Source: Sinomonas gamaensis (GTDB taxonomy: Bacteria > Actinomycetota > Actinomycetes > Actinomycetales > Micrococcaceae). From it: a stretch of DNA of 64,000 nt. The notes beneath the pieces were generated by a model. It was not told the origin of the DNA. It ran no database searches and saw nothing but the letters and a program-made list of their open reading frames with translations. Below, piece by piece: positions 1 through 64,000 of this stretch (its first letter is position 1; each line of letters opens with the position of its first letter). The stretch covers positions 186,001-250,000 of the forward strand of contig NZ_SSCL01000002.1 of the NCBI RefSeq assembly GCF_005876955.1, written 5' to 3'. A program made the position numbers and the translations under genes.

Positions 1-41
1 GATCGTCATGGCCCCACGGTAATCTGAATGCCGTGGACTGC

Positions 42-77
42 CTAGACAGTCCGCAGAAGCTAGACACTCCGTAGAAG
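42..77. repeat. Tandem 18-bp duplication
   Basis: Two adjacent 18-bp units (42-59 and 60-77) begin with CTAGACA and end with AGAAG, and differ at two positions. They lie 43-78 bases before the DUF5703 gene, in its probable leader or promoter. No function is evident. Confidence 0.7.
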
Positions 78-119
78 CCGGAAGCAACAGAAGCTGCTCC
101 GCAGAGGAAGCGAGGGCCA

Positions 120-350
120 ATGAAGGAACGGATCCTCAGCTCGGGGCCGGCCAGCAGCGCCGCGGCCGGGAAGTACGAGTACCTTGTGCTCTCCGTGAAT
201 CCCGGAGAATCGATCGCCGAGGCGCGGCAGCGCGTGCGTGAGCACTCCGAGTACGGCAAGTGGGAACTCGAGCGCAGTCGGCTTTACATGGGCGGCGGCC
301 GCCGGTACTGGCTGCGCCGCAAAGTCATGGTGGTCGAGCGGACGGCGTAG
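120..350 (+). CDS. DUF5703 family small protein
   Basis: A 76-residue soluble protein of unknown function that resembles the actinobacterial DUF5703 family. The first 17 residues are Ser/Ala rich. The core runs from KYEYLVLSVNPGES to the C-terminal LRRKVMVVERTA. ATG at 120 is preceded by a purine-rich stretch (GAGGAAGCGAGGG) that can act as ribosome binding site. There is no signal peptide, membrane segment or cysteine. The gene converges on the acyl-CoA dehydrogenase-like gene with only 7 bases between the stops. It probably has its own promoter in the first 100 bases of the window. The family match is from memory; the function is unknown. Confidence 0.75.
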   Translation: MKERILSSGPASSAAAGKYEYLVLSVNPGESIAEARQRVREHSEYGKWELERSRLYMGGGRRYWLRRKVMVVERTA

Positions 351-357
351 CGGAAGT

Positions 358-1542
358 TCAGCCTTCGAGGGGGCCGAGGAGAGCGTTCGCCACCGTTGCG
401 TGGGCCGATTCGGGGTCCGAGGGGTGATAGAGCCCGGCGAGGACGTCCCGGTACAGGCGTTGGAGCTCGCTTGAGCGGAAGTAACCCCCGCCGCCGCCCA
501 CACGCAATGAAATATCGACGACCGAGCGCGCCGCCTCGGTCGCACGGTGCTTGAGGCCGCTGAGGGCCGGGAACCACGCGGCGCCGCGATCCACGAGGCG
601 ATCGACGTCGTGAGCCACCCGCTCAAGCTGCGGGAGCACGCCGTCGACCGTCATGGCCGCCTCGGCCACCTGCCAGCGGATATCCGGGTCCTGCGAATAC
701 GGCCTTCCCCCATTCCGCAGCGACTTCCTCCGATGGGCCGCCTCGACGGCCAGCTCGAGCGCACGTTCGGCGATGCCCGTGTAGACCGCGGCCAGCAGCG
801 TCTCGAAGACCGCGAAGATCCCGAAGATCAGCAGATCGGGGTTGGGGCCGACCGGAAGGGAGCGCACGATCCTGTCCGCCGGCGCAAAGGCTCCGTCGAG
901 GATGGTGGTGCAGGACTGGCTCGCCCGCATTCCGAGCGTGTCCCAGTCGTCGAGGTGCCGCCACCCGGGTTCGTCCCGCCGGATGAATCCGTAGACGAGC
1001 CGCGGCTCCTCCCCACTGGTGTCCTTGCCGAACGTTCCCATCCGCGTCCAGACCGGGGCGAGGCTCGTGAAGACCTTCGTCCCGGAATACCGGTAGCCGC
1101 CGCCCTCCTGGGGTTGGGCCGCCGTCACCGAATCGAAGAGCACCGAATCGTTTCCGGCCTCGGAGATTCCGAAGGAGAAGACTTCCCCCGCGGCGGCCTC
1201 CTCGAGCACGAAGTCCAGGCTCGCATCTCCTCGGGCTTGGACGACCCGGGCAACGCCGGTCCACACGAGGTGCATGTTCACCCCGAGCGCCGTGGCGGGC
1301 GCCGCTGCGGCAAGGCGCCGCTGGAGGCGGACGACGTCGGCCAGGCTGGCTCCCAGCCCTCCCAAGGCTTGGGGCACGAATGCCTTGAGGTACTTGGCCT
1401 CGACGAGCTCGTCGAAATCCTCGCGGAAGAACTCGTTGCGCTCGTCGTAGCCCGGCGCGCGGGAGCGGATGCGCTCTACGAGGCTGTCCCGCAGGACGGA
1501 CTCGGGTTCGATAGGCACGAGCTCCTCCTCATCGATGGTCAC
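358..1542 (-). CDS. Acyl-CoA dehydrogenase family protein
   Basis: A 394-residue flavoprotein of the acyl-CoA dehydrogenase fold: N-terminal helical domain (about 1-125), central beta domain (about 126-230, containing SFGISEAGNDS and MRASQSCTTILDG), and C-terminal helical domain. It starts at a GTG (1542). The usual catalytic Glu is not obvious: the matching C-terminal helix reads YRDVLAGLYHPSDPESA, which is closer to acyl-CoA dehydrogenase-like flavin oxygenases (DszC/HpaA-like) than to true beta-oxidation enzymes. The substrate is therefore open. The M20 peptidase gene ends 23 bases upstream on the same strand, so the two are probably cotranscribed. The family call is solid; the reaction is not. 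Confidence 0.8.
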   Translation of the reverse strand: MTIDEEELVPIEPESVLRDSLVERIRSRAPGYDERNEFFREDFDELVEAKYLKAFVPQALGGLGASLADVVRLQRRLAAAAPATALGVNMHLVWTGVARVVQARGDASLDFVLEEAAAGEVFSFGISEAGNDSVLFDSVTAAQPQEGGGYRYSGTKVFTSLAPVWTRMGTFGKDTSGEEPRLVYGFIRRDEPGWRHLDDWDTLGMRASQSCTTILDGAFAPADRIVRSLPVGPNPDLLIFGIFAVFETLLAAVYTGIAERALELAVEAAHRRKSLRNGGRPYSQDPDIRWQVAEAAMTVDGVLPQLERVAHDVDRLVDRGAAWFPALSGLKHRATEAARSVVDISLRVGGGGGYFRSSELQRLYRDVLAGLYHPSDPESAHATVANALLGPLEG

Positions 1543-1565
1543 AAGCCTTATGGAAGGTCAGGAGC

Positions 1566-2888
1566 CTAATAGGAGGTCAGGAGCCGGCGGAGGACCCGGG
1601 CCCCGAACTGGAGGGAATCTGCGGGGACGCGTTCGTCCACCCCGTGGAACATCCCGGCGAAGTCGAGATCCGCAGGCAGCCGAAGGGGCGCGAAGCCGTA
1701 CCCCGTGATCCCGAGCCGGCTGAGGGACTTGTTGTCGGTTCCGCCGGAGAGCGTGTACGGGAGGACGTGGGCCTCCGGGTCCTCCTCACCGAGGGCGCCG
1801 ACCATGGCATCGACGAGGGCGCCTTCGAACGGCGTCTCAAGCGAGACGTCATGATGCACGTAGGCGAAGTCGATGCCCTCCCCAGCGAGCTCCCTGATCT
1901 TCTCCATGACCAGTTCGTCCTGGCCCGGGAGGGTCCGCACGTCGATCCGCGCCTCCGCGCTGCCGGGAATGACGTTGTCCTTGTAGCCGGCCCTCAGGAC
2001 CGTGGGATTCGACGTGTTCTGCAGTGTCGCGCCGACGAAGCGGGCGAAGGTTCCGAGTTCCTTGAGGAGGATCTCCGGATTGTCCTGGTCGAACTCGATC
2101 CCTGTCAGCTCGGTGACACCGTCGAGAAAGCGCCGTGTGGTGTCCGTGAGCTCGATCGGCCATTTGTGGTCGCCGATGCGGCCAACGGCTCGGGCGAGAC
2201 GCGTCACGGCGTTGTCCAAGTTGGTCTGCGAGCCGTGGCCAGCCCGACCGCCCGCTGTGAGCTTGAGCCATGAGAGGCCCTTCTCGGCAGTTTGGAGCAT
2301 GTAGGTCCGGCGTCCGCCGATCTCCGCGGAAAACCCGCCGACCTCGCTGATCGCCTCCTTCGCGCCCTCAAACAGCTCAGGCCGGTTGTCGACGGCCCAG
2401 CGGGCGCCGTAGGTGCCGCCCGCCTCTTCGTCGGCGAACATTGCGATGACCAGATCGCGCTTCGGCCTGGTCCCCGTACGCTGCATGTCGCGCACGACGG
2501 AGAGGACCATGGCATCCATGTCCTTCATGTCCACCGCTCCGCGGCCCCAGATGAGGCCGTCCTTGAGCTCGGCGGCGAAGGGGTCAACGCTCCAGTCGTC
2601 CTTCTGGGCCGGAACCACATCGAGGTGGCCGTGGACCACGAGGGCACTTGCGCTCGGGTCGGTTCCCTCGAGCCGTGCGACCACAGAGGCGCGGCCCGGA
2701 GCGGACTCGAAGATCTCGGCTTCGAGTCCAACCTCCTCAAGCAGCTCCGCGGTGTACTCGGCTGCCGCTCGCTCCCCAGGGCCCGACGCGTCACCGAAAT
2801 TGCTCGTGTCGTACCGAATGAGGTTCTGGCAGATCTCGACTACTTCGTCCTCGGCGCGAAGAGTGCTCTCGGCTGGGCGGTCGGACAT
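1566..2888 (-). CDS. M20/M25/M40 family metallopeptidase
   Basis: A 440-residue zinc-dependent amidohydrolase of the ArgE/DapE/carboxypeptidase type, likely cytoplasmic. The metal-binding pattern is visible: HGHLDVVPA (H88, D90), GRGAVDMKD (bridging D120) and the catalytic ADEEAGG (E154, E155). The dimerisation or lid domain lies at about 200-320. Length is normal for the family. ATG at 2888 has an AGGAGG-like site just upstream on the minus strand. Such enzymes hydrolyse dipeptides or N-acyl amino acids; the exact substrate cannot be read from the sequence. A homologue of DUF5703 often sits near M20 peptidases in related bacteria (recalled, not checked). Confidence 0.88.
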   Translation of the reverse strand: MSDRPAESTLRAEDEVVEICQNLIRYDTSNFGDASGPGERAAAEYTAELLEEVGLEAEIFESAPGRASVVARLEGTDPSASALVVHGHLDVVPAQKDDWSVDPFAAELKDGLIWGRGAVDMKDMDAMVLSVVRDMQRTGTRPKRDLVIAMFADEEAGGTYGARWAVDNRPELFEGAKEAISEVGGFSAEIGGRRTYMLQTAEKGLSWLKLTAGGRAGHGSQTNLDNAVTRLARAVGRIGDHKWPIELTDTTRRFLDGVTELTGIEFDQDNPEILLKELGTFARFVGATLQNTSNPTVLRAGYKDNVIPGSAEARIDVRTLPGQDELVMEKIRELAGEGIDFAYVHHDVSLETPFEGALVDAMVGALGEEDPEAHVLPYTLSGGTDNKSLSRLGITGYGFAPLRLPADLDFAGMFHGVDERVPADSLQFGARVLRRLLTSY

Positions 2889-2967
2889 GCAAGTTCCTCC
2901 TCGGCAGACACAGTCGGTGAGGCCAGCCTAGCCCTCACCCGGACACGGCGCGGCGGGCGTCCCCGAT

Positions 2968-2996
2968 TTCTTCCTATGCCCCGCATCGTGTACAGT
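2968..2996 (+). promoter_or_regulatory. Probable promoter of first tRNA-Leu
   Basis: TACAGT at 2991-2996 fits a -10 box, with a weak TTCTTC 17 bases upstream. The same local pattern (GTGTA-C/G-AGT followed by a T-rich stretch and a G/C-rich discriminator) occurs 60 bases before the second tRNA, which supports both calls. Confidence 0.45.
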
Positions 2997-3053
2997 CTTA
3001 TTCGCTGCCCGGGAGGGAAACGCATGATGCGAGATCTTCCGGTGCCCACTTCT

Positions 3054-3137
3054 GCGCGGGTGGCGGAATGGCAGACGCGCTAGCTTGAGGTGCTAGTGCC
3101 CGTTTAGGGCGTGGGGGTTCAAGTCCCCCTCCGCGCA
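3054..3137 (+). tRNA. tRNA-Leu (anticodon GAG)
   Basis: An 84-nt class II tRNA. The 7-bp acceptor stem pairs GCGCGGG with the CTC CGCGC side (one G-U pair). The anticodon stem CTAGC/GCTAG encloses loop TTGAGGT, so the anticodon is GAG, reading CUC/CUU leucine codons. A long variable arm and the GGTTCAAGTCC T-loop are present. The discriminator is A3137. The 3' CCA is not encoded. It is followed directly by a strong terminator. Confidence 0.97.
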
Positions 3138-3144
3138 CAATCTG

Positions 3145-3180
3145 AACGCCCCGGTCTTGAGACCGGGGCGTTTCTTTTTT
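3145..3180 (+). terminator. Rho-independent terminator of first tRNA-Leu
   Basis: A stem of 11 bp (ACGCCCCGGTC with GACCGGGGCGT, loop TTGA) is followed by TTTCTTTTTT, a classic intrinsic terminator eight bases after the tRNA end. Confidence 0.93.
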
Positions 3181-3224
3181 GCCTCGGCGGAGGGGCTGAA
3201 ATGGCACGCCCCGCAGGTGCGGAC

Positions 3225-3256
3225 GTGACCATCTGGAGCCAGAAATGGTGTAGAGT
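3225..3256 (+). promoter_or_regulatory. Probable promoter of second tRNA-Leu
   Basis: TAGAGT at 3251-3256 fits a -10 box, 55 bases before the tRNA. A TGACC element lies about 20 bases upstream, a somewhat long spacing for a -35. The element parallels the one before the first tRNA copy. Confidence 0.4.
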
Positions 3257-3310
3257 ATTTTCTCGTTGCCCCGGGGAACACCGCAGCATTGCGGGCTCCG
3301 GCGACCATCT

Positions 3311-3394
3311 GCGCGGGTGGCGGAATGGCAGACGCGCTAGCTTGAGGTGCTAGTGCCCGTTTAGGGCGTGGGGGTTCAAGTCCCCCTCCGCGCA
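3311..3394 (+). tRNA. tRNA-Leu (anticodon GAG), second copy
   Basis: Identical across all 84 nt to the copy at 3054-3137, including anticodon GAG, the long variable arm and discriminator A3394. Flanking DNA is diverged, but a similar -10 box upstream and a terminator downstream are kept. It is therefore a separate transcription unit rather than a polycistronic tRNA. Confidence 0.97.
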
Positions 3395-3413
3395 CGGATG
3401 TGATGAGACATTG

Positions 3414-3450
3414 ACACCCCCGGTCTTCGGACCGGGGGTGTTCTGTTTTT
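3414..3450 (+). terminator. Rho-independent terminator of second tRNA-Leu
   Basis: The stem ACACCCCCGGTC / GACCGGGGGTGT with loop TTCG is followed by TCTGTTTTT. The layout matches the terminator of the first copy but the sequence differs. Confidence 0.92.
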
Positions 3451-3531
3451 GGACTAGACCGCGCACCTCCGCGGGGCACCCGCACCTCCGTGCCGGGCCC
3501 GGCGCGGAGGTGCGGGGAAGAGCGACTCCAG

Positions 3532-4455
3532 CTAGAGGCGCTCCACGCGGCCCACGAAATGCCGCCGTCCCGACGAGGCGCCCCATCCGACGAAGTCAGA
3601 GCGCTCCCAGGCACCCTCGGAGTCCCCCGAGTCGGTGATGTTGACGCAGACGCGTGCGGGAAGGAAGACGGGAGCCTCGAACTTCACCTCCCAGACGAAC
3701 GCGTCGCCCTTCTGTGGACCCACCTCGGCCAGCGCACGGGACGCGGTATACATCCCGTGAGCGATCGACCGCCGCATGCCGAGTGCTCGGGCCGAGATCG
3801 AACTGAGGTGGATGGGGTTGACGTCGCCGGACACCGCCGCGTACTCCCGGCCGGTCTCTGAGCTGAGGCGCCAGAGTGCCGTCGGCAACGGCGGGCGGAA
3901 CTCCTCCCGCGCCCCATTCACTCCCGGCCTGTCGAGTCCGGGGAGGTACACCCCCTTGGCGAGGTAAGTCGACACGCCGCGCCAGGCGACGTCGTCGTTC
4001 CCCGCATGCCGCACTTCGACGACAAGGTCGACTCGGGTACCCGCCCGATGCCCAGCGAGCCCCTCGGCCCAGGCCGTCACTTCGAGCAGGTCGGTGTAGA
4101 AGACGGGAAGCCGGTATTCCACCCGGTTCTCGAGGTGGACCATCCCGAGAAGTGGAAGCGGAAAGTCCTCCCGTCCCATGACGGACATTGCGGCGGGGAA
4201 GGCGAGCGTGTGAACGTATCCCGCCGGGGCAATGTCTCGCTTGGTCTCGCCCAGGAGCGACTGGTACTCAGTCATCTTCCCGAGGTCCGGACGCACGCCC
4301 GCTACGCGATGCCGCGCCGCGGGCAGCACCCCCCGGGCCGTACCCTTCTTGACGAGCTTCCTCGCCGCGTCGCGCGCCGCGGCCACATACAGCCGCGAGA
4401 GCGAGGGCATCTCTGCAAGCTCAAGCGTCTCGATGCCCCTCGCCGGCGCGCTCAT
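3532..4455 (-). CDS. MaoC-type (R)-3-hydroxyacyl dehydratase (HtdX-like)
   Basis: A 307-residue hotdog-fold protein. The C-terminal MaoC domain holds the hydratase motif SGDVNPIHLS with a following HGM, supplying the catalytic Asp and His. The N-terminal half is a second, degenerate hotdog unit. It would interconvert (R)-3-hydroxyacyl thioesters and 2-enoyl thioesters. ATG at 4455 is chosen because it overlaps the upstream FabG stop as ATGA; an ATG 24 bases further upstream would lie inside that gene. It is the last gene of a thiolase-FabG-MaoC operon that resembles the mycobacterial fadA2/fabG4/htdX neighbourhood, so a role in fatty-acid turnover is inferred. Confidence 0.85.
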   Translation of the reverse strand: MSAPARGIETLELAEMPSLSRLYVAAARDAARKLVKKGTARGVLPAARHRVAGVRPDLGKMTEYQSLLGETKRDIAPAGYVHTLAFPAAMSVMGREDFPLPLLGMVHLENRVEYRLPVFYTDLLEVTAWAEGLAGHRAGTRVDLVVEVRHAGNDDVAWRGVSTYLAKGVYLPGLDRPGVNGAREEFRPPLPTALWRLSSETGREYAAVSGDVNPIHLSSISARALGMRRSIAHGMYTASRALAEVGPQKGDAFVWEVKFEAPVFLPARVCVNITDSGDSEGAWERSDFVGWGASSGRRHFVGRVERL

Positions 4456-5831
4456 TGGCCTACCATGTTCTGTCCGCACACGCGCAGCACGCCGCCCGAG
4501 ATCCCACCGGCGGCGTCCGATGCCAGGAACGCGATGGCCTCGGCAACGTCCTGCGGCTGGCCGCCCTGCTGCAGGGAGTTGAGCCGACGCGCGATCTCCC
4601 GGGTCGCGAACGGAATCTTCGCGGTCATCTCCGTCTCGATGAAGCCGGGGGCGACGGCGTTGGCCGTGCCGCCGCGCGAGGCGAGCCGTGCCGCCGTCGA
4701 CCGCACCATGCCGATCACGCCCGCTTTGGAGGCGGCGTAGTTGGTCTGCCCGCGGTTTCCCGCGATGCCGCTCGTTGAGGCCACCGAGATGATCCGTGCG
4801 CCCTCACCGAACCGATCTGACGCGAGCAGTGCCTCGTTGATCTGCAGCTGGGCGGCGATGTTGACGGCGATGACCGAGTCCCAGCGTGCCGCGTCCATGT
4901 TTGCCAGCAGCTTGTCGCGGGTGATGCCCGCGTTGTGCACGACGATGTCCAGGCCCCCATGGCGGCTCAGAGCGTGTGTGAGGATGCGTTCGCCGGCGTC
5001 GGGCTTCGTGATGTCGAGCTGCAGCGCCGTGCCATGGATGTCGTTGGCCACCCGGGCGAGCGATTCTCCGGCGGCAGGGACATCGACGACGACGACGCGC
5101 GCCCCGTCGCGGGCGAGCGTCCGCGCAATGGAGCTGCCGATGCCTCGGGCGGCACCCGTGACGACAGCAACCTTGCCCTCCAGTGGCCGCTCTGCATCGG
5201 CCGGCAGCGAGCCGCCGGCGGTTCCTACGGTCAGGAACTGGCCGTCCACGAAAGCGGAGCGGCCCGAGAGCAGGAACCGCAGCGCGCCGAGGACGCTCGG
5301 CGCGTCAGCCGAAACGCCTTCTGCCAGGAGGACGCCGTTGCCCGTGGCACCCGCCCGAAGCTCCTTGGCGAGTGAGCGGAGGAGGCCGTCGACTCCCTGC
5401 CGGGCGGCGGCCACTGCGGGCTCGTCCTGAACGGAAGCGCGTCGGGAAACGGTCACGACGCGCGCGCAGGGGGCGAGCGACCGAAGCGCCTTGCCCGCGG
5501 CCAAGACCGGCCCGGCCAGATCCCGTGGGTGCTGCACGCCGTCGAGCATCAGGACGATCGCCCCGAGTCGACGGGGTCCGGAACCATTGGCCTCGGTGCG
5601 AGACGACTGAGCGAAGGCCTCGGCGTCGCGGCGAACCTCCACACCCCACCCCTCGAGCGCTGAGACGAGCTGCTCGGTGGATGCCCCCTCGCCGATGACA
5701 AGGGCGGGACCGGGAAGCAGGGGCGCCGCGGGGTCGTGTCGACGCAGCGGCACCGGCTGCGGCAACCCGAGGCGCTTGGCGACGTCGCGGCCCCAGCCGC
5801 GGCTGACCAGAGCTGTGTACGTATCCGTCAC
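4452..5831 (-). CDS. fabG4: High-molecular-weight 3-oxoacyl-ACP/CoA reductase (FabG4 type)
   Basis: A 459-residue two-domain SDR. The N-terminal about 205 residues form a degenerate Rossmann-like domain typical of the FabG4 group. The catalytic domain starts at about 218 with TGAARGIG (225-232, NAD(H) binding), then HNAGITRD, the serine in VASTSGIAG, and the Tyr/Lys pair in NYAASKAG. It reduces 3-oxoacyl thioesters, or runs the reverse reaction in beta-oxidation. A normal FabG is about 245 residues; the extra N-terminal domain is what marks this class. It lies between the thiolase (9-base gap) and the MaoC gene (4-base overlap), so the three are cotranscribed. NADH preference is known for family members and is not visible here. 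Confidence 0.88.
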   Translation of the reverse strand: MTDTYTALVSRGWGRDVAKRLGLPQPVPLRRHDPAAPLLPGPALVIGEGASTEQLVSALEGWGVEVRRDAEAFAQSSRTEANGSGPRRLGAIVLMLDGVQHPRDLAGPVLAAGKALRSLAPCARVVTVSRRASVQDEPAVAAARQGVDGLLRSLAKELRAGATGNGVLLAEGVSADAPSVLGALRFLLSGRSAFVDGQFLTVGTAGGSLPADAERPLEGKVAVVTGAARGIGSSIARTLARDGARVVVVDVPAAGESLARVANDIHGTALQLDITKPDAGERILTHALSRHGGLDIVVHNAGITRDKLLANMDAARWDSVIAVNIAAQLQINEALLASDRFGEGARIISVASTSGIAGNRGQTNYAASKAGVIGMVRSTAARLASRGGTANAVAPGFIETEMTAKIPFATREIARRLNSLQQGGQPQDVAEAIAFLASDAAGGISGGVLRVCGQNMVGQ

Positions 5832-5840
5832 GGATCCCCC

Positions 5841-7142
5841 TCAGCGAGCCTCGAGAACTGCGGCAACCCCGAGGCCGCCCGCAGCGCAGACAGAGACGAG
5901 GCCGCGCGCTGGACGGCCGTCCACGGTCCCGCGCTCATGCAGCTGCTTGGCCAGAGTCGCGACGATGCGCCCACCGGTCGCGGCAAAGGGGTGCCCGGCC
6001 GCCAGCGAGGAGCCATTCACGTTGAGCTTCGCTCGGTCGACCTTGCCCAGCGCGCCGTCCAAGCCGAGGCGCTCGCGGCAGAACTCCTCGTCCTCCCAGG
6101 CAGCAAGATGGCACAGAACAGTGCCGGCAAACGCCTCATGGATCTCGAAGTAGTCGATGTCCTCGAACGTGAGCCCAAGGCGGCCCAGCAGGCGCGCGAC
6201 CGCGAACACCGGCGCCATGAGCAGACCGTCCTTGCCGTGCACGAAGTCGACGGCGGCCGCCTCGCCATCCACAATGTCGGCCAGAATCGGCAGGTCGTGC
6301 GACTCGGCCCAGTCCTCGGACGAGAGCAGAACGGCCGAAGCTCCATCCGTCAGCGGGGTCGAGTTGCCGGCAGTCATCGTGGCCCGGTCCCCCAGCTGGC
6401 GGCCGAAGACGGTTCGGAGCGAGGCGAGCTTCTCAAGCGAGGTGTCGGCACGCATGTTTCCGTCACGCGTGACCCCGCGGTAGGGAGTGACCAGATCGTC
6501 GAAGAAGCCCCGGTCGTAGGCCTCGGCCAGGTTGCGGTGGCTCGCCAGCGCCAACTCGTCCTGCGCCTCCCGGGAGATGTTCCACTGCGCCGTCGTCAGC
6601 GCCTGATGCTCCCCCATCGAAAGCCCCGTGCGGGGCTCATTCGTGCCGGGTGCCACCGGAGTGACGTCCTTCGGGCGCAGCTTGGAGACTGCCTTGAGCT
6701 TCTGCTGGAGCGTCTTCGCGCGATTCAGCTCGAGAACGGCGTGCCGCAGGCCCTCGCTCACGACGATCGGGGCGTCCGAGGCGCTGTCGACGCCGCCCGC
6801 GATGGCCGAGTCGATGCGGCCGAGCTTGATCTTGTCGGAGAGACCGAGGATTGCCTCTAGACCCGTAGCGCACGCCTGCTGGAGGTCATACGCAGGCGTC
6901 TCGGGAGAGAGCGCGGAACCGAGCACGGCTTCCCTGGTGAGGTTGAAGTCCCGCGAGTGCTTGAGCACGGCACCTCCGGCCACCTCGCCTAGCCGCTCGT
7001 CCTGAAGCCCGAACCGGGCCACGAGCCCGTCGAGAGCCGCGGTGAGCATGTCGAGATTCGAGGTCATGGCGTAGGCGCCATTCGCTCGGGCGAAGGGGAT
7101 GCGATTGCCGCCGACGACGACGGCCTTGCGCAGCGTGGACAT
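5841..7142 (-). CDS. Acetyl-CoA C-acyltransferase (thiolase, FadA2/FadI-like)
   Basis: A 433-residue thiolase that would cleave 3-ketoacyl-CoA to acetyl-CoA and a shortened acyl-CoA, or run in reverse. All catalytic elements are present: nucleophile C91 in QQACATG, the HEAFA motif, H384 in AGHPFAATG and the second cysteine C419 in SVCAAGGLG. ATG at 7142 is chosen because GGGAGG lies 5-10 bases upstream; the frame stays open 23 codons further but without a good site. It is the first gene of the thiolase-FabG4-MaoC operon and is divergent from a TetR gene across a 92-base region that carries a palindromic operator, so repression by that TetR is likely. Confidence 0.92.
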   Translation of the reverse strand: MSTLRKAVVVGGNRIPFARANGAYAMTSNLDMLTAALDGLVARFGLQDERLGEVAGGAVLKHSRDFNLTREAVLGSALSPETPAYDLQQACATGLEAILGLSDKIKLGRIDSAIAGGVDSASDAPIVVSEGLRHAVLELNRAKTLQQKLKAVSKLRPKDVTPVAPGTNEPRTGLSMGEHQALTTAQWNISREAQDELALASHRNLAEAYDRGFFDDLVTPYRGVTRDGNMRADTSLEKLASLRTVFGRQLGDRATMTAGNSTPLTDGASAVLLSSEDWAESHDLPILADIVDGEAAAVDFVHGKDGLLMAPVFAVARLLGRLGLTFEDIDYFEIHEAFAGTVLCHLAAWEDEEFCRERLGLDGALGKVDRAKLNVNGSSLAAGHPFAATGGRIVATLAKQLHERGTVDGRPARGLVSVCAAGGLGVAAVLEAR

Positions 7143-7198
7143 CTTGCCTCCCTGTGAGGGGTTCATGCGCCGAGGCGCGGAGAAGGATGTGATGTGAA

Positions 7199-7227
7199 TT
7201 ACCGATACCAAGCGTACCTGATACGCT
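7199..7227 (+). promoter_or_regulatory. Probable promoter of the tetR gene
   Basis: TTACCG (7199-7204) and TACGCT (7222-7227) are separated by 17 bases. The -10 ends 7 bases before the GTG start, so transcription would begin at or next to the start codon, giving a leaderless mRNA. The palindromic operator covers this promoter. Confidence 0.45.
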
Positions 7228-7235
7228 GAGTATCG
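7203..7235. promoter_or_regulatory. 33-bp palindromic operator between thiolase and tetR
   Basis: Nested inverted repeats: CGATAC (7203-7208) pairs with GTATCG (7230-7235), and AGCGTA (7211-7216) pairs with TACGCT (7222-7227), with a 5-base centre. All 12 arm positions match. The right edge touches the first base of the tetR start codon. Size, symmetry and position between divergent genes are typical of a TetR-family binding site. Binding by the adjacent regulator is inferred. Confidence 0.8.
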
Positions 7236-7903
7236 TGAACTTCTCCCCCACGGACTCCCCGGCCATCGACGGGCGCGCCGCGAGATGGGCCAACCACCGC
7301 GAGGAACGACGCCGCGAGCTCATCCGGGCCGCCCGCCACGCCGTCCACCGGCTGGGTGCGGAAGTCCCCATGGAAGACATCGCCACGGCGGCCGGAACCT
7401 CAAAGTCGGTCTTCTACCGCTATTTCGGGGACAAGGCAGGGCTTCAGGCAGCAATGGGCGAAGTGGTCCTGGCGCGAATGCAGGAACGAATCGCCGAAGC
7501 TGCACGCACGGCCCAGTCTCCCTATGAAGGTCTGCGCGCGATGGTCGCCGCGTATCTCGGGATGGCTGCGAGCTCTCCGCACGTCTACGAATTCGTGACC
7601 CGCGTCCCAGCCGCGAGCGAGGCCGACGCGGCAGCCGCCTTCGGGAGCTTCTTCGATGCCGTTGGAGCCATGCTCGAGGAGCCCATGCGGCGTCTTCTCG
7701 CCCCCGGCCGCCAAGCCACCATTGCCTTCTGGCCCACGGCCGCCATGGGCCTCGTGCGTGCCGCGGGCGAGCGCTGGCTGGAAACCCCCGAGAACACCGT
7801 CAAACCGACCCTCGACGCGATGGCAGGGCTGATCGCCGATTGGCTTTTCGCCGGCATCGCAGCCGAATCCGACATCACGATCACCAGCAAGGAGATGCCA
7901 TGA
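7235..7903 (+). CDS. TetR/AcrR family transcriptional regulator
   Basis: A 222-residue repressor. The helix-turn-helix lies at about 48-66 (MEDIATAAGTSKSVFYRYFG), followed by a helical ligand-binding domain. GTG at 7235 is taken as start: no upstream codon is compatible with the operator, no Shine-Dalgarno is seen, and the next in-frame Met falls inside the HTH. The mRNA is therefore probably leaderless. The stop overlaps the start of the acyl-CoA oxidase-like gene (ATGA), so the regulator and that enzyme are cotranscribed. The 33-bp palindrome overlapping its own start suggests autoregulation and control of the divergent thiolase operon. The ligand is unknown; an acyl-CoA is a reasonable guess from context. 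Confidence 0.9.
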   Translation: MNFSPTDSPAIDGRAARWANHREERRRELIRAARHAVHRLGAEVPMEDIATAAGTSKSVFYRYFGDKAGLQAAMGEVVLARMQERIAEAARTAQSPYEGLRAMVAAYLGMAASSPHVYEFVTRVPAASEADAAAAFGSFFDAVGAMLEEPMRRLLAPGRQATIAFWPTAAMGLVRAAGERWLETPENTVKPTLDAMAGLIADWLFAGIAAESDITITSKEMP

Positions 7904-9987
7904 CCGAACTCGCCCCCGACGCCGCCGCTCTCGCAGAGGACGCGGCCGAGACCGCCGAGGACGTGCGGATCGACGTCGATGCGCTCGCCGAGCAGCTTCT
8001 TGGCACATGGGCCGAAACACGCCGTGAAGCGCGCGAGCTCGCGGGCCGCTCGGAGCTCCACAAGGCAGAAGGGCTCACCCACCATGAGCACCGGGAGCGC
8101 GTCTTCGGGCAGCTCAAGTACCTCGTGGACCACCGTGCTGTGCACCGGGCGTTCCCGAAAGAACTCGGTGGCGACGAGGACCACGGCGGGAACATCGCAG
8201 GATTCGAGGAGCTCGTCACCGCAGATCCTTCCCTCCAGATCAAGGCGGGGGTCCAGTGGGGCCTCTTCGGCGCAGCCGTTCTCCACCTCGGCACTGAGGA
8301 GCACCATGCCAAGTGGCTTCCCGGCATCATGTCGCTCGAGGTCCCCGGCTGCTTTGCCATGACCGAGATCGGCCACGGTTCGGATGTGGCAAGCATCGCC
8401 ACAACAGCCACCTACGACCCCGAGACCGAGGAGTTCGTGATCCACACGCCGTTCAAGGCCGCGTGGAAGGACTACATCGGGAACGCCGCGAAGGACGGCA
8501 TTGCCGCCGTCGTCTTTGCACAGCTCATCACCGCCGGCGTGAACCACGGGGTCCATGCCCTCTACGTCCCGCTCCGAGACCCTGAGACGAAGGAATTCCT
8601 CCCCGGCATCGGCGGGGAGGACGACGGCGTCAAGGGCGGCCTCAACGGGATCGACAACGGCCGCCTCCACTTTGACCACGTACGGGTTCCGCGCAGCAAT
8701 CTGCTCAACCGGTACGGGGCCGTTGCACCGGACGGTTCCTATTCCTCGCCGATCTCCAGTCCGGGGCGCCGCTTCTTCACCATGCTCGGAACCCTCGTGC
8801 AGGGACGGGTGTCTCTCGACGGAGCCGCAACGGCGGCGGCCAAAGTCGCCCTGACGTCCGCCATCCGCTACGCCTCCGAGCGTCGCCAGTTCAACGCCTC
8901 CTCGGACGTGGCGGAGGAAGTCCTGCTCGACTACCAGCGCCACCAGCGGCGCCTCCTCCCCCGCCTGGCGACCGTCTACGCGATGAGCTTCGCCCATGAG
9001 CAGCTGCTCGCGAAGTTCGACGGCGTCTTCTCCGGCCGTACGGACACCGATGGCGACCGTCAGGATCTCGAAACCCTCGCGGCCGCCCTCAAGCCGCTCT
9101 CCACATGGAGCGCCCTCGACATCCTCCAGGAATGCCGGGAGGCGTGCGGGGGCGCAGGTTTCCTCATCGAGAACCGCTTCGCGTCGCTGCGCGCCGATCT
9201 CGACGTGTACGCCACGTTCGAGGGCGACAACAACGTGCTCCTCCAGCTCGTGGCCAAGCGTCTCCTCAACGACTACGCGAAGGAGTTCCGCACCATGAAC
9301 GTGGGGGCTCTCGCCAAGTTCGCCCTGGGCCAGGCCGCCGGCGTCGCGTACCGGACTGGTCTGGGGGCTGTTGCGCAGTTCGTCCGCGACAGCGGCCGCG
9401 CGCAGCGCGCGGCGTTGGCGCTCCGCGACGAGGACACCCAGCGGCTCCTCCTCGCCGATCGGGTCCAGACGATGGTCGCAGAAGTGGCGCAGGCGCTCCA
9501 CGGGGCCAACAAGCTGCCGCAGGCCGAGGCCGCAGCGCGGTTCAACGCGCACCAGAACGAGCTCATCGAGGCAGCCCGCGCACACGCGGAGCTCCTCCAG
9601 TGGGAGGCCTTCACCGAGGCGCTCGCGGAGATGAAAGATCCGGGCACCAAGCAGGTCCTCACCTGGCTGCGTGACCTCTTCGGCTTGTCGCTGATCGAGA
9701 AGCACCTCGCCTGGTATCTCATGAACGGCAGGCTCAGCATGCAGCGCGGGCGGACCGTCGGGGAGTACATCAACAGGCTGCTCGCCAAGCTTCGCCCCCA
9801 CGCCCTCGACCTTGTGGAGGCGTTCGGCTATGGCCCCGAGCACCTTCGTGCCGCCATTGCCTCAGGTGCAGAAGCGGAACGCCAGAGCGAGGCGTCTGCT
9901 TATTTCGCGTCGCAGCGCTCATCGGGTGCGGCTCCCAAGCTGGAAAAGCACGCGAAGCAGGTCAGGCACCCGAAGCTGGCGTCCTGA
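7900..9987 (+). CDS. Acyl-CoA oxidase-type dehydrogenase (ACOX family)
   Basis: A 695-residue flavoprotein catalysing the first, alpha-beta-desaturating step of acyl-CoA breakdown. It is longer than ordinary dehydrogenases (about 390) and follows acyl-CoA oxidase architecture: helical N domain, beta domain with FAMTEIGHGSD (152-162), helical domain with ECREACGGAGF (411-421) and YATFEGDNN, whose E441 is the expected catalytic base, then a C-terminal ACOX-like helical domain (about 480-660). If it is an oxidase it passes electrons to O2 and makes H2O2; many database entries would simply say acyl-CoA dehydrogenase. ATG at 7900 overlaps the tetR stop. Context with thiolase, FabG4 and MaoC supports a beta-oxidation role. 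Confidence 0.88.
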   Translation: MTELAPDAAALAEDAAETAEDVRIDVDALAEQLLGTWAETRREARELAGRSELHKAEGLTHHEHRERVFGQLKYLVDHRAVHRAFPKELGGDEDHGGNIAGFEELVTADPSLQIKAGVQWGLFGAAVLHLGTEEHHAKWLPGIMSLEVPGCFAMTEIGHGSDVASIATTATYDPETEEFVIHTPFKAAWKDYIGNAAKDGIAAVVFAQLITAGVNHGVHALYVPLRDPETKEFLPGIGGEDDGVKGGLNGIDNGRLHFDHVRVPRSNLLNRYGAVAPDGSYSSPISSPGRRFFTMLGTLVQGRVSLDGAATAAAKVALTSAIRYASERRQFNASSDVAEEVLLDYQRHQRRLLPRLATVYAMSFAHEQLLAKFDGVFSGRTDTDGDRQDLETLAAALKPLSTWSALDILQECREACGGAGFLIENRFASLRADLDVYATFEGDNNVLLQLVAKRLLNDYAKEFRTMNVGALAKFALGQAAGVAYRTGLGAVAQFVRDSGRAQRAALALRDEDTQRLLLADRVQTMVAEVAQALHGANKLPQAEAAARFNAHQNELIEAARAHAELLQWEAFTEALAEMKDPGTKQVLTWLRDLFGLSLIEKHLAWYLMNGRLSMQRGRTVGEYINRLLAKLRPHALDLVEAFGYGPEHLRAAIASGAEAERQSEASAYFASQRSSGAAPKLEKHAKQVRHPKLAS

Positions 9988-10044
9988 TCATTCGACCTCC
10001 GGCCTGTTCGCTCTGAGCCCTCGTACGGAGGCTTCCACCCCTCA

Positions 10045-10082
10045 CTTGGCCGGGTCTAGCCTGAGGGCAAGGCCCGGCCAAG
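10045..10082. promoter_or_regulatory. Inverted repeat upstream of hsp20
   Basis: A perfect 10-bp inverted repeat (CTTGGCCGGG at 10045-10054, CCCGGCCAAG at 10073-10082) has an 18-base loop containing TAGCCT. It lies between the acyl-CoA oxidase stop and hsp20. It could be a weak terminator or an operator for the heat-shock gene; it does not match the CTTGAG-type HspR site. Confidence 0.5.
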
Positions 10083-10111
10083 GGACCGGGCAGACCCACG
10101 AGGAGGATGCT

Positions 10112-10561
10112 ATGGCAGAAGGATGGTCCCGTCGCGGCGGGTGGGACATGCCCGTCCCGCCGCAGTTCCGCCGCTTCGGATTCCCGGAGCAGTTCCGTCG
10201 GTTCATGGAGGGCGACTGGGACACAGGGTGGCTGCGGATCGAGGAATTCCGCGAGGGCGAGACCCTTGTGGTGCGGGCAGAGGTTCCGGGCATCGATCCG
10301 GAGAGGGACGTCGACGTGAGCGTGCGCGACGGCGAGCTGAACATCCGTGTAGACCGTCAGGAGAACAGCGAAAACGCCAACAAGGACGGGTACCGGTCGG
10401 AGTTCCGGTATGGCTCCTTCGCCCGGTCCGTCCAGCTTCCGCGAGGCGCGCGACAGGAGGACATCAAGGCGAGCTACCGGGACGGGGTGCTCGAGATCCG
10501 CGTTCCGGCGGCGCCCGAGAGCGGTCCCGGCCCCACGAAGATCAACGTGAGCAGAGACTAG
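10112..10561 (+). CDS. Hsp20/alpha-crystallin small heat-shock protein
   Basis: A 149-residue ATP-independent holdase chaperone. The alpha-crystallin domain spans about 40-140, with a short aromatic N-terminal arm containing PPQFRRFGFPEQFRRF. Domain landmarks are EVPGIDPERDVDVSV and the A-x-x-x-G-V-L-x-I/V motif seen as ASYRDGVLEIRVP. ATG at 10112 is preceded by AGGAGG (9-base spacing counted from the A), so the longer open frame upstream is not the gene. It stands alone, with a hairpin before and a convergent terminator after. Heat or stress control is expected for the family, but no HspR or CIRCE element was recognised. Confidence 0.93.
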   Translation: MAEGWSRRGGWDMPVPPQFRRFGFPEQFRRFMEGDWDTGWLRIEEFREGETLVVRAEVPGIDPERDVDVSVRDGELNIRVDRQENSENANKDGYRSEFRYGSFARSVQLPRGARQEDIKASYRDGVLEIRVPAAPESGPGPTKINVSRD

Positions 10562-10572
10562 GGATTGGATGG

Positions 10573-10618
10573 ACGACGACGGCGAGCTGCCTCGGGCGAG
10601 GCGGCTCGCCGTCGTCGT
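10573..10618. terminator. Bidirectional terminator hsp20 / glgM-like
   Basis: A 15-bp stem ACGACGACGGCGAGC with GCTCGCCGTCGTCGT encloses a second short stem (GCCTC/GAGGC). It lies between two convergent genes. There is no long T tract on either side. Confidence 0.7.
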
Positions 10619-10631
10619 TCGCCTCTCAGCG

Positions 10632-11828
10632 TCAGGCGAGCACTGAGCGGTAGACCTCGAGAGTCGTCTCGGCGATGCTGTCCCAGGAGAAGTGCTGCTC
10701 GGCACGCTTGCGGCCGGCTTCTCCCATCTGGCGTGCACGCGCAGGATCGGACACCACTTCGGTGAGGGCGGCGGCGAAGTCGGTGACGAACTTCTCGGGA
10801 TCGAGAGGAGTGCCCGTCCCGTCGGTAACCTGCTCGATCGGGACGAGCAGCCCCGTCGTGCCGTGGTCGACGACCTCCGGAATACCCCCCGTTGCCGTGG
10901 CAACCACCGCTGCGCCGCAGGCCATGGCTTCGAGATTCACGATGCCAAGGGGCTCGTAGATGCTCGGACAGGCGAACGCCGTGGCATGGCTCAGGACCTG
11001 AATGAGCTCCGCGCGCGGGAGCATGCGCTCGATCACGACGACACCCTCGCGCTCGGCCTTCAGGCCATCGATGAGGGCGGCGGTCTCCTTGGCGAGGTCA
11101 GGGGTGTCAGCGGCGCCGAGGCACAGGACGAGCTGGACGTCCGCCGGAAGCTTCGCGGCCGCGCGAAGGAGGTAGGGCACGCCCTTCTGCCGAGTATTCC
11201 GGCCCACGAAGACGACGGACGGCTTCTCGGGGTCGACGCCGAGAGCACTCACATGCTCCGTGTTCTCGTCGCGCTCCCACAGGGAGACGTCGATGCCGTT
11301 GTGGACCACGCGGACCTTGGCGGGATCGACCTCCGGGTAGCAGCGCAGGATGTCCTCGCGCATGCCGTGCGACACGGCGATGATCGCCGACGCTGCCTCA
11401 TACGCTGTCTTCTCCACCCAGGAGGACAGCCGATAGCCGCCGCCAAGCTGCTCGGCCTTCCACGGGCGCAGCGGCTCGAGGCTGTGGGCGCTCAGGACGT
11501 GGGGGATTCCGTACAGCAGCCCCGCGATGTGGCCGGCCATGTTGGCGTACCACGTGTGCGAATGAACGACGTCGGCCCCCGACACCTCGGGCACGATGTC
11601 CACGTCGATCCCCAAGGTCTGGAGAGCCGCGTTCGCACTGGCAAGCTGCGGCGGCGCCTGATGCGAGGTGACCTTGGCGCCGTCGACCTCAGGCTCGCGC
11701 GGAGCACCGAACGCATGAACCCTCAAATCCACCTGCCGGGCTAGCACTTTGCTGAGCTCCGACACGTGCACCCCCGCCCCACCGTAGATCTCCGGGGGAA
11801 ACTCTTTGGTCACAATGTCAATTCGCAC
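10632..11828 (-). CDS. GT4 glycogen/maltose-1-phosphate synthase (GlgA/GlgM)
   Basis: A 398-residue retaining glycosyltransferase of family GT4. N-terminal: RIDIVTKEFPPEIYGGAGVHV with the Gly-rich loop; C-terminal: the E-x7-E nucleotide-sugar motif in YEPLGIVNLEAMACG. GTG at 11828 is the start, since upstream translation runs into the divergent glgC leader. Classical plant/E. coli GlgA is a GT5 enzyme of about 480 residues. This shorter GT4 form, divergent from glgC, matches mycobacterial GlgM, which makes alpha-maltose-1-phosphate from ADP-glucose for GlgE. It would usually be labelled glycogen synthase; the GlgM reading is an inference from family and layout. Confidence 0.88.
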   Translation of the reverse strand: MRIDIVTKEFPPEIYGGAGVHVSELSKVLARQVDLRVHAFGAPREPEVDGAKVTSHQAPPQLASANAALQTLGIDVDIVPEVSGADVVHSHTWYANMAGHIAGLLYGIPHVLSAHSLEPLRPWKAEQLGGGYRLSSWVEKTAYEAASAIIAVSHGMREDILRCYPEVDPAKVRVVHNGIDVSLWERDENTEHVSALGVDPEKPSVVFVGRNTRQKGVPYLLRAAAKLPADVQLVLCLGAADTPDLAKETAALIDGLKAEREGVVVIERMLPRAELIQVLSHATAFACPSIYEPLGIVNLEAMACGAAVVATATGGIPEVVDHGTTGLLVPIEQVTDGTGTPLDPEKFVTDFAAALTEVVSDPARARQMGEAGRKRAEQHFSWDSIAETTLEVYRSVLA

Positions 11829-11936
11829 GGCACCAACGTAGTCGCTGCCGGGTAGGTGTTCTAGTGTGAACCACGAGGCTCTCTGCAGCGTGGGAGAGGC
11901 CCGAAGGGCCGGAAGAAGAGATGACGGGGGTGCGCC

Positions 11937-13349
11937 ATGGCGCCGAAACGAGTGTTGGCAATCGTCCTGGCCGGTGGAGAGGGAAAGCGGCTCATGCCGC
12001 TCACGGCGGATCGTGCGAAACCGGCCGTGCCGTTCGCGGGAGCGTATCGGCTCATTGATTTCGCGTTGTCGAACCTGGTGAACTCGGGGTACCGGCACAT
12101 CGTGGTGCTCACGCAGTACAAGTCGCACAGCCTCGACCGCCATATCTCCGAGACCTGGCGGCTCTCGACCCTCCTGCAGAACTACGTTGCCTCCGTTCCC
12201 GCCCAGCAGCGTGTGGGGAAGAGCTGGTTCCTCGGCAGCGCGAACGCCATCTACCAGTCGCTCAATCTCATCTACGACGACCAACCGGACATCGTCGTCG
12301 TCGTCGGCGCAGACCACGTGTACCGCATGGACTTCGAGCAAATGGTCCAGGCCCACATCGCGTCCGGCGCGAAGGCGACCGTCGCCGCCGTGCGCCAGCC
12401 CCTCAGCATGGCGAACCAGTTCGGCGTCATCGAGACCGACTCCGCCGATCCCGGGCGCATCGCCGCGTTCGTCGAGAAGCCGCCGACGACGCCCGGCCTG
12501 CCGGACGCCCCAGATCAGTTCCTCGCGTCCATGGGGAACTACGTCTTCGACTCCGACGCGCTCGTCGAAGCGCTCAAGCGGGATGCCGAGCGCCTGGACA
12601 CGAAGCACGACATGGGCGGCGACATCGTCCCCTACTTCGTCGAGCGCGGCGAGGCCGGCGTCTACGACTTCACCCTCAACGAGATCCCCGGCGCAACCGA
12701 ACGAGATCGCACGTACTGGCGGGACGTGGGCACCATCGACTCGTTCTACGACGCCCACATGGACCTCATCTCCCCGCTGCCGGTCTTCAACCTCTACAAC
12801 TCCAAATGGCCCATCTACACGCACCAGAGCGTCTCACCGCCCGCGAAGTTCGTGCGCGGCGTCGGAGGCCGGATCGGCTCCGCCCTCGATTCGATCGTCT
12901 CGAGCGGCGTCGTGGTCACGGGCGGCTCCGTCGAGGGTTCCGTCATCTCGCATGATGTGCGCGTCAACGCCGGCGCACGGGTGCTCGACTCGGTGCTGAT
13001 GGACGGCTGCATCGTCGGCGAGGGCGCCGTCATCCATCGCGCCATCCTCGACAAGAACGTCACCGTCCCCCCAGGCGCCACCATCGGACTCGACAGCAAA
13101 CTGGACAAGCAGCGCGGCTTCCAGGTGACCGATTCGGGGATCACCGTGCTCGCGAAGGGACAGTCGGTGCCCGAACCGAGCGAGGACGAGAAGAACCTTG
13201 CCGCAGCGTGGGCGTCCGAGCACCCCGCCGAGTTCGAAGACAGGACTCAATCCCGGGCCGCTGAGGCGAGTGCCGCAACCGGGAACGGACAGCGGGAAGC
13301 CGATGCGCCGTCGTCGGCCGCTGAGGCAGCGGAGGCCGCGCCCCGGTAG
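11937..13349 (+). CDS. glgC: Glucose-1-phosphate adenylyltransferase
   Basis: A 470-residue enzyme that makes ADP-glucose from glucose-1-phosphate and ATP, the committed step of glycogen synthesis. The nucleotidyltransferase domain begins at [27 protein letters not shown] and the left-handed beta-helix C-terminal domain follow. The last about 55 residues are an Ala/Glu-rich tail beyond the usual 410-420 residue core and look disordered. ATG at 11937 lies about 13 bases after an AGAAGAGA purine stretch. Divergent from the glgM-like gene with 108 bases between starts, which must hold both promoters; I could not assign them reliably. Confidence 0.95.
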
Positions 13350-13360
13350 ACTTGGAGGCC

Positions 13361-14830
13361 ATGAGCTCCACCGATCCCGCGTCCCCCGAGACTCTCACCC
13401 CGGAGGAAATCCAAGCCTGCCTCAAAGTGCTCGGCACCATCCACAAGTACGACGAGGAACACCCGGATTTTGTCGCCGTGCGGCGCGCCACGGGCAAGAT
13501 GTTCAAGGCGCACCGCCGGTTCACCCGGAACCAGAAGCGGGACGCGATCGCCGACGCCGATCGGGCTGTCCTCGCGCAGACCGCAACGGCCGCCCCGGAC
13601 AGGATCGACGACGAGACCAAGGGCAACAAGCTCAAGCCCTCGGCTACCGGCAGAATCGCCGGGCACCTGATCCGTGCTCGCGCCTGCTACATCTGCAAAC
13701 AGCCCTACACCCAGGTCGACGCCTTCTACCACCAGCTGTGCCCTGAATGCGCGGCCTTCAGCCACGCAAAACGCGACGCGCGGACAGACCTCACGGGTCG
13801 GCGCGCCCTCCTGACGGGCGGGCGCGCCAAGATCGGCATGTACATCGCGCTGCGGCTTCTCCGCGACGGGGCCCACACGACCATCACCACGCGGTTCCCC
13901 AAGGACGCTGCGCGCCGCTTCGCCGCCATGGAAGACAGCGGCGAGTGGCTGCACCGCCTCCGCATCGTCGGTATTGACCTCCGCGACCCGTCCCAGGTGA
14001 TCTCGCTCGCCGAATCCGTGGATGCCGAGGGCCCGCTGGACATCATCATCAACAACGCGGCCCAGACGGTCCGCCGGTCCCCCAACGCCTACCGCCCGCT
14101 GGTCGAGGCCGAAGATGAACCCCTTCCCGCCGAGCTTCTGGCGTCGAACGGCGGCCCGGAGCTGCTCACCTTCGGGCACGCCCACGACAAACACCCACTG
14201 TCCATTGCCGGAAGCGTCACCGGACACCCCGTCCTCGCCCCTGACGCTGTGACCGCGCTCGCCCTCTCCACGGGATCAGCCTCGCTCGAGCGGATCGAGG
14301 CCGGAACCGCGATCGACGCAGGGGGACTCGTCCCCGACGTGGCGAAGATCAACTCCTGGACGCAGGTGGTGGAGCAGGTCGACCCCCTCGAGATGCTCGA
14401 AGTTCAGCTCTGCAATGTCACGGCGCCCTTCCTGCTGATCAGCAGGCTCCGGGAAGCGCTCCGCCGATCGACTGCACGCCGGAAGTACATCGTGAACGTC
14501 TCGGCCATGGAAGGCCAGTTCGGGCGGAAGTACAAGGGTCCCGGCCACCCCCACACCAATATGGCGAAGGCATCCCTCAACATGCTGACGCGGACCAGCG
14601 CCGGCGAGATGTTCACGACCGACCAGATCCTCATGACCGCGGTCGACACCGGGTGGATCACCGACGAACGTCCTCACTACACGAAGGTCCGCCTGGCCGA
14701 CGAGGGCTTCCACGCTCCGCTCGATCTCGTGGACGGGGCCGCGAGGGTCTACGACCCGATCGTCATGGGCGAGGCAGGCACGGATCTCTTCGGCGTCTTC
14801 CTCAAGGACTACAAGCCCTCCCCCTGGTGA
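13361..14830 (+). CDS. SDR-fold oxidoreductase with N-terminal zinc-ribbon
   Basis: A 489-residue protein. Residues 1-108 are a helical domain; a CYIC...CPEC pair (C109, C112, C127, C130) forms a probable zinc ribbon; a Rossmann domain then begins with LLTGGRAKIGM (about 151-160). A long insertion (about 245-320) separates the NNAAQT segment from the catalytic region. The serine in VNVSAMEG is present, but the position four residues before the Lys of NMAKASL is Thr, not the usual Tyr. ATG at 13361 has GGAGG four bases upstream, so the TTG at 13352 is rejected. It begins 11 bases after glgC and may be cotranscribed. The substrate is unknown. Confidence 0.8.
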   Translation: MSSTDPASPETLTPEEIQACLKVLGTIHKYDEEHPDFVAVRRATGKMFKAHRRFTRNQKRDAIADADRAVLAQTATAAPDRIDDETKGNKLKPSATGRIAGHLIRARACYICKQPYTQVDAFYHQLCPECAAFSHAKRDARTDLTGRRALLTGGRAKIGMYIALRLLRDGAHTTITTRFPKDAARRFAAMEDSGEWLHRLRIVGIDLRDPSQVISLAESVDAEGPLDIIINNAAQTVRRSPNAYRPLVEAEDEPLPAELLASNGGPELLTFGHAHDKHPLSIAGSVTGHPVLAPDAVTALALSTGSASLERIEAGTAIDAGGLVPDVAKINSWTQVVEQVDPLEMLEVQLCNVTAPFLLISRLREALRRSTARRKYIVNVSAMEGQFGRKYKGPGHPHTNMAKASLNMLTRTSAGEMFTTDQILMTAVDTGWITDERPHYTKVRLADEGFHAPLDLVDGAARVYDPIVMGEAGTDLFGVFLKDYKPSPW

Positions 14831-14905
14831 GCCCGTCCCCTGGATGCACAGTGTCCGGGGTGTCTCGTGGCCCATTCTCGCGGCTAGTGGTCGGTTCTAC
14901 ACTGT

Positions 14906-14935
14906 GGCCATCCACAAAAGGGCCATCCATAAGAG
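14906..14935. repeat. Tandem 15-bp duplication
   Basis: Two adjacent units starting GGCCATCCA (14906-14920 and 14921-14935) differ at two positions. They lie just downstream of a possible -10 box TACACT (14898-14903), in the leader of the DUF2171 gene. Confidence 0.65.
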
Positions 14936-14959
14936 GGCCCGGCGGAAAGGATATCGACC

Positions 14960-15301
14960 ATGAACGTTATCGAGCAGGTCCGCGAGGGAATGCAGGTCGT
15001 CGGGCCGGACGGGAAGAAGATCGGCAAGGTCGAAGACCTCAAGATGGGCGATGCGGAAGCGGTGACCGCGGAAGGGCAGACCGATCCCGAAACCGGGGGG
15101 CTCATCGGCACCTTCGTCGATCAGTTCGCGGAGACCTCCAAGGTGCCTCGCCACGTCGCGGAAAGGCTCCTGCGGCTGGGCTACGTGAAGATCGACAAGT
15201 CCGGCCTGTTCGCAGGGCACGAATTCGTCGCCGCGGATGAGCTGGACCGGGTCGAGGGCGACACTCTCTGGCTCAAGACGGGCCAGCCCGCCGGCCAGTA
15301 G
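14960..15301 (+). CDS. DUF2171 domain protein
   Basis: A 113-residue soluble protein. The N-terminal part IREGMQVVGPDGKKIGKVEDL-type segment (residues 4-29, here starting IEQVREGM) is the DUF2171/PRC-barrel-like beta module; the second half has a similar strand pattern around YVKIDKSGLFAGHEFVAADEL. ATG at 14960 has GGAAAGGA upstream. Family members are common in actinobacteria and Deinococcus; they have no established function, though PRC-barrel relatives bind partner proteins. It is monocistronic, and its stop lies 3 bases from the convergent transglutaminase stop. Confidence 0.8.
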   Translation: MNVIEQVREGMQVVGPDGKKIGKVEDLKMGDAEAVTAEGQTDPETGGLIGTFVDQFAETSKVPRHVAERLLRLGYVKIDKSGLFAGHEFVAADELDRVEGDTLWLKTGQPAGQ

Positions 15302-15304
15302 TCG

Positions 15305-16156
15305 TTAGGCGAGGCGCGTGATCTCCACCGAGACGTCGAGATGGGAGCCGCCGCCGCCCGAGAGGATGCCCTTGAGCGGCGGGACGTCCCGATAGTCGCG
15401 CCCGCGCGCCACAGTGACGTGGTAATCCCCCGCCGGCTTGTGGTTGGTGGGGTCCCAGCTGCGCCACTCCCCGTCCCACCACTCAAGCCACGCATGGGAC
15501 TGGCCGGCCACCGCCTCGCCGATGTCCGCCGTCGACCGCGGATGGAGGTACCCGGAAATATAGCGAGCCGGGATGCCAAGGCTCCGCAGCGACCCGATCG
15601 CGAGGTGGGCGAGGTCCTGGCAGACGCCCTGCCGCTGTTTCCACGCCTGCTCTGCGTCGGTGGTCACCCCGGTGCTCCCGGGCATGTAGCGCATCTCGCC
15701 CCGCAGCCACTCGAAGACTGCGTGGGCGGCTGCGTGGGGGTCGAGGTCTCCTGCGAGCCCCGGGACGATGTCCAATACCTCGCTTCCGGGACCGGAGAGT
15801 CGTGACTGCGGGAGCCAATCGCTGAACTGGTCCTCGACCTCGGGACTCCTCAGTCGCTCCCAGGAGACGATGGCGCCGTCGGCGGGCACTCGCTCGACCC
15901 GATGCACCTCGACGGTCGTGGTCGAGGTGACTTCGAGGTACTCGTGCGGGATCTGCATGTCGAAAGCGGTGACCCGGGTTCCCCAGTAGTCCTTGTACGA
16001 GCTCACGGCGGCCTGGGAAGGCAGGACACGGACCTGCGACTCGAGCACAACCTGCTGGGGTTCGGTGAGCGGCGTCATCCGGGCCTCGTTGTAGCTCAGG
16101 GTGACGCGCTGGTTATAGCGGTACGCGGTCCGATGGACAATCCTCAACCGGGTCAT
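15305..16156 (-). CDS. Transglutaminase-like cysteine protease family protein
   Basis: A 283-residue protein with a bacterial transglutaminase N-terminal beta domain (about 1-90) and a transglutaminase-like core. The triad is C179 in QGVCQDLAHL, H221 in SHAWLEWW and D235 in WDPTNH. No signal peptide is visible, so it should act in the cytoplasm as an amidase, protease or acyl transferase. It overlaps the alpha-E gene by 4 bases and is third in the ATP-grasp/alpha-E/transglutaminase operon. Such conserved linkage suggests the three modify or cleave a peptide or amide product together. The substrate is unknown. Confidence 0.88.
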   Translation of the reverse strand: MTRLRIVHRTAYRYNQRVTLSYNEARMTPLTEPQQVVLESQVRVLPSQAAVSSYKDYWGTRVTAFDMQIPHEYLEVTSTTTVEVHRVERVPADGAIVSWERLRSPEVEDQFSDWLPQSRLSGPGSEVLDIVPGLAGDLDPHAAAHAVFEWLRGEMRYMPGSTGVTTDAEQAWKQRQGVCQDLAHLAIGSLRSLGIPARYISGYLHPRSTADIGEAVAGQSHAWLEWWDGEWRSWDPTNHKPAGDYHVTVARGRDYRDVPPLKGILSGGGGSHLDVSVEITRLA

Positions 16157-17079
16157 GACACCTCTCCCACCCAGGCCTGCTCGTCGGCCCGACTGAAGTA
16201 CTTGCGCGAAATGGCGTCCGACGCCTGCGCGACCGCTTTCTGGACGCGCTCCATATGCTCGGGAAGTTCCATCATGAGCTCATCCGTACGGTGGAACTCA
16301 AGGAACGTGCGGGCCTGTCCCACGATCCGGCGCGCGTCGTTGATGAGTCCGAGACGGGTGTCAGACGGGTCGAGCTTGGCAAGGGCCTCGTCGGCATCCC
16401 TCAGCGCATACACGATCGACCGCGGGAACAGCCGGTCCATGAGCAGGAACTCTGCCGCATGCCGATCGTCGAACGACACCCGGCGGGTGCGGAGGAAGGA
16501 CTCGTAGGCTCCGGCGCACCGAAGCATGTTGACCCAGGACATCCCCGCGGTATGGACCTCGCGTGTGGACAGCATGCGTGCTGTCATATCGGCCCGTTCG
16601 AGCGAACGCCCCAGCACGAGGAACAGCCAGCTCTCGTCGTGGCTCATCGTGGTGTCGGTAAGCCCGCCGACCATCGCGGTCCGTTCGAGGACCCAGTGGC
16701 AGAAACGGTAGGTCCCGACGACGTCCTTGCGATGCTGGCTCAGGCCGTAATAAGTGGTGTTGAGGCACTCCCAGAGGCTCGACGAGACGGTCTCACGTGC
16801 ACGGCGGGCGTTCTCCCGAGCCGCTCCGAGGGAGCCCGCGATGGAGGTCGCGTGCGAGCGGTCGTACGCCAGAATCTGGAGCAGCTCGGCGAGCCCGAAG
16901 TCTTCGTCCTCCGGGCGGGAGCCCATGACCGCCAGCAGCTCCTGCGCGACGCTGTGCTGGTCTTCCGGCGGGAGGTGGTTGAGGCGCTCGAGGTGGACAT
17001 CGAGGATCCGGGCGGTCCCGTCAGCGCGCTCGACGTAGCGGCCGATCCAGAACAGGGATTCAGCGATGCGGCTGAGCAA
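16153..17079 (-). CDS. Alpha-E domain protein (DUF403)
   Basis: A 308-residue all-helical protein of the alpha-E family. It opens with the conserved MLSRIAESLFWIGRYVERAD; WECLNTTYYGL, the LxRAD-like ERADMTARML and the C-terminal MMELPEHMERVQ segments are also typical. There is no transmembrane segment or known catalytic motif. It lies 57 bases after the ATP-grasp gene and overlaps the transglutaminase gene (ATGA). Comparative genomics in the literature links this family with circularly permuted ATP-grasp enzymes and predicts a peptide-modifying role; biochemistry is lacking to my knowledge. Confidence 0.9.
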   Translation of the reverse strand: MLSRIAESLFWIGRYVERADGTARILDVHLERLNHLPPEDQHSVAQELLAVMGSRPEDEDFGLAELLQILAYDRSHATSIAGSLGAARENARRARETVSSSLWECLNTTYYGLSQHRKDVVGTYRFCHWVLERTAMVGGLTDTTMSHDESWLFLVLGRSLERADMTARMLSTREVHTAGMSWVNMLRCAGAYESFLRTRRVSFDDRHAAEFLLMDRLFPRSIVYALRDADEALAKLDPSDTRLGLINDARRIVGQARTFLEFHRTDELMMELPEHMERVQKAVAQASDAISRKYFSRADEQAWVGEVS

Positions 17080-17136
17080 GGGGGCCTCCTGAGGCGAGGA
17101 CGAAGAGAATGCTGGGCTTCGGGCTGGGACGGGAGA

Positions 17137-18690
17137 TCACTGCTGCTCCGCCTGCCGGTCGCGCCAACTGCTCTCGACCGGCCAGACACTCGTCCGCTCG
17201 CGGATGGTGATGGAATGCCGCGGCTCCGTCTCGATGGGGACGTTGCGGGACTCGGCGAGCACCCATGTGTCCTTGGAGCCGCCGCCCTGGCTCGAATTGA
17301 CGATGAGGCTGCCCTCCTTGAGCGCCACCCGGGTGAGACCGCCGGGAAGGACCCATACGTCGTCGCCATCGTTGAGCGCGAAGGGGCGGAGGTCGACGTG
17401 GCGGGGGCCGAATCTGTCCCCGCTCAGGGTTGGAACGGTGCTGAGCTGGAGGACGGGCTGCGCGATCCAGCCGCGCGGGTCGGCGATGAGGCGCCGCCGA
17501 AGGGTGTCGAGTTCCTCCTTGGTGGCGTCCGGGCCGATGACGAGGCCCTTCCCCCCGGACCCGTCGACCGGCTTGACCACAAGCTCGTCGAGGCGGTCCA
17601 AGACCTCCTCCCGCGCCGCGTCCTCCTCGAGGCGGAATGTGTCCACGTTCGCGATGATCGGCTCCTCGCCGAGGTAGTAGCGAATCAGGTCCGGGACATA
17701 CGAGTAGACGAGCTTGTCATCGGCCACGCCGTTGCCGACCGCATTCGCGATGGTGACGCCGCCAGCGCGGGCCGCGTTCACAAGCCCCGGACATCCGAGC
17801 ATCGAGTCAGAGCGGAACTGCAGCGGATCGAGGAAATCGTCGTCGATGCGCTTGTAGATGACATCGACACGCTGCTCGCCCTCCGTGGTCCGCATGTACA
17901 CGCGGTTCCCTCGGCAGATGAGGTCCCTGCCCTCCACGAGTTCGACGCCCATGAGGCCAGCCAGCAGCGTGTGCTCGAAGTAGGCCGAGTTGAACACGCC
18001 GGGGGTGAGGACGACGACGGTCGGATCCTCAACCCCGGCCGGTGCGGTCTTGCGGAGGGCTGAGAGGAGCCGGCGCGGGTACTCCTCCACAGGCCGGATC
18101 GGCTGCCGACTGAACGCCTCCGGAAGGCCCTTCGCCATGGCCCGCCGGTTCTCGATGACGTAGCTGACGCCGGAGGGAACGCGCACGTTGTCTTCGAGGA
18201 CGCGGAAGGTCCCCCCGCCATCCCGGACGATGTCGATCCCCGAGATGTGCACGCGGACCCCACCCGCGGGCTCGAATCCGTGCACCTGCCGGTGGAAATG
18301 CTTGCTCGACGTGATGATCCGCCGCGGGATCACGCCGTCGGACGTGACCGACATCTTGCTGTAGACGTCGTTGAGGAAGGCCTCGAGCGCCTGGACGCGC
18401 TGGGCTACCCCCCGCTCGAGGACGCTCCATTCCGAGGCCGAGATGACGCGCGGCACGATGTCGAGCGGGAAGGGCCGCTCCTCCCCCGCGTAGTCGAACG
18501 TGACGCCGCGATCGAGGAACGTCCGGGCCATCGAATCGGCCCGGGAGCTGACGTCGGCGAGGTCGAGGCTCGCCAGCGCCCCCGCGAGCTGGCGGTACGT
18601 AGGACGGGCCACCTGGTCGGGGGCGAACATCTCGTCGTAGGCGCCCGTGCGGGCCGCGGCTACGGCATAGTCCTCGAAGAGATCCGACAT
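17137..18690 (-). CDS. Circularly permuted type 2 ATP-grasp protein
   Basis: A 517-residue ATP-dependent carboxylate-amine ligase-like protein (DUF404/DUF407 type). Typical segments are YDEMFAPDQVARPTYRQL at the N-terminus, VIENRRAMAKGLPE, NAVGNGVADDKLVYSYVPD, the Gly-rich VVKPVDGSGGKGLVIGPD and the C-terminal SSQGGGSKDTWVL. ATG at 18690 is chosen because the family begins this way; the longer open frame upstream runs antisense into pepN. It leads the operon with alpha-E and transglutaminase. By fold it should join an amino acid or peptide through an acyl phosphate. Neither donor nor acceptor is known. Confidence 0.9.
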   Translation of the reverse strand: MSDLFEDYAVAAARTGAYDEMFAPDQVARPTYRQLAGALASLDLADVSSRADSMARTFLDRGVTFDYAGEERPFPLDIVPRVISASEWSVLERGVAQRVQALEAFLNDVYSKMSVTSDGVIPRRIITSSKHFHRQVHGFEPAGGVRVHISGIDIVRDGGGTFRVLEDNVRVPSGVSYVIENRRAMAKGLPEAFSRQPIRPVEEYPRRLLSALRKTAPAGVEDPTVVVLTPGVFNSAYFEHTLLAGLMGVELVEGRDLICRGNRVYMRTTEGEQRVDVIYKRIDDDFLDPLQFRSDSMLGCPGLVNAARAGGVTIANAVGNGVADDKLVYSYVPDLIRYYLGEEPIIANVDTFRLEEDAAREEVLDRLDELVVKPVDGSGGKGLVIGPDATKEELDTLRRRLIADPRGWIAQPVLQLSTVPTLSGDRFGPRHVDLRPFALNDGDDVWVLPGGLTRVALKEGSLIVNSSQGGGSKDTWVLAESRNVPIETEPRHSITIRERTSVWPVESSWRDRQAEQQ

Positions 18691-18807
18691 AGGGGCTAGC
18701 TTTTCACCAATCAACGCGCCGCGCATATCGGCTGGGCCTCCGGGCGTGTTTCCGGGGGCCCACCGCTTTCTCCCAGCCCTGTCGGGGAGCCGTGGTTGAA
18801 TGGCCGC

Positions 18808-21438
<2,631 letters not shown>

Positions 21439-21442
21439 GAAG

Positions 21443-22501
21443 TCAGGGAACGCGGTGAAGCCAGGCCTCGGTGGAGAACTTCTCGGCCGCCAACGCCCGC
21501 GCGGCCGCGAGCGATGAGTCCGCCAGAGCGCTCCGCCTGGCGTTGTACCTGCGCGCGAAGGTGGACATCATGGCCTCGATGATCGCGCCCCGGTCCAAGC
21601 CGGTCTGCCTCTTCAACGGGTCGACTCGCTTCTTGGCGCTCGCGATCCCCTTGTCCGAAATCTTCTCGCGGCCGATGCGCAGCACTTCGGTCATCTTGTC
21701 AGCGTCGATGTCATAGCTCATCGTGACGTGGTGGAGCATCGCGCCGTTGCCGAACCTCTTCTGGGCGGCGCCGCCGATCTTGCCCTCGTCCGTCGCAATG
21801 TCGTTGAGGGGCTTGTAGAAGGCCTTGACCCCGACCGAGGCAAGGGCTTCCATCACCCACGCGTCGAGGAACGGATAGGAGTCCGCGAAGGAGAGCCCGT
21901 CGACGAGAGACGTGGGGAGGTACAGGGAGTAGGTGATGCAGTTGCCGGCCTCCATGAACATCGCGCCGCCGCCGCTCACACGCCTCACAACGGTGATCCC
22001 GTGACGTGCCACGCCCTCGGGGTCCACCTCGTTGCGGTAGGACTGGAACGTTCCGATCACGACCGAGGGTTCGTCCCAGTCCCACAGGCGCAACGTCGGC
22101 TTCCGGTGCCCTTCGCCAACCTCGCGGGTGAGCACCTCGTCCAGAGCCACCTGATGCGCGATCGGCAGCGGGGTCGGAGGAATGATCTCCCACTCATGGT
22201 CAGCCCAGGTGGTGGCGTGGCCGAGAGCACGCCGCACAGCAACGGCGACGGCCTCCGAGTCGAAGCCGAACATCACCGTGCCGAGGCCCACTGCCTCGGA
22301 GACCGCGCTGCTGATGGCCGTGTTCGGCGCGTCCGTCGAGAGGCCGACGAGGGCATCGTTGATGTCCGCGAGGGCGTCGTCCGGTTCGAGGAAGAAATCA
22401 CCGTTGATGCTCGCGCTGGTGATGACGCCATCGTCCGCTGCGAGGTCGGCGACCACGAGCTTGCCGCCGGGCACCTTGTATTCGCCGTGATATTCAGCCA
22501 C
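21443..22501 (-). CDS. Lipoate-protein ligase A family protein, permuted domain order
   Basis: A 352-residue protein. Residues 1-95 resemble the small accessory domain that sits at the C-terminus of E. coli LplA (VPGGKLVVADL, NGDFFLEP, INDALVG). The biotin/lipoate transferase catalytic domain follows (about 105-330) with RRVSGGGAMF, GNCITYSL and the lysine in DEGKIGGAAQKR. It would activate lipoate or octanoate and transfer it to E2/GcvH lysines; an octanoyltransferase role is also possible. ATG at 22501. There is no lipoyl synthase nearby. The gene is downstream of the L31 terminator and probably has its own promoter. Confidence 0.82.
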   Translation of the reverse strand: MAEYHGEYKVPGGKLVVADLAADDGVITSASINGDFFLEPDDALADINDALVGLSTDAPNTAISSAVSEAVGLGTVMFGFDSEAVAVAVRRALGHATTWADHEWEIIPPTPLPIAHQVALDEVLTREVGEGHRKPTLRLWDWDEPSVVIGTFQSYRNEVDPEGVARHGITVVRRVSGGGAMFMEAGNCITYSLYLPTSLVDGLSFADSYPFLDAWVMEALASVGVKAFYKPLNDIATDEGKIGGAAQKRFGNGAMLHHVTMSYDIDADKMTEVLRIGREKISDKGIASAKKRVDPLKRQTGLDRGAIIEAMMSTFARRYNARRSALADSSLAAARALAAEKFSTEAWLHRVP

Positions 22502-22543
22502 GCCTTCAGCCTAGCCCGGGCGGCAAAGGGGCTGTCCGGAAAG

Positions 22544-22578
22544 CCAAAAGGCGCCGGCCCACCCGGGGACGGCGCCTT
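22544..22578 (-). terminator. Rho-independent terminator of rpmE2
   Basis: Read on the minus strand, the 9-bp stem AAGGCGCCG / CGGCGCCTT is followed by TTTTGG, 22 bases after the rpmE2 stop. It separates rpmE2 from the lipoate-ligase-like gene. Confidence 0.85.
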
Positions 22579-22599
22579 CGTGCGCAGCAAGGGGCCAAA

Positions 22600-22857
22600 T
22601 CAGCCCTTCTTGCCGAAGTTCTTGAACCGGGCGTTGAAGCGCTCGACGCGGCCGGCCGAGTCCATGATGCGCTGCTTGCCCGTGTAGAACGGGTGCGACT
22701 CGGAGGAAATTTCGACGTCAATGACCGGGTAGGTGTTGCCATCCTCCCACTCGATCGTCTTATCCGACGTCGCGGTGGAACGGGTGAGGAACTTGGTGCC
22801 GGAGGCGAGATCGTTGAAGACGATCGGCGCATACTTCGGGTGGATATCAGACTTCAC
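22600..22857 (-). CDS. rpmE2: 50S ribosomal protein L31 type B
   Basis: An 85-residue ribosomal protein of the large subunit. It is the zinc-free (C-minus, YtiA-like) form: it starts [16 protein letters not shown] and lacks the CxxC pair of zinc-binding L31. The signature [21 protein letters not shown] is complete. GTG at 22857 has AAAGG 9 bases upstream. In other actinobacteria the paralogue without zinc is often Zur-repressed; no Zur-like palindrome was seen here, so this may be the main L31. It is monocistronic, between its own promoter and terminator. Confidence 0.96.
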
Positions 22858-22876
22858 AATGGGACCTTTGCTAGGG

Positions 22877-22941
22877 CTCTGGATTTTGCCAGAGGCCAGG
22901 TGTGAGCGCCCTCCCGATTGAAGGGCCAGCCATGAATTCTA
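22877..22941 (-). promoter_or_regulatory. rpmE2 promoter -10 and leader hairpin
   Basis: On the minus strand TAGAAT (22941-22936) fits a -10 box. The resulting leader of about 70 nt contains a small hairpin CTCTGG-CAAAAT-CCAGAG (22894-22877) 20 bases before the start codon. A role in L31 autoregulation is speculative. Confidence 0.45.
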
Positions 22942-22972
22942 GCATGGGCGGGGATCGGCGTGCCCGTGCTTC

Positions 22973-23779
22973 TCAGCGTTGCCGCAGCTCCCAGAAGGCC
23001 ACCGCGCTCGCCGCGGCAACGTTCAGCGAGTCGATGCCCGCACGCATCGGGATCTTCACCGCGAGGTCGACGGCGTCGAGCGTCTCCGGCAGGATCCCCG
23101 CACCTTCCGTGCCCAGGACCAGGGCGAGACGCTCAAGGCCCCGCGCGCCGAGGACATCCAGCTCAAGCGCGTCCTCAGTCAGCTCGAGCGCAGCCACGGT
23201 GAAGCCGAGGTCGCGAAGGTCGTCCACGGCGTCTGGCCAGGCGCCGATCCGCGCCCACGGCACGTGGAACACGGCGCCCATGCTCACCCGGATGCTGCGG
23301 CGATACAGCGGATCGCCGCAGCGGGGTGTCACGAGCACCGCATCTACACCGAGCGCTGCGGCGGAGCGGAAGATCGCGCCCACGTTCGTGTGGTCCACGA
23401 TGTCCTCGAGCACCGCGACACGCCGCGCATTTGCGAGGAGTTCGGCGACCGGAATCGGATCGGGACGGTGCATGGCAGCCATCGCCCCGCGGTGCAGATG
23501 GAAACCTGTGATCTCCTCGAGGAGCCATGGAGGGCCGACGTAGGCGGGAATGTCCGGGTAGGCTTCGAGGACGTCCGCGAGGCCTTCGAGCCATTTGTCG
23601 GCGAGGAAGAACGAGCGTGGCCGGTGCCCCACCGCGAGTGCCCGGCGGAGCACCCGGGAGGATTCCGCTATATACAGGCCCTCGGCCGGTTCCCGCACCT
23701 TACGGAGGTGGACGTCCGTGAGACTCGTGTAGTCGCGGACCCGCGGATCGTCGGCGCCCTTGATCCGCACGATGGTCAC
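22973..23779 (-). CDS. TrmH/SpoU family RNA 2'-O-methyltransferase
   Basis: A 268-residue SPOUT enzyme that methylates ribose in tRNA or rRNA using S-adenosylmethionine. The three knot motifs are visible: motif 1 NVGAIFRSAAALG, motif 2 VLGTEGAGI and motif 3 IPMRAGIDSLNVAAASAV. The N-terminal 110 residues are an RNA-binding substrate domain. GTG at 23779 overlaps the TauE stop as GTGA, so the longer open frame is not used. The target nucleotide cannot be read from the sequence. It is last of a TauE-TrmH pair. Confidence 0.9.
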   Translation of the reverse strand: MTIVRIKGADDPRVRDYTSLTDVHLRKVREPAEGLYIAESSRVLRRALAVGHRPRSFFLADKWLEGLADVLEAYPDIPAYVGPPWLLEEITGFHLHRGAMAAMHRPDPIPVAELLANARRVAVLEDIVDHTNVGAIFRSAAALGVDAVLVTPRCGDPLYRRSIRVSMGAVFHVPWARIGAWPDAVDDLRDLGFTVAALELTEDALELDVLGARGLERLALVLGTEGAGILPETLDAVDLAVKIPMRAGIDSLNVAAASAVAFWELRQR

Positions 23780-24573
23780 GCGCTCACGAGCTTTCCGATC
23801 ATGTTGGCCAGCGCCACCACGCCCAGGATGACGATGACGACGCGCAGCACCGACGGAGACATGCGCCGGCCGATCCCCGCACCGAGGAATCCACCGAGCA
23901 GAGATCCGACCGCGATCAGAAGGACTGCGAGCCAATTGATCCGATCGAAGGCGAAGAGGAGGTACCACACCGCCGCGATGAGGTTCACCACGAGGCTGAG
24001 CACAACCTTGATCGCGTTCGACTGTTGAAGCGTTCCATGGAAGAAGATCCCGAGGACCGCCATCAGCAGAACGCCCTGAGCCGCAGTGAAGTACCCGCCG
24101 TAGACGCCGATCAGGAATACGAGCACATACAGGATGGGCGGAATCGGCTGGTGGTCCGCCTGTTCCGGCGTCACGTGGGTGAGGGCCTGACGCCGCTTCA
24201 CCCACGCGGAGAGCTTCGGCTGGAAGATGACCAGGAGGATCGCGATCACGATCAGCACTGGGGCGACGTAGCCGAAGACCGTCTCCGGAAGCACCAGAAG
24301 GAGGATCGCACCGAGGAGGCCGCCGACGAATGACACCGGAAGGAGCCTCAGGAGTGTGCGCCTCGCACTGGCGGCCTCCCGGCGGTAGCCCCACGCGCCG
24401 GAGAATCCTCCTGCGACGAGGCCCATGGCGTTCGAGATGATCGAGCCTACCGGCGAGTAGCCCACGGCCACGAGGATCGGGAACGTCACGAGCGAGCCCG
24501 AACCGACAATCGTGTTGATCGTGCCGGCCCAGAGGCCGCCGACGAAGATGAGGAGGTCGCGCCAGAATTCCAC
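23776..24573 (-). CDS. TauE/SafE family sulfite/anion exporter
   Basis: A 265-residue inner-membrane permease with about eight hydrophobic helices in two repeated halves. The family motif GxGSLVTFP-like GSGSLVTFPILVAVG and the central YGGYFTAAQGVLLM are present. Family members export sulfite, sulfoacetate or other small organic anions, or act as uncharacterised permeases. GTG at 24573 follows the ABC ATPase stop after one base, so the two are cotranslated or coupled; overlap with the TrmH gene continues the unit. There are no sulfur-metabolism genes nearby to fix the substrate. Confidence 0.87.
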   Translation of the reverse strand: MEFWRDLLIFVGGLWAGTINTIVGSGSLVTFPILVAVGYSPVGSIISNAMGLVAGGFSGAWGYRREAASARRTLLRLLPVSFVGGLLGAILLLVLPETVFGYVAPVLIVIAILLVIFQPKLSAWVKRRQALTHVTPEQADHQPIPPILYVLVFLIGVYGGYFTAAQGVLLMAVLGIFFHGTLQQSNAIKVVLSLVVNLIAAVWYLLFAFDRINWLAVLLIAVGSLLGGFLGAGIGRRMSPSVLRVVIVILGVVALANMIGKLVSA

Positions 24574-24574
24574 G

Positions 24575-25378
24575 TCAGACGGCCACGGGAGCCGGGGCCC
24601 GGCGGACGGCCGTATAACGTCCGCTGCTCGCCGTCACCTCGAGAGGCAGTCCGAAGGTCTCGCTCAGGTTCTGCTCGGTGAGGACCGCGTCGATCTCGCC
24701 CTTCGCCACGACCTTGCCGTCGCGGAGCAGAAGGGCGTGCGTGAATCCGGGCGGGACTTCCTCGAGATGGTGCGTGACGAGGACGAGGGCCGGGGCGAAC
24801 TCGTCCTGGGCCAGCTCGCTGAGCTTGTAGACGAGCTCCTCCCGGCCGCCCAGGTCGAGTCCCGCACCGGGCTCGTCCAGCAGGAGGAGCTCGGGGTCGG
24901 TCATGAGCGCGCGGGCGATCTGGACGCGCTTGCGCTCCCCCTCGCTAAGCGTGGCAAAGACCCGTCCGAGCAGCGGGCCCATCCCCCACTCGTTGAGGAG
25001 ACGGAACGCGCGGCGTTCGTCGTCCCGGTCATAGGCCTCGCGCCAGCGGCCCGTGATGCCGTAGGAAGCGGTGACGACGACGTTGAGCACCTTCTCGTGC
25101 TCCGGGATCTGGTTCGCGAGGGCGGCCGATGCGAGGCCGATGCGCGGCCGGAGCTCGAAGACGTCGACCTTGCCGAGGGTTTCGTCGAGGATGCCGACGG
25201 TGCCTCGCGTCGGATGCATGCGGGCTGCCGCAAGCTGGAGGAGCGTCGTCTTGCCCGCGCCGTTGGGGCCGAGGACCACCCAGCGCTCCCCCTCGCGCAC
25301 CTGCCAGTCGACGCCGTCGAGCAGCGTCTTGGCGCCGCGCACCACGCTGACGCCGGACAGCTGGAGAACATTGCTCAT
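24575..25378 (-). CDS. ABC transporter ATP-binding protein
   Basis: A 267-residue single ABC ATPase. Walker A GPNGAGKTT, signature LSEGERKRVQIARAL, Walker B LLLLDEPGAGLD and the switch histidine in VLVTHHLEEVP are all present. The signature has LSEGE rather than LSGGQ, as in some iron- or molybdate-related and ModF-like ATPases. No permease gene is adjacent, so the transport partner is elsewhere or the protein is not a transporter subunit. ATG at 25378. Divergent from serB across 66 bases. Confidence 0.87.
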   Translation of the reverse strand: MSNVLQLSGVSVVRGAKTLLDGVDWQVREGERWVVLGPNGAGKTTLLQLAAARMHPTRGTVGILDETLGKVDVFELRPRIGLASAALANQIPEHEKVLNVVVTASYGITGRWREAYDRDDERRAFRLLNEWGMGPLLGRVFATLSEGERKRVQIARALMTDPELLLLDEPGAGLDLGGREELVYKLSELAQDEFAPALVLVTHHLEEVPPGFTHALLLRDGKVVAKGEIDAVLTEQNLSETFGLPLEVTASSGRYTAVRRAPAPVAV

Positions 25379-25444
25379 GGGAGTAGACACTATTGCAGAC
25401 TTCCGCTGTGGGCGAACCAGAGCGCCGCGGCTAGAATCGCCGGT

Positions 25445-26323
25445 ATGCCATCCCGCTTCGCCTTGGTCCTCTCTGCCCGCACGCTTCTGCCTCAAGCGGG
25501 CACCGCCGCTGCCGCGCTCCTCGAGCCGCTCGGTGCGGCTGTCGGAGCGTTCGCGAGTGCTGGCGATGACCGCTACAGCGTCCTGACGGCATCCGTCGAT
25601 CTCGACTTGGACCGGCTCGCCGAGGCGCGGGAGGCGCTTGGGGAACTTGCGGAAGCGGAAGCCGCGCTCGTCCCGGCATCGGTGAGGGATGCGGAGCACA
25701 AGTTCCTCATCATGGACGTCGACTCCACCCTCATTCAGCAGGAGGTCATCGAGCTCCTCGCCGAGCATGCGGGCAAGCGCGCCGAGGTCGCCGCAGTCAC
25801 GGAGGCGGCCATGCGCGGCGAGCTCGACTTCGCCCAGAGCCTGCACGCCCGCGTCCGGACCCTGGCGGGACTCCCCGAGGAGGTCATCGATCGAGTTCGC
25901 GACGCCGTGCTCCTCACCCCGGGTGCCGAGGAGCTCGTCGCTGCGTTTCACGAGGCGGGGCACGCCGTCGCCGTTGTGTCCGGGGGGTTCAACCAGATCC
26001 TGGCTCCCATCGCCGATCGCCTGAAGCTCGACTACTGGCGCGCGAACGACCTCGAGATCGTCGACGGGAAGCTCACCGGACGAGTGGTCGGCGAGGTCGT
26101 GGACCGGGCGGTGAAGGAGCACAGCCTTCGGGCGTGGGCCTCTGAGCAGAACGTCCCTTTGGAGGCGTGCATCGCCGTCGGCGACGGTGCCAACGACCTC
26201 GACATGCTGGGCGCCGCCGGTCTCGGCGTGGCCTTCCATGCCAAGCCGGCCGTGCGCGCGGCAGCCGACGCCGCCGTCGACCTCCCGTACCTCGACGTCG
26301 TGCGGCACTTCGCCGAAGTCTGA
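25445..26323 (+). CDS. serB: Phosphoserine phosphatase
   Basis: A 292-residue HAD-family enzyme for the last step of serine biosynthesis. An N-terminal ACT-like regulatory part (about 1-85) precedes the HAD core. The core shows DVDSTLIQQEVIE (nucleophile Asp), VVSGGFNQI, the Lys in RAVKEHSL and GDGANDLDMLG. ATG at 25445 follows a GGT context with no strong Shine-Dalgarno; the divergent ABC gene limits how far upstream translation could start. Monocistronic, and followed by a 22-bp-class tandem repeat before the convergent SDR gene. Confidence 0.94.
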   Translation: MPSRFALVLSARTLLPQAGTAAAALLEPLGAAVGAFASAGDDRYSVLTASVDLDLDRLAEAREALGELAEAEAALVPASVRDAEHKFLIMDVDSTLIQQEVIELLAEHAGKRAEVAAVTEAAMRGELDFAQSLHARVRTLAGLPEEVIDRVRDAVLLTPGAEELVAAFHEAGHAVAVVSGGFNQILAPIADRLKLDYWRANDLEIVDGKLTGRVVGEVVDRAVKEHSLRAWASEQNVPLEACIAVGDGANDLDMLGAAGLGVAFHAKPAVRAAADAAVDLPYLDVVRHFAEV

Positions 26324-26330
26324 TCGAGTC

Positions 26331-26394
26331 GGCCACGCGTCAGGCAGACGTGGCCACGTGTCGGGCGAGACGTGGCCACGCGTCGGTGAGAGGT
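26331..26394. repeat. Three tandem 21-22 bp repeats between serB and SDR
   Basis: Units at 26331-26351, 26352-26373 and 26374-26394 each begin GGCCACG(C/T)GTC and end near AGACGT/GAGGT. They fill the whole space between two convergent genes. Each carries the palindrome-like core GACGTGGCCACG. No T tract follows, so they are not a classic terminator. Three short direct repeats without spacers are not a CRISPR array. Confidence 0.8.
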
Positions 26395-26395
26395 G

Positions 26396-27163
26396 TCAGC
26401 CGGTGAAGTGCTCGGCCCCGCCCACGTACTCGGTGTGCCCGGTGGGGACGTCTGCGGTGACCATTTTGGCGACCTCTGCCGCGAACTCGTCCACCGAGTA
26501 GAGCTTGCCCGCGGCCTCGCGGCGCGATGCAATGGCACCGGGCGCAGCCCGCTCGAGGAGGGTCGCGGTGATCGTGCCCTCAATCATGTCGCCTGACACC
26601 ACCACGAAGGTGATGCCCTTCTCCTCGAGCCACGGGACGAGCTCGCGGAGCGCCGTCTCGCCCGCGCGCTTCGAGCGCGCGACCGGCTCGTAGGCATCCA
26701 TCGTGGGGACCTGATCGATGAAGTGTGCTTGGTGGCTCGTGACGAAAACGACGCGCGAACCCGGCTTCATGCGCTCGGCCGCGGCCTTGAGCATCGAGAC
26801 CTGAGCGTCGCGGTTGAGGCGAAGTGCGTAGTCCTCGCCGAGGCCCGACTCCATGCCCCCCGAGGCGTTGAGGACGAGGACATCGAGAGAGCCGAAGGTG
26901 TCGAGCGCCGCCTGGGCGAGCTTCTCGACGTCTTCCGGGTTGGTGAGGTCGCCGCCTACAGCCAGCGCGCGGCCCCCGTCCGCCTCGATCTCGGCGACCA
27001 CCTTGTTGGCGCGCGGCGCCTTCTGCCGGTAGTTGATGACGACGGCGGCCCCCTCCCCCGCGAGGATCTTCGCCGTGGACGCGCCGATGCCGCGCGAGGA
27101 GCCGGTGACGATCGCCGTCTTGCCGGCCAGCGGCGCGCTCTGCGCCGTGCCTTGGTCTGTCAT
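26396..27163 (-). CDS. SDR family oxidoreductase (FabG-linked)
   Basis: A 255-residue NAD(P)-dependent dehydrogenase-like protein. The cofactor motif TGSSRGIG (about 20-27) and LVLNASGGM (NAG-like) are clear. In the active-site helix the lysine lies in YEPVARSKRAGET, and the position four residues before it is Val; the only Tyr is seven residues before, so the usual Y-x3-K pair is shifted. The serine in VTSHQAHF is kept. ATG at 27163. It lies 32 bases after fabG on the same strand, so a lipid-related role is plausible. Substrate unknown; not an InhA-type enoyl reductase. Confidence 0.85.
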   Translation of the reverse strand: MTDQGTAQSAPLAGKTAIVTGSSRGIGASTAKILAGEGAAVVINYRQKAPRANKVVAEIEADGGRALAVGGDLTNPEDVEKLAQAALDTFGSLDVLVLNASGGMESGLGEDYALRLNRDAQVSMLKAAAERMKPGSRVVFVTSHQAHFIDQVPTMDAYEPVARSKRAGETALRELVPWLEEKGITFVVVSGDMIEGTITATLLERAAPGAIASRREAAGKLYSVDEFAAEVAKMVTADVPTGHTEYVGGAEHFTG

Positions 27164-27195
27164 GTCAGTTCCTTCCGTGAACAAGAGGTGGGGTG

Positions 27196-27930
<735 letters not shown>

Positions 27931-28129
27931 TCAGGTGTTCGAAAGGCGGCTTTACGGTATTGGAAGTGCGGCCGCGGGCTTGGCTGCGGAACGATCCGGG
28001 CAGCACTGGTCTGTCGAGAATCCTAGCGGCACGTCCCGTGCGCCGCCGCCTCGAGCCTGGGGATGGGCGCGCATGACAGCAGGATTCGCCCGCCCGGAGG
28101 CCCGGTGGGACAATGGACGGACGGGAACA

Positions 28130-28552
28130 ATGATGAAGAGACTGACTGACGGGACGGGAACCGGGCCGGAGGACGAGCGGACCTCCGACGATCCGGAAGT
28201 CCACAGCATCACCACCGCGGCCCCGGGGCACAGCGAGGACATGCACAAGCGCATGGTCCGCTACGCCACGGCGATGGGCATCCGCATGGTGTGCATCATT
28301 CTGCTCTTCGTCGTGGACGGCTGGTTCAAGCTGGTCGCCGTCGCCGGCGCCGTGTTCCTTCCGTGGGTTGCCGTGGTCATTGCCAACGCCCAAGACAAGG
28401 CGGAGACCACGAGCGACTCCCTGCTCGACGCGCCGCCCGTCGGCGAGCTCGAAGCCGGGACGCCCGGACGCGCCGAGGACGTGGTGCTGGACGGGGAAGT
28501 CGTGGACGACACAGAGGAAGAAGATCGGGGCACGGAGGAGAAGAGCGCGTGA
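28130..28552 (+). CDS. DUF3099 family membrane protein
   Basis: A 140-residue protein of unknown function. The DUF3099 core begins at HSITTAAPGHSEDMHKR and carries two adjacent membrane helices (GIRMVCIILLFVVDGWF and VAVAGAVFLPWVAVVIA). The C-terminal about 55 residues are acidic and probably disordered. The start is uncertain: ATG at 28130 (double ATG) is chosen near the family's usual start; an ATG at 28073 is possible. The stop overlaps the next gene as GTGA, so translation is coupled to the small Cys/His protein and SURF1 downstream. Confidence 0.8.
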   Translation: MMKRLTDGTGTGPEDERTSDDPEVHSITTAAPGHSEDMHKRMVRYATAMGIRMVCIILLFVVDGWFKLVAVAGAVFLPWVAVVIANAQDKAETTSDSLLDAPPVGELEAGTPGRAEDVVLDGEVVDDTEEEDRGTEEKSA

Positions 28553-28791
28553 GCCTGCTGGGAATGGCGGGTGAAGGTCCGGAGGCTGCAGTGTGCTCCC
28601 GGAAGGGGTGCCGCAGCGAGGCAGAATGGCAGCTCCTCTGGAACAACCCCCGGATCCACACACCCGAGCGGCGCAAGGTCTGGCTCGCGTGCGGGGAGCA
28701 TCGCGACTGGCTTGAGGACTACCTCAAGACTCGCCTGCTGTGGCGCGAGACCGTTCCCCACCCGCAGCCGGCCGGGGACGGGGCCCGCTGA
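28549..28791 (+). CDS. Conserved small Cys/His protein upstream of SURF1
   Basis: An 80-residue cytoplasmic protein. C16 and C21 (C-x4-C in VCSRKGCRS) and C48/H51 in WLACGEHR look like one zinc site. Trp-rich WQLLWNNPRIHTPERRKVW lies between them. I recall similar small proteins in many actinobacteria, sometimes mislabelled acetone carboxylase; no function is known to me. GTG at 28549 overlaps the DUF3099 stop (GTGA) and the stop lies one base before the SURF1 start, so it is translationally locked into that operon. Confidence 0.78.
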   Translation: MSLLGMAGEGPEAAVCSRKGCRSEAEWQLLWNNPRIHTPERRKVWLACGEHRDWLEDYLKTRLLWRETVPHPQPAGDGAR

Positions 28792-28792
28792 C

Positions 28793-29707
28793 GTGTACCG
28801 GTTCCTCTTCTCACGCCGCTGGCTCACGTATCTAGGCCTCGCCATCCTCTTCGCCGTTGCCTGCGTGCTGCTCAGCCGCTGGCAGATGTCACGGCTCGCC
28901 GAGGCCCAGGCCGTCATCGACCTCGTGAATCGGAACTACGACGCCGCCCCGGTGCCCTTCCGGGACGCGTCCCAGCAATTCGAGCACCTCGCAAGCGGTC
29001 ACGAATGGGAGCAGGTGAGCCTTCGCGGCTCGTATCAGGTGGCGGACAGCCGCGTTGTCCGCAACCGCCCTCTCAATGGGCAGCCGGGCTACGAAGTGGT
29101 CGTGCCGTTCAAGCTCGACTCGGGCCAGACGGTGGTCGTCGACCGTGGATGGCTGCCGATCGGCAGTCAGGAGCAGGGACGCCCGGACTCCGTGCCCGCC
29201 CCGCCGTCGGGTGAGGTGTCCGTCGTCGTGCGTCTCCGCCCCAGCGAGCCTGCCCTCGATCGCGGCGCCCCGTCGGGCCAGCTGGCCTCCATCGATCTGC
29301 CCACCTACGCGGGTCAGCTGAAGTACCCGGTGCTCACCGGATCGTACGGGCTGATGGCGAGCGAGACCCCCGCCGCGGCCACCACCCCGACCCCGCTGCC
29401 CAAGCCTCAGCCCGACGACGGAACCCACCTCTCGTACGCCCTGCAGTGGCTCGCGTTCGGCGTGCTCATGTTCATCGGCTTCGGCTACGCGGCGCGCCAG
29501 CACGCGCGCAACCGCGCCATTGACGCCGCAGCGGAGGCAGCGGAGGCTGCCGAAGCGGCTCGAGGCCAGGGCGAAGATCACACCGAGGCGCAGCGGGCGG
29601 CCGACGATGCTGCGGCTCGCGCGGCGCGCTTCGTCCCGAAGAAGCGGCGGAAGCCCACCGCCGAGGAGGAAGAAGACGCCATCCTCGACGCCCAGGGCTA
29701 CCGGTGA
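28793..29707 (+). CDS. SURF1-like cytochrome oxidase biogenesis protein
   Basis: A 304-residue membrane protein. The N-terminal helix is WLTYLGLAILFAVACVLLSRW and the second lies near the C-terminus (WLAFGVLMFIGFGYA). Between them is the extracytoplasmic SURF1 domain with RNRPLNGQPGYEVVVPF and VVDRGWLP. A cytoplasmic Ala/Glu-rich tail of about 70 residues is added. SURF1 proteins help insert heme a into cytochrome oxidase subunit I, which fits ctaA/ctaB elsewhere in the window. GTG at 28793 starts one base after the previous stop. Confidence 0.9.
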   Translation: MYRFLFSRRWLTYLGLAILFAVACVLLSRWQMSRLAEAQAVIDLVNRNYDAAPVPFRDASQQFEHLASGHEWEQVSLRGSYQVADSRVVRNRPLNGQPGYEVVVPFKLDSGQTVVVDRGWLPIGSQEQGRPDSVPAPPSGEVSVVVRLRPSEPALDRGAPSGQLASIDLPTYAGQLKYPVLTGSYGLMASETPAAATTPTPLPKPQPDDGTHLSYALQWLAFGVLMFIGFGYAARQHARNRAIDAAAEAAEAAEAARGQGEDHTEAQRAADDAAARAARFVPKKRRKPTAEEEEDAILDAQGYR

Positions 29708-30189
29708 GCGCCTCACACAACGGCGACCGGCCCGCCGTCGAGCGCGTGCGCCAGGCGCTCCTTGGCGCGGGTCTGCCGGACAGCGTGCGCACCTTCGACG
29801 AGGACGTTCCCACCGCCGCGGCAGCCGCGGAAGTTCTTGGCTGCGATCTCGGGGCGATCGCGAACAGCCTCGTCTTCGAGCTCGACGGCGAGCCCCTTCT
29901 GATCCTCGCGAGCGGGGCGGCGCGCGTCGACACGAAGCTGGTCGCGAGGCAGCTCGGTTCGGGGAAGATCCGCAGAGCCAGCGCCGAATTCGTCCTCGAG
30001 CACACGGGACAGCGTGTCGGCGGGGTCGCCCCCGTTGGACATCCGCGGCGGCTCCGCACGGTCATCGATCTGCAGCTGAGGGCCTACCCGCTGCTATGGG
30101 CGGGTGCAGGGGACCATCAGTCGATGCTGTCGGTCACCTATGAGGACCTTGCCCGCGTGACAGGAGCCGAACCGCTGGAAGTGCGCTGA
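29704..30189 (+). CDS. YbaK/EbsC family aminoacyl-tRNA deacylase-like protein
   Basis: A 161-residue protein of the YbaK/ProX editing fold. Landmarks are the conserved lysine region CDLGAIANSLVF, the RVDTKLVARQLG helix and the GGVAPVGHP loop. It probably hydrolyses mischarged aminoacyl-tRNA such as Cys-tRNA(Pro), but the subfamily cannot be settled by eye. GTG at 29704 overlaps the SURF1 stop (GTGA). It is last of the DUF3099-small protein-SURF1-YbaK unit, with 3 bases to the convergent ABC-F stop. Confidence 0.9.
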   Translation: MSASHNGDRPAVERVRQALLGAGLPDSVRTFDEDVPTAAAAAEVLGCDLGAIANSLVFELDGEPLLILASGAARVDTKLVARQLGSGKIRRASAEFVLEHTGQRVGGVAPVGHPRRLRTVIDLQLRAYPLLWAGAGDHQSMLSVTYEDLARVTGAEPLEVR

Positions 30190-30192
30190 CGC

Positions 30193-31794
30193 CTACGCGA
30201 GCGTGATCAGGTCGAGGTAGTCCGCGCTCCAGAGGTCCTCGACGCCGTCCGGAAGGAGGACGACGCGCTCGGGGTTGAGCGCCTCGACGGCCCCCTCGTC
30301 GTGGCTCACCATGACGACCGCTCCCTTGTACGTCTTGAGGGCGCCGAGGATCTCGCGGCGGCTTGCCGGGTCGAGGTTGTTGGTCGGCTCGTCGAGCAGG
30401 AGGACGTTCGCGCTCGAGGCGACGATCGTGGCCAGGGCGAGACGCGTCTTCTCCCCGCCCGAAAGCACGCCGGCCGGCTTGTCCACATCATCGCCCGTGA
30501 ACAGGAACGAGCCCAGGATGCCCCGGACATCCGCGTCCCCGAGGTGATCGGGAGCGGCACGCCGCATGTTCTCCAGAACCGAACGGTCGGGATCGAGGGT
30601 CTCGTGCTCCTGCGCGTAGTAACCGATCTTGAGTCCGTGGCCGGGATGGATCTCGCCCGTGTCCGGCGAGTCGACCCCAGCCAGCATCCGGAGAAGGGTC
30701 GTCTTGCCGGCGCCGTTGAGCCCGAGGATCACGACACGCGAGCCCCGGTCCACCGCGAGGTCGACGTCGGTGAAGATCTCCAGCGAGCCATACGACTTCG
30801 AGAGCCCCTCTGCCTGGAGGGGGGTCTTTCCGCAGGGGGCTGGCTCCGGGAAGCGCAGGGCGGCCACGCGATCCGAGACCCTTTCCTCGGCGACGCCGGC
30901 CAGCAGGCGCTCCGCGCGCTTGGCCATATTCTGCGCCGCGACCGCCTTCGTTGCCTTGGCGCGCATCTTGTTCGCCTGATCGAGGAGGACCTGGGCCTTC
31001 TTCTCGGCGTTGGCGCGTTCCCGCCGACGCGCACGCTCGTCCGTCTCGCGCTGGGCGAGGTAGCGCTTCCAGCCCATGTTGTAGACGTCGATCACCGCGC
31101 GGTTCGCGTCGAGGTGGAAGACCTTGTTGACCGTCGCCTCGAGGAGCTCGACATCGTGCGAGATCACGATGAGTCCGCCCTGATGCGCCTTGAGGAACTC
31201 CCGCAGCCACGCGATGGAGTCGCCGTCGAGGTGGTTCGTGGGCTCGTCGAGGAGAAGGGTATCCGCGGCCGAGTAAAGGATCCTGGCCAGCTCCACACGC
31301 CGCCGCTGGCCACCCGAGAGGGTGCGAAGCGGCTGGTTGAGGATGCGGTCGGGGAGCGCGAGGTTCGCCGAGATCGCGGCGGCCTCGGCCTCGGCCGCGT
31401 AGCCGCCGCCGGCGAGGAACTCGGCCTCGAGCCGGTCGTAGCGGGACATTGCCTTGCGCTGGGTGGCCGGGTCGCCGCTGGCCATGGCCGCTTGGGTTTC
31501 GCGCAGCTTGCGGACGACGACGTCGAGACCGCGCGCTGACAGGATACGGTCACGCGCTAGCTGCTCCATGTCCGGGGTCCGCGGGTCCTGCGGCAGGTAG
31601 CCGATCTCACCACTGCGGGTCACCGTTCCGGCGGCCGGGATCCCCTCGCCCGCGAGGACGCGCGTCAGCGTGGTCTTGCCCGCGCCGTTCCGCCCCACGA
31701 GGCCGATCTTGTCGCCCTTGTCGATCCGGAACGTCACCCCGTCCATGAGCAGGCGGGCTCCGGCGCGGAGTTCGAGGTCCTGAACAGTGATCAC
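30193..31794 (-). CDS. ABC-F family ATP-binding protein
   Basis: A 533-residue soluble protein with two ABC ATPase domains joined by the charged ABC-F linker (about 235-300, rich in Arg/Ala/Lys). Domain 1: GRNGAGKTT, LSGGQRRRVELARIL, LLLDEPTNHLD. Domain 2: GLNGAGKTT, LSGGEKTRLALA, LLLDEPTNNLD. ABC-F proteins act on ribosomes, relieving stalls or protecting from antibiotics. The sequence is close to mycobacterial Rv1473 as I recall it, a housekeeping member. GTG at 31794 is the start, since MITVQDLELRAG is the usual N-terminus; the frame upstream is not conserved. Confidence 0.93.
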   Translation of the reverse strand: MITVQDLELRAGARLLMDGVTFRIDKGDKIGLVGRNGAGKTTLTRVLAGEGIPAAGTVTRSGEIGYLPQDPRTPDMEQLARDRILSARGLDVVVRKLRETQAAMASGDPATQRKAMSRYDRLEAEFLAGGGYAAEAEAAAISANLALPDRILNQPLRTLSGGQRRRVELARILYSAADTLLLDEPTNHLDGDSIAWLREFLKAHQGGLIVISHDVELLEATVNKVFHLDANRAVIDVYNMGWKRYLAQRETDERARRRERANAEKKAQVLLDQANKMRAKATKAVAAQNMAKRAERLLAGVAEERVSDRVAALRFPEPAPCGKTPLQAEGLSKSYGSLEIFTDVDLAVDRGSRVVILGLNGAGKTTLLRMLAGVDSPDTGEIHPGHGLKIGYYAQEHETLDPDRSVLENMRRAAPDHLGDADVRGILGSFLFTGDDVDKPAGVLSGGEKTRLALATIVASSANVLLLDEPTNNLDPASRREILGALKTYKGAVVMVSHDEGAVEALNPERVVLLPDGVEDLWSADYLDLITLA

Positions 31795-31837
31795 GTAAGG
31801 AGAGGCCTTTCGGGGGGTGCGCGGCCCGGACTGGGCC

Positions 31838-32848
31838 TCATACCATGCTAGCCGCCGAAACCCCCGCCCCTTCCCCCTGCCCTGCCCTCTGGGGCTGGGG
31901 CTGCGCCTTCTCCAATGGCTGCTGCCCGCCGTTCTCCTGCGCTTCAGCCTGCTTCCCGAGCCGCTCGCGCTGAGGCACGACGACGTACTTCGGGTCGCGT
32001 GTGGACGCCCGTCCAGCTTCGAATACGCCGAAACGGAGGAGCGCTGAGCCCGCGGCCACGGCCAGACCACCGAGCGCGCTCACCGCCCGGGACTTGCCTC
32101 CGCCCAGCGCGAGCCCGACCGCGCCACCGACGGTGCAGGCCTTCGAGAGGCGCAGCAGTCTTCCAGCCTTACCCGTGTGCAGGGTCTCAGTGGAGAGGTG
32201 GTCCCGGCGTTCCATGACCATGCTCATGGCGGTCTCCAGTACCGCGCCTCCGACAGCCATCCGTCGTGCCGGTCCTGCCTCGGCAACGGGCGAGAGGGCT
32301 GCCGCGACGCCGCCGGCCGATGCCGCGGCCGAGCCGGCGAACACGAACGGCAGGACGTCATGGGCGTCGTGCCACGTGGGCACCGCGGTGTCGCCGATCA
32401 GGACTGCCGTGTAGGTCGCGACCCCGGTTCCGGTCACGGCCGCGCCGAGGCCCGCCAGGCGCCCGGCTCGCGGCAGGAGACCGAGCACGTTGGAGGCCGC
32501 CGTCGCTCCAGCGAGCGGACCGTAGACCGAGAGGATCCAGGAACCCACGCTCATCGGCGAAGTCGGCTTCGCGACCCGGAGCATGTTGAGGAACCGGTCA
32601 GGACGACCGAGGTCGTGGACGAGCGCGACGACCGACGCGGAGATCGCGGTGAGGGCCGTGAGCTTGGCCGACCGTTCGAGCCCCGGACGCCCGCTGTGCT
32701 GCGCGCCCGCCGCGAGGAGCGACGAGGCGCCCGCGAGGCCGCCCGCGAAGATGTAGCCGGCGATGTCCAGCGCTTCCCACGTCGGCTCCTTCAGAATCGG
32801 CCGCCCGTAGTAGGAGGTGAATTCCTCCTTCTGCCGCCGCGGGCTCAC
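31838..32848 (-). CDS. NrfD-type membrane subunit of formate dehydrogenase
   Basis: A 336-residue integral membrane protein of the NrfD/polysulfide reductase family with about eight hydrophobic helices. It opens with SYYGRPILKEPTWEALD. It would anchor the catalytic subunits and hand electrons to menaquinone, replacing the cytochrome b556 subunit of E. coli FdnI. GTG at 32848 overlaps the beta-subunit stop (GTGA). The C-terminal about 50 residues are Gln/Ala/Gly rich and cytoplasmic. Third gene of the formate dehydrogenase operon. Confidence 0.9.
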   Translation of the reverse strand: MSPRRQKEEFTSYYGRPILKEPTWEALDIAGYIFAGGLAGASSLLAAGAQHSGRPGLERSAKLTALTAISASVVALVHDLGRPDRFLNMLRVAKPTSPMSVGSWILSVYGPLAGATAASNVLGLLPRAGRLAGLGAAVTGTGVATYTAVLIGDTAVPTWHDAHDVLPFVFAGSAAASAGGVAAALSPVAEAGPARRMAVGGAVLETAMSMVMERRDHLSTETLHTGKAGRLLRLSKACTVGGAVGLALGGGKSRAVSALGGLAVAAGSALLRFGVFEAGRASTRDPKYVVVPQRERLGKQAEAQENGGQQPLEKAQPQPQRAGQGEGAGVSAASMV

Positions 32849-33663
32849 TTCTTCGCTCCCCAGAACGCGAGGGCCGCCCCGGCCAGAAGGCCAGCAGCAG
32901 CGCCCGCCGCACGCTTCCACATCGCGGGCAGGTCCCTCGTGGTCACGATGGGATCCGGGGGAAGTCCGTACGTCTCGGGTTCATCCAGGAGGAGGAAGAA
33001 CGCCCCGTCGCCGCCCACGCCGTTGTCGGGATCGCGCCCGTAGAGCTGGGCGTTCTCCTCGCCGCGCTCCTTCAGCTCGACGAGGCGCGCGTCGGCCCGC
33101 TCCCGCAGCTCATCGAGCTCGCCGAACTGGATCGACTTGGTGGGGCAGGCCTTCGCGCAGGCCGGCTCCTCGCCCGCCTCGAGGCGGTCATAGCACATGG
33201 TGCACTTGAAGGCCCGGCCGTCGCCCTTGCGCTGGTCGATGACGCCGTAGGGGCAGGCCGAGACGCAGTAGCCGCACCCGTTGCAGATGTCCTGCTGGAC
33301 AACGACCGTCCCGTGCTCGGTGCGGAAGAGCGCACCCGTGGGGCAGACGTCGAGGCAGGCCGCGTGGGTGCAGTGCTTGCACACATCCGACGACATGAGC
33401 CACTTCACGCCGTCGTGCGCGGACGGATCGGTGGCGGGCACCTGCTTCTCGATGAACGCCACGTGGCGCCAGGTGTTGGCCCCGAGGGCGGAGGTGTTGT
33501 CGAACGACTCTCCAGTGATCTGGAGGTCCGTGTCGGCCGGGACATCGTTCCACTCCTTGCACGCGACCTCGCAGGCCTTGCACCCGATGCACAGGCTGGT
33601 GTCGGTGAAGAAGCCCTTGCGGGGGACGCCCACCGAAGGCATCCCGAGTTGGGTGACGCTCAT
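32845..33663 (-). CDS. Formate dehydrogenase beta subunit (4 x 4Fe-4S)
   Basis: A 272-residue ferredoxin-like electron-transfer subunit. All sixteen cysteines for four 4Fe-4S clusters are present: C25/28/31/35, C95/98/103/107, C127/130/133/137 and C154/157/169/173. A single C-terminal hydrophobic helix (AAGAAAGLLAGAALAFW) anchors it, as in E. coli FdnH. It relays electrons from the alpha subunit to the NrfD subunit. ATG at 33663 overlaps the alpha-subunit stop (ATGA). Confidence 0.95.
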   Translation of the reverse strand: MSVTQLGMPSVGVPRKGFFTDTSLCIGCKACEVACKEWNDVPADTDLQITGESFDNTSALGANTWRHVAFIEKQVPATDPSAHDGVKWLMSSDVCKHCTHAACLDVCPTGALFRTEHGTVVVQQDICNGCGYCVSACPYGVIDQRKGDGRAFKCTMCYDRLEAGEEPACAKACPTKSIQFGELDELRERADARLVELKERGEENAQLYGRDPDNGVGGDGAFFLLLDEPETYGLPPDPIVTTRDLPAMWKRAAGAAAGLLAGAALAFWGAKK

Positions 33664-36600
33664 GCCCTGACTCCTTCCATGCCGGTGTGCTCGTCAAGGC
33701 CGGTGTGCTCGTCTATGCCGGCGCGCCGGCGGTAGTCCGCAACCAGGCCAAGCAGGTCGCCGCCTCGGGGCCGGCGGCCGGGTCGGATGTCCACGGTGAG
33801 CGCCTTGACCTCCTGGATATGGACGTTCGGGTCCATGGAGATCGAGGAGAGCTCATTCATCGCGTCGCCTCGGCTCAGCCCATTCGGGCCCCAGTGGTAC
33901 GGCATGCCGATCTGATGGACCGTCCGGCCCTGGACCCGGAGAGGCTTCATCCTGTCCGTCACGAGGACTCGGGCCTCGATGGCCCCGCGGGCCGAGACGA
34001 GCGTGGCCCAGCCCCGGTTCGTCAGCCCGCGTTCCGCGGCAAGGGCGGGCGAGACCTCGCAGAAGGACTCCGGCTGCAGCTCAGCCAGATACGGGAGCCA
34101 ACGGGTCATGGCACCCGCGGTGAAGTGCTCCGTGAGCCGGTACGTGGTCAGCACGTAGGGGTAGACGTCGGCACCCGGCTGATTCCCGCTCGGGTGGTAC
34201 CGGTTGCCCTCACGGGGCAGGAGCTTGCGCAGAGGATTCCTCTGCTGGCCGTACAGCGCATTCTCGAACGGCGACTCCTGGGGCTCGTAATGCGTAGGCA
34301 TTGGCCCGTCGACAAGGCCCGCTGGCGCGTAGAGCCACCCCTTGCCGTCCGACTGCATGATGAAGGGGTCAGTGCCGGAGAGGGCATCGGGCCCCTTCGC
34401 GTCCTTGGGCGGTCGGTACGACGGCGGCTTGGTCGGCTCGAAGTCTGGAACGTCGTCGCCCGTCCACTCGCCGGCCTCCTCGTCCCACCAGATGAGCTTC
34501 TTCCGCTCGCTCCACGGCCTCCCCTCGGGATCCGCCGAGGCACGGTTGTAGAGCTCGCGGCGGTTCGCAGGCCACGCCCAGCCCCATTCGCGGCTTGAGA
34601 CGGTCTGCTCGGTGTGGGGCTTGCGGCGCGCCGCCTGATTGACGCCGTCGGCCCTGCAGCCGCAGTAGATCCAGCACCCGCACGATGTGGAGCCGTCATC
34701 CTTGAGCTGCGTGTAGGCAGACAGCGGCGAGCCATCCGCCGCCTTTCCATTGATCTCGGCGAAGACCGCGTCTGCGTCCGGCTCGTCCTGGGTTCCCACC
34801 GTCGGGTAATCCCAGGTGAGGTCCAGCACGGGCCGATCGGCGTCGTCGGCCGATCCTTCGAGCAGCTTGCGGATCCGCCGGCCCAGATGCCAGATGAACC
34901 ACAGGTCGCTCCTGCGGTCTGCTTCGGGCTCGATCGCCTGGTCCCGCCACTGCACCAGCCGGTTGGTGTTCGTGAAGCTCCCGGCCTTCTCGGTGTGGGC
35001 GGCGGCGGGGAAGAAGAACACCTCCGTGGCGATGTCCTCGGTGCGGAGCTCGCCGGTGGCGATCTCCGGGCCGTCCTTCCACCAAGTGGCACTCTCGATG
35101 AGGGAGAAGTCCCGGACAACGAGCCAGTCGAGCTTCGACATGCCGAGCCGCTGGAGGCGGGTATTCGCGGACCCCACAGCCGGGTTCTCCCCCATGAGGA
35201 AATACCCCTTGCAGAGGCCCTCGAGCTGGGCGTTGACCGTGTCGTACGTGCTGTGGCTCCCCGTGATGCGCGGGAGATAGTCGAAGCAGAAGTCATTCTC
35301 CGCGGTTGCGGCGTCGCCCCACCATGCCTTGAGCAGGCTCACGGTATAGGCGCGCATGTTGGCCCAGAAGCCGCCCTTCGCCGAGTCGGCCTCGATGTAG
35401 CCGTCCAGGTCGAGGTGCTGTTCGGCGTGAGGGGTCGGGAGGTAGCCGGGCAGCAGGTCGTACAGCGTGGGGATGTCGCTTGAGCCCTGGATGCTTGCAT
35501 GGCCGCGCAGGGCCATGATCCCGCCCCCGGGGCGTCCGATGTTGCCGAGAAGGAGCTGGAGTACGGAGGCCGTGCGGATGTACTGGGTGCCCGTGGTGTG
35601 CTGCGTCCAGCCCACGGCGTAGGCGAACGCCGTCGTCCGTTCCCTGCCGGAGTTGGCGGTGATCGCCTCGGCGACCTCCTGGAAGAGCGCCTGCGGCACG
35701 CCGCAGACCTGCTCGACCATCTCCGGGGTGTAGCGGGAGTAGTGCCGCTTGAGCACCTGGAAGACGCAACGGGGGTCCTGAAGGGTTTCGTCCCGCCGCC
35801 ACTCGCCGTGGACCCCAGGGCCGCCCGACCCGTGCGACTGGGGATGCGACGACTCGCCGAGCGCGCTCCCCTGCTCTTGGAGATGCGAATCGCGCTCGCC
35901 GGACGAGGCCGCCGCGTACCCGCCCTCGTACTGCCACGTCTCGGTGCTGTAGGTGGAGTTCTCCGCGTCGTAGCCAGAGAAGAGACCGTCGAGATCCTCG
36001 GTGTCCTGGAAATCGTCGCGGAGGATGGTCGCCGCGTTCGTGTAGTTCACCACGTATTCGCGGAAGTACGCATCGTGCGTGATGACCCAGTTGATGAGCC
36101 CGCCGAGGAACGCGATGTCGGTGCCTGCGCGGATCGGTACGAAAGTGTCCGCCATGGCGCTCGTCCGCGAGAACCGGGGGTCGACATGGATGATCTTCGC
36201 TCCGCGCTCCTTCGCCTCCATCACCCACTGGAAGCCAACAGGATGCGCCTCGGCGAAGTTCGAGCCTTGGATGATGATGCAATCGGCGTTCTGAAGATCC
36301 TGGAGATACGTGGTCGAGCCACCACGGCCAAAGCTCGTGCCGAGGCCGGAGACAGTGGAGCTGTGGCACACCCGTGCCTGATTCTCGACCTGGACGATGC
36401 CCAACGCCGTGAACAGCTTCTTGATGAGGTAATTCTCCTCATTGTCGAGCGTGGCGCCGCCGAGGCTCGCGATCCCCATGGTCCGACGGGTGCGGATGCC
36501 ATCGACGTCCCACTCCCACGTGTCGCGCCGGGTCTCGACCACGCGCTGGGCCACCATGTCCATCGCGGTCTCGAGGTCCAGCCGCTCCCAGTCCGTCCCA

Positions 36601-36923
36601 TGCGGCTTGCGGTAGAGGACGTACTTCTCGCGGGAGGCCCCCGTGGTCAGCTGGAGCGACGCCGAGCCCTTCGGGCACAGTCGCCCGCGGCTGATCGGCG
36701 AATCGGGGTTTCCCTCGATCTGGATGACCTGCTCGTCCTTGACGTAGACCCTCTGGGCGCACCCCACTGCGCAGAAGGGGCAGACCGAGGGGACCACCCG
36801 ATCTGCCGTCTCGATCCGCGCCTTCAGATTCTCAGTGGCGCGTGATTTCGCCGCGTGATGTCGGCCTGACGGATCGTGCTCCAGAAACTGCCGCAGAACC
36901 GGCCACTGCAGCGGACTTGCCAT
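33660..36923 (-). CDS. Formate dehydrogenase alpha subunit (Mo/W-bisMGD)
   Basis: A 1087-residue molybdopterin oxidoreductase, FdnG type. The 4Fe-4S site is C48-x2-C51-x3-C55 and C83 (RLCPKG). The metal ligand is Cys: RVCHSSTVSGLGTSFGRG has C186-H187 where E. coli has selenocysteine-His, and the codon is an ordinary TGC (36368-36366). No twin-arginine signal is seen at the N-terminus (MASPLQWPVLRQFLEH). A low-complexity Ser/Gly/His insertion lies at about 340-380. The C-terminus ends in a repeated DEHTG sequence. ATG at 36923 has GGGAGGGG upstream. It oxidises formate to CO2 and feeds the quinone pool. First gene of its operon. Confidence 0.93.
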   Translation of the reverse strand: MASPLQWPVLRQFLEHDPSGRHHAAKSRATENLKARIETADRVVPSVCPFCAVGCAQRVYVKDEQVIQIEGNPDSPISRGRLCPKGSASLQLTTGASREKYVLYRKPHGTDWERLDLETAMDMVAQRVVETRRDTWEWDVDGIRTRRTMGIASLGGATLDNEENYLIKKLFTALGIVQVENQARVCHSSTVSGLGTSFGRGGSTTYLQDLQNADCIIIQGSNFAEAHPVGFQWVMEAKERGAKIIHVDPRFSRTSAMADTFVPIRAGTDIAFLGGLINWVITHDAYFREYVVNYTNAATILRDDFQDTEDLDGLFSGYDAENSTYSTETWQYEGGYAAASSGERDSHLQEQGSALGESSHPQSHGSGGPGVHGEWRRDETLQDPRCVFQVLKRHYSRYTPEMVEQVCGVPQALFQEVAEAITANSGRERTTAFAYAVGWTQHTTGTQYIRTASVLQLLLGNIGRPGGGIMALRGHASIQGSSDIPTLYDLLPGYLPTPHAEQHLDLDGYIEADSAKGGFWANMRAYTVSLLKAWWGDAATAENDFCFDYLPRITGSHSTYDTVNAQLEGLCKGYFLMGENPAVGSANTRLQRLGMSKLDWLVVRDFSLIESATWWKDGPEIATGELRTEDIATEVFFFPAAAHTEKAGSFTNTNRLVQWRDQAIEPEADRRSDLWFIWHLGRRIRKLLEGSADDADRPVLDLTWDYPTVGTQDEPDADAVFAEINGKAADGSPLSAYTQLKDDGSTSCGCWIYCGCRADGVNQAARRKPHTEQTVSSREWGWAWPANRRELYNRASADPEGRPWSERKKLIWWDEEAGEWTGDDVPDFEPTKPPSYRPPKDAKGPDALSGTDPFIMQSDGKGWLYAPAGLVDGPMPTHYEPQESPFENALYGQQRNPLRKLLPREGNRYHPSGNQPGADVYPYVLTTYRLTEHFTAGAMTRWLPYLAELQPESFCEVSPALAAERGLTNRGWATLVSARGAIEARVLVTDRMKPLRVQGRTVHQIGMPYHWGPNGLSRGDAMNELSSISMDPNVHIQEVKALTVDIRPGRRPRGGDLLGLVADYRRRAGIDEHTGLDEHTGMEGVRA
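33682..33717. repeat. 18-bp tandem duplication in formate dehydrogenase alpha 3' end
   Basis: Two in-frame 18-bp units (33682-33699, 33700-33717) encode DEHTGL and DEHTGM at the extreme C-terminus. Probably a slippage product with no effect on the enzyme core. Confidence 0.7.
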
Positions 36924-36953
36924 GGGAAACCCCTCCCAGCCTCGGACCGCCGT

Positions 36954-36973
36954 CGCGTGATCTGTGTCACGCG
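36954..36973. promoter_or_regulatory. CRP/FNR-like palindrome upstream of formate dehydrogenase
   Basis: CGCGTGA (36954-36960) and TCACGCG (36967-36973) form a perfect 7-bp inverted repeat with a 6-base spacer. The core GTGA-N6-TCAC matches the CRP/GlxR-family consensus. It lies 31-50 bases before the formate dehydrogenase start codon. The regulator itself is not in the window. Confidence 0.65.
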
Positions 36974-36986
36974 GCGCACGGGAGCC

Positions 36987-36992
36987 ATACTA
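36987..36992 (-). promoter_or_regulatory. Possible -10 box of formate dehydrogenase operon
   Basis: TAGTAT on the minus strand, 14 bases upstream of the CRP-like palindrome. No good -35 is visible at 17-18 bases. If used, the palindrome would lie just downstream of the transcription start. Confidence 0.35.
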
Positions 36993-37067
36993 GCCCTGCC
37001 CTCTACGTGCCCCGCCAGACCTCAGATGAACCATGCGAGATTTCTGCCGCCAGATCGCAGCCGCGGT

Positions 37068-38711
37068 TCAGCCGGAAGCGCCCTCCCGGACCAAGAGGCC
37101 CTCGTTCTCCTCGATTGCCGAAAGTGCCAGTTCCTTGTAACCGACGGACTCGAAGAGCACCGTGAGACGGTCGGGCTCGACCCCCATGACCATGCCCGGC
37201 CCCCACTCCCGATGGCGCACCTGGGACTGCATCGACCAACCGCCCGGGGTTGCAGCCTCGCGTTCCTCGGCCTCCTGCTCGCTGCCTTCCTCCTTGCACC
37301 GGTCGCAGTTTCCGCACCAGGCGGGCGCCTCCTCGCCGAAGTAGTTCAGGAGCCACTGACGCCGGCAGGCGTCGGTCTCGGCGTAGCCGCGCGCCATCTC
37401 CACCCGGGACTCGTCGATCCGATGCCGCGCTTCGTCCGCCGCCCGCGCGCGTTCCATCGCGTCGTGGGGGCTGAGGTGTCCCACGGCCCGATACCCGCTC
37501 CGCGATCCAACGACGCAACCGCTGTGCTCGAGCAGGCTCAGGGCGCGCGCCTGCGCCCGAGGGGTCAGGCCCGTCTCAGCCCGAAGCGCAGCCGAACGAA
37601 GCGGCCCCCGAGCGCGGACCGCGTCGTAGAGGGCAGCCACGTTGTCCTCGTCGAATGACTTCCCCGCGAAGAACCGCTGGAGTCCCAGGTCTTCGGCGCG
37701 GTAGTGGAGGACGGCGAGCGCGGGATCGCCGTCCCGGCCCGCCCGGCCGATCTCCTGATAGTAGCTGTCGAGCGAATCGGGGATGTCGGCATGGACCACG
37801 AAGCGCACGTCGGGCTTGTCGATCCCCATGCCGAACGCGGTCGTGGCGACGACGACGTCCAGTTCGTTGTCGAGGAACCGCCGGTGGACCTCCGCGCGGT
37901 CGCTCGCCTTGCGCCCGGAGTGATAGGCCTCCGCACGGACGCCGCGGTCCGACAGTTCACGGGCGTACTCCTCGGTGTTCCGCCGCGTGGCCACGTAGAG
38001 CAGGCCGGGCCCCTCGAACTCGGCGACCTGGTCGATCACCGCGGCCCGCTTCCCTGCCTCGCTCTCGTGCCTGATGACCGTCAGCTCGATATTGGGCCGA
38101 TCGAAGCTCTGGACCATGACGAGCGGGTCCCGAAGGCCCAGGCGCTCCACGATTTCAGCTCGGGTGTGCGGCGTCGCCGTGGCGGTCAGCGCGACGACGG
38201 GTGGTCGCCGGAGCTTCTGGAGCACGTCACCGAGCAGGAGGTAGTCCGGACGGAAGTCGTGGCCCCACGATGAGATGCAGTGAGCCTCATCGACCACGAA
38301 GAGAGCCAGCCGTACGGTGCTCAAGCGCTCCACAGTCTGCTCACGGGCCAACTGCTCAGGGGCCAGGAAGGCGAAGCGCACGTCGCCGCGTTCGATGGCT
38401 TCCCACGCGGCCCTCTCTGCGCGGGCGCCGAGGGTCGAGTTGAGGGCCACGGCCCGCTCCGCGCCGAGGCTCTCGTTGATGGCGTCCACCTGATCCCGCT
38501 GGAGGGCGATGAGTGGGCTCACCACGAGCGTGACGCCGTCGAGGGCCGCGCCGGGGACCTGGTAGATCGCCGACTTCCCGTGGCCGGTGGGCATGACGGC
38601 GAGGACGTCCCGCCCTCCGGTTGCCGCTTCCACCGCTTCGAATTGGCCCTCCCTCCACGAGTCGATGCCGAAATTCTGGCTGGCGATGCGGAGCAGGGCG
38701 TCCTGTGTCAT
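37068..38711 (-). CDS. RecQ-type ATP-dependent DNA helicase
   Basis: A 547-residue superfamily 2 helicase. Walker A is TGHGKS, Walker B is DEAHCISSWGHDF (DEAH with the RecQ aromatic-rich loop), and motif VI is QEIGRAGRDG. The RecQ zinc-binding segment follows with CRRQWLLNYFGEEAPAWCGNCDRC. The C-terminal 90 residues replace the HRDC domain with a short beta-rich segment (VRHREWGPGMVMG). 3'-5' unwinding in recombination repair is expected. ATG at 38711. It precedes, on the same strand, no close partner; the CBS gene ends 13 bases upstream, so the two may be cotranscribed. Confidence 0.92.
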   Translation of the reverse strand: MTQDALLRIASQNFGIDSWREGQFEAVEAATGGRDVLAVMPTGHGKSAIYQVPGAALDGVTLVVSPLIALQRDQVDAINESLGAERAVALNSTLGARAERAAWEAIERGDVRFAFLAPEQLAREQTVERLSTVRLALFVVDEAHCISSWGHDFRPDYLLLGDVLQKLRRPPVVALTATATPHTRAEIVERLGLRDPLVMVQSFDRPNIELTVIRHESEAGKRAAVIDQVAEFEGPGLLYVATRRNTEEYARELSDRGVRAEAYHSGRKASDRAEVHRRFLDNELDVVVATTAFGMGIDKPDVRFVVHADIPDSLDSYYQEIGRAGRDGDPALAVLHYRAEDLGLQRFFAGKSFDEDNVAALYDAVRARGPLRSAALRAETGLTPRAQARALSLLEHSGCVVGSRSGYRAVGHLSPHDAMERARAADEARHRIDESRVEMARGYAETDACRRQWLLNYFGEEAPAWCGNCDRCKEEGSEQEAEEREAATPGGWSMQSQVRHREWGPGMVMGVEPDRLTVLFESVGYKELALSAIEENEGLLVREGASG

Positions 38712-38724
38712 TCGCTGGTGTCGG

Positions 38725-39138
38725 CTAGTAGGAGATCAACTTGACCAACTCGCCCACCTGATCCTCGGAGAGGCTCCGGGCGATGTCGGCCTGGGACACC
38801 ATGCCCACGAGGTCGTGGCCGTCGATGACCGGGAGACGGCGGACCCGGTGCTCCTCCATGGTCTTGATCGCCTCTTCGACGCTGTCGTCGGCGCCGATCG
38901 TGATGGGCTTTCCCTCACCCAGGCTCCCAGCCGTCGTCGTCCGCGGGTCTCCGCCTTCGGCGAGGCACTTGACCACAATGTCGCGATCAGTCACCACACC
39001 CTTCAGTCGATTGTCCTCGCCGCAGATGGGCAGGGCCCCGACATCGAGGTCCTTCATCTTCCGGGCTGCGACCTCGAGTGTCTCGTTCTCGCCGACGCAC
39101 TCGGCTCCCGGAGTCATGATCTCGCGCGCGGTAGTCAT
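38725..39138 (-). CDS. Two-CBS-domain protein
   Basis: A 137-residue protein made almost wholly of a CBS pair: TAREIMTPGAECVGENETL with VVTDRDIVVKCL, then ADDSVEEAIKTMEEHRVRRLPVIDGHDLVGMVSQADIA. CBS pairs bind adenine nucleotides such as AMP, ATP or SAM. Stand-alone members of this type resemble the hypoxia- or stress-related Hrp1-like proteins of actinobacteria. ATG at 39138 has AGGAGAG 7 bases upstream. Its partner is unknown. Confidence 0.9.
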   Translation of the reverse strand: MTTAREIMTPGAECVGENETLEVAARKMKDLDVGALPICGEDNRLKGVVTDRDIVVKCLAEGGDPRTTTAGSLGEGKPITIGADDSVEEAIKTMEEHRVRRLPVIDGHDLVGMVSQADIARSLSEDQVGELVKLISY

Positions 39139-39244
39139 CGCTCTCTCCTGTCGCCGTGTCTCTGGCCGCCGCCCTGTCTGCGGCGGCCATCCGCGGATTA
39201 CCCTCCGGGCAGGGTCGAAAACTCGGCGCGAGTTGTGGCGCCTC

Positions 39245-39264
39245 GCCAACGTGCAACGGTTGGC
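39245..39264. promoter_or_regulatory. Inverted repeat upstream of bioY
   Basis: GCCAAC (39245-39250) and GTTGGC (39259-39264) flank 8 bases, and GGCGCC occurs on each outer side (39237-39242, 39273-39278). It sits about 95 bases before bioY. It does not match the BioQ consensus I know (TGAAC-N3-GTTAC/GTTCA type), so a biotin role is only a suggestion. Confidence 0.4.
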
Positions 39265-39357
39265 CTTGGTGGGGCGCCTACAAAATGACGGACGACGGCG
39301 GTGCGTAGCCTTCACAGTCAGAAGAACCCGCCTGCCGGGAGACCTTGGAAGGGAATC

Positions 39358-39984
39358 ATGAGCCAGAAGACCGCCCCCACCGGGCCCACGTCATCCCGTC
39401 CGCGTCGGGCGTGGGATGCCCAGTCGCTTGCCCTTGTCGCCGTGTTCGCGGCACTCATCGCCGCATCGGCCATCGTCCCCGGCATCCCCGTCGGGAGCTT
39501 CGGCGTTCCCATCACGCTCCAGACTCTGGCCGTGGCGCTCACGGCGCTCGTGCTCGGAGGCACCCGCGCTGCGGCCGCCGTCGGCCTGTATCTCATCCTC
39601 GGTTTCGCAGGCCTGCCCATCTTCTCCGGAGGCCGCGCTGGCCTCCAGATCCTCGCCGGAGGGTCAGCGGGCTACATCGTGGCGTTCCTCGTGGGGGCGT
39701 TCCTGCTCGGCCTGCTCGCCGAGCGCATCGTCCGACGCACCTCGGCCGCGCGGCGCGGCGCCTGGTTCTTCCTCGCCGCGACCGTGGTGTCCGTCGTCGT
39801 CATCCACTCCCTCGGCGTGCTCGGGATGATGGTGAACCTCAAGCTCTCATGGCAGGCCGCCTTCCTCGCGGATCTCGCATACTACCCCGGCGACCTGCTC
39901 AAGAACGCCGTGTCTGCCCTGGCCGCGACGGCGGTCCACCGCGCCTTCCCCGACGTCCTGGTCAGGAGGGTCAAGCAGGCGTGA
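39358..39984 (+). CDS. bioY: Biotin transporter S component BioY
   Basis: A 208-residue membrane protein with six hydrophobic helices, the biotin-binding S component of an ECF transporter. Family hallmarks are VPITLQTLAVALTALVLG and GLPIFSGGRAGLQILAGGSAGYIVAF. The last helix region ends YYPGDLLKNAVSALAATAV. ATG at 39358 is preceded by GAAGGGAA. It starts the bioY-bioM-bioN operon, whose starts overlap the preceding stops, so all three components are made together. Confidence 0.95.
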   Translation: MSQKTAPTGPTSSRPRRAWDAQSLALVAVFAALIAASAIVPGIPVGSFGVPITLQTLAVALTALVLGGTRAAAAVGLYLILGFAGLPIFSGGRAGLQILAGGSAGYIVAFLVGAFLLGLLAERIVRRTSAARRGAWFFLAATVVSVVVIHSLGVLGMMVNLKLSWQAAFLADLAYYPGDLLKNAVSALAATAVHRAFPDVLVRRVKQA

Positions 39985-40703
39985 GCCGGATCGAGCTCGA
40001 AGGCGTCCGGGTTGCCGTAGCGCTCGACGCCGATGCGGGGCCGCGCGAGAAAGTCGTCCTCGACGGGATCAGCGCCGTGATGGCCGAGCGCCGCGTTGCA
40101 GTGATCGGAGCCAACGGCTCCGGGAAGTCGACCCTGCTGCGCCTGCTGAACGGGCTCGTCGAGCCTTCCTCGGGGAGCGTGGTCGTCGATGGGCTCGACA
40201 GCGTCCGCGATGGCAGGGCCATTCGGCAGCATGTGGGCTTCGTCTTCACGGACCCCCTCTCCCAGCTCGTCATGCCGACTGGACGCGAGGACATCGAGCT
40301 GTCCCTGCGGCGCCGCCATCGGAATCGGGTCGACAGGGCAGCCGCGGCCCAGGAGGTGCTCGACCGTTTCGGACTCGGCCGGCTCGCGGACCAGAGCGTC
40401 TACGAACTCTCCGGCGGCGAGCGGCAGCTGATGGCGCTCGCCGCCGTGCTCGCGGTCGACCCGGAGGTCCTCGTCCTCGATGAGCCGTCCACCCTCCTCG
40501 ATCTCCGCAATCGAGAGCTTCTCCGCAAGACGCTCGCCTCACTCCCCCAACAAGTGATCCTCTCGACCCACGACCTCGAACTCGCGCTCGACGCCGAACG
40601 CGTTCTCGTCGTCGAATCCGGCAGGATCGCGTTCGACGGAGAGCCCGCCGAAGCCGTCCGCCGGTACCGAGCCCTCAGCGGTGCGGAAACGGGGCAACGC
40701 TGA
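39981..40703 (+). CDS. bioM: Biotin ECF transporter ATPase BioM
   Basis: A 240-residue ABC ATPase energising biotin uptake. Walker A GANGSGKST, Q-loop FVFTDPLSQLVMPT, signature LSGGERQLMALAAVL, Walker B VLVLDEPSTLLD and the switch H in LSTHDLELAL are all present. ECF ATPases usually contain this Q-helix-like QLVMPT segment. GTG at 39981 overlaps the bioY stop (GTGA). It couples to BioN and BioY. Confidence 0.93.
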   Translation: MSRIELEGVRVAVALDADAGPREKVVLDGISAVMAERRVAVIGANGSGKSTLLRLLNGLVEPSSGSVVVDGLDSVRDGRAIRQHVGFVFTDPLSQLVMPTGREDIELSLRRRHRNRVDRAAAAQEVLDRFGLGRLADQSVYELSGGERQLMALAAVLAVDPEVLVLDEPSTLLDLRNRELLRKTLASLPQQVILSTHDLELALDAERVLVVESGRIAFDGEPAEAVRRYRALSGAETGQR

Positions 40704-41332
40704 TGCGGGACCGGACGCGGGGGGCCGTCCTCGCGGGCTATGTCCCGGGCGACTCATGGCTGCACCGCGCGCCCCCATGGGTGAAGTTCCTCGGCGTGCT
40801 GCTCGCCGGAACGGCCAGCTTCGTGCTGGTTGATTGGCGCGCTTCGGCGGCCGCGGTGGTCGTGGTGATTGGCGCATGGCTGACGGCTGGCCTCGGCGTG
40901 CGGCGCCTCCTCGCGTCGTGGAAAGTCCTGCTCCCCCTGCTCGCGGTCCTCGGCGCCTTCCAGTGGTGGCAGCTGGGGCCGGCCACGGCGGCGCGGATCG
41001 TCCTGAACCTCGTGCTGTGCTTCGTCGGGGCCGGGCTGCTCACGGCGACCGTTCCCCTGCGCGATCTGCTCGACGGAGTCGCCGGGCTCGCGCGCCCGCT
41101 GCGGCGCTTCGGGGCGGACCCCGAGCGGTTCGCCTTGGCGATCGCCGTCATGATCCGCAGCATCCCCGTGCTCGCGGGTGCGTTCGCCGAGGTGGGCGAC
41201 GCAGCGCGCGCCCGCGGACTCGAGCGCAACCTCCGCGCGCGGACAATTCCGGTCGTCCTCTCGGCTGTGGCGTACGCGCGCCGGACCGGGGAGGCGCTCG
41301 CGGCGCGCGGCCTCGGGGAACCTGAGGAGTGA
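40703..41332 (+). CDS. bioN: Biotin ECF transporter transmembrane protein BioN
   Basis: A 209-residue EcfT/CbiQ-type scaffold with five or so hydrophobic helices. The two coupling motifs near the C-terminus are variants of the Ala-Arg-Gly box: GDAARARGLERN and GEALAARGLGE, where each ARG contacts the ATPase. ATG at 40703 shares its first base with the last base of the bioM stop. It ends 34 bases from the convergent thiolase gene; only a weak hairpin lies between. Confidence 0.92.
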   Translation: MRDRTRGAVLAGYVPGDSWLHRAPPWVKFLGVLLAGTASFVLVDWRASAAAVVVVIGAWLTAGLGVRRLLASWKVLLPLLAVLGAFQWWQLGPATAARIVLNLVLCFVGAGLLTATVPLRDLLDGVAGLARPLRRFGADPERFALAIAVMIRSIPVLAGAFAEVGDAARARGLERNLRARTIPVVLSAVAYARRTGEALAARGLGEPEE

Positions 41333-41366
41333 GGTGGCTGCCCGTTTCGCCAAAGGCGGTCACGTG

Positions 41367-42563
41367 TCAGGGGCGGCGCGTTTCGAACAGCACCGCGGTT
41401 CCGAGCCCGCCAGCGGAGCTGATCATCGCAAGGCAGAGCGAGCCGTCCGGCAAGGACTGGGCGCGGGCGAGTAACCGCACCACAGACACCGCGCCCGAGG
41501 CTCCGTAGGCATGACCGAGCGCGAGCGAGCCTCCGTGGATGTTGAGGACGGCGTCGAGGGCGTCGTCCCCGAGCCCCAGGCGGTCCGTGCACGCCAAGAC
41601 CTGGCCGGCGAAGGCTTCGTTGAATTCGACGGCAGCAAGATCGTCGACGGCCAAGTCATGCTCCTTGAGCAGCGCCGCGGTCGCGGCGGCTGCGCCCACG
41701 CCGAGGCGCCGCGGGTCGACGCCGGCACTCGCCGAACCGAGGAACGCGAGCGCTGCGCGGCCGGGAGGCAGCGCCGACCTGTCGCCATCCACCACAACGA
41801 CGGCCGCAGCCCCGTCGGCGTCGAAACACGAGTTGCCAGCGGTAACGGTTCCCCCGGTAACGAACGCGGGAGGAAATCGTGCAAGAAGGCGCTCATCGAG
41901 TCGTTTCCTCGGCCCGTTGTCCGCCCGAACCCAGCCACCGGACGTGTGCACAGGAACGATTTCCGCGTTGAACGCCCCCGAGGACGCGGCCTCGAGCGCC
42001 CGGCGATGGCTCCGCAGCGCCAGCGCGTCCTGACGCTCGCGGACCACGCCCGCCTCGCGCGCAACGGTCTCTGCTGCGAGCCCCATGTCCGGATCGCCGT
42101 CGTCCTCGGGCCGAGTAGGCGCGTGCTGAGCGCGCGAGTAGAAGGCGATGCCACCGTCGGCCGTGCGGTGTCCGCGCACCGGCGCCGTGCTGATGGACTC
42201 CGCGCCGCCCGCAGCATAGGCGAGGCCCGCGCCCGCCTGAATCAGGCGGCAGGCGAGGACGACGGCGTCGAGCCCCGACCCGCACTGGCCATCCACCGTC
42301 AATCCGGGGACGGTCTCAGGGAACTCGGCCTCGAGTGCGGCGAGCCGGGCGAGATTCCCTCCGCCTCCCGCAGCGTTGCCCACGATGACCTGGGCAAACT
42401 CCTCCCCTGCCAGCCCAGAATCCTCCACGACGGCCCGCAGGACCGGGGCGAGCAATTCGTGGACTCGGATCTCGGCGAAGGCGGTACCAGCCCGGACGAG
42501 TGGCGTGCGGCGCCCGGCGATGACCAGCGGCGGTGTTCTAGGCGAGGTTCCGGGCACGGGCAT
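41367..42563 (-). CDS. Thiolase family protein with altered active site
   Basis: A 398-residue thiolase fold. The acylated cysteine C94 is present in DGQCGSGLDA, NEAFA is present, and H351 lies in GHAYGASGA (Pro of GHP replaced by Ala). At the second catalytic cysteine the sequence reads MISSAGGLG, with S382 where the window's other thiolase has C419 (SVCAAGGLG). A cysteine at 377 is five residues off. It may therefore not catalyse normal Claisen condensation or cleavage. ATG at 42563 overlaps the AMP-ligase gene by 26 bases, so the two are a functional pair. It probably acts on an acyl-CoA made by that ligase. Confidence 0.88.
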   Translation of the reverse strand: MPVPGTSPRTPPLVIAGRRTPLVRAGTAFAEIRVHELLAPVLRAVVEDSGLAGEEFAQVIVGNAAGGGGNLARLAALEAEFPETVPGLTVDGQCGSGLDAVVLACRLIQAGAGLAYAAGGAESISTAPVRGHRTADGGIAFYSRAQHAPTRPEDDGDPDMGLAAETVAREAGVVRERQDALALRSHRRALEAASSGAFNAEIVPVHTSGGWVRADNGPRKRLDERLLARFPPAFVTGGTVTAGNSCFDADGAAAVVVVDGDRSALPPGRAALAFLGSASAGVDPRRLGVGAAAATAALLKEHDLAVDDLAAVEFNEAFAGQVLACTDRLGLGDDALDAVLNIHGGSLALGHAYGASGAVSVVRLLARAQSLPDGSLCLAMISSAGGLGTAVLFETRRP

Positions 42564-43938
42564 CCCCTTCGAGGACCCACTTCTGGAACTGGGCGCGACT
42601 GAGTTTGCCGCGTTCGGTCACCGGCAACTCGTCCAACTGGAAGTACTGCAGGGGTCGCTTGGCCGGGGCGAGACGTCCCTCGAGCCCGGCCCGCAGCTGG
42701 AGCTGACAGAGTCCAGCGTGGGCCGGCACCACGCCGGCCACCACGCGCTGGCCGCGGACGTCGTCAGGGATGCCCGCAGCCACGACCTCCGCGACGCCCG
42801 GCAGCATCGCAAGGGCCGCCTCGACCTCGTGGGGATAGACGTTCTGCCCGCCCGTATTGATCATGTCCTGCGTCCGGCCAAGAACGTGCAGCTCGCCGTC
42901 CTGCACGTACCCCTGATCGCGGACCGTGCACCACTCGCCGAGCCGCGTGAAGGCCTCGCCGTCGTCTCCCCACACGTAGCCCTCGCTCACGAGGCCGCCG
43001 CGGACACAGATGTTGCCGGTCTCGCCGTCGGGGACCGGGCCGCCGTCGTCGTCCAGGATGGCGAGGTCCACCCCGGGGAATGCGCGCCCGACGCCTGTGC
43101 CCATTTCTGCCGGCGTCTCTCCGGGGAAGTGGGCCCTCGCGGCGACGAAGCTCAGCTCCGACGCGCCGTAGTACTCCCAGACCACAGCGTTCGGCGCCCA
43201 CCTCCGAGCGGCCTCCAGCGTGCGGCGGTCGAGCTTCTGCCCCGAGCAGACGATCGCGCTGATACCGCTCGCATCGACGTCGCCAGCAAGGCCGCGCTCG
43301 GCGAGAACCCGCAGCATGGTCGGGACGAGCACGAGCCGAGTGATCGAAGCCCGTCCTATCTCCACATGGGCGTCGCCGACATCGAAATGCGGCAGCATGT
43401 GAAATGACGCGCCCGCGAAGAGGCATTCGGAAAGAGTGTAGAGATTGAGGCTCGCGGAAAGCGGTCCGGGGGCCAGCACCCGATCGTCAGGGCTGAGGCC
43501 GAACAGTTCGATCGAAGCCTCGAACGAGCGGCGCCAAGACCCGCGGGTGCGCGAGAACGCCTTCGGCAGCGACGTGGTTCCGGAGGTCAGGCCGACCAGG
43601 AACGAGGATTCGTCATCGCCGTCCTCGAGTTCGGTGGGCGCTGCGGTGGTTGCGCCCCAGCGCTGGGTGAGCCGTTCCCTGACCTCGGCCGTGAGCTCCG
43701 CGGGCCAGAGCGGGTCCAGAACCGCACATTCCCGCCGCCCCGCGGTTCCGGCCGCCCATCGGACCGCGAACTGCACGCCATTGGGCTCCTGGAGGATCCG
43801 GAGGTCCTCGCCCGATCGCGCCAGCCGCCCTGCCTGGTCCGCGAGTTCGCTCCACGAGAGCCGCTGGTTTCCGCACACCACGGCGACGTCGTGCGGCTTG
43901 CCCGCCGCCCACGCCGAGAGTCGGTCCAGAAATGGCAT
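42538..43938 (-). CDS. AMP-dependent acyl-CoA synthetase/ligase
   Basis: A 466-residue adenylate-forming enzyme (short, MenE-sized). The AMP-binding P-loop reads GLTSGTTSLPKAFSRT (Ser replaces the usual Gly after TT). YYGASELSFV, GETGNICVRGG, TGGQNVYPHEVEAAL and the catalytic Lys in TERGKLSRAQFQK are present. It would activate a carboxylic acid to an acyl-CoA. Length and the thiolase partner suggest a fatty or aromatic acid, but MenE is not excluded. ATG at 43938; the N-terminal subdomain is shorter than in acetyl-CoA synthetase. Confidence 0.88.
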   Translation of the reverse strand: MPFLDRLSAWAAGKPHDVAVVCGNQRLSWSELADQAGRLARSGEDLRILQEPNGVQFAVRWAAGTAGRRECAVLDPLWPAELTAEVRERLTQRWGATTAAPTELEDGDDESSFLVGLTSGTTSLPKAFSRTRGSWRRSFEASIELFGLSPDDRVLAPGPLSASLNLYTLSECLFAGASFHMLPHFDVGDAHVEIGRASITRLVLVPTMLRVLAERGLAGDVDASGISAIVCSGQKLDRRTLEAARRWAPNAVVWEYYGASELSFVAARAHFPGETPAEMGTGVGRAFPGVDLAILDDDGGPVPDGETGNICVRGGLVSEGYVWGDDGEAFTRLGEWCTVRDQGYVQDGELHVLGRTQDMINTGGQNVYPHEVEAALAMLPGVAEVVAAGIPDDVRGQRVVAGVVPAHAGLCQLQLRAGLEGRLAPAKRPLQYFQLDELPVTERGKLSRAQFQKWVLEGDARARNLA

Positions 43939-44010
43939 CCCCTCAGTCTACGAAATAGGCCCGCCTACCCCGCGGTACGTGAGCTATCGTGACGGCCCGA
44001 CCTCGGCACG

Positions 44011-44060
44011 GACGACGACGGCCGGCGGCTTCCGCAGGGAAGCCGCCGGCCGTCGTCGTC
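44011..44060. terminator. Large hairpin after the suf operon
   Basis: A perfect 21-bp inverted repeat (44011-44031 with 44040-44060; arm begins GACGACGACGGCC) has an 8-base loop. It lies 27 bases after the sufT stop and before the AMP-ligase start. No T tract follows on the minus strand, so termination may need Rho, or the hairpin may protect the suf mRNA 3' end. Confidence 0.7.
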
Positions 44061-44086
44061 GGGCTGGATTCTGCCGAAAGGCAGGG

Positions 44087-44431
44087 TCAGATGTTGAAGC
44101 CGAGGGCGCGCATCTGGTCGCGGCCATCCTCGGTGATCCGCTCCGGACCCCACGGCGGCATCCACACCCAGTTGAGGCGCCACTCGTCGACCACCCCGTC
44201 TAGCGCCTGCCCCACCTGGTCCTCCAGGATGTCGGTGAGCGGGCACGCCGCGGTCGTGAGCGTCATGCTGATGAGCAGCGTGCCGTCCTCGCCGTACTCG
44301 AGCCCGTAGACCAGACCCAGGTCCACGACGTTGACGCCCAGTTCGGGGTCGATGACGTCCTTGAGCCGCTCCTCGACATCCTCGAGGGCGGTCTGTGCCG
44401 GCTGGATCCCAGCAGTTTGGGGATCAGACAT
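44087..44431 (-). CDS. sufT: Fe-S assembly factor SufT (DUF59/MIP18 family)
   Basis: A 114-residue metal-sulfur cluster assembly protein. The MIP18 core has DPELGVNVVDLGLVYGL and TLTTAACPLTDIL with the conserved Cys, and ends VWMPPWGPERITEDG. It helps load Fe-S clusters onto client proteins. ATG at 44431, 32 bases after sufC. It is the last gene of the suf operon and is followed by a large hairpin. Confidence 0.92.
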   Translation of the reverse strand: MSDPQTAGIQPAQTALEDVEERLKDVIDPELGVNVVDLGLVYGLEYGEDGTLLISMTLTTAACPLTDILEDQVGQALDGVVDEWRLNWVWMPPWGPERITEDGRDQMRALGFNI

Positions 44432-44463
44432 GGCTCTCCTTTTCGGACTGGGAGTTTGCGGAC

Positions 44464-45237
44464 TTAGGCCTGCACCGCGGAACCGGCGCCGGCGAGGTAG
44501 CGGTCGTAGCCCTCTTCCTCGAGGCGGTCGGCAAGCTCGGGACCACCCTGCTCGGCGATCTTGCCGTCCACGAAGACGTGGACGAACTCCGGCTTGATGT
44601 AGCGCAGGATTCGGGTGTAGTGCGTGATCAGCAGGGTGCCCATGTTGCCGGCCGCGTGCGCACGGTTGACGCCCTCCGAGACAACCTTGAGCGCATCGAC
44701 GTCGAGGCCCGAGTCGGTCTCGTCGAGGATGGCGAACTTCGGCTTGAAGAGCTCGAGCTGGAGGATCTCCACGCGCTTCTTCTCGCCGCCGGAGAAGCCC
44801 TCGTTGACGTTGCGCTGGGCGAAGTCGGCGTCGATGCGCAGCTGGGCCATCGCCTCCTTGACTTCCTTCGTCCAGGTGCGGATCGCGGGAGCCTTGCCGT
44901 CGATCGCGGTCTTCGCGGTGCGGAGGAAGTTCGTCATGGTGACGCCCGGGACCTCCACGGGGTACTGCATGGCGAGGAACAGGCCAGCCCGGGCCCGCTC
45001 GTCCACGCTCATCGCGAGGACGTCTTCGCCGTCGAGGGTGATGGAGCCCGAGGTGACGGTGTACCGCGGGTGGCCCGCGATCGTCGAGGCCAGCGTTGAC
45101 TTGCCCGACCCGTTCGGGCCCATGATGGCGTGCGTCTCGCCGGTCTTCACGGTGAGGGTCACGCCCTTGAGGATCTCCTTGACGCCCTGCTCGGTCTCAA
45201 TCGAGACGTGCAGGTCTTTGATCTCCAGAGTCGACAT
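44464..45237 (-). CDS. sufC: Fe-S assembly ATPase SufC
   Basis: A 257-residue ABC-type ATPase of the SufBCD scaffold. Walker A GPNGSGKST, signature FSGGEKKRVEILQL and Walker B FAILDETDSGLD, with the SufC-specific TDSGLD, are present. It binds SufB and SufD and powers cluster building. ATG at 45237 has AGGAGAA 8 bases upstream. It is separated from sufD by a 31-bp tandem repeat, in the place where a Rieske-type ferredoxin gene lies in some actinobacterial suf operons. Confidence 0.97.
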   Translation of the reverse strand: MSTLEIKDLHVSIETEQGVKEILKGVTLTVKTGETHAIMGPNGSGKSTLASTIAGHPRYTVTSGSITLDGEDVLAMSVDERARAGLFLAMQYPVEVPGVTMTNFLRTAKTAIDGKAPAIRTWTKEVKEAMAQLRIDADFAQRNVNEGFSGGEKKRVEILQLELFKPKFAILDETDSGLDVDALKVVSEGVNRAHAAGNMGTLLITHYTRILRYIKPEFVHVFVDGKIAEQGGPELADRLEEEGYDRYLAGAGSAVQA

Positions 45238-45254
45238 GTGTTTTCTCCTTGCAC

Positions 45255-45316
45255 CCGGCTCCGCCGGGCTGGCTGCTGTGGGGTTCCGGCTCCGCCGGGA
45301 CCAATCCTGTGGGGTT
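45255..45316. repeat. Two tandem 31-bp repeats between sufD and sufC
   Basis: Copies at 45255-45285 and 45286-45316 share CCGGCTCCGCCGGG at the start and CTGTGGGGTT at the end, with a variable 6-7 bases between. Each copy encodes a small stem (CCGGC-TCC-GCCGG). The second copy ends at the sufD stop codon. Confidence 0.8.
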
Positions 45317-46584
45317 CAGTTGTCTCCGGCGTCGAGCTCCCGCTCGACGGCCTCGGTGAGGTGCTCTTCGATCGCGGGAACGCCGATCTTCTGGATGATC
45401 TCGTTCAGGAAGCCGCGCACTACGAGGCGCCGGGCCACATCCTCCGGGATGCCGCGGGCCATGAGGTAGAACAGGTGCTCGTCATCGAAGCGGCCGGTCG
45501 CGCTCGCGTGCCCGGCGCCCTCGATGAGACCCGTCTCGATCTCGAGGTTCGGCACCGAGTCTGCGCGGCAGCCGTCGGTCAGAACGAGGTTCTGGTTCTT
45601 CTCGTAGCTGTCGGTTCCCTCGGCTTGCTTCTGGATGAGCACGTCGCCGACCCACACCGTGCGCGCGTCCTTGCCCTGGAGCGCACCCTTGTACAGGACG
45701 TTCGAGACGCAGTTGGGCTGCGCGTGGTCCACGAACGTGCGGTGCTCGAGGTGCTGGCCTGCATCCGCGAAGTAGAGGCCAAAGATCTCCGCCTCGCCGC
45801 CGGGCTGTGCGAAACGCACGGTCGGCGTCAGCCGGACCACCGACCCGCCGAGGGAGATCGCGACGTGCTTGACCTTGGCGTCACGGCCCACCTTGACCTG
45901 CTGGGAGGAGAGGTGCACGGAGTCGTCGCTCCACTCCTGGAGCGAGACCACAGTCAGCTCGGCGCGGTCGCCGACGACGATCTCGACGTTCTCCGACACG
46001 ACGGCCTGGCCTTGGTGATTGAGGACGACGACGGCGCGTGCGTCCGCTTCGGCGATCAGGACCACGTGCTGGGCCGCCGCGGCAAGGCCGTTGCCGGTCA
46101 TCGTGACGAGGATCCGGTCCTCGAGCTGAGCGCCGGACGGGACGGTGATGACGGTGGCCTCAGCGAAGTGCTCCCAGGCGTTCGCCGACACGCGGTCCTC
46201 CGGGATGCCGGCCGAGCCGATGCGGCTGTCGTCACGGCCGACCGTCTCTACGCGCACTTGCTGCGGCGCGTCGACGGCGACACCCGGGGCGGCGCCGTCG
46301 AGCCCGTCCTTGTGCAGGCCGCCGAGGCGCCGAAGCGGCGTGAAGCGCCACTCTTCCTCGGTGCCCTTGAGCTCTGGGAAGTCGGCGAGGCGGTAGGACG
46401 TCAGGCGACCCGCGCGCGAGCTGTCGGGGATGCCATAGCCGCCGCCATGCGAGTGGCTCTTGGAGGCATCTCCGCCGAGCGGTCCGGCGGCCGCGGGTGC
46501 CGGCGAAAGGCTTTCGCCTTCCTCCGTGAACCCGGCGATCGACGGCGCCCCGATGCGCGCTTTCTCTTCCTTGACTTCAGTCAT
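45316..46584 (-). CDS. sufD: Fe-S assembly protein SufD
   Basis: A 422-residue SufBD-type beta-helix protein forming the SufBCD scaffold. Family segments are VVVLNHQGQAVVSENVEI, GRDAKVKHVAIS, FGLYFADAGQHLEHRTFVDHAQPNC and the C-terminal HLFYLMARGIPEDVARRLVV. The N-terminal 45 residues are low complexity. ATG at 46584 shares its first base with the last base of the sufB stop. It interacts with SufC through its C-terminal helices. Confidence 0.96.
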   Translation of the reverse strand: MTEVKEEKARIGAPSIAGFTEEGESLSPAPAAAGPLGGDASKSHSHGGGYGIPDSSRAGRLTSYRLADFPELKGTEEEWRFTPLRRLGGLHKDGLDGAAPGVAVDAPQQVRVETVGRDDSRIGSAGIPEDRVSANAWEHFAEATVITVPSGAQLEDRILVTMTGNGLAAAAQHVVLIAEADARAVVVLNHQGQAVVSENVEIVVGDRAELTVVSLQEWSDDSVHLSSQQVKVGRDAKVKHVAISLGGSVVRLTPTVRFAQPGGEAEIFGLYFADAGQHLEHRTFVDHAQPNCVSNVLYKGALQGKDARTVWVGDVLIQKQAEGTDSYEKNQNLVLTDGCRADSVPNLEIETGLIEGAGHASATGRFDDEHLFYLMARGIPEDVARRLVVRGFLNEIIQKIGVPAIEEHLTEAVERELDAGDN

Positions 46585-48053
46585 CAACCGACGGACCCTT
46601 CCATCTGCAGTTCAATGAGGCGGTTCAGCTCGAGGGCGTACTCCATGGGGAGTTCGCGCGCGATCGGCTCGATGAAGCCGCGCACGATCATGGCCATGGC
46701 CTCGTCCTCCGGGAGCCCGCGGGACATGAGGTAGAACAACTGCTCCTCGCTCACGCGCGACACGGTCGCCTCGTGGCCGAGCACCACGTCGTCCTCGCGG
46801 ATGTCGATGTACGGGTACGTGTCCGAGCGGGAGATGGTGTCGACCAGGAGCGCGTCACAGCGCACCGTGTTGGCGGAGTGCTTCGCGCCTTCGCGCACCT
46901 GCACGAGGCCCCGGTAGGCAGCGCGGCCGCCGCCGCGGGCCACCGACTTCGAGACGATCGAGGACTTCGTGTTGGGCGCGATGTGCACCATCTTGGAGCC
47001 CGTGTCCTGGTGCTGTCCCTCGCCCGCGAACGCGATCGAGAGGGTTTCGCCCTTGGCGTGCTCGCCGACGAGGTACACGGCCGGGTACTTCATGGTGACC
47101 TTCGAACCGATGTTGCCGTCGATCCACTCCATGGTGGCGCCCTCGTGGCAGATGGCACGCTTGGTCACGAGGTTGTAGACGTTGTTCGACCAGTTCTGGA
47201 TCGTCGTGTAGCGGACGCGGGCGCCCTTCTTGACGATGATCTCGACGACGGCCGAGTGCAGCGAGTCCGAGGTGTAGATCGGAGCCGTGCAGCCCTCGAT
47301 GTAGTGGACGTAGGAATCCTCGTCGGCGATGATCAGGGTCCGCTCGAACTGGCCCATGTTCTCGGTGTTGATGCGGAAGTAGGCCTGAAGCGGGATCTCG
47401 ACGTGGACACCCTTCGGCACGTAGACGAACGAGCCGCCCGACCACACCGCGGTGTTCAGCGAGGCGAACTTGTTGTCGCCGACGGGGATGACCGTGCCGA
47501 AGTACTCCTGGAAGAACTCCGGGTGCTCCTTGAGCGCGGTGTCGGTGTCGAGGAAGATGACGCCCTGCCGCTCGAGGTCCTCACGGATCTGGTGGTACAC
47601 GACCTCGGATTCGTACTGTGCGGCCACACCTGCGACGAGGCGGCTGCGCTCCGCTTCCGGGATGCCGAGCTTCTCGTACGTGTTGCGGATGTCCTCCGGG
47701 AGGTCCTCCCAAGACTCCGCCTGCTTCTCCGTGGAGCGCACGAAGTACTTGATGTTGTCGAAGTCGATGCCGGAGAGGTCAGCTCCCCAGAGCGGCATCG
47801 GCTTGCGGTCGAAGTACTTCAGGCCCTTGAGGCGCAGGTCGAGCATCCAGTCGGGCTCGCCCTTCTTCGCGGAGATGTCGCGGACGACGTCCTCGTTGAG
47901 CCCGCGGCGCGCGTTGGCGCCGGCGACGTCCGCATCTGCCCAGCCGTACTCGTAGTTGCCGATCCCGTGGAGCTCGGGGTTCTTCTCCAGAATCTCCGAG
48001 ATCACCGTGGGCTCGACGTCCACATTGTGCTTCTCGGCCAATTGATCCGTCAT
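46584..48053 (-). CDS. sufB: Fe-S assembly protein SufB
   Basis: A 489-residue SufBD scaffold protein. Landmarks are [62 protein letters not shown] with the conserved Cys, NCT-like [15 protein letters not shown] and [22 protein letters not shown]. It builds Fe-S clusters with SufC and SufD. ATG at 48053 is used; a GTG one codon upstream, overlapping the sufR stop, is also possible. No intein is present, unlike mycobacterial SufB. Confidence 0.97.
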
Positions 48054-48856
48054 CACGGCCTCTCAGTTTCGGATGTTTCGTCAGCTTGGCTTGGGGTTGC
48101 GGCGGCCGGTCTGGCCCCGCGACCAGTCGGGATGTGCGTGGTGCACACATGCCCGCCTCCCGCGAGCGTCGAGAGCCGACGCACGTCGACACCGAGGAGG
48201 CGCGAGAAGACCGCGGTCTCGGTGTCGCAGAAGACGGGGAATTCAGCTGCCAGCTGCTGCACGGGGCAGTGGCCCTGGCACAGCTGGACGCTTGCGAGGT
48301 GGTCTGGCAGTGGCTTGCCCGATGGCAGGACCCGAGGTCCGATTTCGGTGGCCGACGCGACGAAGCCGTCCCGCGTCAGCGCCTCGGCAAGAGCCCGGGA
48401 CCTGTCGGCGATGTCCTCGCCCGCGGCGTCGACCAGCGGCTGGTACCGCTGCTCCATCGCGGCAAAGCGCTCCTCCGCGAAATCCTCGACCGCGCCGGGG
48501 CCAGCGACGTCCGCGAGCCGATGGAGCGCGGTGCGGGCGATGTCGAGGTAATCATCGCCGATCGTAGACTGGCCCCGCGACGTCAGCACGTACCGGCGGG
48601 CCGGACGACCGGCCCCGACGCCCGACGTGGCCACACGCTTGACCTCGACGACGCCAGCGCGCGTCAGCGCATCCAGATGGCGCCGGACGGCGGCGGGGGT
48701 GAGGCTGAGCATGTCGCCAAGCTCCGCCGCGCTCACGGGTCCATGCTCGAGCACGGCGCTGAGGACGCGGTCCCGAGTTCGGTCCTCGGCCTCGCCGGTC
48801 GGGCTCTTCCCGGACACACTTCTAGCAGGCGCTTGAGCTGTGGTCACGGAATACAC
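48053..48856 (-). CDS. sufR: SufR-type Fe-S-sensing repressor
   Basis: A 267-residue winged-helix regulator. The HTH lies at about 30-85 ([25 protein letters not shown]). The C-terminal part has the SufR cluster cysteines: [18 protein letters not shown] and a further Cys in [10 protein letters not shown] bound 4Fe-4S cluster is expected to set repression of the suf operon. The start is uncertain between GTG at 48856 and GTG at 48847; the former has AGGTGA about 12 bases upstream. It is first in the operon and translationally coupled to sufB, so it controls itself. Confidence 0.9.
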
Positions 48857-48960
48857 AACACAATCTTCACCTAATCTCTTCCCCGTCTCCAGTAAGGAGG
48901 GGCTTAGTTGGCGGATAGCTGCGTCACATCGGCGCGCAGGGAGCCTTGTACTACCTTGCG

Positions 48961-48966
48961 TAGAAT
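48961..48966 (+). promoter_or_regulatory. -10 box of ABC/ctaA unit, probably leaderless
   Basis: TAGAAT ends 6 bases before the GTG start of the ABC ATPase gene, so the mRNA would begin at or near the start codon. The -35 region is weak. It lies in the 116-base region shared with divergent sufR, so SufR could also affect it. Confidence 0.45.
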
Positions 48967-48972
48967 GGATGG

Positions 48973-49983
48973 GTGCTCAAATCCGGTACCCCTTGCCTCG
49001 AGATCGAGGGGCTGATCCACGACGTCGGTCCGATCGCCGCCGAAGGGGGCCGGATGAAGCGGGTCCTGGCCGGCGTCGACTTCGTTGCCCGGGCGGGCGA
49101 AGTGACGGTCCTGCTCGGAGTCAACGGCGCCGGCAAGACCACGACCCTCGAATGCGCTCAGGGCCTCCGCCGGCGGACGGGCGGCGCGATCCGCCTGCTG
49201 GGCGAGGACCCTCAGCTCGCCACCGCCGAACTGCGGGCACGGGTAGGCGTGATGCTCCAAGAAGGCGGGCTGCCGCCGTCGGCCAAGCCGCTCGCGCTCC
49301 TCAAGCACGTCGCAGGGATGTACCGCGATCCCCTGCCCGTGGACGACCTGGCGGAACGCCTGGGCCTCCGCGAGTTCGCCGGCACCACGATCCGTCGCCT
49401 TTCGGGCGGACAGAAGCAGCGCGTCGCCCTCGCCGCCGCCCTCGTCGGGCGCCCCGAAGTGGTCTTCCTGGACGAGCCCAGCGCGGGACTCGATCCGCAG
49501 TCCCGCCAAGTGGTCTTCGACCTCATCGGCGACCTCCGGGCGCAGGGCTTGGGCATCGTCCTCACCACGCACCTGCTCGACGACGCCGAACGCCTCGCCG
49601 ATTACGTGGCGATCCTGGACCGCGGCCGCATCGTGGCCGAAGGGACGGTCGCCGAACTGCTGGGCACCGCCACTCATGCGGCGCGTCGCCTCACCCTGAG
49701 GGGGCCCGCCGGCCTCGATCTCGCGCAGGCCTTCCCCGCGGGAGGGGGCCTGCACGTCCTCGAACCCAGCGCGGGTCACTACCAGGTCGACGGAGAGCTG
49801 ACGACGGCGCACCTCGCCTCCCTCGCGCAGTGGCTCGACGCGCAGGGAATCATGCCGACCTCCCTCGAGTTGGGGACCCAGAGCCTTGAGGACGTCTTCC
49901 TCGGCATCGCGGAGGCATCGGCAGCCCAGGACGCGATGGCGCATAAAGAGAAGTCGGCGCATCGAGAGAAGGAAACAGCATGA
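48973..49983 (+). CDS. ABC transporter ATP-binding protein (exporter type)
   Basis: A 336-residue ATPase of the drug/antibiotic-exporter (CcmA-like) group. Walker A GVNGAGKTT, Q-loop MLQEGGLPP, signature LSGGQKQRVALAAAL, Walker B VVFLDEPSAGLD and the H-loop in LTTHLLDDAE are present. The C-terminal 120 residues carry a regulatory extension. GTG at 48973 (leaderless) is the likely start. It pairs with the overlapping permease gene. The substrate is unknown; a similar ABC pair sits beside sufR in mycobacteria as I recall. Confidence 0.9.
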   Translation: MLKSGTPCLEIEGLIHDVGPIAAEGGRMKRVLAGVDFVARAGEVTVLLGVNGAGKTTTLECAQGLRRRTGGAIRLLGEDPQLATAELRARVGVMLQEGGLPPSAKPLALLKHVAGMYRDPLPVDDLAERLGLREFAGTTIRRLSGGQKQRVALAAALVGRPEVVFLDEPSAGLDPQSRQVVFDLIGDLRAQGLGIVLTTHLLDDAERLADYVAILDRGRIVAEGTVAELLGTATHAARRLTLRGPAGLDLAQAFPAGGGLHVLEPSAGHYQVDGELTTAHLASLAQWLDAQGIMPTSLELGTQSLEDVFLGIAEASAAQDAMAHKEKSAHREKETA

Positions 49984-50723
49984 GCTCCGCCACGTCCCTG
50001 CCCGGACGGGTCTGGCAGCAGGGTCGCTACGAGACGTTGACCATGCTGCGCAACGGCGAGCAGCTGCTGCTGATGATCGTCCTGCCGCTCATTGCGCTCA
50101 TCGGCCTCACCGTGACCCCGTTCCTCGACGGGCTTGGACCCAATCGGGTCGACGTCGCGGCACCCGGCATCCTTGCCCTGTGCACCATGTCCACGGGCTT
50201 CACCGGGCAGGGCATTGCGACGGGCTTCGACCGCCGATACGGCGTGCTCCGCTTCCTGTCGACCACGCCGCTCGGCCGCGCTGGCCTCATCGCAGGCAAG
50301 ACGGTCGCCGTGCTCGCCGTCCTCGCCGTGCAGGTCGTGGTCATCGGAGGGGTCGCTGCCCTCCTCGGCTGGCGGCCCGACATCCCCGGCGCCATCTTCG
50401 GGCTCGTCCTGCTCGGCGTAGGTGCGGCCGTTTTCACTGCGCTCGGGCTCCTCGTCGCAGGCACGGCGCGCCCCGAGGCAACGCTCGCTGTGACCAACCT
50501 CGTCTGGATCCTCTTCGGAGTGTTCGGCGGCATCACGATGCCGAGCTCGAAGCTGCCGTCGCAGATCGCCGGGATCGTCGGTTTCCTTCCCTCGGGCGCT
50601 CTGGGGGACGCCTCCCGTGCCGCGTTCCTGCACGGGACGATCGATGTCCCCGCAGTCATCGTCCTCCTTGTGTGGGGCGCGGCGGGCGGTTTCGCTGCCG
50701 TCCGCTGGTTCAAGTGGAACTGA
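49980..50723 (+). CDS. ABC-2 type transporter permease
   Basis: A 247-residue membrane protein with about six helices, ABC-2 export type. The C-terminal GDASRAAFLHG segment before the last helix is characteristic. ATG at 49980 overlaps the ATPase stop (ATGA). It should form a homodimeric exporter with that ATPase. It ends 53 bases before ctaA and is probably cotranscribed with it; no terminator lies between. Confidence 0.9.
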   Translation: MSSATSLPGRVWQQGRYETLTMLRNGEQLLLMIVLPLIALIGLTVTPFLDGLGPNRVDVAAPGILALCTMSTGFTGQGIATGFDRRYGVLRFLSTTPLGRAGLIAGKTVAVLAVLAVQVVVIGGVAALLGWRPDIPGAIFGLVLLGVGAAVFTALGLLVAGTARPEATLAVTNLVWILFGVFGGITMPSSKLPSQIAGIVGFLPSGALGDASRAAFLHGTIDVPAVIVLLVWGAAGGFAAVRWFKWN

Positions 50724-50776
50724 CCGTCCCCCACCAACCCACCCCCACCACCGCACATTCCGGAGAAGAACTGACC

Positions 50777-51706
50777 ATGTCACAGACCGCCGTCCGCCGT
50801 TTCGTCGACTGGCTGCCCACCGAGGTCGATCGGCGCGTCCGCGTGCTCGCGGTCGCCTCGCTCGTCGGCCAGATCGTGCTCATCGCGACGGGCGGGGCGG
50901 TGCGGCTCACGTCCTCGGGCCTCGGCTGCCCGACCTGGCCCCGCTGCACCACGAGCTCCCTGACGACCACCCCGGAGATGGGCTTCCACGGGGTCATCGA
51001 ATTCGGCAACCGCCTCCTGACGTTCGCCCTCGCGGCGGTCGCCGTCGCCATGCTCGTGGCCCTGTGGAACCTGCGCCGTCAGCGCCGTGACCTCTTCTGG
51101 CTCGCGATCGGGCTCCTCGCGAGCATCCCGGCTCAGGCCGTGATCGGCGGGATCTCCGTGCTGACCCAGCTCAACCCCTGGGTCGTGGCGCTCCACTTCC
51201 TCGTCTCCATGGCGCTCGTCGTTCTCGCGACGCTGCTCGTGAACCGCGCCTACAGCCGGACCGGGCGCTTCATGAACCGCACGCTGGCAGCGCTGCCGAG
51301 CTCGATGCGCCCCGTCACGGCCGCCACCGCCGGGGCCGCCGCCCTCGCCGTCGTACTCGGCGTCGTCGTCACCGGCGCTGGGCCCCACGCGGGCGACGCC
51401 GACGCGCCGCGCAACGGCCTCGATTGGGACCTCGTCTCGCACATCCATGCCGTGCCCGCGTATCTGGTGACGTTCGGCGCGGTCTTCGCGCTCGTCGTCG
51501 TCCTTTCCCGCCGGGTGCAGGGCCCCTTCCGCACGGCGGTCATCGGTCTCCTCGGTCTCACCGTCCTTCAGGCCGCCATCGGCATCACCCAGTACTACAC
51601 GGGCATCCCCGCGCTCCTGGTGGGCCTGCACATGGTCGTGGCGGCGCTCCTCATGGCTGAGGCCACGAACGCCGCGGACCTCGCCCGGTGGAGCCCTCGA
51701 GTGTAG
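50777..51706 (+). CDS. ctaA: Heme A synthase (COX15/CtaA)
   Basis: A 309-residue membrane protein with eight helices, oxidising the C8 methyl of heme O to make heme A for cytochrome aa3 oxidase. The family signature lies near the N-terminus: GGAVRLTSSGLGCPTWPRC, with the Cys pair spaced C-x5-C. Histidines for heme binding are in FHGVIEFGNR, VALHFLVSM, SHIHAVPAYL and GLHMVVAALL. ATG at 50777 follows GGAGAAGAA. It converges on ctaB, its pathway partner, through a shared terminator. Confidence 0.94.
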   Translation: MSQTAVRRFVDWLPTEVDRRVRVLAVASLVGQIVLIATGGAVRLTSSGLGCPTWPRCTTSSLTTTPEMGFHGVIEFGNRLLTFALAAVAVAMLVALWNLRRQRRDLFWLAIGLLASIPAQAVIGGISVLTQLNPWVVALHFLVSMALVVLATLLVNRAYSRTGRFMNRTLAALPSSMRPVTAATAGAAALAVVLGVVVTGAGPHAGDADAPRNGLDWDLVSHIHAVPAYLVTFGAVFALVVVLSRRVQGPFRTAVIGLLGLTVLQAAIGITQYYTGIPALLVGLHMVVAALLMAEATNAADLARWSPRV

Positions 51707-51727
51707 CTCTCTTCCCTCCACAGACGC

Positions 51728-51763
51728 AGAAGGGGGCCGCGGCGTATGCCGCGGCCCCCTTCT
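51728..51763. terminator. Bidirectional terminator between ctaA and ctaB
   Basis: A 16-bp perfect stem (AGAAGGGGGCCGCGGC with GCCGCGGCCCCCTTCT) with loop GTAT lies between the stops of two convergent genes. An A run on one side and T-rich TTCT on the other fit use in both directions. Confidence 0.88.
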
Positions 51764-51785
51764 CGCTGGAGGACGTGCCTCAGGC

Positions 51786-52724
51786 TCAGCCGACGAGCGG
51801 GCTCCCCACGAACGGATCGACCGCCAGGGCGAGGAAGAGGATCGTGAGGTAGCTGATGGAGCCGTGGAAGACCTTCATCGCCTTCTTGTCCTCGATCTCC
51901 TCGCGCTGGGCTCGCGAGTAGAGGCCGTGCGACTCCCGCAGGAACCACGCTCCGGCGACGACGGCAGCGACGGTGTAGACCCAGCCGGCGTGCCCGAGGG
52001 GAACCAGGAGGAGGGAGCAGATCACCATGGCCCACGCGTAGAGGACCACCTGCACGGAGACGATCTTCGCTCCCGCCACAGCGCCCAGCATGGGGACGTG
52101 GGCGTTGCGGTAGTCCTCGCCGTATCGCATGGAGAGCGGCCAGTAGTGCGGCGGCGTCCACAGGAAGATCACCATGAAGAGGACGACGGCCGGCCACCCC
52201 ACCGTGCCCGTAACGGCGGCCCAGGCGATGAGGACGGGGAAGCATCCGGCGGCACCGCCCCACACGATGTTCTGCGCCGTACGGCGCTTGAGCACGAGCG
52301 TGTAGACCACGACGTAGAAGAAGATGGCTCCGGCGCCGAGGACGGACGAGAGCGGGTTGGCGCCGAACCACAGGATGGCGAGCGAGGCGATGCCGAGGAT
52401 CCACGCGAAGGCGAGCGCCTCTCGCGGCGTCACTTCGCCCGTCACTAGGGGACGGTTCTCGGTGCGCCGCATGAGCCGATCGATATCGCGGTCGATGTAG
52501 CAGTTGAAGGCGCCAGCGCTCCCCGCTGCGAACGCTCCGCCGATGAGGGTGGCCGCAATGAGGCCCAGAGACGGGAAACCCCGCTGGGCGTAGATCATGG
52601 TCGGCAGCGTGCTCACGAGGAGCAGTTCGATGACGCGGGGCTTGGTGAGAGCGACGTAGGCCTTGAGTTTGCGGGCCACCCTTGAGCCGTGGGAGCGGGA
52701 AGTGGCGTGGGCGTCTGTACTCAC
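51786..52724 (-). CDS. ctaB: Protoheme IX farnesyltransferase (heme O synthase)
   Basis: A 312-residue UbiA-family prenyltransferase with about nine helices. It attaches farnesyl to heme B, giving heme O, which CtaA converts to heme A. Motifs: [15 protein letters not shown] (Asp-rich, first) and the second loop [12 protein letters not shown], plus [12 protein letters not shown] at 52724 is chosen because an AAAGAG purine tract lies 10 bases upstream. ATGs at 52763 and 52778 would add a charged, purine-coded N-terminus ([11 protein letters not shown]) that looks like leader. Divergent from tkt. Confidence 0.92.
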
Positions 52725-53062
52725 GGGCGTGCGACTCTTTTCTTCTTCTCTCGGAAGCTCCATCATACCCGCGCGCATGTCGCCGAGGTTTCCGGGAGTT
52801 CACTCCCGACTCTGCCGTCTGTTATTCACATTCGGCCCAATTTGCGGCAAACCGCTGACCCGCGTTGGGCCTCGTGCGTAGTATGTGAGCTGGTTGTCCC
52901 GTTCTCGCAATGCGCGAATTGGTCCTCGCGCGGCGGGGTCCATGCCTCGGGACGCACACAAGAACACGTTTCAATGGTGAACGGCCGGCATGCTGCCGTG
53001 GGCCCACCATGACGGGCGCCAGGCAGCAGTCCGCCGTCAGCGATCGAGAGGGGCTCGTCTAC
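52725..53062. promoter_or_regulatory. Intergenic region between ctaB and tkt with tkt promoter
   Basis: 338 bases between divergent starts. CTGACC (52855-52860) and TAGTAT (52879-52884) with an 18-base spacer form a good promoter for tkt, giving a leader of about 170 nt. TTTCTTC-type pyrimidine DNA at 52738-52755 is the ctaB ribosome-binding region read from the other strand. An ATG at 53009 is in frame with tkt but lacks a ribosome binding site. Nothing else was recognised. Confidence 0.55.
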
Positions 53063-55174
53063 GTGCCTGCTGTGGATGTTGAAGAACTGACCTGGACCGA
53101 TGTGGATCGCAAGGCGGTCGACACGATCCGCGTGCTCGCGGCGGACGCGGTCCAGAAGGTGGGCAACGGGCACCCGGGCACGGCGATGAGCCTGGCGCCG
53201 GCGGCGTACCTGCTGTTCCAGAAGCTCATGCGCCACGACCCGTCCGACGCCGAGTGGATCGGCCGCGACCGCTTCATCCTCTCCCCCGGGCACTCGTCGC
53301 TGACGCTGTACATCCAGCTGTTCCTGGCTGGCTACGGGCTCGAGGTCGAGGACCTTGCGGCGCTGCGCACGTGGGGCTCCCTCACGCCCGGCCACCCAGA
53401 GTACAAGCACACCAAGGGAGTGGAGATCACGACCGGCCCGCTGGGGCAGGGCCTGGCCTCCTCGGTCGGGTTCGCGTACTCGCAGCGCCGCGAGCGGGGC
53501 CTGTACGATCCCGAGGCCCCCGCGGGCGAGTCGCCTTTCGACCACACGGTGTGGGTCATCGCCTCCGACGGCGACCTCCAGGAAGGCGTGACTTCAGAGG
53601 CATCTTCGCTGGCCGGGCACCAGGAGCTCGGCAACCTCGTGGTGATCTACGACGAGAACCACATCTCCATCGAGGACGACACCGACATCGCGTTCACCGA
53701 GGATGTGCTCAAGCGCTACGAGGCCTACGGCTGGCACACCCAGCGCGTCGACTGGACCGCCTCGGGCGAGTACAAGGAAGACGTCCAGGAGCTCTACCGC
53801 GCGCTCGTGGCAGCGAAGGCCGAGACCGGCCGCCCGTCGATCATCTCGCTGCGCACCATCATCGGCTGGCCCTCCCCCACCAAGCAGAACACCGGCAAGA
53901 TCCATGGCTCGGCGCTCGGCAACGACGAGATCGCGGCCCTGAAGAAGGTCCTCGGCTTCGACCCCGAGAAGTCCTTCGAGGTCGACCCCGAGGTCCTCGA
54001 GCACACCCGCGGCGCGCTCGAGCGCGGCCGTGAGGCCCGCGCCGCGTGGCAGCAGTCCTTCGACGCCTGGAAGACCGCCAACCCCGAGGCCGCCAAGCTC
54101 CACGAGCGCATCGAGGCCCGTCGCCTGCCCGAGGGCTGGGAGGAGTCCCTCCCCGAGTTCCCCGCCGGCAAGGACGTCTCCACGCGTGCCGCCTCCGGCA
54201 AGGTCCTCAACGCGATCGGCCCGGTCCTTCCGGAGCTGTGGGGCGGCTCGGCCGACCTCGCGGAGTCCAACAACACCACGATCGAGGGCTCGCCGTCGTT
54301 CATCCCGGCCTCCCGCTCGACCGATGCATGGAAGGGCAACCCCTACGGGCGGGTCCTGCACTTCGGCATCCGCGAGCACGCTGCGGCCTCGATCGTCAAC
54401 GGCATCACCCTCGGCGGGAAGACCCGGGCGTTCTCCGGCACGTTCCTGATCTTCTCCGACTACCAGCGCCCGGCGATCCGCCTCTCGGCCCTCATGGGCA
54501 TTCCGTCGACGTACGTGTGGACGCACGACTCGATCGGCCTCGGCGAGGACGGCCCGACCCACCAGCCGGTTGAGCAGCTCGCCTCCCTGCGCGCCATCCC
54601 GAACCTCGACGTCGTCCGCCCGGGTGACGCGAACGAGGTGGCATGGGCGTGGAAGACCATCCTCGAGCGGCACGAGAACCCGGCCGGCATCGTCCTGACC
54701 CGCCAGAACCTCCCCACGTGGGAGCGCGGGGAGGGCGCGTTCGGCGACGCTTCCGGCGTGGCCAAGGGTGCCTACGTGCTCGCTGAGGCCCAGCGCGACG
54801 GCTCTGACGTGACCCCGGACGTGATCCTCATCGGCACCGGCTCGGAGGTCCAGCTCGCCGTCGCCGCCCGCGAGGCCCTTGCCGCCGATGGCGTCGCCGC
54901 GCGCGTCGTCTCGATGCCCTGCGTGGAGTGGTTCAAGGCCCAGGACGAGGCGTACCGCGAGTCGGTGCTGCCCTCGGAGGTCAAGGCCCGAGTTTCCGTC
55001 GAGGCAGGTCTTGCACTCGGGTGGCGCGAATTCGTCGGAGACGCCGGCCGCTCCATCTCCCTCGAGCACTACGGTGCCTCGGCGGACTACAAGACGCTCT
55101 TCCGCGAGTTCGGCATCACCGCAGAGACCGTCGCCGAGGCCGCCAGGGACTCTATCGCGGCCGCTCAGCGTTAA
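53063..55174 (+). CDS. tkt: Transketolase
   Basis: A 703-residue thiamine diphosphate enzyme of the non-oxidative pentose phosphate pathway. N-terminal: [15 protein letters not shown]; cofactor motif: [15 protein letters not shown] with the later NHISIEDD; pyrimidine domain: GREHAAASI-like [13 protein letters not shown] and [18 protein letters not shown]-terminal: [13 protein letters not shown] at 53063 is preferred because GAGAGGG lies 9 bases upstream and the length fits relatives (about 700); ATG at 53009 would give 721 residues. It heads tkt-tal-pgi. Confidence 0.96.
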
Positions 55175-55242
55175 AAGAACTACAGGGTGCGGCTACCCCA
55201 GCATTCCGGGCATTGACCATCCCCTCACAAGGAGGAACCAAA

Positions 55243-56364
55243 ATGACTACCCCCACTCAGGCGCTCTCGGACGCCGGCGTATCGATCTGGCTCGATGACC
55301 TCTCCCGCCAGCGGCTCCAGGACGGCTCCCTCAAGGCCCTCATCGAGGAGAAGAACGTCGTGGGCGTGACCACGAATCCGACGATCTTCCAGGCTGCGAT
55401 CACCAAGGGCCACGGCTACGACGACCAGCTCCGCGAGCTCGTCGAAGACGGCGCGGACGTGGAGCGCACGGTCTTCGAGCTCACCACGCGCGACGTGGCC
55501 GACGCGTGCGACCTCTTCGCCCCGGTCGCCGAGGCGACAAAGGGCGTCGACGGGCGCGTCTCGATCGAGGTCGACCCCCGACTCGCGTGGGACACCGCCG
55601 GCACGATCGCCGAAGCCAAGAAGCTGCGCGACAAGGTCAACAAGTCCAACGTCCACATCAAGATCCCCGCCACTCTCGAGGGCCTCGAGGCGATCGCGGA
55701 GACCCTCGGGAACGGGATCAGCGTCAACGTGACGCTGATCTTCTCCCTCGAGCGGTACCGCGGCGTGATCAACGCGTTCATGACCGGACTGGAGAAGGCC
55801 AAGGCCAACGGCCACGATCTCTCGAAGATCCACTCCGTCGCCTCGTTCTTCGTCTCCCGGGTGGACACGGAGGTTGACAAGCGCCTCGAGAAGATCGGCA
55901 CCGAGGAGGCCAAGGCCCTCAAGAGCAAGGCGGGGCTGGCCAACGCGCGCCTTGCCTACCAGGTGTTCGAGGAGGAGTTCAGCTCCGAGCGCTGGAACCT
56001 GCTCGCCGACGCGGGGGCGCTGCCCCAGCGCCCGCTATGGGCCTCGACTGGCGTCAAGGACCCCTCGCTCCCCGACACCCTCTACGTGGCCGGGCTCGTC
56101 GCCCCCGGCGTGGTGAACACCATGCCGGAGAAGACCCTCGAGGCCACATTCGACCACGCCGAGATCACCGGCGACACCGTCCGCGGCACCTACGAGGAGT
56201 CCAACGCCCACCTCGACGCGCTCGAGAAGATCGGCGTCTCCTACAACGACGTCGTCGCCGTCCTCGAATCCGAGGGCCTGGACAAGTTCGTCGCCTCCTG
56301 GAACGAACTCCTCGCGGACGTCGAGCAGACCCTGTCCGAGACCGCCCACGGGGCTCGTGCATGA
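55243..56364 (+). CDS. tal: Transaldolase
   Basis: A 373-residue transaldolase of the larger actinobacterial type, linking pentose phosphates to glycolysis. Key segments are [25 protein letters not shown] and the Schiff-base lysine in [25 protein letters not shown] and [13 protein letters not shown] follow. ATG at 55243 has a strong AGGAGG 6-7 bases upstream. It starts 68 bases after tkt and overlaps pgi (ATGA), so tal and pgi are translationally coupled. Confidence 0.96.
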
Positions 56365-57971
56365 GCGCGCTGACCTTTGACGCCACGGGTGCCGCACGCG
56401 AGGCCGTCGAGGCCCGCGTTCCGGCACTCGTCGCAGACAACGTCGCAAGTCGGATCTTCGCGAAGGACCACACGCTATGGGGCAAGGATGCGGAGGAGGA
56501 GTCGGCCAAGCGCCTCGGCTGGGTCGAGGCTGCGACGGTATCCCAGGCGCTCGTCGCAGACATCGTGGCGCTGCGCGACGCGCTGCGATCCGAAGGCGTC
56601 GACAGGATCGTCCTCTGCGGAATGGGCGGCTCCTCGCTCGCTCCCGAGGTCATCACGGCAACGGCGGAAGTGCCGCTCGTGGTCCTCGACTCGACGGATC
56701 CCGAGCAGGTCTCCGCCGCGTTGACGGAGCGCATCGAGGCCACGGCTATCGTGGTGTCTTCCAAGTCGGGTTCCACGGTCGAGACGGACTCCCAGCGACG
56801 CGCCTTCGAGGCGGCCTTCGAAGCCGCCGGCGTCGACGCGAAGCAGCGGATCGTCGTCGTCACCGACCCCGGATCGCCGCTCGACGCGGCGAGCCGGGAA
56901 GCCGGCTACCGGGCCGTCTTCAACGCCGACCCCAACGTCGGCGGCCGCTACTCGGCGCTCACGGCCTTCGGTCTCGTGCCCTCGGGGCTCGCTGGGGTCG
57001 ACATCCAGGCTCTGCTGGACGAGGCCGAGGAGGCCGTCGAACTGCTCCGCGATGACTCCGAGGAGAACATCGGGCTGCAGCTCGGCGCAGCCCTCGGGGG
57101 AACCACTCCCCTGCGCGACAAGATCGTGATCGTCGAGGATGGCTCCGGAATCAAGGGCTTCGCCGACTGGGCCGAGCAGCTGATTGCCGAATCGACTGGC
57201 AAGCTCGGCAAGGGCGTCCTGCCGGTCGTCGCATCTGTGGCCTCGCCGGAGGTCTCCGAGGGAGCCGACGACGTGCTCGTGGTGCGTCTGGTGTCGGCAG
57301 ACGCCGAGCCGGTGCTCGGGACGAACGAGGCCGCGGTGGGCGGAACGCTCGCCACGCAGATGCTCGTCTGGGAGTTCGCGACCGCGGTTGCAGGCCGCCT
57401 GCTCGGGATCAACCCGTTCGACCAGCCCGACGTCGAGGCTGCCAAGCAGGCGGCGCGAGGGCTGCTCGATGCCCGCCCCGAGCCGACCGCGGCGACCTTC
57501 ACGGAGGGCGCCATCGAGGTTCGCGGCGGCGAGTGGCTCGGCGGGGCGTCCACGGTCGAAGAGGCCGTCAAGGCGCTCCTGGCGCAGCTTGGCGGAAACG
57601 GCTACGTGAGCGTTCAGGCTTATCTCGACCGCCTCGCCTACCCGCAGCTGGAGGGCGTGCGGGACCAGCTGGCCAAGGCCACGGGGCGTCCGACGACGTT
57701 CGGCTGGGGTCCGCGCTTCCTCCACTCGACGGGCCAGTACCACAAGGGCGGCCCCGCGGTGGGCGTGTTCCTTCAGGTCACAGCGGCGGCCTCGACTGAC
57801 GTCGAGATCCCCGGCCGTCCGTTCACTTTCGCGCAGCTCATCGAGGCGCAGGCGGCCGGAGATGCCCAAGTGCTCGCCGAGCACGGGCGTCCCGTCCTGC
57901 GGCTGCACCTCACCGACCGCGCCGCAGGTGTCCAGCAGCTGACCGACGTCGTGTCGGCCCTCGCGCGCTGA
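56361..57971 (+). CDS. pgi: Glucose-6-phosphate isomerase
   Basis: A 536-residue isomerase interconverting glucose-6-phosphate and fructose-6-phosphate. The SIS folds show [13 protein letters not shown] and [31 protein letters not shown] and the C-terminal [16 protein letters not shown] carry active-site Arg, Glu and His/Lys residues. It belongs to the actinobacterial divergent Pgi form often found fused or linked to transaldolase; here the two are separate genes with a 4-base overlap. Ends at a strong terminator. Confidence 0.93.
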
Positions 57972-57977
57972 GGCTCC

Positions 57978-58019
57978 AAGCCGCCGGCCCGGCCCCTCCT
58001 GGCCGGGCCGGCGGCTTTT
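57978..58019 (+). terminator. Rho-independent terminator after pgi
   Basis: A 17-bp perfect stem (arm begins AAGCCGCCGGCC, loop CCTCCT) followed by TTTT, 6 bases after the pgi stop. It separates tkt-tal-pgi from zwf-opcA-pgl. Confidence 0.88.
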
Positions 58020-58080
58020 GCTCGTTTGTGCTTCCGCTCTCGTGGTGTGCGGACCGCATCAGATGGAATAGAAAGGCATC

Positions 58081-59637
58081 ATGCCAGAGAACGACTACGG
58101 CGCGACCGGGTCGAAGCGCCGCAACCCGCTGCGCGACCCGCGTGACCGGCGCCTGAACCGCATCGCGGGCCCCTCGTCGCTCGTCCTCTTCGGAGTCACG
58201 GGCGACCTCGCACGCAAGAAGCTCATGCCCGCGGTGTACGACCTCGCCAACCGCGGCCTCCTCCCGCCGAGCTTCGCGCTCGTGGGCTTCGCCCGCCGCG
58301 AGTGGGAGAACGAGGACTTCGCGGAAGAGGTCAAGGCGTCCGTCAAGCAGTACGCCCGTACGCCGTTCGACGAGGCCGTGTGGGCCCAGCTGAACGAGGG
58401 CGTGCGGTTCGTCCAGGGCTCCTTCGACGACGACGAGGCCTTCGAACGCCTCAAGACGACGCTCGCCGAGCTCGACGAGAAGCGCGGAACGCGCGGCAAC
58501 CACGCGTTCTACCTCTCGATCCCGCCGAAGGCGTTCGAGCAGGTCTGCCGGCAGCTCTCCGAGCACGGGCTGGCCCAGCCCCAGCCGGGCAAGTGGCGCC
58601 GCGTCGTCATCGAGAAGCCCTTCGGCCACAACCTCGAGTCTGCCCGCCAGCTCAACAACATCGTCGAGTCGGTGTTCCCGCCGGACGCGGTCTTCCGCAT
58701 CGACCACTATCTGGGCAAGGAGACCGTCCAGAACATCCTGGCGCTCCGCTTCGCGAATCAGCTGTTCGAGCCCATCTGGAACGCGAATTACGTGGACCAC
58801 GTCCAGATCACGATGGCCGAGGACATCGGCACCGGCGGGCGGGCGGGCTACTACGACGGCGTCGGCGCCGCGCGCGACGTCATCCAGAACCACCTCCTGC
58901 AGCTCCTCGCCCTCACCGCCATGGAGGAGCCGATCTCCTTCGACGCCGAGGACCTCCGGGCCGAGAAGGAGAAGGTCCTCGCCGCGGTGCGCCTCCCGAA
59001 GGACCTCTCGCTGCACTCGGCCCGCGGCCAGTTCGCAGGCGGATGGCAGGGCGGCGAGCTCGTCAAGGGCTATCTCGAGGAGGAGGGCATCCCGGCCGAC
59101 TCCACGACGGAGACCTACGCCGCCATCCGCGTCGACATCCACACCCGCCGCTGGGCCAGCGTCCCGTTCTATCTGCGGGCCGGCAAGCGCCTCGGCCGCA
59201 GGGTGACGGAAATCGCCGTCGTCTTCAAGAAGGCGCCGAACCTGCTCTTCGGAGACCAGGGCACAGCCGAGTTCGGCCAGAACGCGGTCGTCATCCGCGT
59301 CCAGCCGGACGAGGGTGCCACGATCCGCTTCGGTTCGAAGGTCCCGGGCACGCAGATGGAGGTGCGCGACGTGAGCATGGACTTCGGGTACGGCCACTCG
59401 TTCACCGAGTCCTCCCCCGAAGCCTACGAGCGCCTCATCCTGGACGTCCTGCTCGGCGAGCCGCCGCTGTTCCCCCGGCACGAGGAGGTCGAGCTCTCCT
59501 GGAAGATCCTCGATCCCTTCGAGGAGTACTGGGCAGCCACCGGCGACAAGCCCGAACCCTATGCACCTGGCAGCTGGGGCCCGGCGTCGGCTGACGCTCT
59601 GATGGCCCGCGACGGACGCTCTTGGAGGCGGCCTTGA
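58081..59637 (+). CDS. zwf: Glucose-6-phosphate 1-dehydrogenase
   Basis: A 518-residue enzyme starting the oxidative pentose phosphate pathway and making NADPH. The coenzyme motif is FGVTGDLARKKL, the substrate signature IDHYLGKETVQN contains the active-site His and Lys, and EKPFGHN is present. ATG at 58081 follows AGAAAGG. The 61 bases after the upstream terminator must contain its promoter; only a weak GGAATA element was seen. opcA overlaps the stop by 4 bases. Confidence 0.97.
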   Translation: MPENDYGATGSKRRNPLRDPRDRRLNRIAGPSSLVLFGVTGDLARKKLMPAVYDLANRGLLPPSFALVGFARREWENEDFAEEVKASVKQYARTPFDEAVWAQLNEGVRFVQGSFDDDEAFERLKTTLAELDEKRGTRGNHAFYLSIPPKAFEQVCRQLSEHGLAQPQPGKWRRVVIEKPFGHNLESARQLNNIVESVFPPDAVFRIDHYLGKETVQNILALRFANQLFEPIWNANYVDHVQITMAEDIGTGGRAGYYDGVGAARDVIQNHLLQLLALTAMEEPISFDAEDLRAEKEKVLAAVRLPKDLSLHSARGQFAGGWQGGELVKGYLEEEGIPADSTTETYAAIRVDIHTRRWASVPFYLRAGKRLGRRVTEIAVVFKKAPNLLFGDQGTAEFGQNAVVIRVQPDEGATIRFGSKVPGTQMEVRDVSMDFGYGHSFTESSPEAYERLILDVLLGEPPLFPRHEEVELSWKILDPFEEYWAATGDKPEPYAPGSWGPASADALMARDGRSWRRP

Positions 59638-60575
59638 TCATCGACCTTCCCCACACGACCACCTCGAAGGTCTCCAAAGAGCTCATGAATCTCCGCCACG
59701 AAGGCGGGGTTGTGGCGCTCGGCAGGGTCCTGACCCTCGTGGTCATCACCAAGCACGGCTACGAAGAAGAGGCCATCGAGGCGGCCAATCAGGCAAGCCG
59801 GGAGCACCCCTGCCGCATCATCGTGCTCGTCGACTCCGGCCGTGACTCGGCCGACCGGATCGACGGGCAGATCCGCGTGGGCGGTGACGCCGGAGCCTCC
59901 GAGGTCGTGGTCCTGCGCGGCTACGGCCGCCTCGCCGAGGAGAGCGAATCGCTCGTCGCGGCGCTCCTGCTTCCCGACGCGCCGATCGTGGCCTGGTGGC
60001 CTCACGGCGCCCCGACGAACGCGTCCGCGACGTCCGTAGGCTGCATCGCCCACCGTCGCATCACGGACTCGGGGAACGAGCCAGACCCGACCGAGGCGCT
60101 GTACCGCATCCGCGAAACGTACCGAGCGGGCGACACTGACCTCGCATGGACGCGCGTAACGAACTGGCGTATCCAGCTCGCTGCGGCGCTCGACCAGGCG
60201 GACGACTCCACCGTCACGGCGGTCACCGTCGAGGGAGCCTCCGATTCGCCGAGCACAGCGCTGCTGGCGGCCTGGCTCACCCTCGAGCTCGACGTCCCGG
60301 TCACGATCGTGGCGGACCCGGCGGGCACCGGCATCCGACGGGTCCGGCTCAGCCGCCCCTCGGGCGACATCCAGCTGTACCGCCCCGGCCTCACGGTCGC
60401 CGAGCTCACCCAGCCGGGCCAGCCCGCCCAGCGGATCGCGCTCCCGCGACGCACGCTTCAGGACTGCCTCGCCGAAGAGCTCCGGCGGCTGGACCCTGAC
60501 CAGGTGTTCGGCGAGGTCCTCGCAGAAGGCCTCCCGCGGACCAACCTCAGGAGCGTGACGCCCAGTGAGCGCTGA
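59634..60575 (+). CDS. opcA: Glucose-6-phosphate dehydrogenase assembly protein OpcA
   Basis: A 313-residue OpcA protein that assembles or activates G6P dehydrogenase, as known in cyanobacteria and actinobacteria. It begins MIIDLPHTTTSKVSKELMNLR, typical of the family, with GRVLTLVVIT and WWPHGAPTNAS further in. A TTG at 59634 is taken as start: it overlaps the zwf stop (TTGA) and has GGAGG 5 bases upstream. Cotranscribed with zwf and pgl, its functional partners. Confidence 0.92.
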   Translation: MIIDLPHTTTSKVSKELMNLRHEGGVVALGRVLTLVVITKHGYEEEAIEAANQASREHPCRIIVLVDSGRDSADRIDGQIRVGGDAGASEVVVLRGYGRLAEESESLVAALLLPDAPIVAWWPHGAPTNASATSVGCIAHRRITDSGNEPDPTEALYRIRETYRAGDTDLAWTRVTNWRIQLAAALDQADDSTVTAVTVEGASDSPSTALLAAWLTLELDVPVTIVADPAGTGIRRVRLSRPSGDIQLYRPGLTVAELTQPGQPAQRIALPRRTLQDCLAEELRRLDPDQVFGEVLAEGLPRTNLRSVTPSER

Positions 60576-61383
60576 TCCGCGCGTCAGTATCCATCCCGAC
60601 TCGTCCGTGCTTCTGGCTGCCATCGCGGCCCGCCTCATCACGAAGCTCGTCGACACTCAGGACCGCTACGGAGACGCGACGATCGTCCTGACCGGCGGCA
60701 CCATGGGCATCGGGACGCTTCGGGCAGTCGCAGAGTCCCCGGCCTGCCGGGCCGTGGACTGGTCGAAGGTCAACGTCTGGTGGGGCGACGAGCGCTTCGT
60801 CGAGGCCGACTCCCCCGACCGCAACGTGCTCCAGGCGAAGGAAGCGCTCCTCGAGAAGCTCCCGTTGGATCCGGCGCGGGTCCACATCCCGGGTGACGCC
60901 GGGAGCTTCGCAACTCCGGACGACGCCGCCGCGGACTACGAGCGCCAGCTCGCCGAGGCTGCGGCCCGCGAGCACGAGGCTGACTTCTCGGACAGTCGCC
61001 CCGACGAGCCCGGCCGCCTTCCGCGCTTCGATGTGCTTCTCCTAGGTGTGGGTCCTGACGCCCACGTTGCGTCGCTGTTCCCCGAGATGGCGGGAATCCG
61101 CGAGACAGAGCGGATGGTCGTCGGCGTGACGAACTCGCCCAAGCCGCCGCCGTCGCGCATCTCTCTGACGCTCCCCGCCATCAAGTCGGCGGGCGAGGTC
61201 TGGATGCTCGTTGCCGGCGAGGACAAGGCGGGCGCGGTCGGCCTCGCCCTCGCTGGGGCCGGTACCGTCCAGGTTCCCGCTGCAGGCGCTCGGGGCAGGA
61301 ACCGCACGCTCTGGCTCATCGACGCCGCCGCCGCCGCGCAGGTACCGGAGAATCTCCTCCGGAAGGAACCGGCCTCCGCCTAG
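60565..61383 (+). CDS. pgl: 6-phosphogluconolactonase
   Basis: A 272-residue NagB/RpiA-fold lactonase hydrolysing 6-phosphogluconolactone, the second oxidative step. It shows VLTGGTMGIGTL, WWGDERFVEADSPDRN, LLGVGPDAHVASLFP with the catalytic His and the KPPPSRISLTLPAI substrate loop. GTG at 60565 overlaps opcA by 11 bases. The family is also called DevB. Last gene of zwf-opcA-pgl; 6-phosphogluconate dehydrogenase is not in the window. Confidence 0.94.
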   Translation: MSADPRVSIHPDSSVLLAAIAARLITKLVDTQDRYGDATIVLTGGTMGIGTLRAVAESPACRAVDWSKVNVWWGDERFVEADSPDRNVLQAKEALLEKLPLDPARVHIPGDAGSFATPDDAAADYERQLAEAAAREHEADFSDSRPDEPGRLPRFDVLLLGVGPDAHVASLFPEMAGIRETERMVVGVTNSPKPPPSRISLTLPAIKSAGEVWMLVAGEDKAGAVGLALAGAGTVQVPAAGARGRNRTLWLIDAAAAAQVPENLLRKEPASA

Positions 61384-61391
61384 AAAGGTTG

Positions 61392-61435
61392 CGCCGTCAC
61401 GTCCGCAGGGTGTGCACCCGGCGGACGTGACGGCG
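61392..61435. terminator. Hairpin after pgl
   Basis: A 15-bp perfect stem (CGCCGTCACGTCCGC with GCGGACGTGACGGCG) with a 14-base loop, 8 bases after the pgl stop. No T tract follows. Confidence 0.65.
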
Positions 61436-61450
61436 TAAGCAGGGCAACAC

Positions 61451-61494
61451 GAAGAAGGGGCGGGAACAGCACGTGCTGTTCCCGCCCCTTCTTC
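61451..61494. terminator. 44-bp perfect palindrome between pgl and secG
   Basis: A 22-bp perfect inverted repeat with no spacer, centred at 61472/61473, arm beginning GAAGAAGGGGCGGG. A flanking TTCT side on plus and AAGAAG on minus make it usable as a bidirectional terminator for the convergent pgl and secG units. Confidence 0.8.
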
Positions 61495-61525
61495 TACCTT
61501 CTACGCGTTTCTACGCGGCCTTTTC

Positions 61526-61783
61526 TCAGGACCCGCCAGTCCCCGAGAAGCGCATGATGAGTCCCAGCGCAATGATGACAACGCCCCAGGTGAGCCCGAG
61601 GATGATCGTGAAGCGGTTCAGGTTGCGCTCCGCGACGCCCGACGAGGCGAGGCCAGAGGACATCCCGCCGCCGAACATGTCCGAGAGGCCTCCGCCCCGG
61701 CCCTTGTGCATCAGGATGAGAAGGGTCAGCAGGAGGCTCGTGATGCCGAGCAGGATCTGCAGGATGATCTGGAGTACTTGCAC
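61526..61783 (-). CDS. secG: Preprotein translocase subunit SecG
   Basis: An 85-residue inner-membrane protein of the SecYEG channel. It has two helices (LQIILQILLGITSLLLTLLI and IILGLTWGVVIIALGLIM) flanking the conserved cytoplasmic GRGGGLSDMFGGG loop. GTG at 61783; AGAGAGG lies upstream. It starts 14 bases after tpiA and follows pgk-tpiA, an arrangement common in actinobacteria. Ends before the palindromic terminator. Confidence 0.95.
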   Translation of the reverse strand: MQVLQIILQILLGITSLLLTLLILMHKGRGGGLSDMFGGGMSSGLASSGVAERNLNRFTIILGLTWGVVIIALGLIMRFSGTGGS

Positions 61784-61797
61784 GTGGTGCCTCTCTG

Positions 61798-62610
61798 CTA
61801 CGCGCCTGCGTGGCTTTCGAACCTGACAATGCTAGCAAACTCGGCTGGATCCAAGCTCGCACCGCCCACGAGCACGCCGTCCACGTCGGTCTGCCCGAGG
61901 ATCGCGGCTGCGTTCCCGGACTTCACTGAGCCGCCATACAGGAGCCGTGCGGAGTTCGCTGCCTCGGCGCCGAAGCTCGCAGCCAACTCGCTACGGATCG
62001 CTGCACACATCTCTTGGGCGTCCTCCGGACCCGCGACCTCGCCGGTGCCGATCGCCCACACGGGCTCGTACGCAACAACGAGAGTGGAGATCTGCTCGGC
62101 GGTGAGACCCTCCACGTCCGCGCGCAGCTGGCCAAGGGTGTGCTCCACGTGCTGGCCCGCCTGGCGGACCTCGAGACCCTCCCCCACGCACAGCACCGGG
62201 ACGAGGCCATGGCGATACGCCGCCTTCGTCTTCGCGTTGAGCTCCTCGTCGGTCTCGCCGTGAATCGTGCGGCGTTCGCTGTGGCCTACGAGCACGTAGC
62301 TGCAGCCGAGCTTCGCGAGGAAGGCCCCACTGATGTCACCGGTATAGGCTCCAGAATCGAACTGCGAGAGGTCCTGACCGCCGTACACGATCTTGAGGTC
62401 GTCGCCCTGGACGAGGGTCTGGACGCCGCGAAGGTCGGTGAACGGCGGGAACACAGCAACCTCGACGCGTCCGAAGTCGTGGCGCGCATCCTCGAGGGTC
62501 CAGGCGAGCTTCTGGAGGAGGGTGATGGCTTGGACGTGGTCCATGTTCATCTTCCAGTTGCCGGCGATGAGCGGAGTGCGGTCGAACGGTCCGTTCGAGG
62601 AAGTGGTCAC
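61798..62610 (-). CDS. tpiA: Triose-phosphate isomerase
   Basis: A 270-residue TIM-barrel enzyme interconverting dihydroxyacetone phosphate and glyceraldehyde-3-phosphate. Catalytic residues are in GNWKMN (Lys), VGHSERR (His) and [11 protein letters not shown] (Glu); the phosphate loops are [10 protein letters not shown] and [12 protein letters not shown] at 62610 has AGGAGA 6 bases upstream; the frame extends further but without a site. Follows pgk after 90 bases. Confidence 0.96.
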
Positions 62611-62700
62611 GTTGTCTCCTGTGGTGGTGCTGGAAGCGTGGCGAGCGCCGGGCACGCCAGCCCCTGCAGAAGGGACGGCGAACCCGGCGCGGAGAGGGGA

Positions 62701-63936
62701 TCAGGCGCCGAGGGCGGTCAGGCCCGGCAGCTCCTTGCCCTCGAGGTATTCGAGGCTCGCGCCGCCGCCAGTCGAGATGTGCCCGAACTGGGAATCCGCG
62801 AAACCAAGGGTCCGGACGGCCGCAGCCGAGTCACCGCCGCCGACGACCGTGAGGGCGCCCGCCGTGGTCGCATCGGCCAGGGCTTGGGCGACGGCCTTGG
62901 TTCCCGCGGCGAACGCCGGGAACTCGAAGACGCCCATCGGCCCATTCCAGAACACGGTCTTGGCTGCAGCGATCTCCTTGGCGAACGCGGCTGCAGTCTC
63001 GGGACCGATGTCGAGGCCGATGCCGGCCTCGGCGAAGGCTGTTCCCTCGATGGCGTCGGCGGATGCCACTTCGTGGTCCGCGTCTGCCGCGAACTTCGAG
63101 GCGACCACCACGTCGGTGGGAAGCACGAATTCGGTGCCGGCCGCCGTCGCACGCTCGAGGTAATCCTGGACCGTGCCGATCTGATCCGCCTCGAGGAGGC
63201 TCGAACCCACCTCATGGCCCTGGGCCGCGAGGAAAGTGAACAGCATCCCGCCGCCCACAAGCAGGCGGTCGGCCTTGCCGATGAGGTTGTCGATTACCGC
63301 CAGCTTGTCGGAGACCTTCGAGCCGCCGAGGACGACGACGTAGGGCCGCTCAGCGCCCTCCGTGAGGCGCCGAAGCACCTCGACCTCGGCCCTGACGAGT
63401 TCGCCGAGATAGGACGGCAGGAGCGAGGCGATGTCGTAGACGCTTGCGTGCTTGCGGTGCACCGCGCCGAACGCGTCATCGACATAGGCCCCGTTCTGTC
63501 CCGTGAGGTCCGCGAGCTCGCGGGCGAACTCCTGGCGCTCGGCGTCCACCTTGCTCGTCTCGCGCGCGTCGAAACGCACGTTCTCGAGCACGAGGACTTC
63601 GCCATCGCCAAGGGCGGCGGCCAGCTCCTGGGCGCTGGGACCGACCACGTCGTTCGCAAGCCGCACCGGGAAACCGGCCAGCTCAGCGAGTCGGTCGACA
63701 GCGGGGCGCAGCGAGTACTTCTCGTCCGGGATCCCCTTGGGGCGGCCAAGGTGGGCCATCACGATCACGCGGGCGCCGGCCTCGGCCAGCTTGGCGATCA
63801 CGGGCAGGGACGCGCGGACGCGGCCGTCGTCGGTCACGGTGGACCCGTCGAGCGGCACGTTGAGGTCCGAACGGACCAGAACGTGCCGCCCACGGACACC
63901 TTCGGCGAGCAGCTCGTCGAGAGTGTGTGCAGTCAT
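62701..63936 (-). CDS. pgk: Phosphoglycerate kinase
   Basis: A 411-residue glycolytic kinase making ATP from 1,3-bisphosphoglycerate. N-terminal [11 protein letters not shown] and [10 protein letters not shown] bind the substrate; [17 protein letters not shown] and the C-terminal [10 protein letters not shown] and [11 protein letters not shown] bind the nucleotide. ATG at 63936. It leads pgk-tpiA-secG in this window; gap (glyceraldehyde-3-phosphate dehydrogenase) is expected beyond the right edge but is not included. The last 64 bases hold no recognised feature. Confidence 0.97.
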
Positions 63937-64000
63937 GGACTCAGGCTATCCGAGTTCCCCGTACGTTACGGCCGTTCTCAGAGCTTGGACGCAACGAGCT

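Follow-up and report, generated by a model that had tools for sequence, protein, structure and literature searches.

A conserved SDR-superfamily protein with a putative zinc module and a possibly rebuilt catalytic centre

Introduction

Few enzyme superfamilies are as large as the short-chain dehydrogenases/reductases (SDRs), and an active-site tyrosine is treated as their hallmark. A gene at positions 13361-14830 of the window, by which we mean the whole 64,000-nucleotide stretch of DNA from Sinomonas gamaensis that was analysed, raises the question of what an SDR-like protein does when threonine stands in place of that tyrosine. The original prediction had proposed an altered reaction or a non-catalytic, regulatory or nucleic-acid-linked role. 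A search of the open-licence literature found no publication on such a protein.

Results

Identity of the gene product

The open reading frame at 13361-14830 (forward strand, as are all features below unless stated otherwise) opens with an ATG, and its product is 489 amino acids long, followed by a stop. A TTG three codons upstream of the ATG offers an alternative start; we take the ATG as the likely one because the open frames of four congeneric genomes (G001, G006, G008 and G010), at 491 residues, are two residues longer than the aligned protein. The protein matched the Pfam model adh_short at 49.1 bits (cut-off 26.6; E 6.3e-13). Of the Pfam families, adh_short and adh_short_C2 alone exceeded their thresholds, and the match is strongest over the first half of the SDR domain. 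Likewise, adh_short was matched at E ≤0.1 by 51 of 51 family members. The best NCBIfam matches scored about 33-51 bits against cut-offs of at least 215 (best 25 of 157), and therefore no named NCBIfam family applies; 15 diverse relatives match the same generic NCBIfam SDR models as the 489-residue protein does (25 of 118 families listed). In two annotated records the family protein has no more specific name than "SDR family NAD(P)-dependent oxidoreductase".

The full-length structural model, made with 47 sequences, had a mean pLDDT of 83.6 and a pTM of 0.82; the other four models averaged 72.8-76.4. A Rossmann-type SDR fold is present in this predicted model, for which the best VIA-align row was tropinone reductase I with NADP (1ae1_B; Z 24.2, rmsd 2.5, 235 residues); other rows tied with it, lying within Z 1. 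Foldseek returned 1788 matches to the same model at E ≤0.001, and a profile of the whole family compared with the PDB matched SDR-type chains only, among the 60 listed of 237 matches. By homology and predicted fold, then, the protein is a member of the SDR superfamily, and its subfamily is without a name in the libraries that we searched.

Comparisons across the family are based on 150 loci, from which we retained 135 proteins, no two of them alike over the final 350 residues; the set includes the protein of the window, and the lowest identity in it is about 37%. The two SDR motifs TGxxxGxG and NNAG occur as TGGRAKIG and NNAA and align with the corresponding motifs of the host's SDRs. In the cofactor loop TGGRAKIG (residues 152-159; 13814-13837) the second glycine of the pattern is shifted by one place, as in TGGxxxIG forms, and G153, G154, R155, K157 and G159 are found in 135 of 135 proteins. 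The NNAG-type motif continues into a family-specific QT-x-x-R, together NNAAQTVRR (residues 231-239; 14051-14077), of which N231, N232, A233, Q235, T236 and R239 are common to all 135. With the insertion described below and an N-terminal module, the protein reaches 489 residues, as against the approximately 250 expected of a classical SDR.

Active site

When a 47-sequence profile of the family was aligned with 30 SDRs of the host genome (hhalign; probability 99.5, E 2.2e-22), T399 fell on the catalytic tyrosine, A382 (14504-14506) on the catalytic serine, K403 on the catalytic lysine and N352 (14414-14416) on the tetrad asparagine. T399 and K403 lie in HPHTNMAK (residues 396-403; 14546-14569), whose first histidine, H396, is itself invariant. 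The replacements are not a peculiarity of one genome: threonine stands at the tyrosine of YxxxK and alanine at the serine in 135 of 135 proteins, and the same 135 retain N352 and K403. A tyrosine of the FabI type, seven residues before the lysine, is also absent, H396 and T399 occupying those places throughout. In the same alignment the family has about 95 more residues than classical SDRs between NNAA and N352, and four more before HPHTNMAK; the insertion region (residues 240-340; 14078-14380) contains the invariant residues Y244, E251, D326, N331 and W333. The threonine that the original prediction had read at the Y-x3-K position (TNMAK) thus sits on the catalytic tyrosine and is fixed, and the long insertion that it had placed in the catalytic region is there; the loss of the serine goes beyond what it had claimed. 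As judged by its catalytic residues in these alignments, the protein is not a classical SDR. Two of the four catalytic residues are missing in all relatives examined, and such sequences probably betoken unusual chemistry.

As a yardstick we used the host's own SDRs, represented by 46 places matching adh_short at E 1e-10, among which the gene at 13361-14830 does not figure. The tyrosine column was legible in 45 other host SDRs (L211 being the one that the alignment did not cover), and 43 of these keep Tyr-x3-Lys. One exception, L214, has a tyrosine with a lysine seven residues later, and the Tyr-x3-Lys found at its locus belongs to the neighbouring gene. We also note a host SDR-like protein, L210, that has serine and arginine at the expected tyrosine and lysine positions.

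These observations bear on the simplest account of the family, namely that Thr399 and Ala382 are harmless and the protein reduces carbonyls much as FabG does. That substitutions of this kind can be tolerated is indicated by E. coli FabG, which stays active when the residues assigned to its triad are substituted, with single mutants reported to be 20-50% below wild type (PMC7973133). The constancy of the tyrosine in the host's other SDRs nevertheless argues against such an account, as does the absence of any drift away from threonine and alanine among the 135 proteins, and the insertion and the invariant residues E384, K392 and H396 are absent from the aligned classical SDR. We consider an ordinary reductase very unlikely.

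A second account is that the catalytic tyrosine has moved, so that an invariant tyrosine elsewhere, most likely Y244 of the insertion, donates the proton at the nicotinamide. Y244 is present in 135 of 135 proteins just past NNAAQTVRR, and SDRs that do without the usual tyrosine exist, the 2,4-dienoyl-CoA reductases being an example. The tyrosine that lies beside the active-site lysine in the sequence, Y391, is on the other hand not invariant (128 of 135), an objection that does not touch Y244. A relocated tyrosine seems to us improbable.

Eight marker positions, C109, C112, C127, C130, N352, A382, T399 and K403, are identical in 135 of 135 proteins, so these features are not due to chance; H396, E384, K392, Q235, T236, R239 and Y244 are equally invariant. 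Positions at least 99% identical make up 56% of residues 376-414, the highest share, followed by 38% of residues 146-239, 35% of 415-489, 26% of 341-371, 14% of 99-140, 6% of 240-340 and 0% of 1-98. Gaps, which stem from truncated rows, were scored as misses, so that the figure for residues 1-98 is a minimum: at T74, all 132 rows that cover the position have threonine, and the other 3 have a gap. Conservation thus peaks in the active-site stretch, which is not what one would expect of a pseudo-enzyme in decay, but conservation alone does not separate catalysis from tight sensing of a ligand. Within this stretch, residues 381-400, the active-site loop, were modelled with low confidence (mean pLDDT 60-69).

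N-terminal module

Ahead of the SDR domain the models place a helical hairpin (residues 14-72; 13400-13576), variable in sequence, and a module at residues 99-139 (13655-13777) consisting of a strand, a CYIC knuckle, a second strand and a helix that starts at CPEC. The original prediction had proposed C109, C112, C127 and C130, directly before TGGRAKIG, as a likely zinc site, and had named loss of the cysteines in close homologues as evidence to the contrary; in the alignment of 135 proteins no cysteine has been lost and the threonine, too, is invariant. We infer from the four invariant cysteines that the module would bind zinc, and we take it to be structural rather than catalytic.

The block is predicted with some assurance, at pLDDT 82-94 in the full-length model and 89-98 when residues 1-149 were modelled alone (mean pLDDT 88.9, pTM 0.69). 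The N-terminal model has helices at residues 14-27, 35-72, 81-86 and 128-139, the last of which begins at the second CxxC, and a beta-hairpin of residues 99-108 and 115-120, with CYIC right behind its first strand. A treble clef consists of a knuckle, a beta-hairpin and a helix with the second pair of ligands in its first turn; a zinc ribbon has two CxxC knuckles on two beta-hairpins. In the model, the shape of the module therefore resembles a treble clef more closely than a zinc ribbon. The term zinc ribbon, as originally applied, finds some backing in weak Pfam matches to DZR_2 (double zinc ribbon; 4 of 51 members, best E 0.015) and to the Spt4 zinc finger (3 of 51, best E 0.091; on the 489-residue protein the score is 13.3 bits, the cut-off being 25), but in the model the second cysteine pair stands at the start of a helix. 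DUF2039 was weakly matched by 10 of the 51 members (best E 0.0058). The N-terminal 149 residues gave no significant fold match in the PDB (best E 2.7; best of 108 chains Z 2.2); FYVE, RING, nuclear receptor and ribosomal S14/S29 chains, which we take to be treble-clef proteins, appear in that non-significant list.

Distribution

Two queries were run separately, with a threshold of E 1e-8, against 396 genomes of the phylum, among them that of the window: residues 372-489, and an 82-residue stretch that holds the zinc module and also spans the cofactor loop and the beginning of the SDR domain. In gene-rich genomes, scoring covered the top 11 to 14 candidates of each genome. The two stretches fell on an identical set of 38 places, distributed over 37 of the 396 genomes, and neither was found without the other in these genomes at this threshold. 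A full-length search at E 1e-40 likewise returned 37 of 396. One genome, G059, has two copies, the second of which (L071, 5608-6972) is 48% identical and keeps the cysteine set, Ala382 and Thr399.

The gene is present in the window's genome and in all 14 of the 14 congeners searched, in one (G022) of nine genomes representing the other genera of its taxonomic family, in one (G031) of 14 representing the remaining families of its order, and patchily elsewhere in the phylum. A scan of named genomes found at least 586 relatives among at least 594 stretches matching the sequence pattern, the closest 80 of which come mostly from Arthrobacter and its relatives, Microbacteriaceae, Nocardia, Rhodococcus and Mycolicibacter/Mycolicibacterium. 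The family is present in many soil actinobacteria. Among 72,556 plasmid records four match at E 1e-30, the same four being returned by a query with a distant relative, and one of these is a Deinococcus record with 48.6% identity over 78% of the query, which is evidence of spread beyond the window's phylum. Records titled Sporosarcina and Acidobacteria do not count as such evidence, since the samples of those phyla return places from the window's phylum (G445, for example, is G022); the titles are probably misassigned. The two records in question, L089 and L090, hold 80-82% identical copies adjoining glgC.

We also considered an origin in defence or in mobile elements. PADLOC gave no match, a search of 50,697 phage records with a threshold of E 1e-15 found no relative, and no viral contig among 20 pattern matches held one; together with the count of four plasmid records, these results led us to reject such an origin.

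Genomic neighbourhood

The gene follows glgC, which encodes glucose-1-phosphate adenylyltransferase (11937-13349; NTP_transferase E 1.5e-66 and LbH_GLGC E 2.9e-7 in Pfam), and the coordinates bear out the 11 bases originally counted between the glgC stop (13349) and the SDR gene. In 35 of the 150 family loci glgC adjoins the SDR gene, and the proteins of these loci are at least 79.7% identical to the window's; one of them (L001) is the window itself, and L159, L160 and L170 duplicate L023, L090 and L089. Flanks were scanned up to 10 kb in named genomes, about 6 kb in L066-L073 and 1.5 kb in most other loci. No glgC was seen near L091 (79% identical, 10 kb flanks), and L018 (89.6%) starts at a contig end and so is blind to the adjacency. 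Among the 150 loci the arrangement is confined to those of Micrococcaceae type, glgC standing beside copies at least 79.7% identical and beside none of the others within the flanks; because the adjacency is limited to this lineage, we rejected a general role in glycogen metabolism by way of an operon. Local co-transcription with glgC in Micrococcaceae is possible. An apparent fusion to glgC in L012, a 972-residue open frame, proved to be two genes in different frames.

We looked for neighbours that recur in other lineages among 43 representative loci, counting clusters found in at least five, and found none across lineages besides the family gene itself and frames overlapping it; nor did the predicted gene lists of 13 loci show a common partner by eye. 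With no steady neighbour across lineages, the context names no pathway. A nucleoside hydrolase occurs in 7 of the 43 loci at distances of 27 to 9313 bases, and we judged it incidental; another cluster occurs in nine of the loci at scattered distances. Four loci of Microbacteriaceae type have upstream genes in common. In loci of Nocardia, Rhodococcus and Prescottella type (L108, L121, L131, L132 and L138) a small membrane-like protein is encoded on the same strand, 4-517 bases downstream.

Several other features of the window were noted. After the SDR gene comes a short protein (14960-15298) with a borderline match to DUF2171 (25.6 bits; cut-off 25), and then, on the reverse strand and convergent with the SDR gene, transglutaminase-like and Alpha-E proteins (15308-17079); at the corresponding place in a Paenarthrobacter locus (L076) there are genes with similar beginnings. 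Elsewhere in the window lies a pair of tRNA-Leu(GAG) genes (3054-3138 and 3311-3395), 172 bases apart and identical over all 85 bases, and the 53 bases preceding each copy are unlike.

These findings can be set against a third account, in which the protein is a catalytically dead sensor or regulator whose SDR domain reads NADP(H) and whose zinc module and hairpin touch a partner protein or nucleic acid. The replacement of two of the four tetrad residues in 135 of 135 proteins would suit a sensor, as would the occurrence of the zinc module at all 38 places in the 396 genomes where the active-site stretch was found. Yet conservation is highest in the active-site segment and lowest in the N-terminal hairpin, a likely partner surface; no neighbour recurs across lineages in the 43 loci; and the N-terminal PDB matches, not being significant, suggest no type of partner. 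We hold a sensor to be doubtful. Of the two meanings first proposed for the protein, we accordingly favour the altered reaction, for which the fixed Thr399 (135 of 135) speaks, over a regulatory or nucleic-acid-linked role, against which the high conservation of the active-site segment weighs.

Discussion

We put at about even the chance that the protein is an SDR-superfamily enzyme that binds NADP(H) and has a rebuilt catalytic centre. In such an enzyme NADP(H) would lie in the usual place, where Arg155, Lys157 and Arg178 would suit the 2'-phosphate, and Lys403 and Asn352 would keep the nicotinamide ribose and a relay of water or protons. Proton transfer would fall to another invariant group, most likely His396, or else Thr399 acting through water. 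There are precedents: E. coli FabG stays active with its triad residues substituted (PMC7973133), and for imine-reducing enzymes proton donors other than the usual one, histidine among them, have been discussed (PMC7540600). The substrate would be polar and probably anionic, bound by Gln235, Arg239, Glu384, Lys392 and other residues, and the zinc module, placed right before the first strand, probably lends support both to the N-terminal helical hairpin and to the substrate side of the enzyme.

It is possible, at somewhat less than an even chance in our estimation, that the family as a whole is an unnamed subfamily, common across Actinomycetota and represented in Deinococcus, whose zinc module is obligately coupled to a rebuilt Asn-Ala-Thr-Lys site and which uses a reaction or a proton-donor system unseen in characterised SDRs. 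In this large and strictly conserved group the loss of both tyrosine and serine is fixed and was not found apart from the metal module in the genomes searched, so that the group lends itself to asking which residues SDR chemistry needs. We also note that the generic name in the records hides the difference in the active site, and that automatic assignment of function could be misled by it.

How does the family compare with known systems? Set beside the zinc modules of Pfam, its own module gives weak matches to DUF2039, DZR_2 and Spt4, none of them clear. The 2,4-dienoyl-CoA reductases, which are SDRs without the usual tyrosine, resemble the family in having the SDR fold with that tyrosine missing; a structure of the peroxisomal enzyme, 4fc6, matches the predicted fold with Z 22.9 and rmsd 3.1 over 248 residues. 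These reductases are not known to carry a zinc module. FabI-type SDRs carry a tyrosine seven residues before the lysine (YxxMxxxK), and, going by this motif, the family is like the FabI/InhA type in having a candidate proton donor seven residues before the lysine, His396 in place of their tyrosine, and unlike it in that its cofactor loop is of the classical type. With classical SDRs, such as tropinone reductase, FabG and glucose 1-dehydrogenase, the family shares the fold, the cofactor loop, an NNAG-type motif and the tetrad asparagine and lysine, and it differs from them in having alanine for serine, threonine for tyrosine, an insertion of about 95 residues, an N-terminal zinc module and a length of 489 residues.
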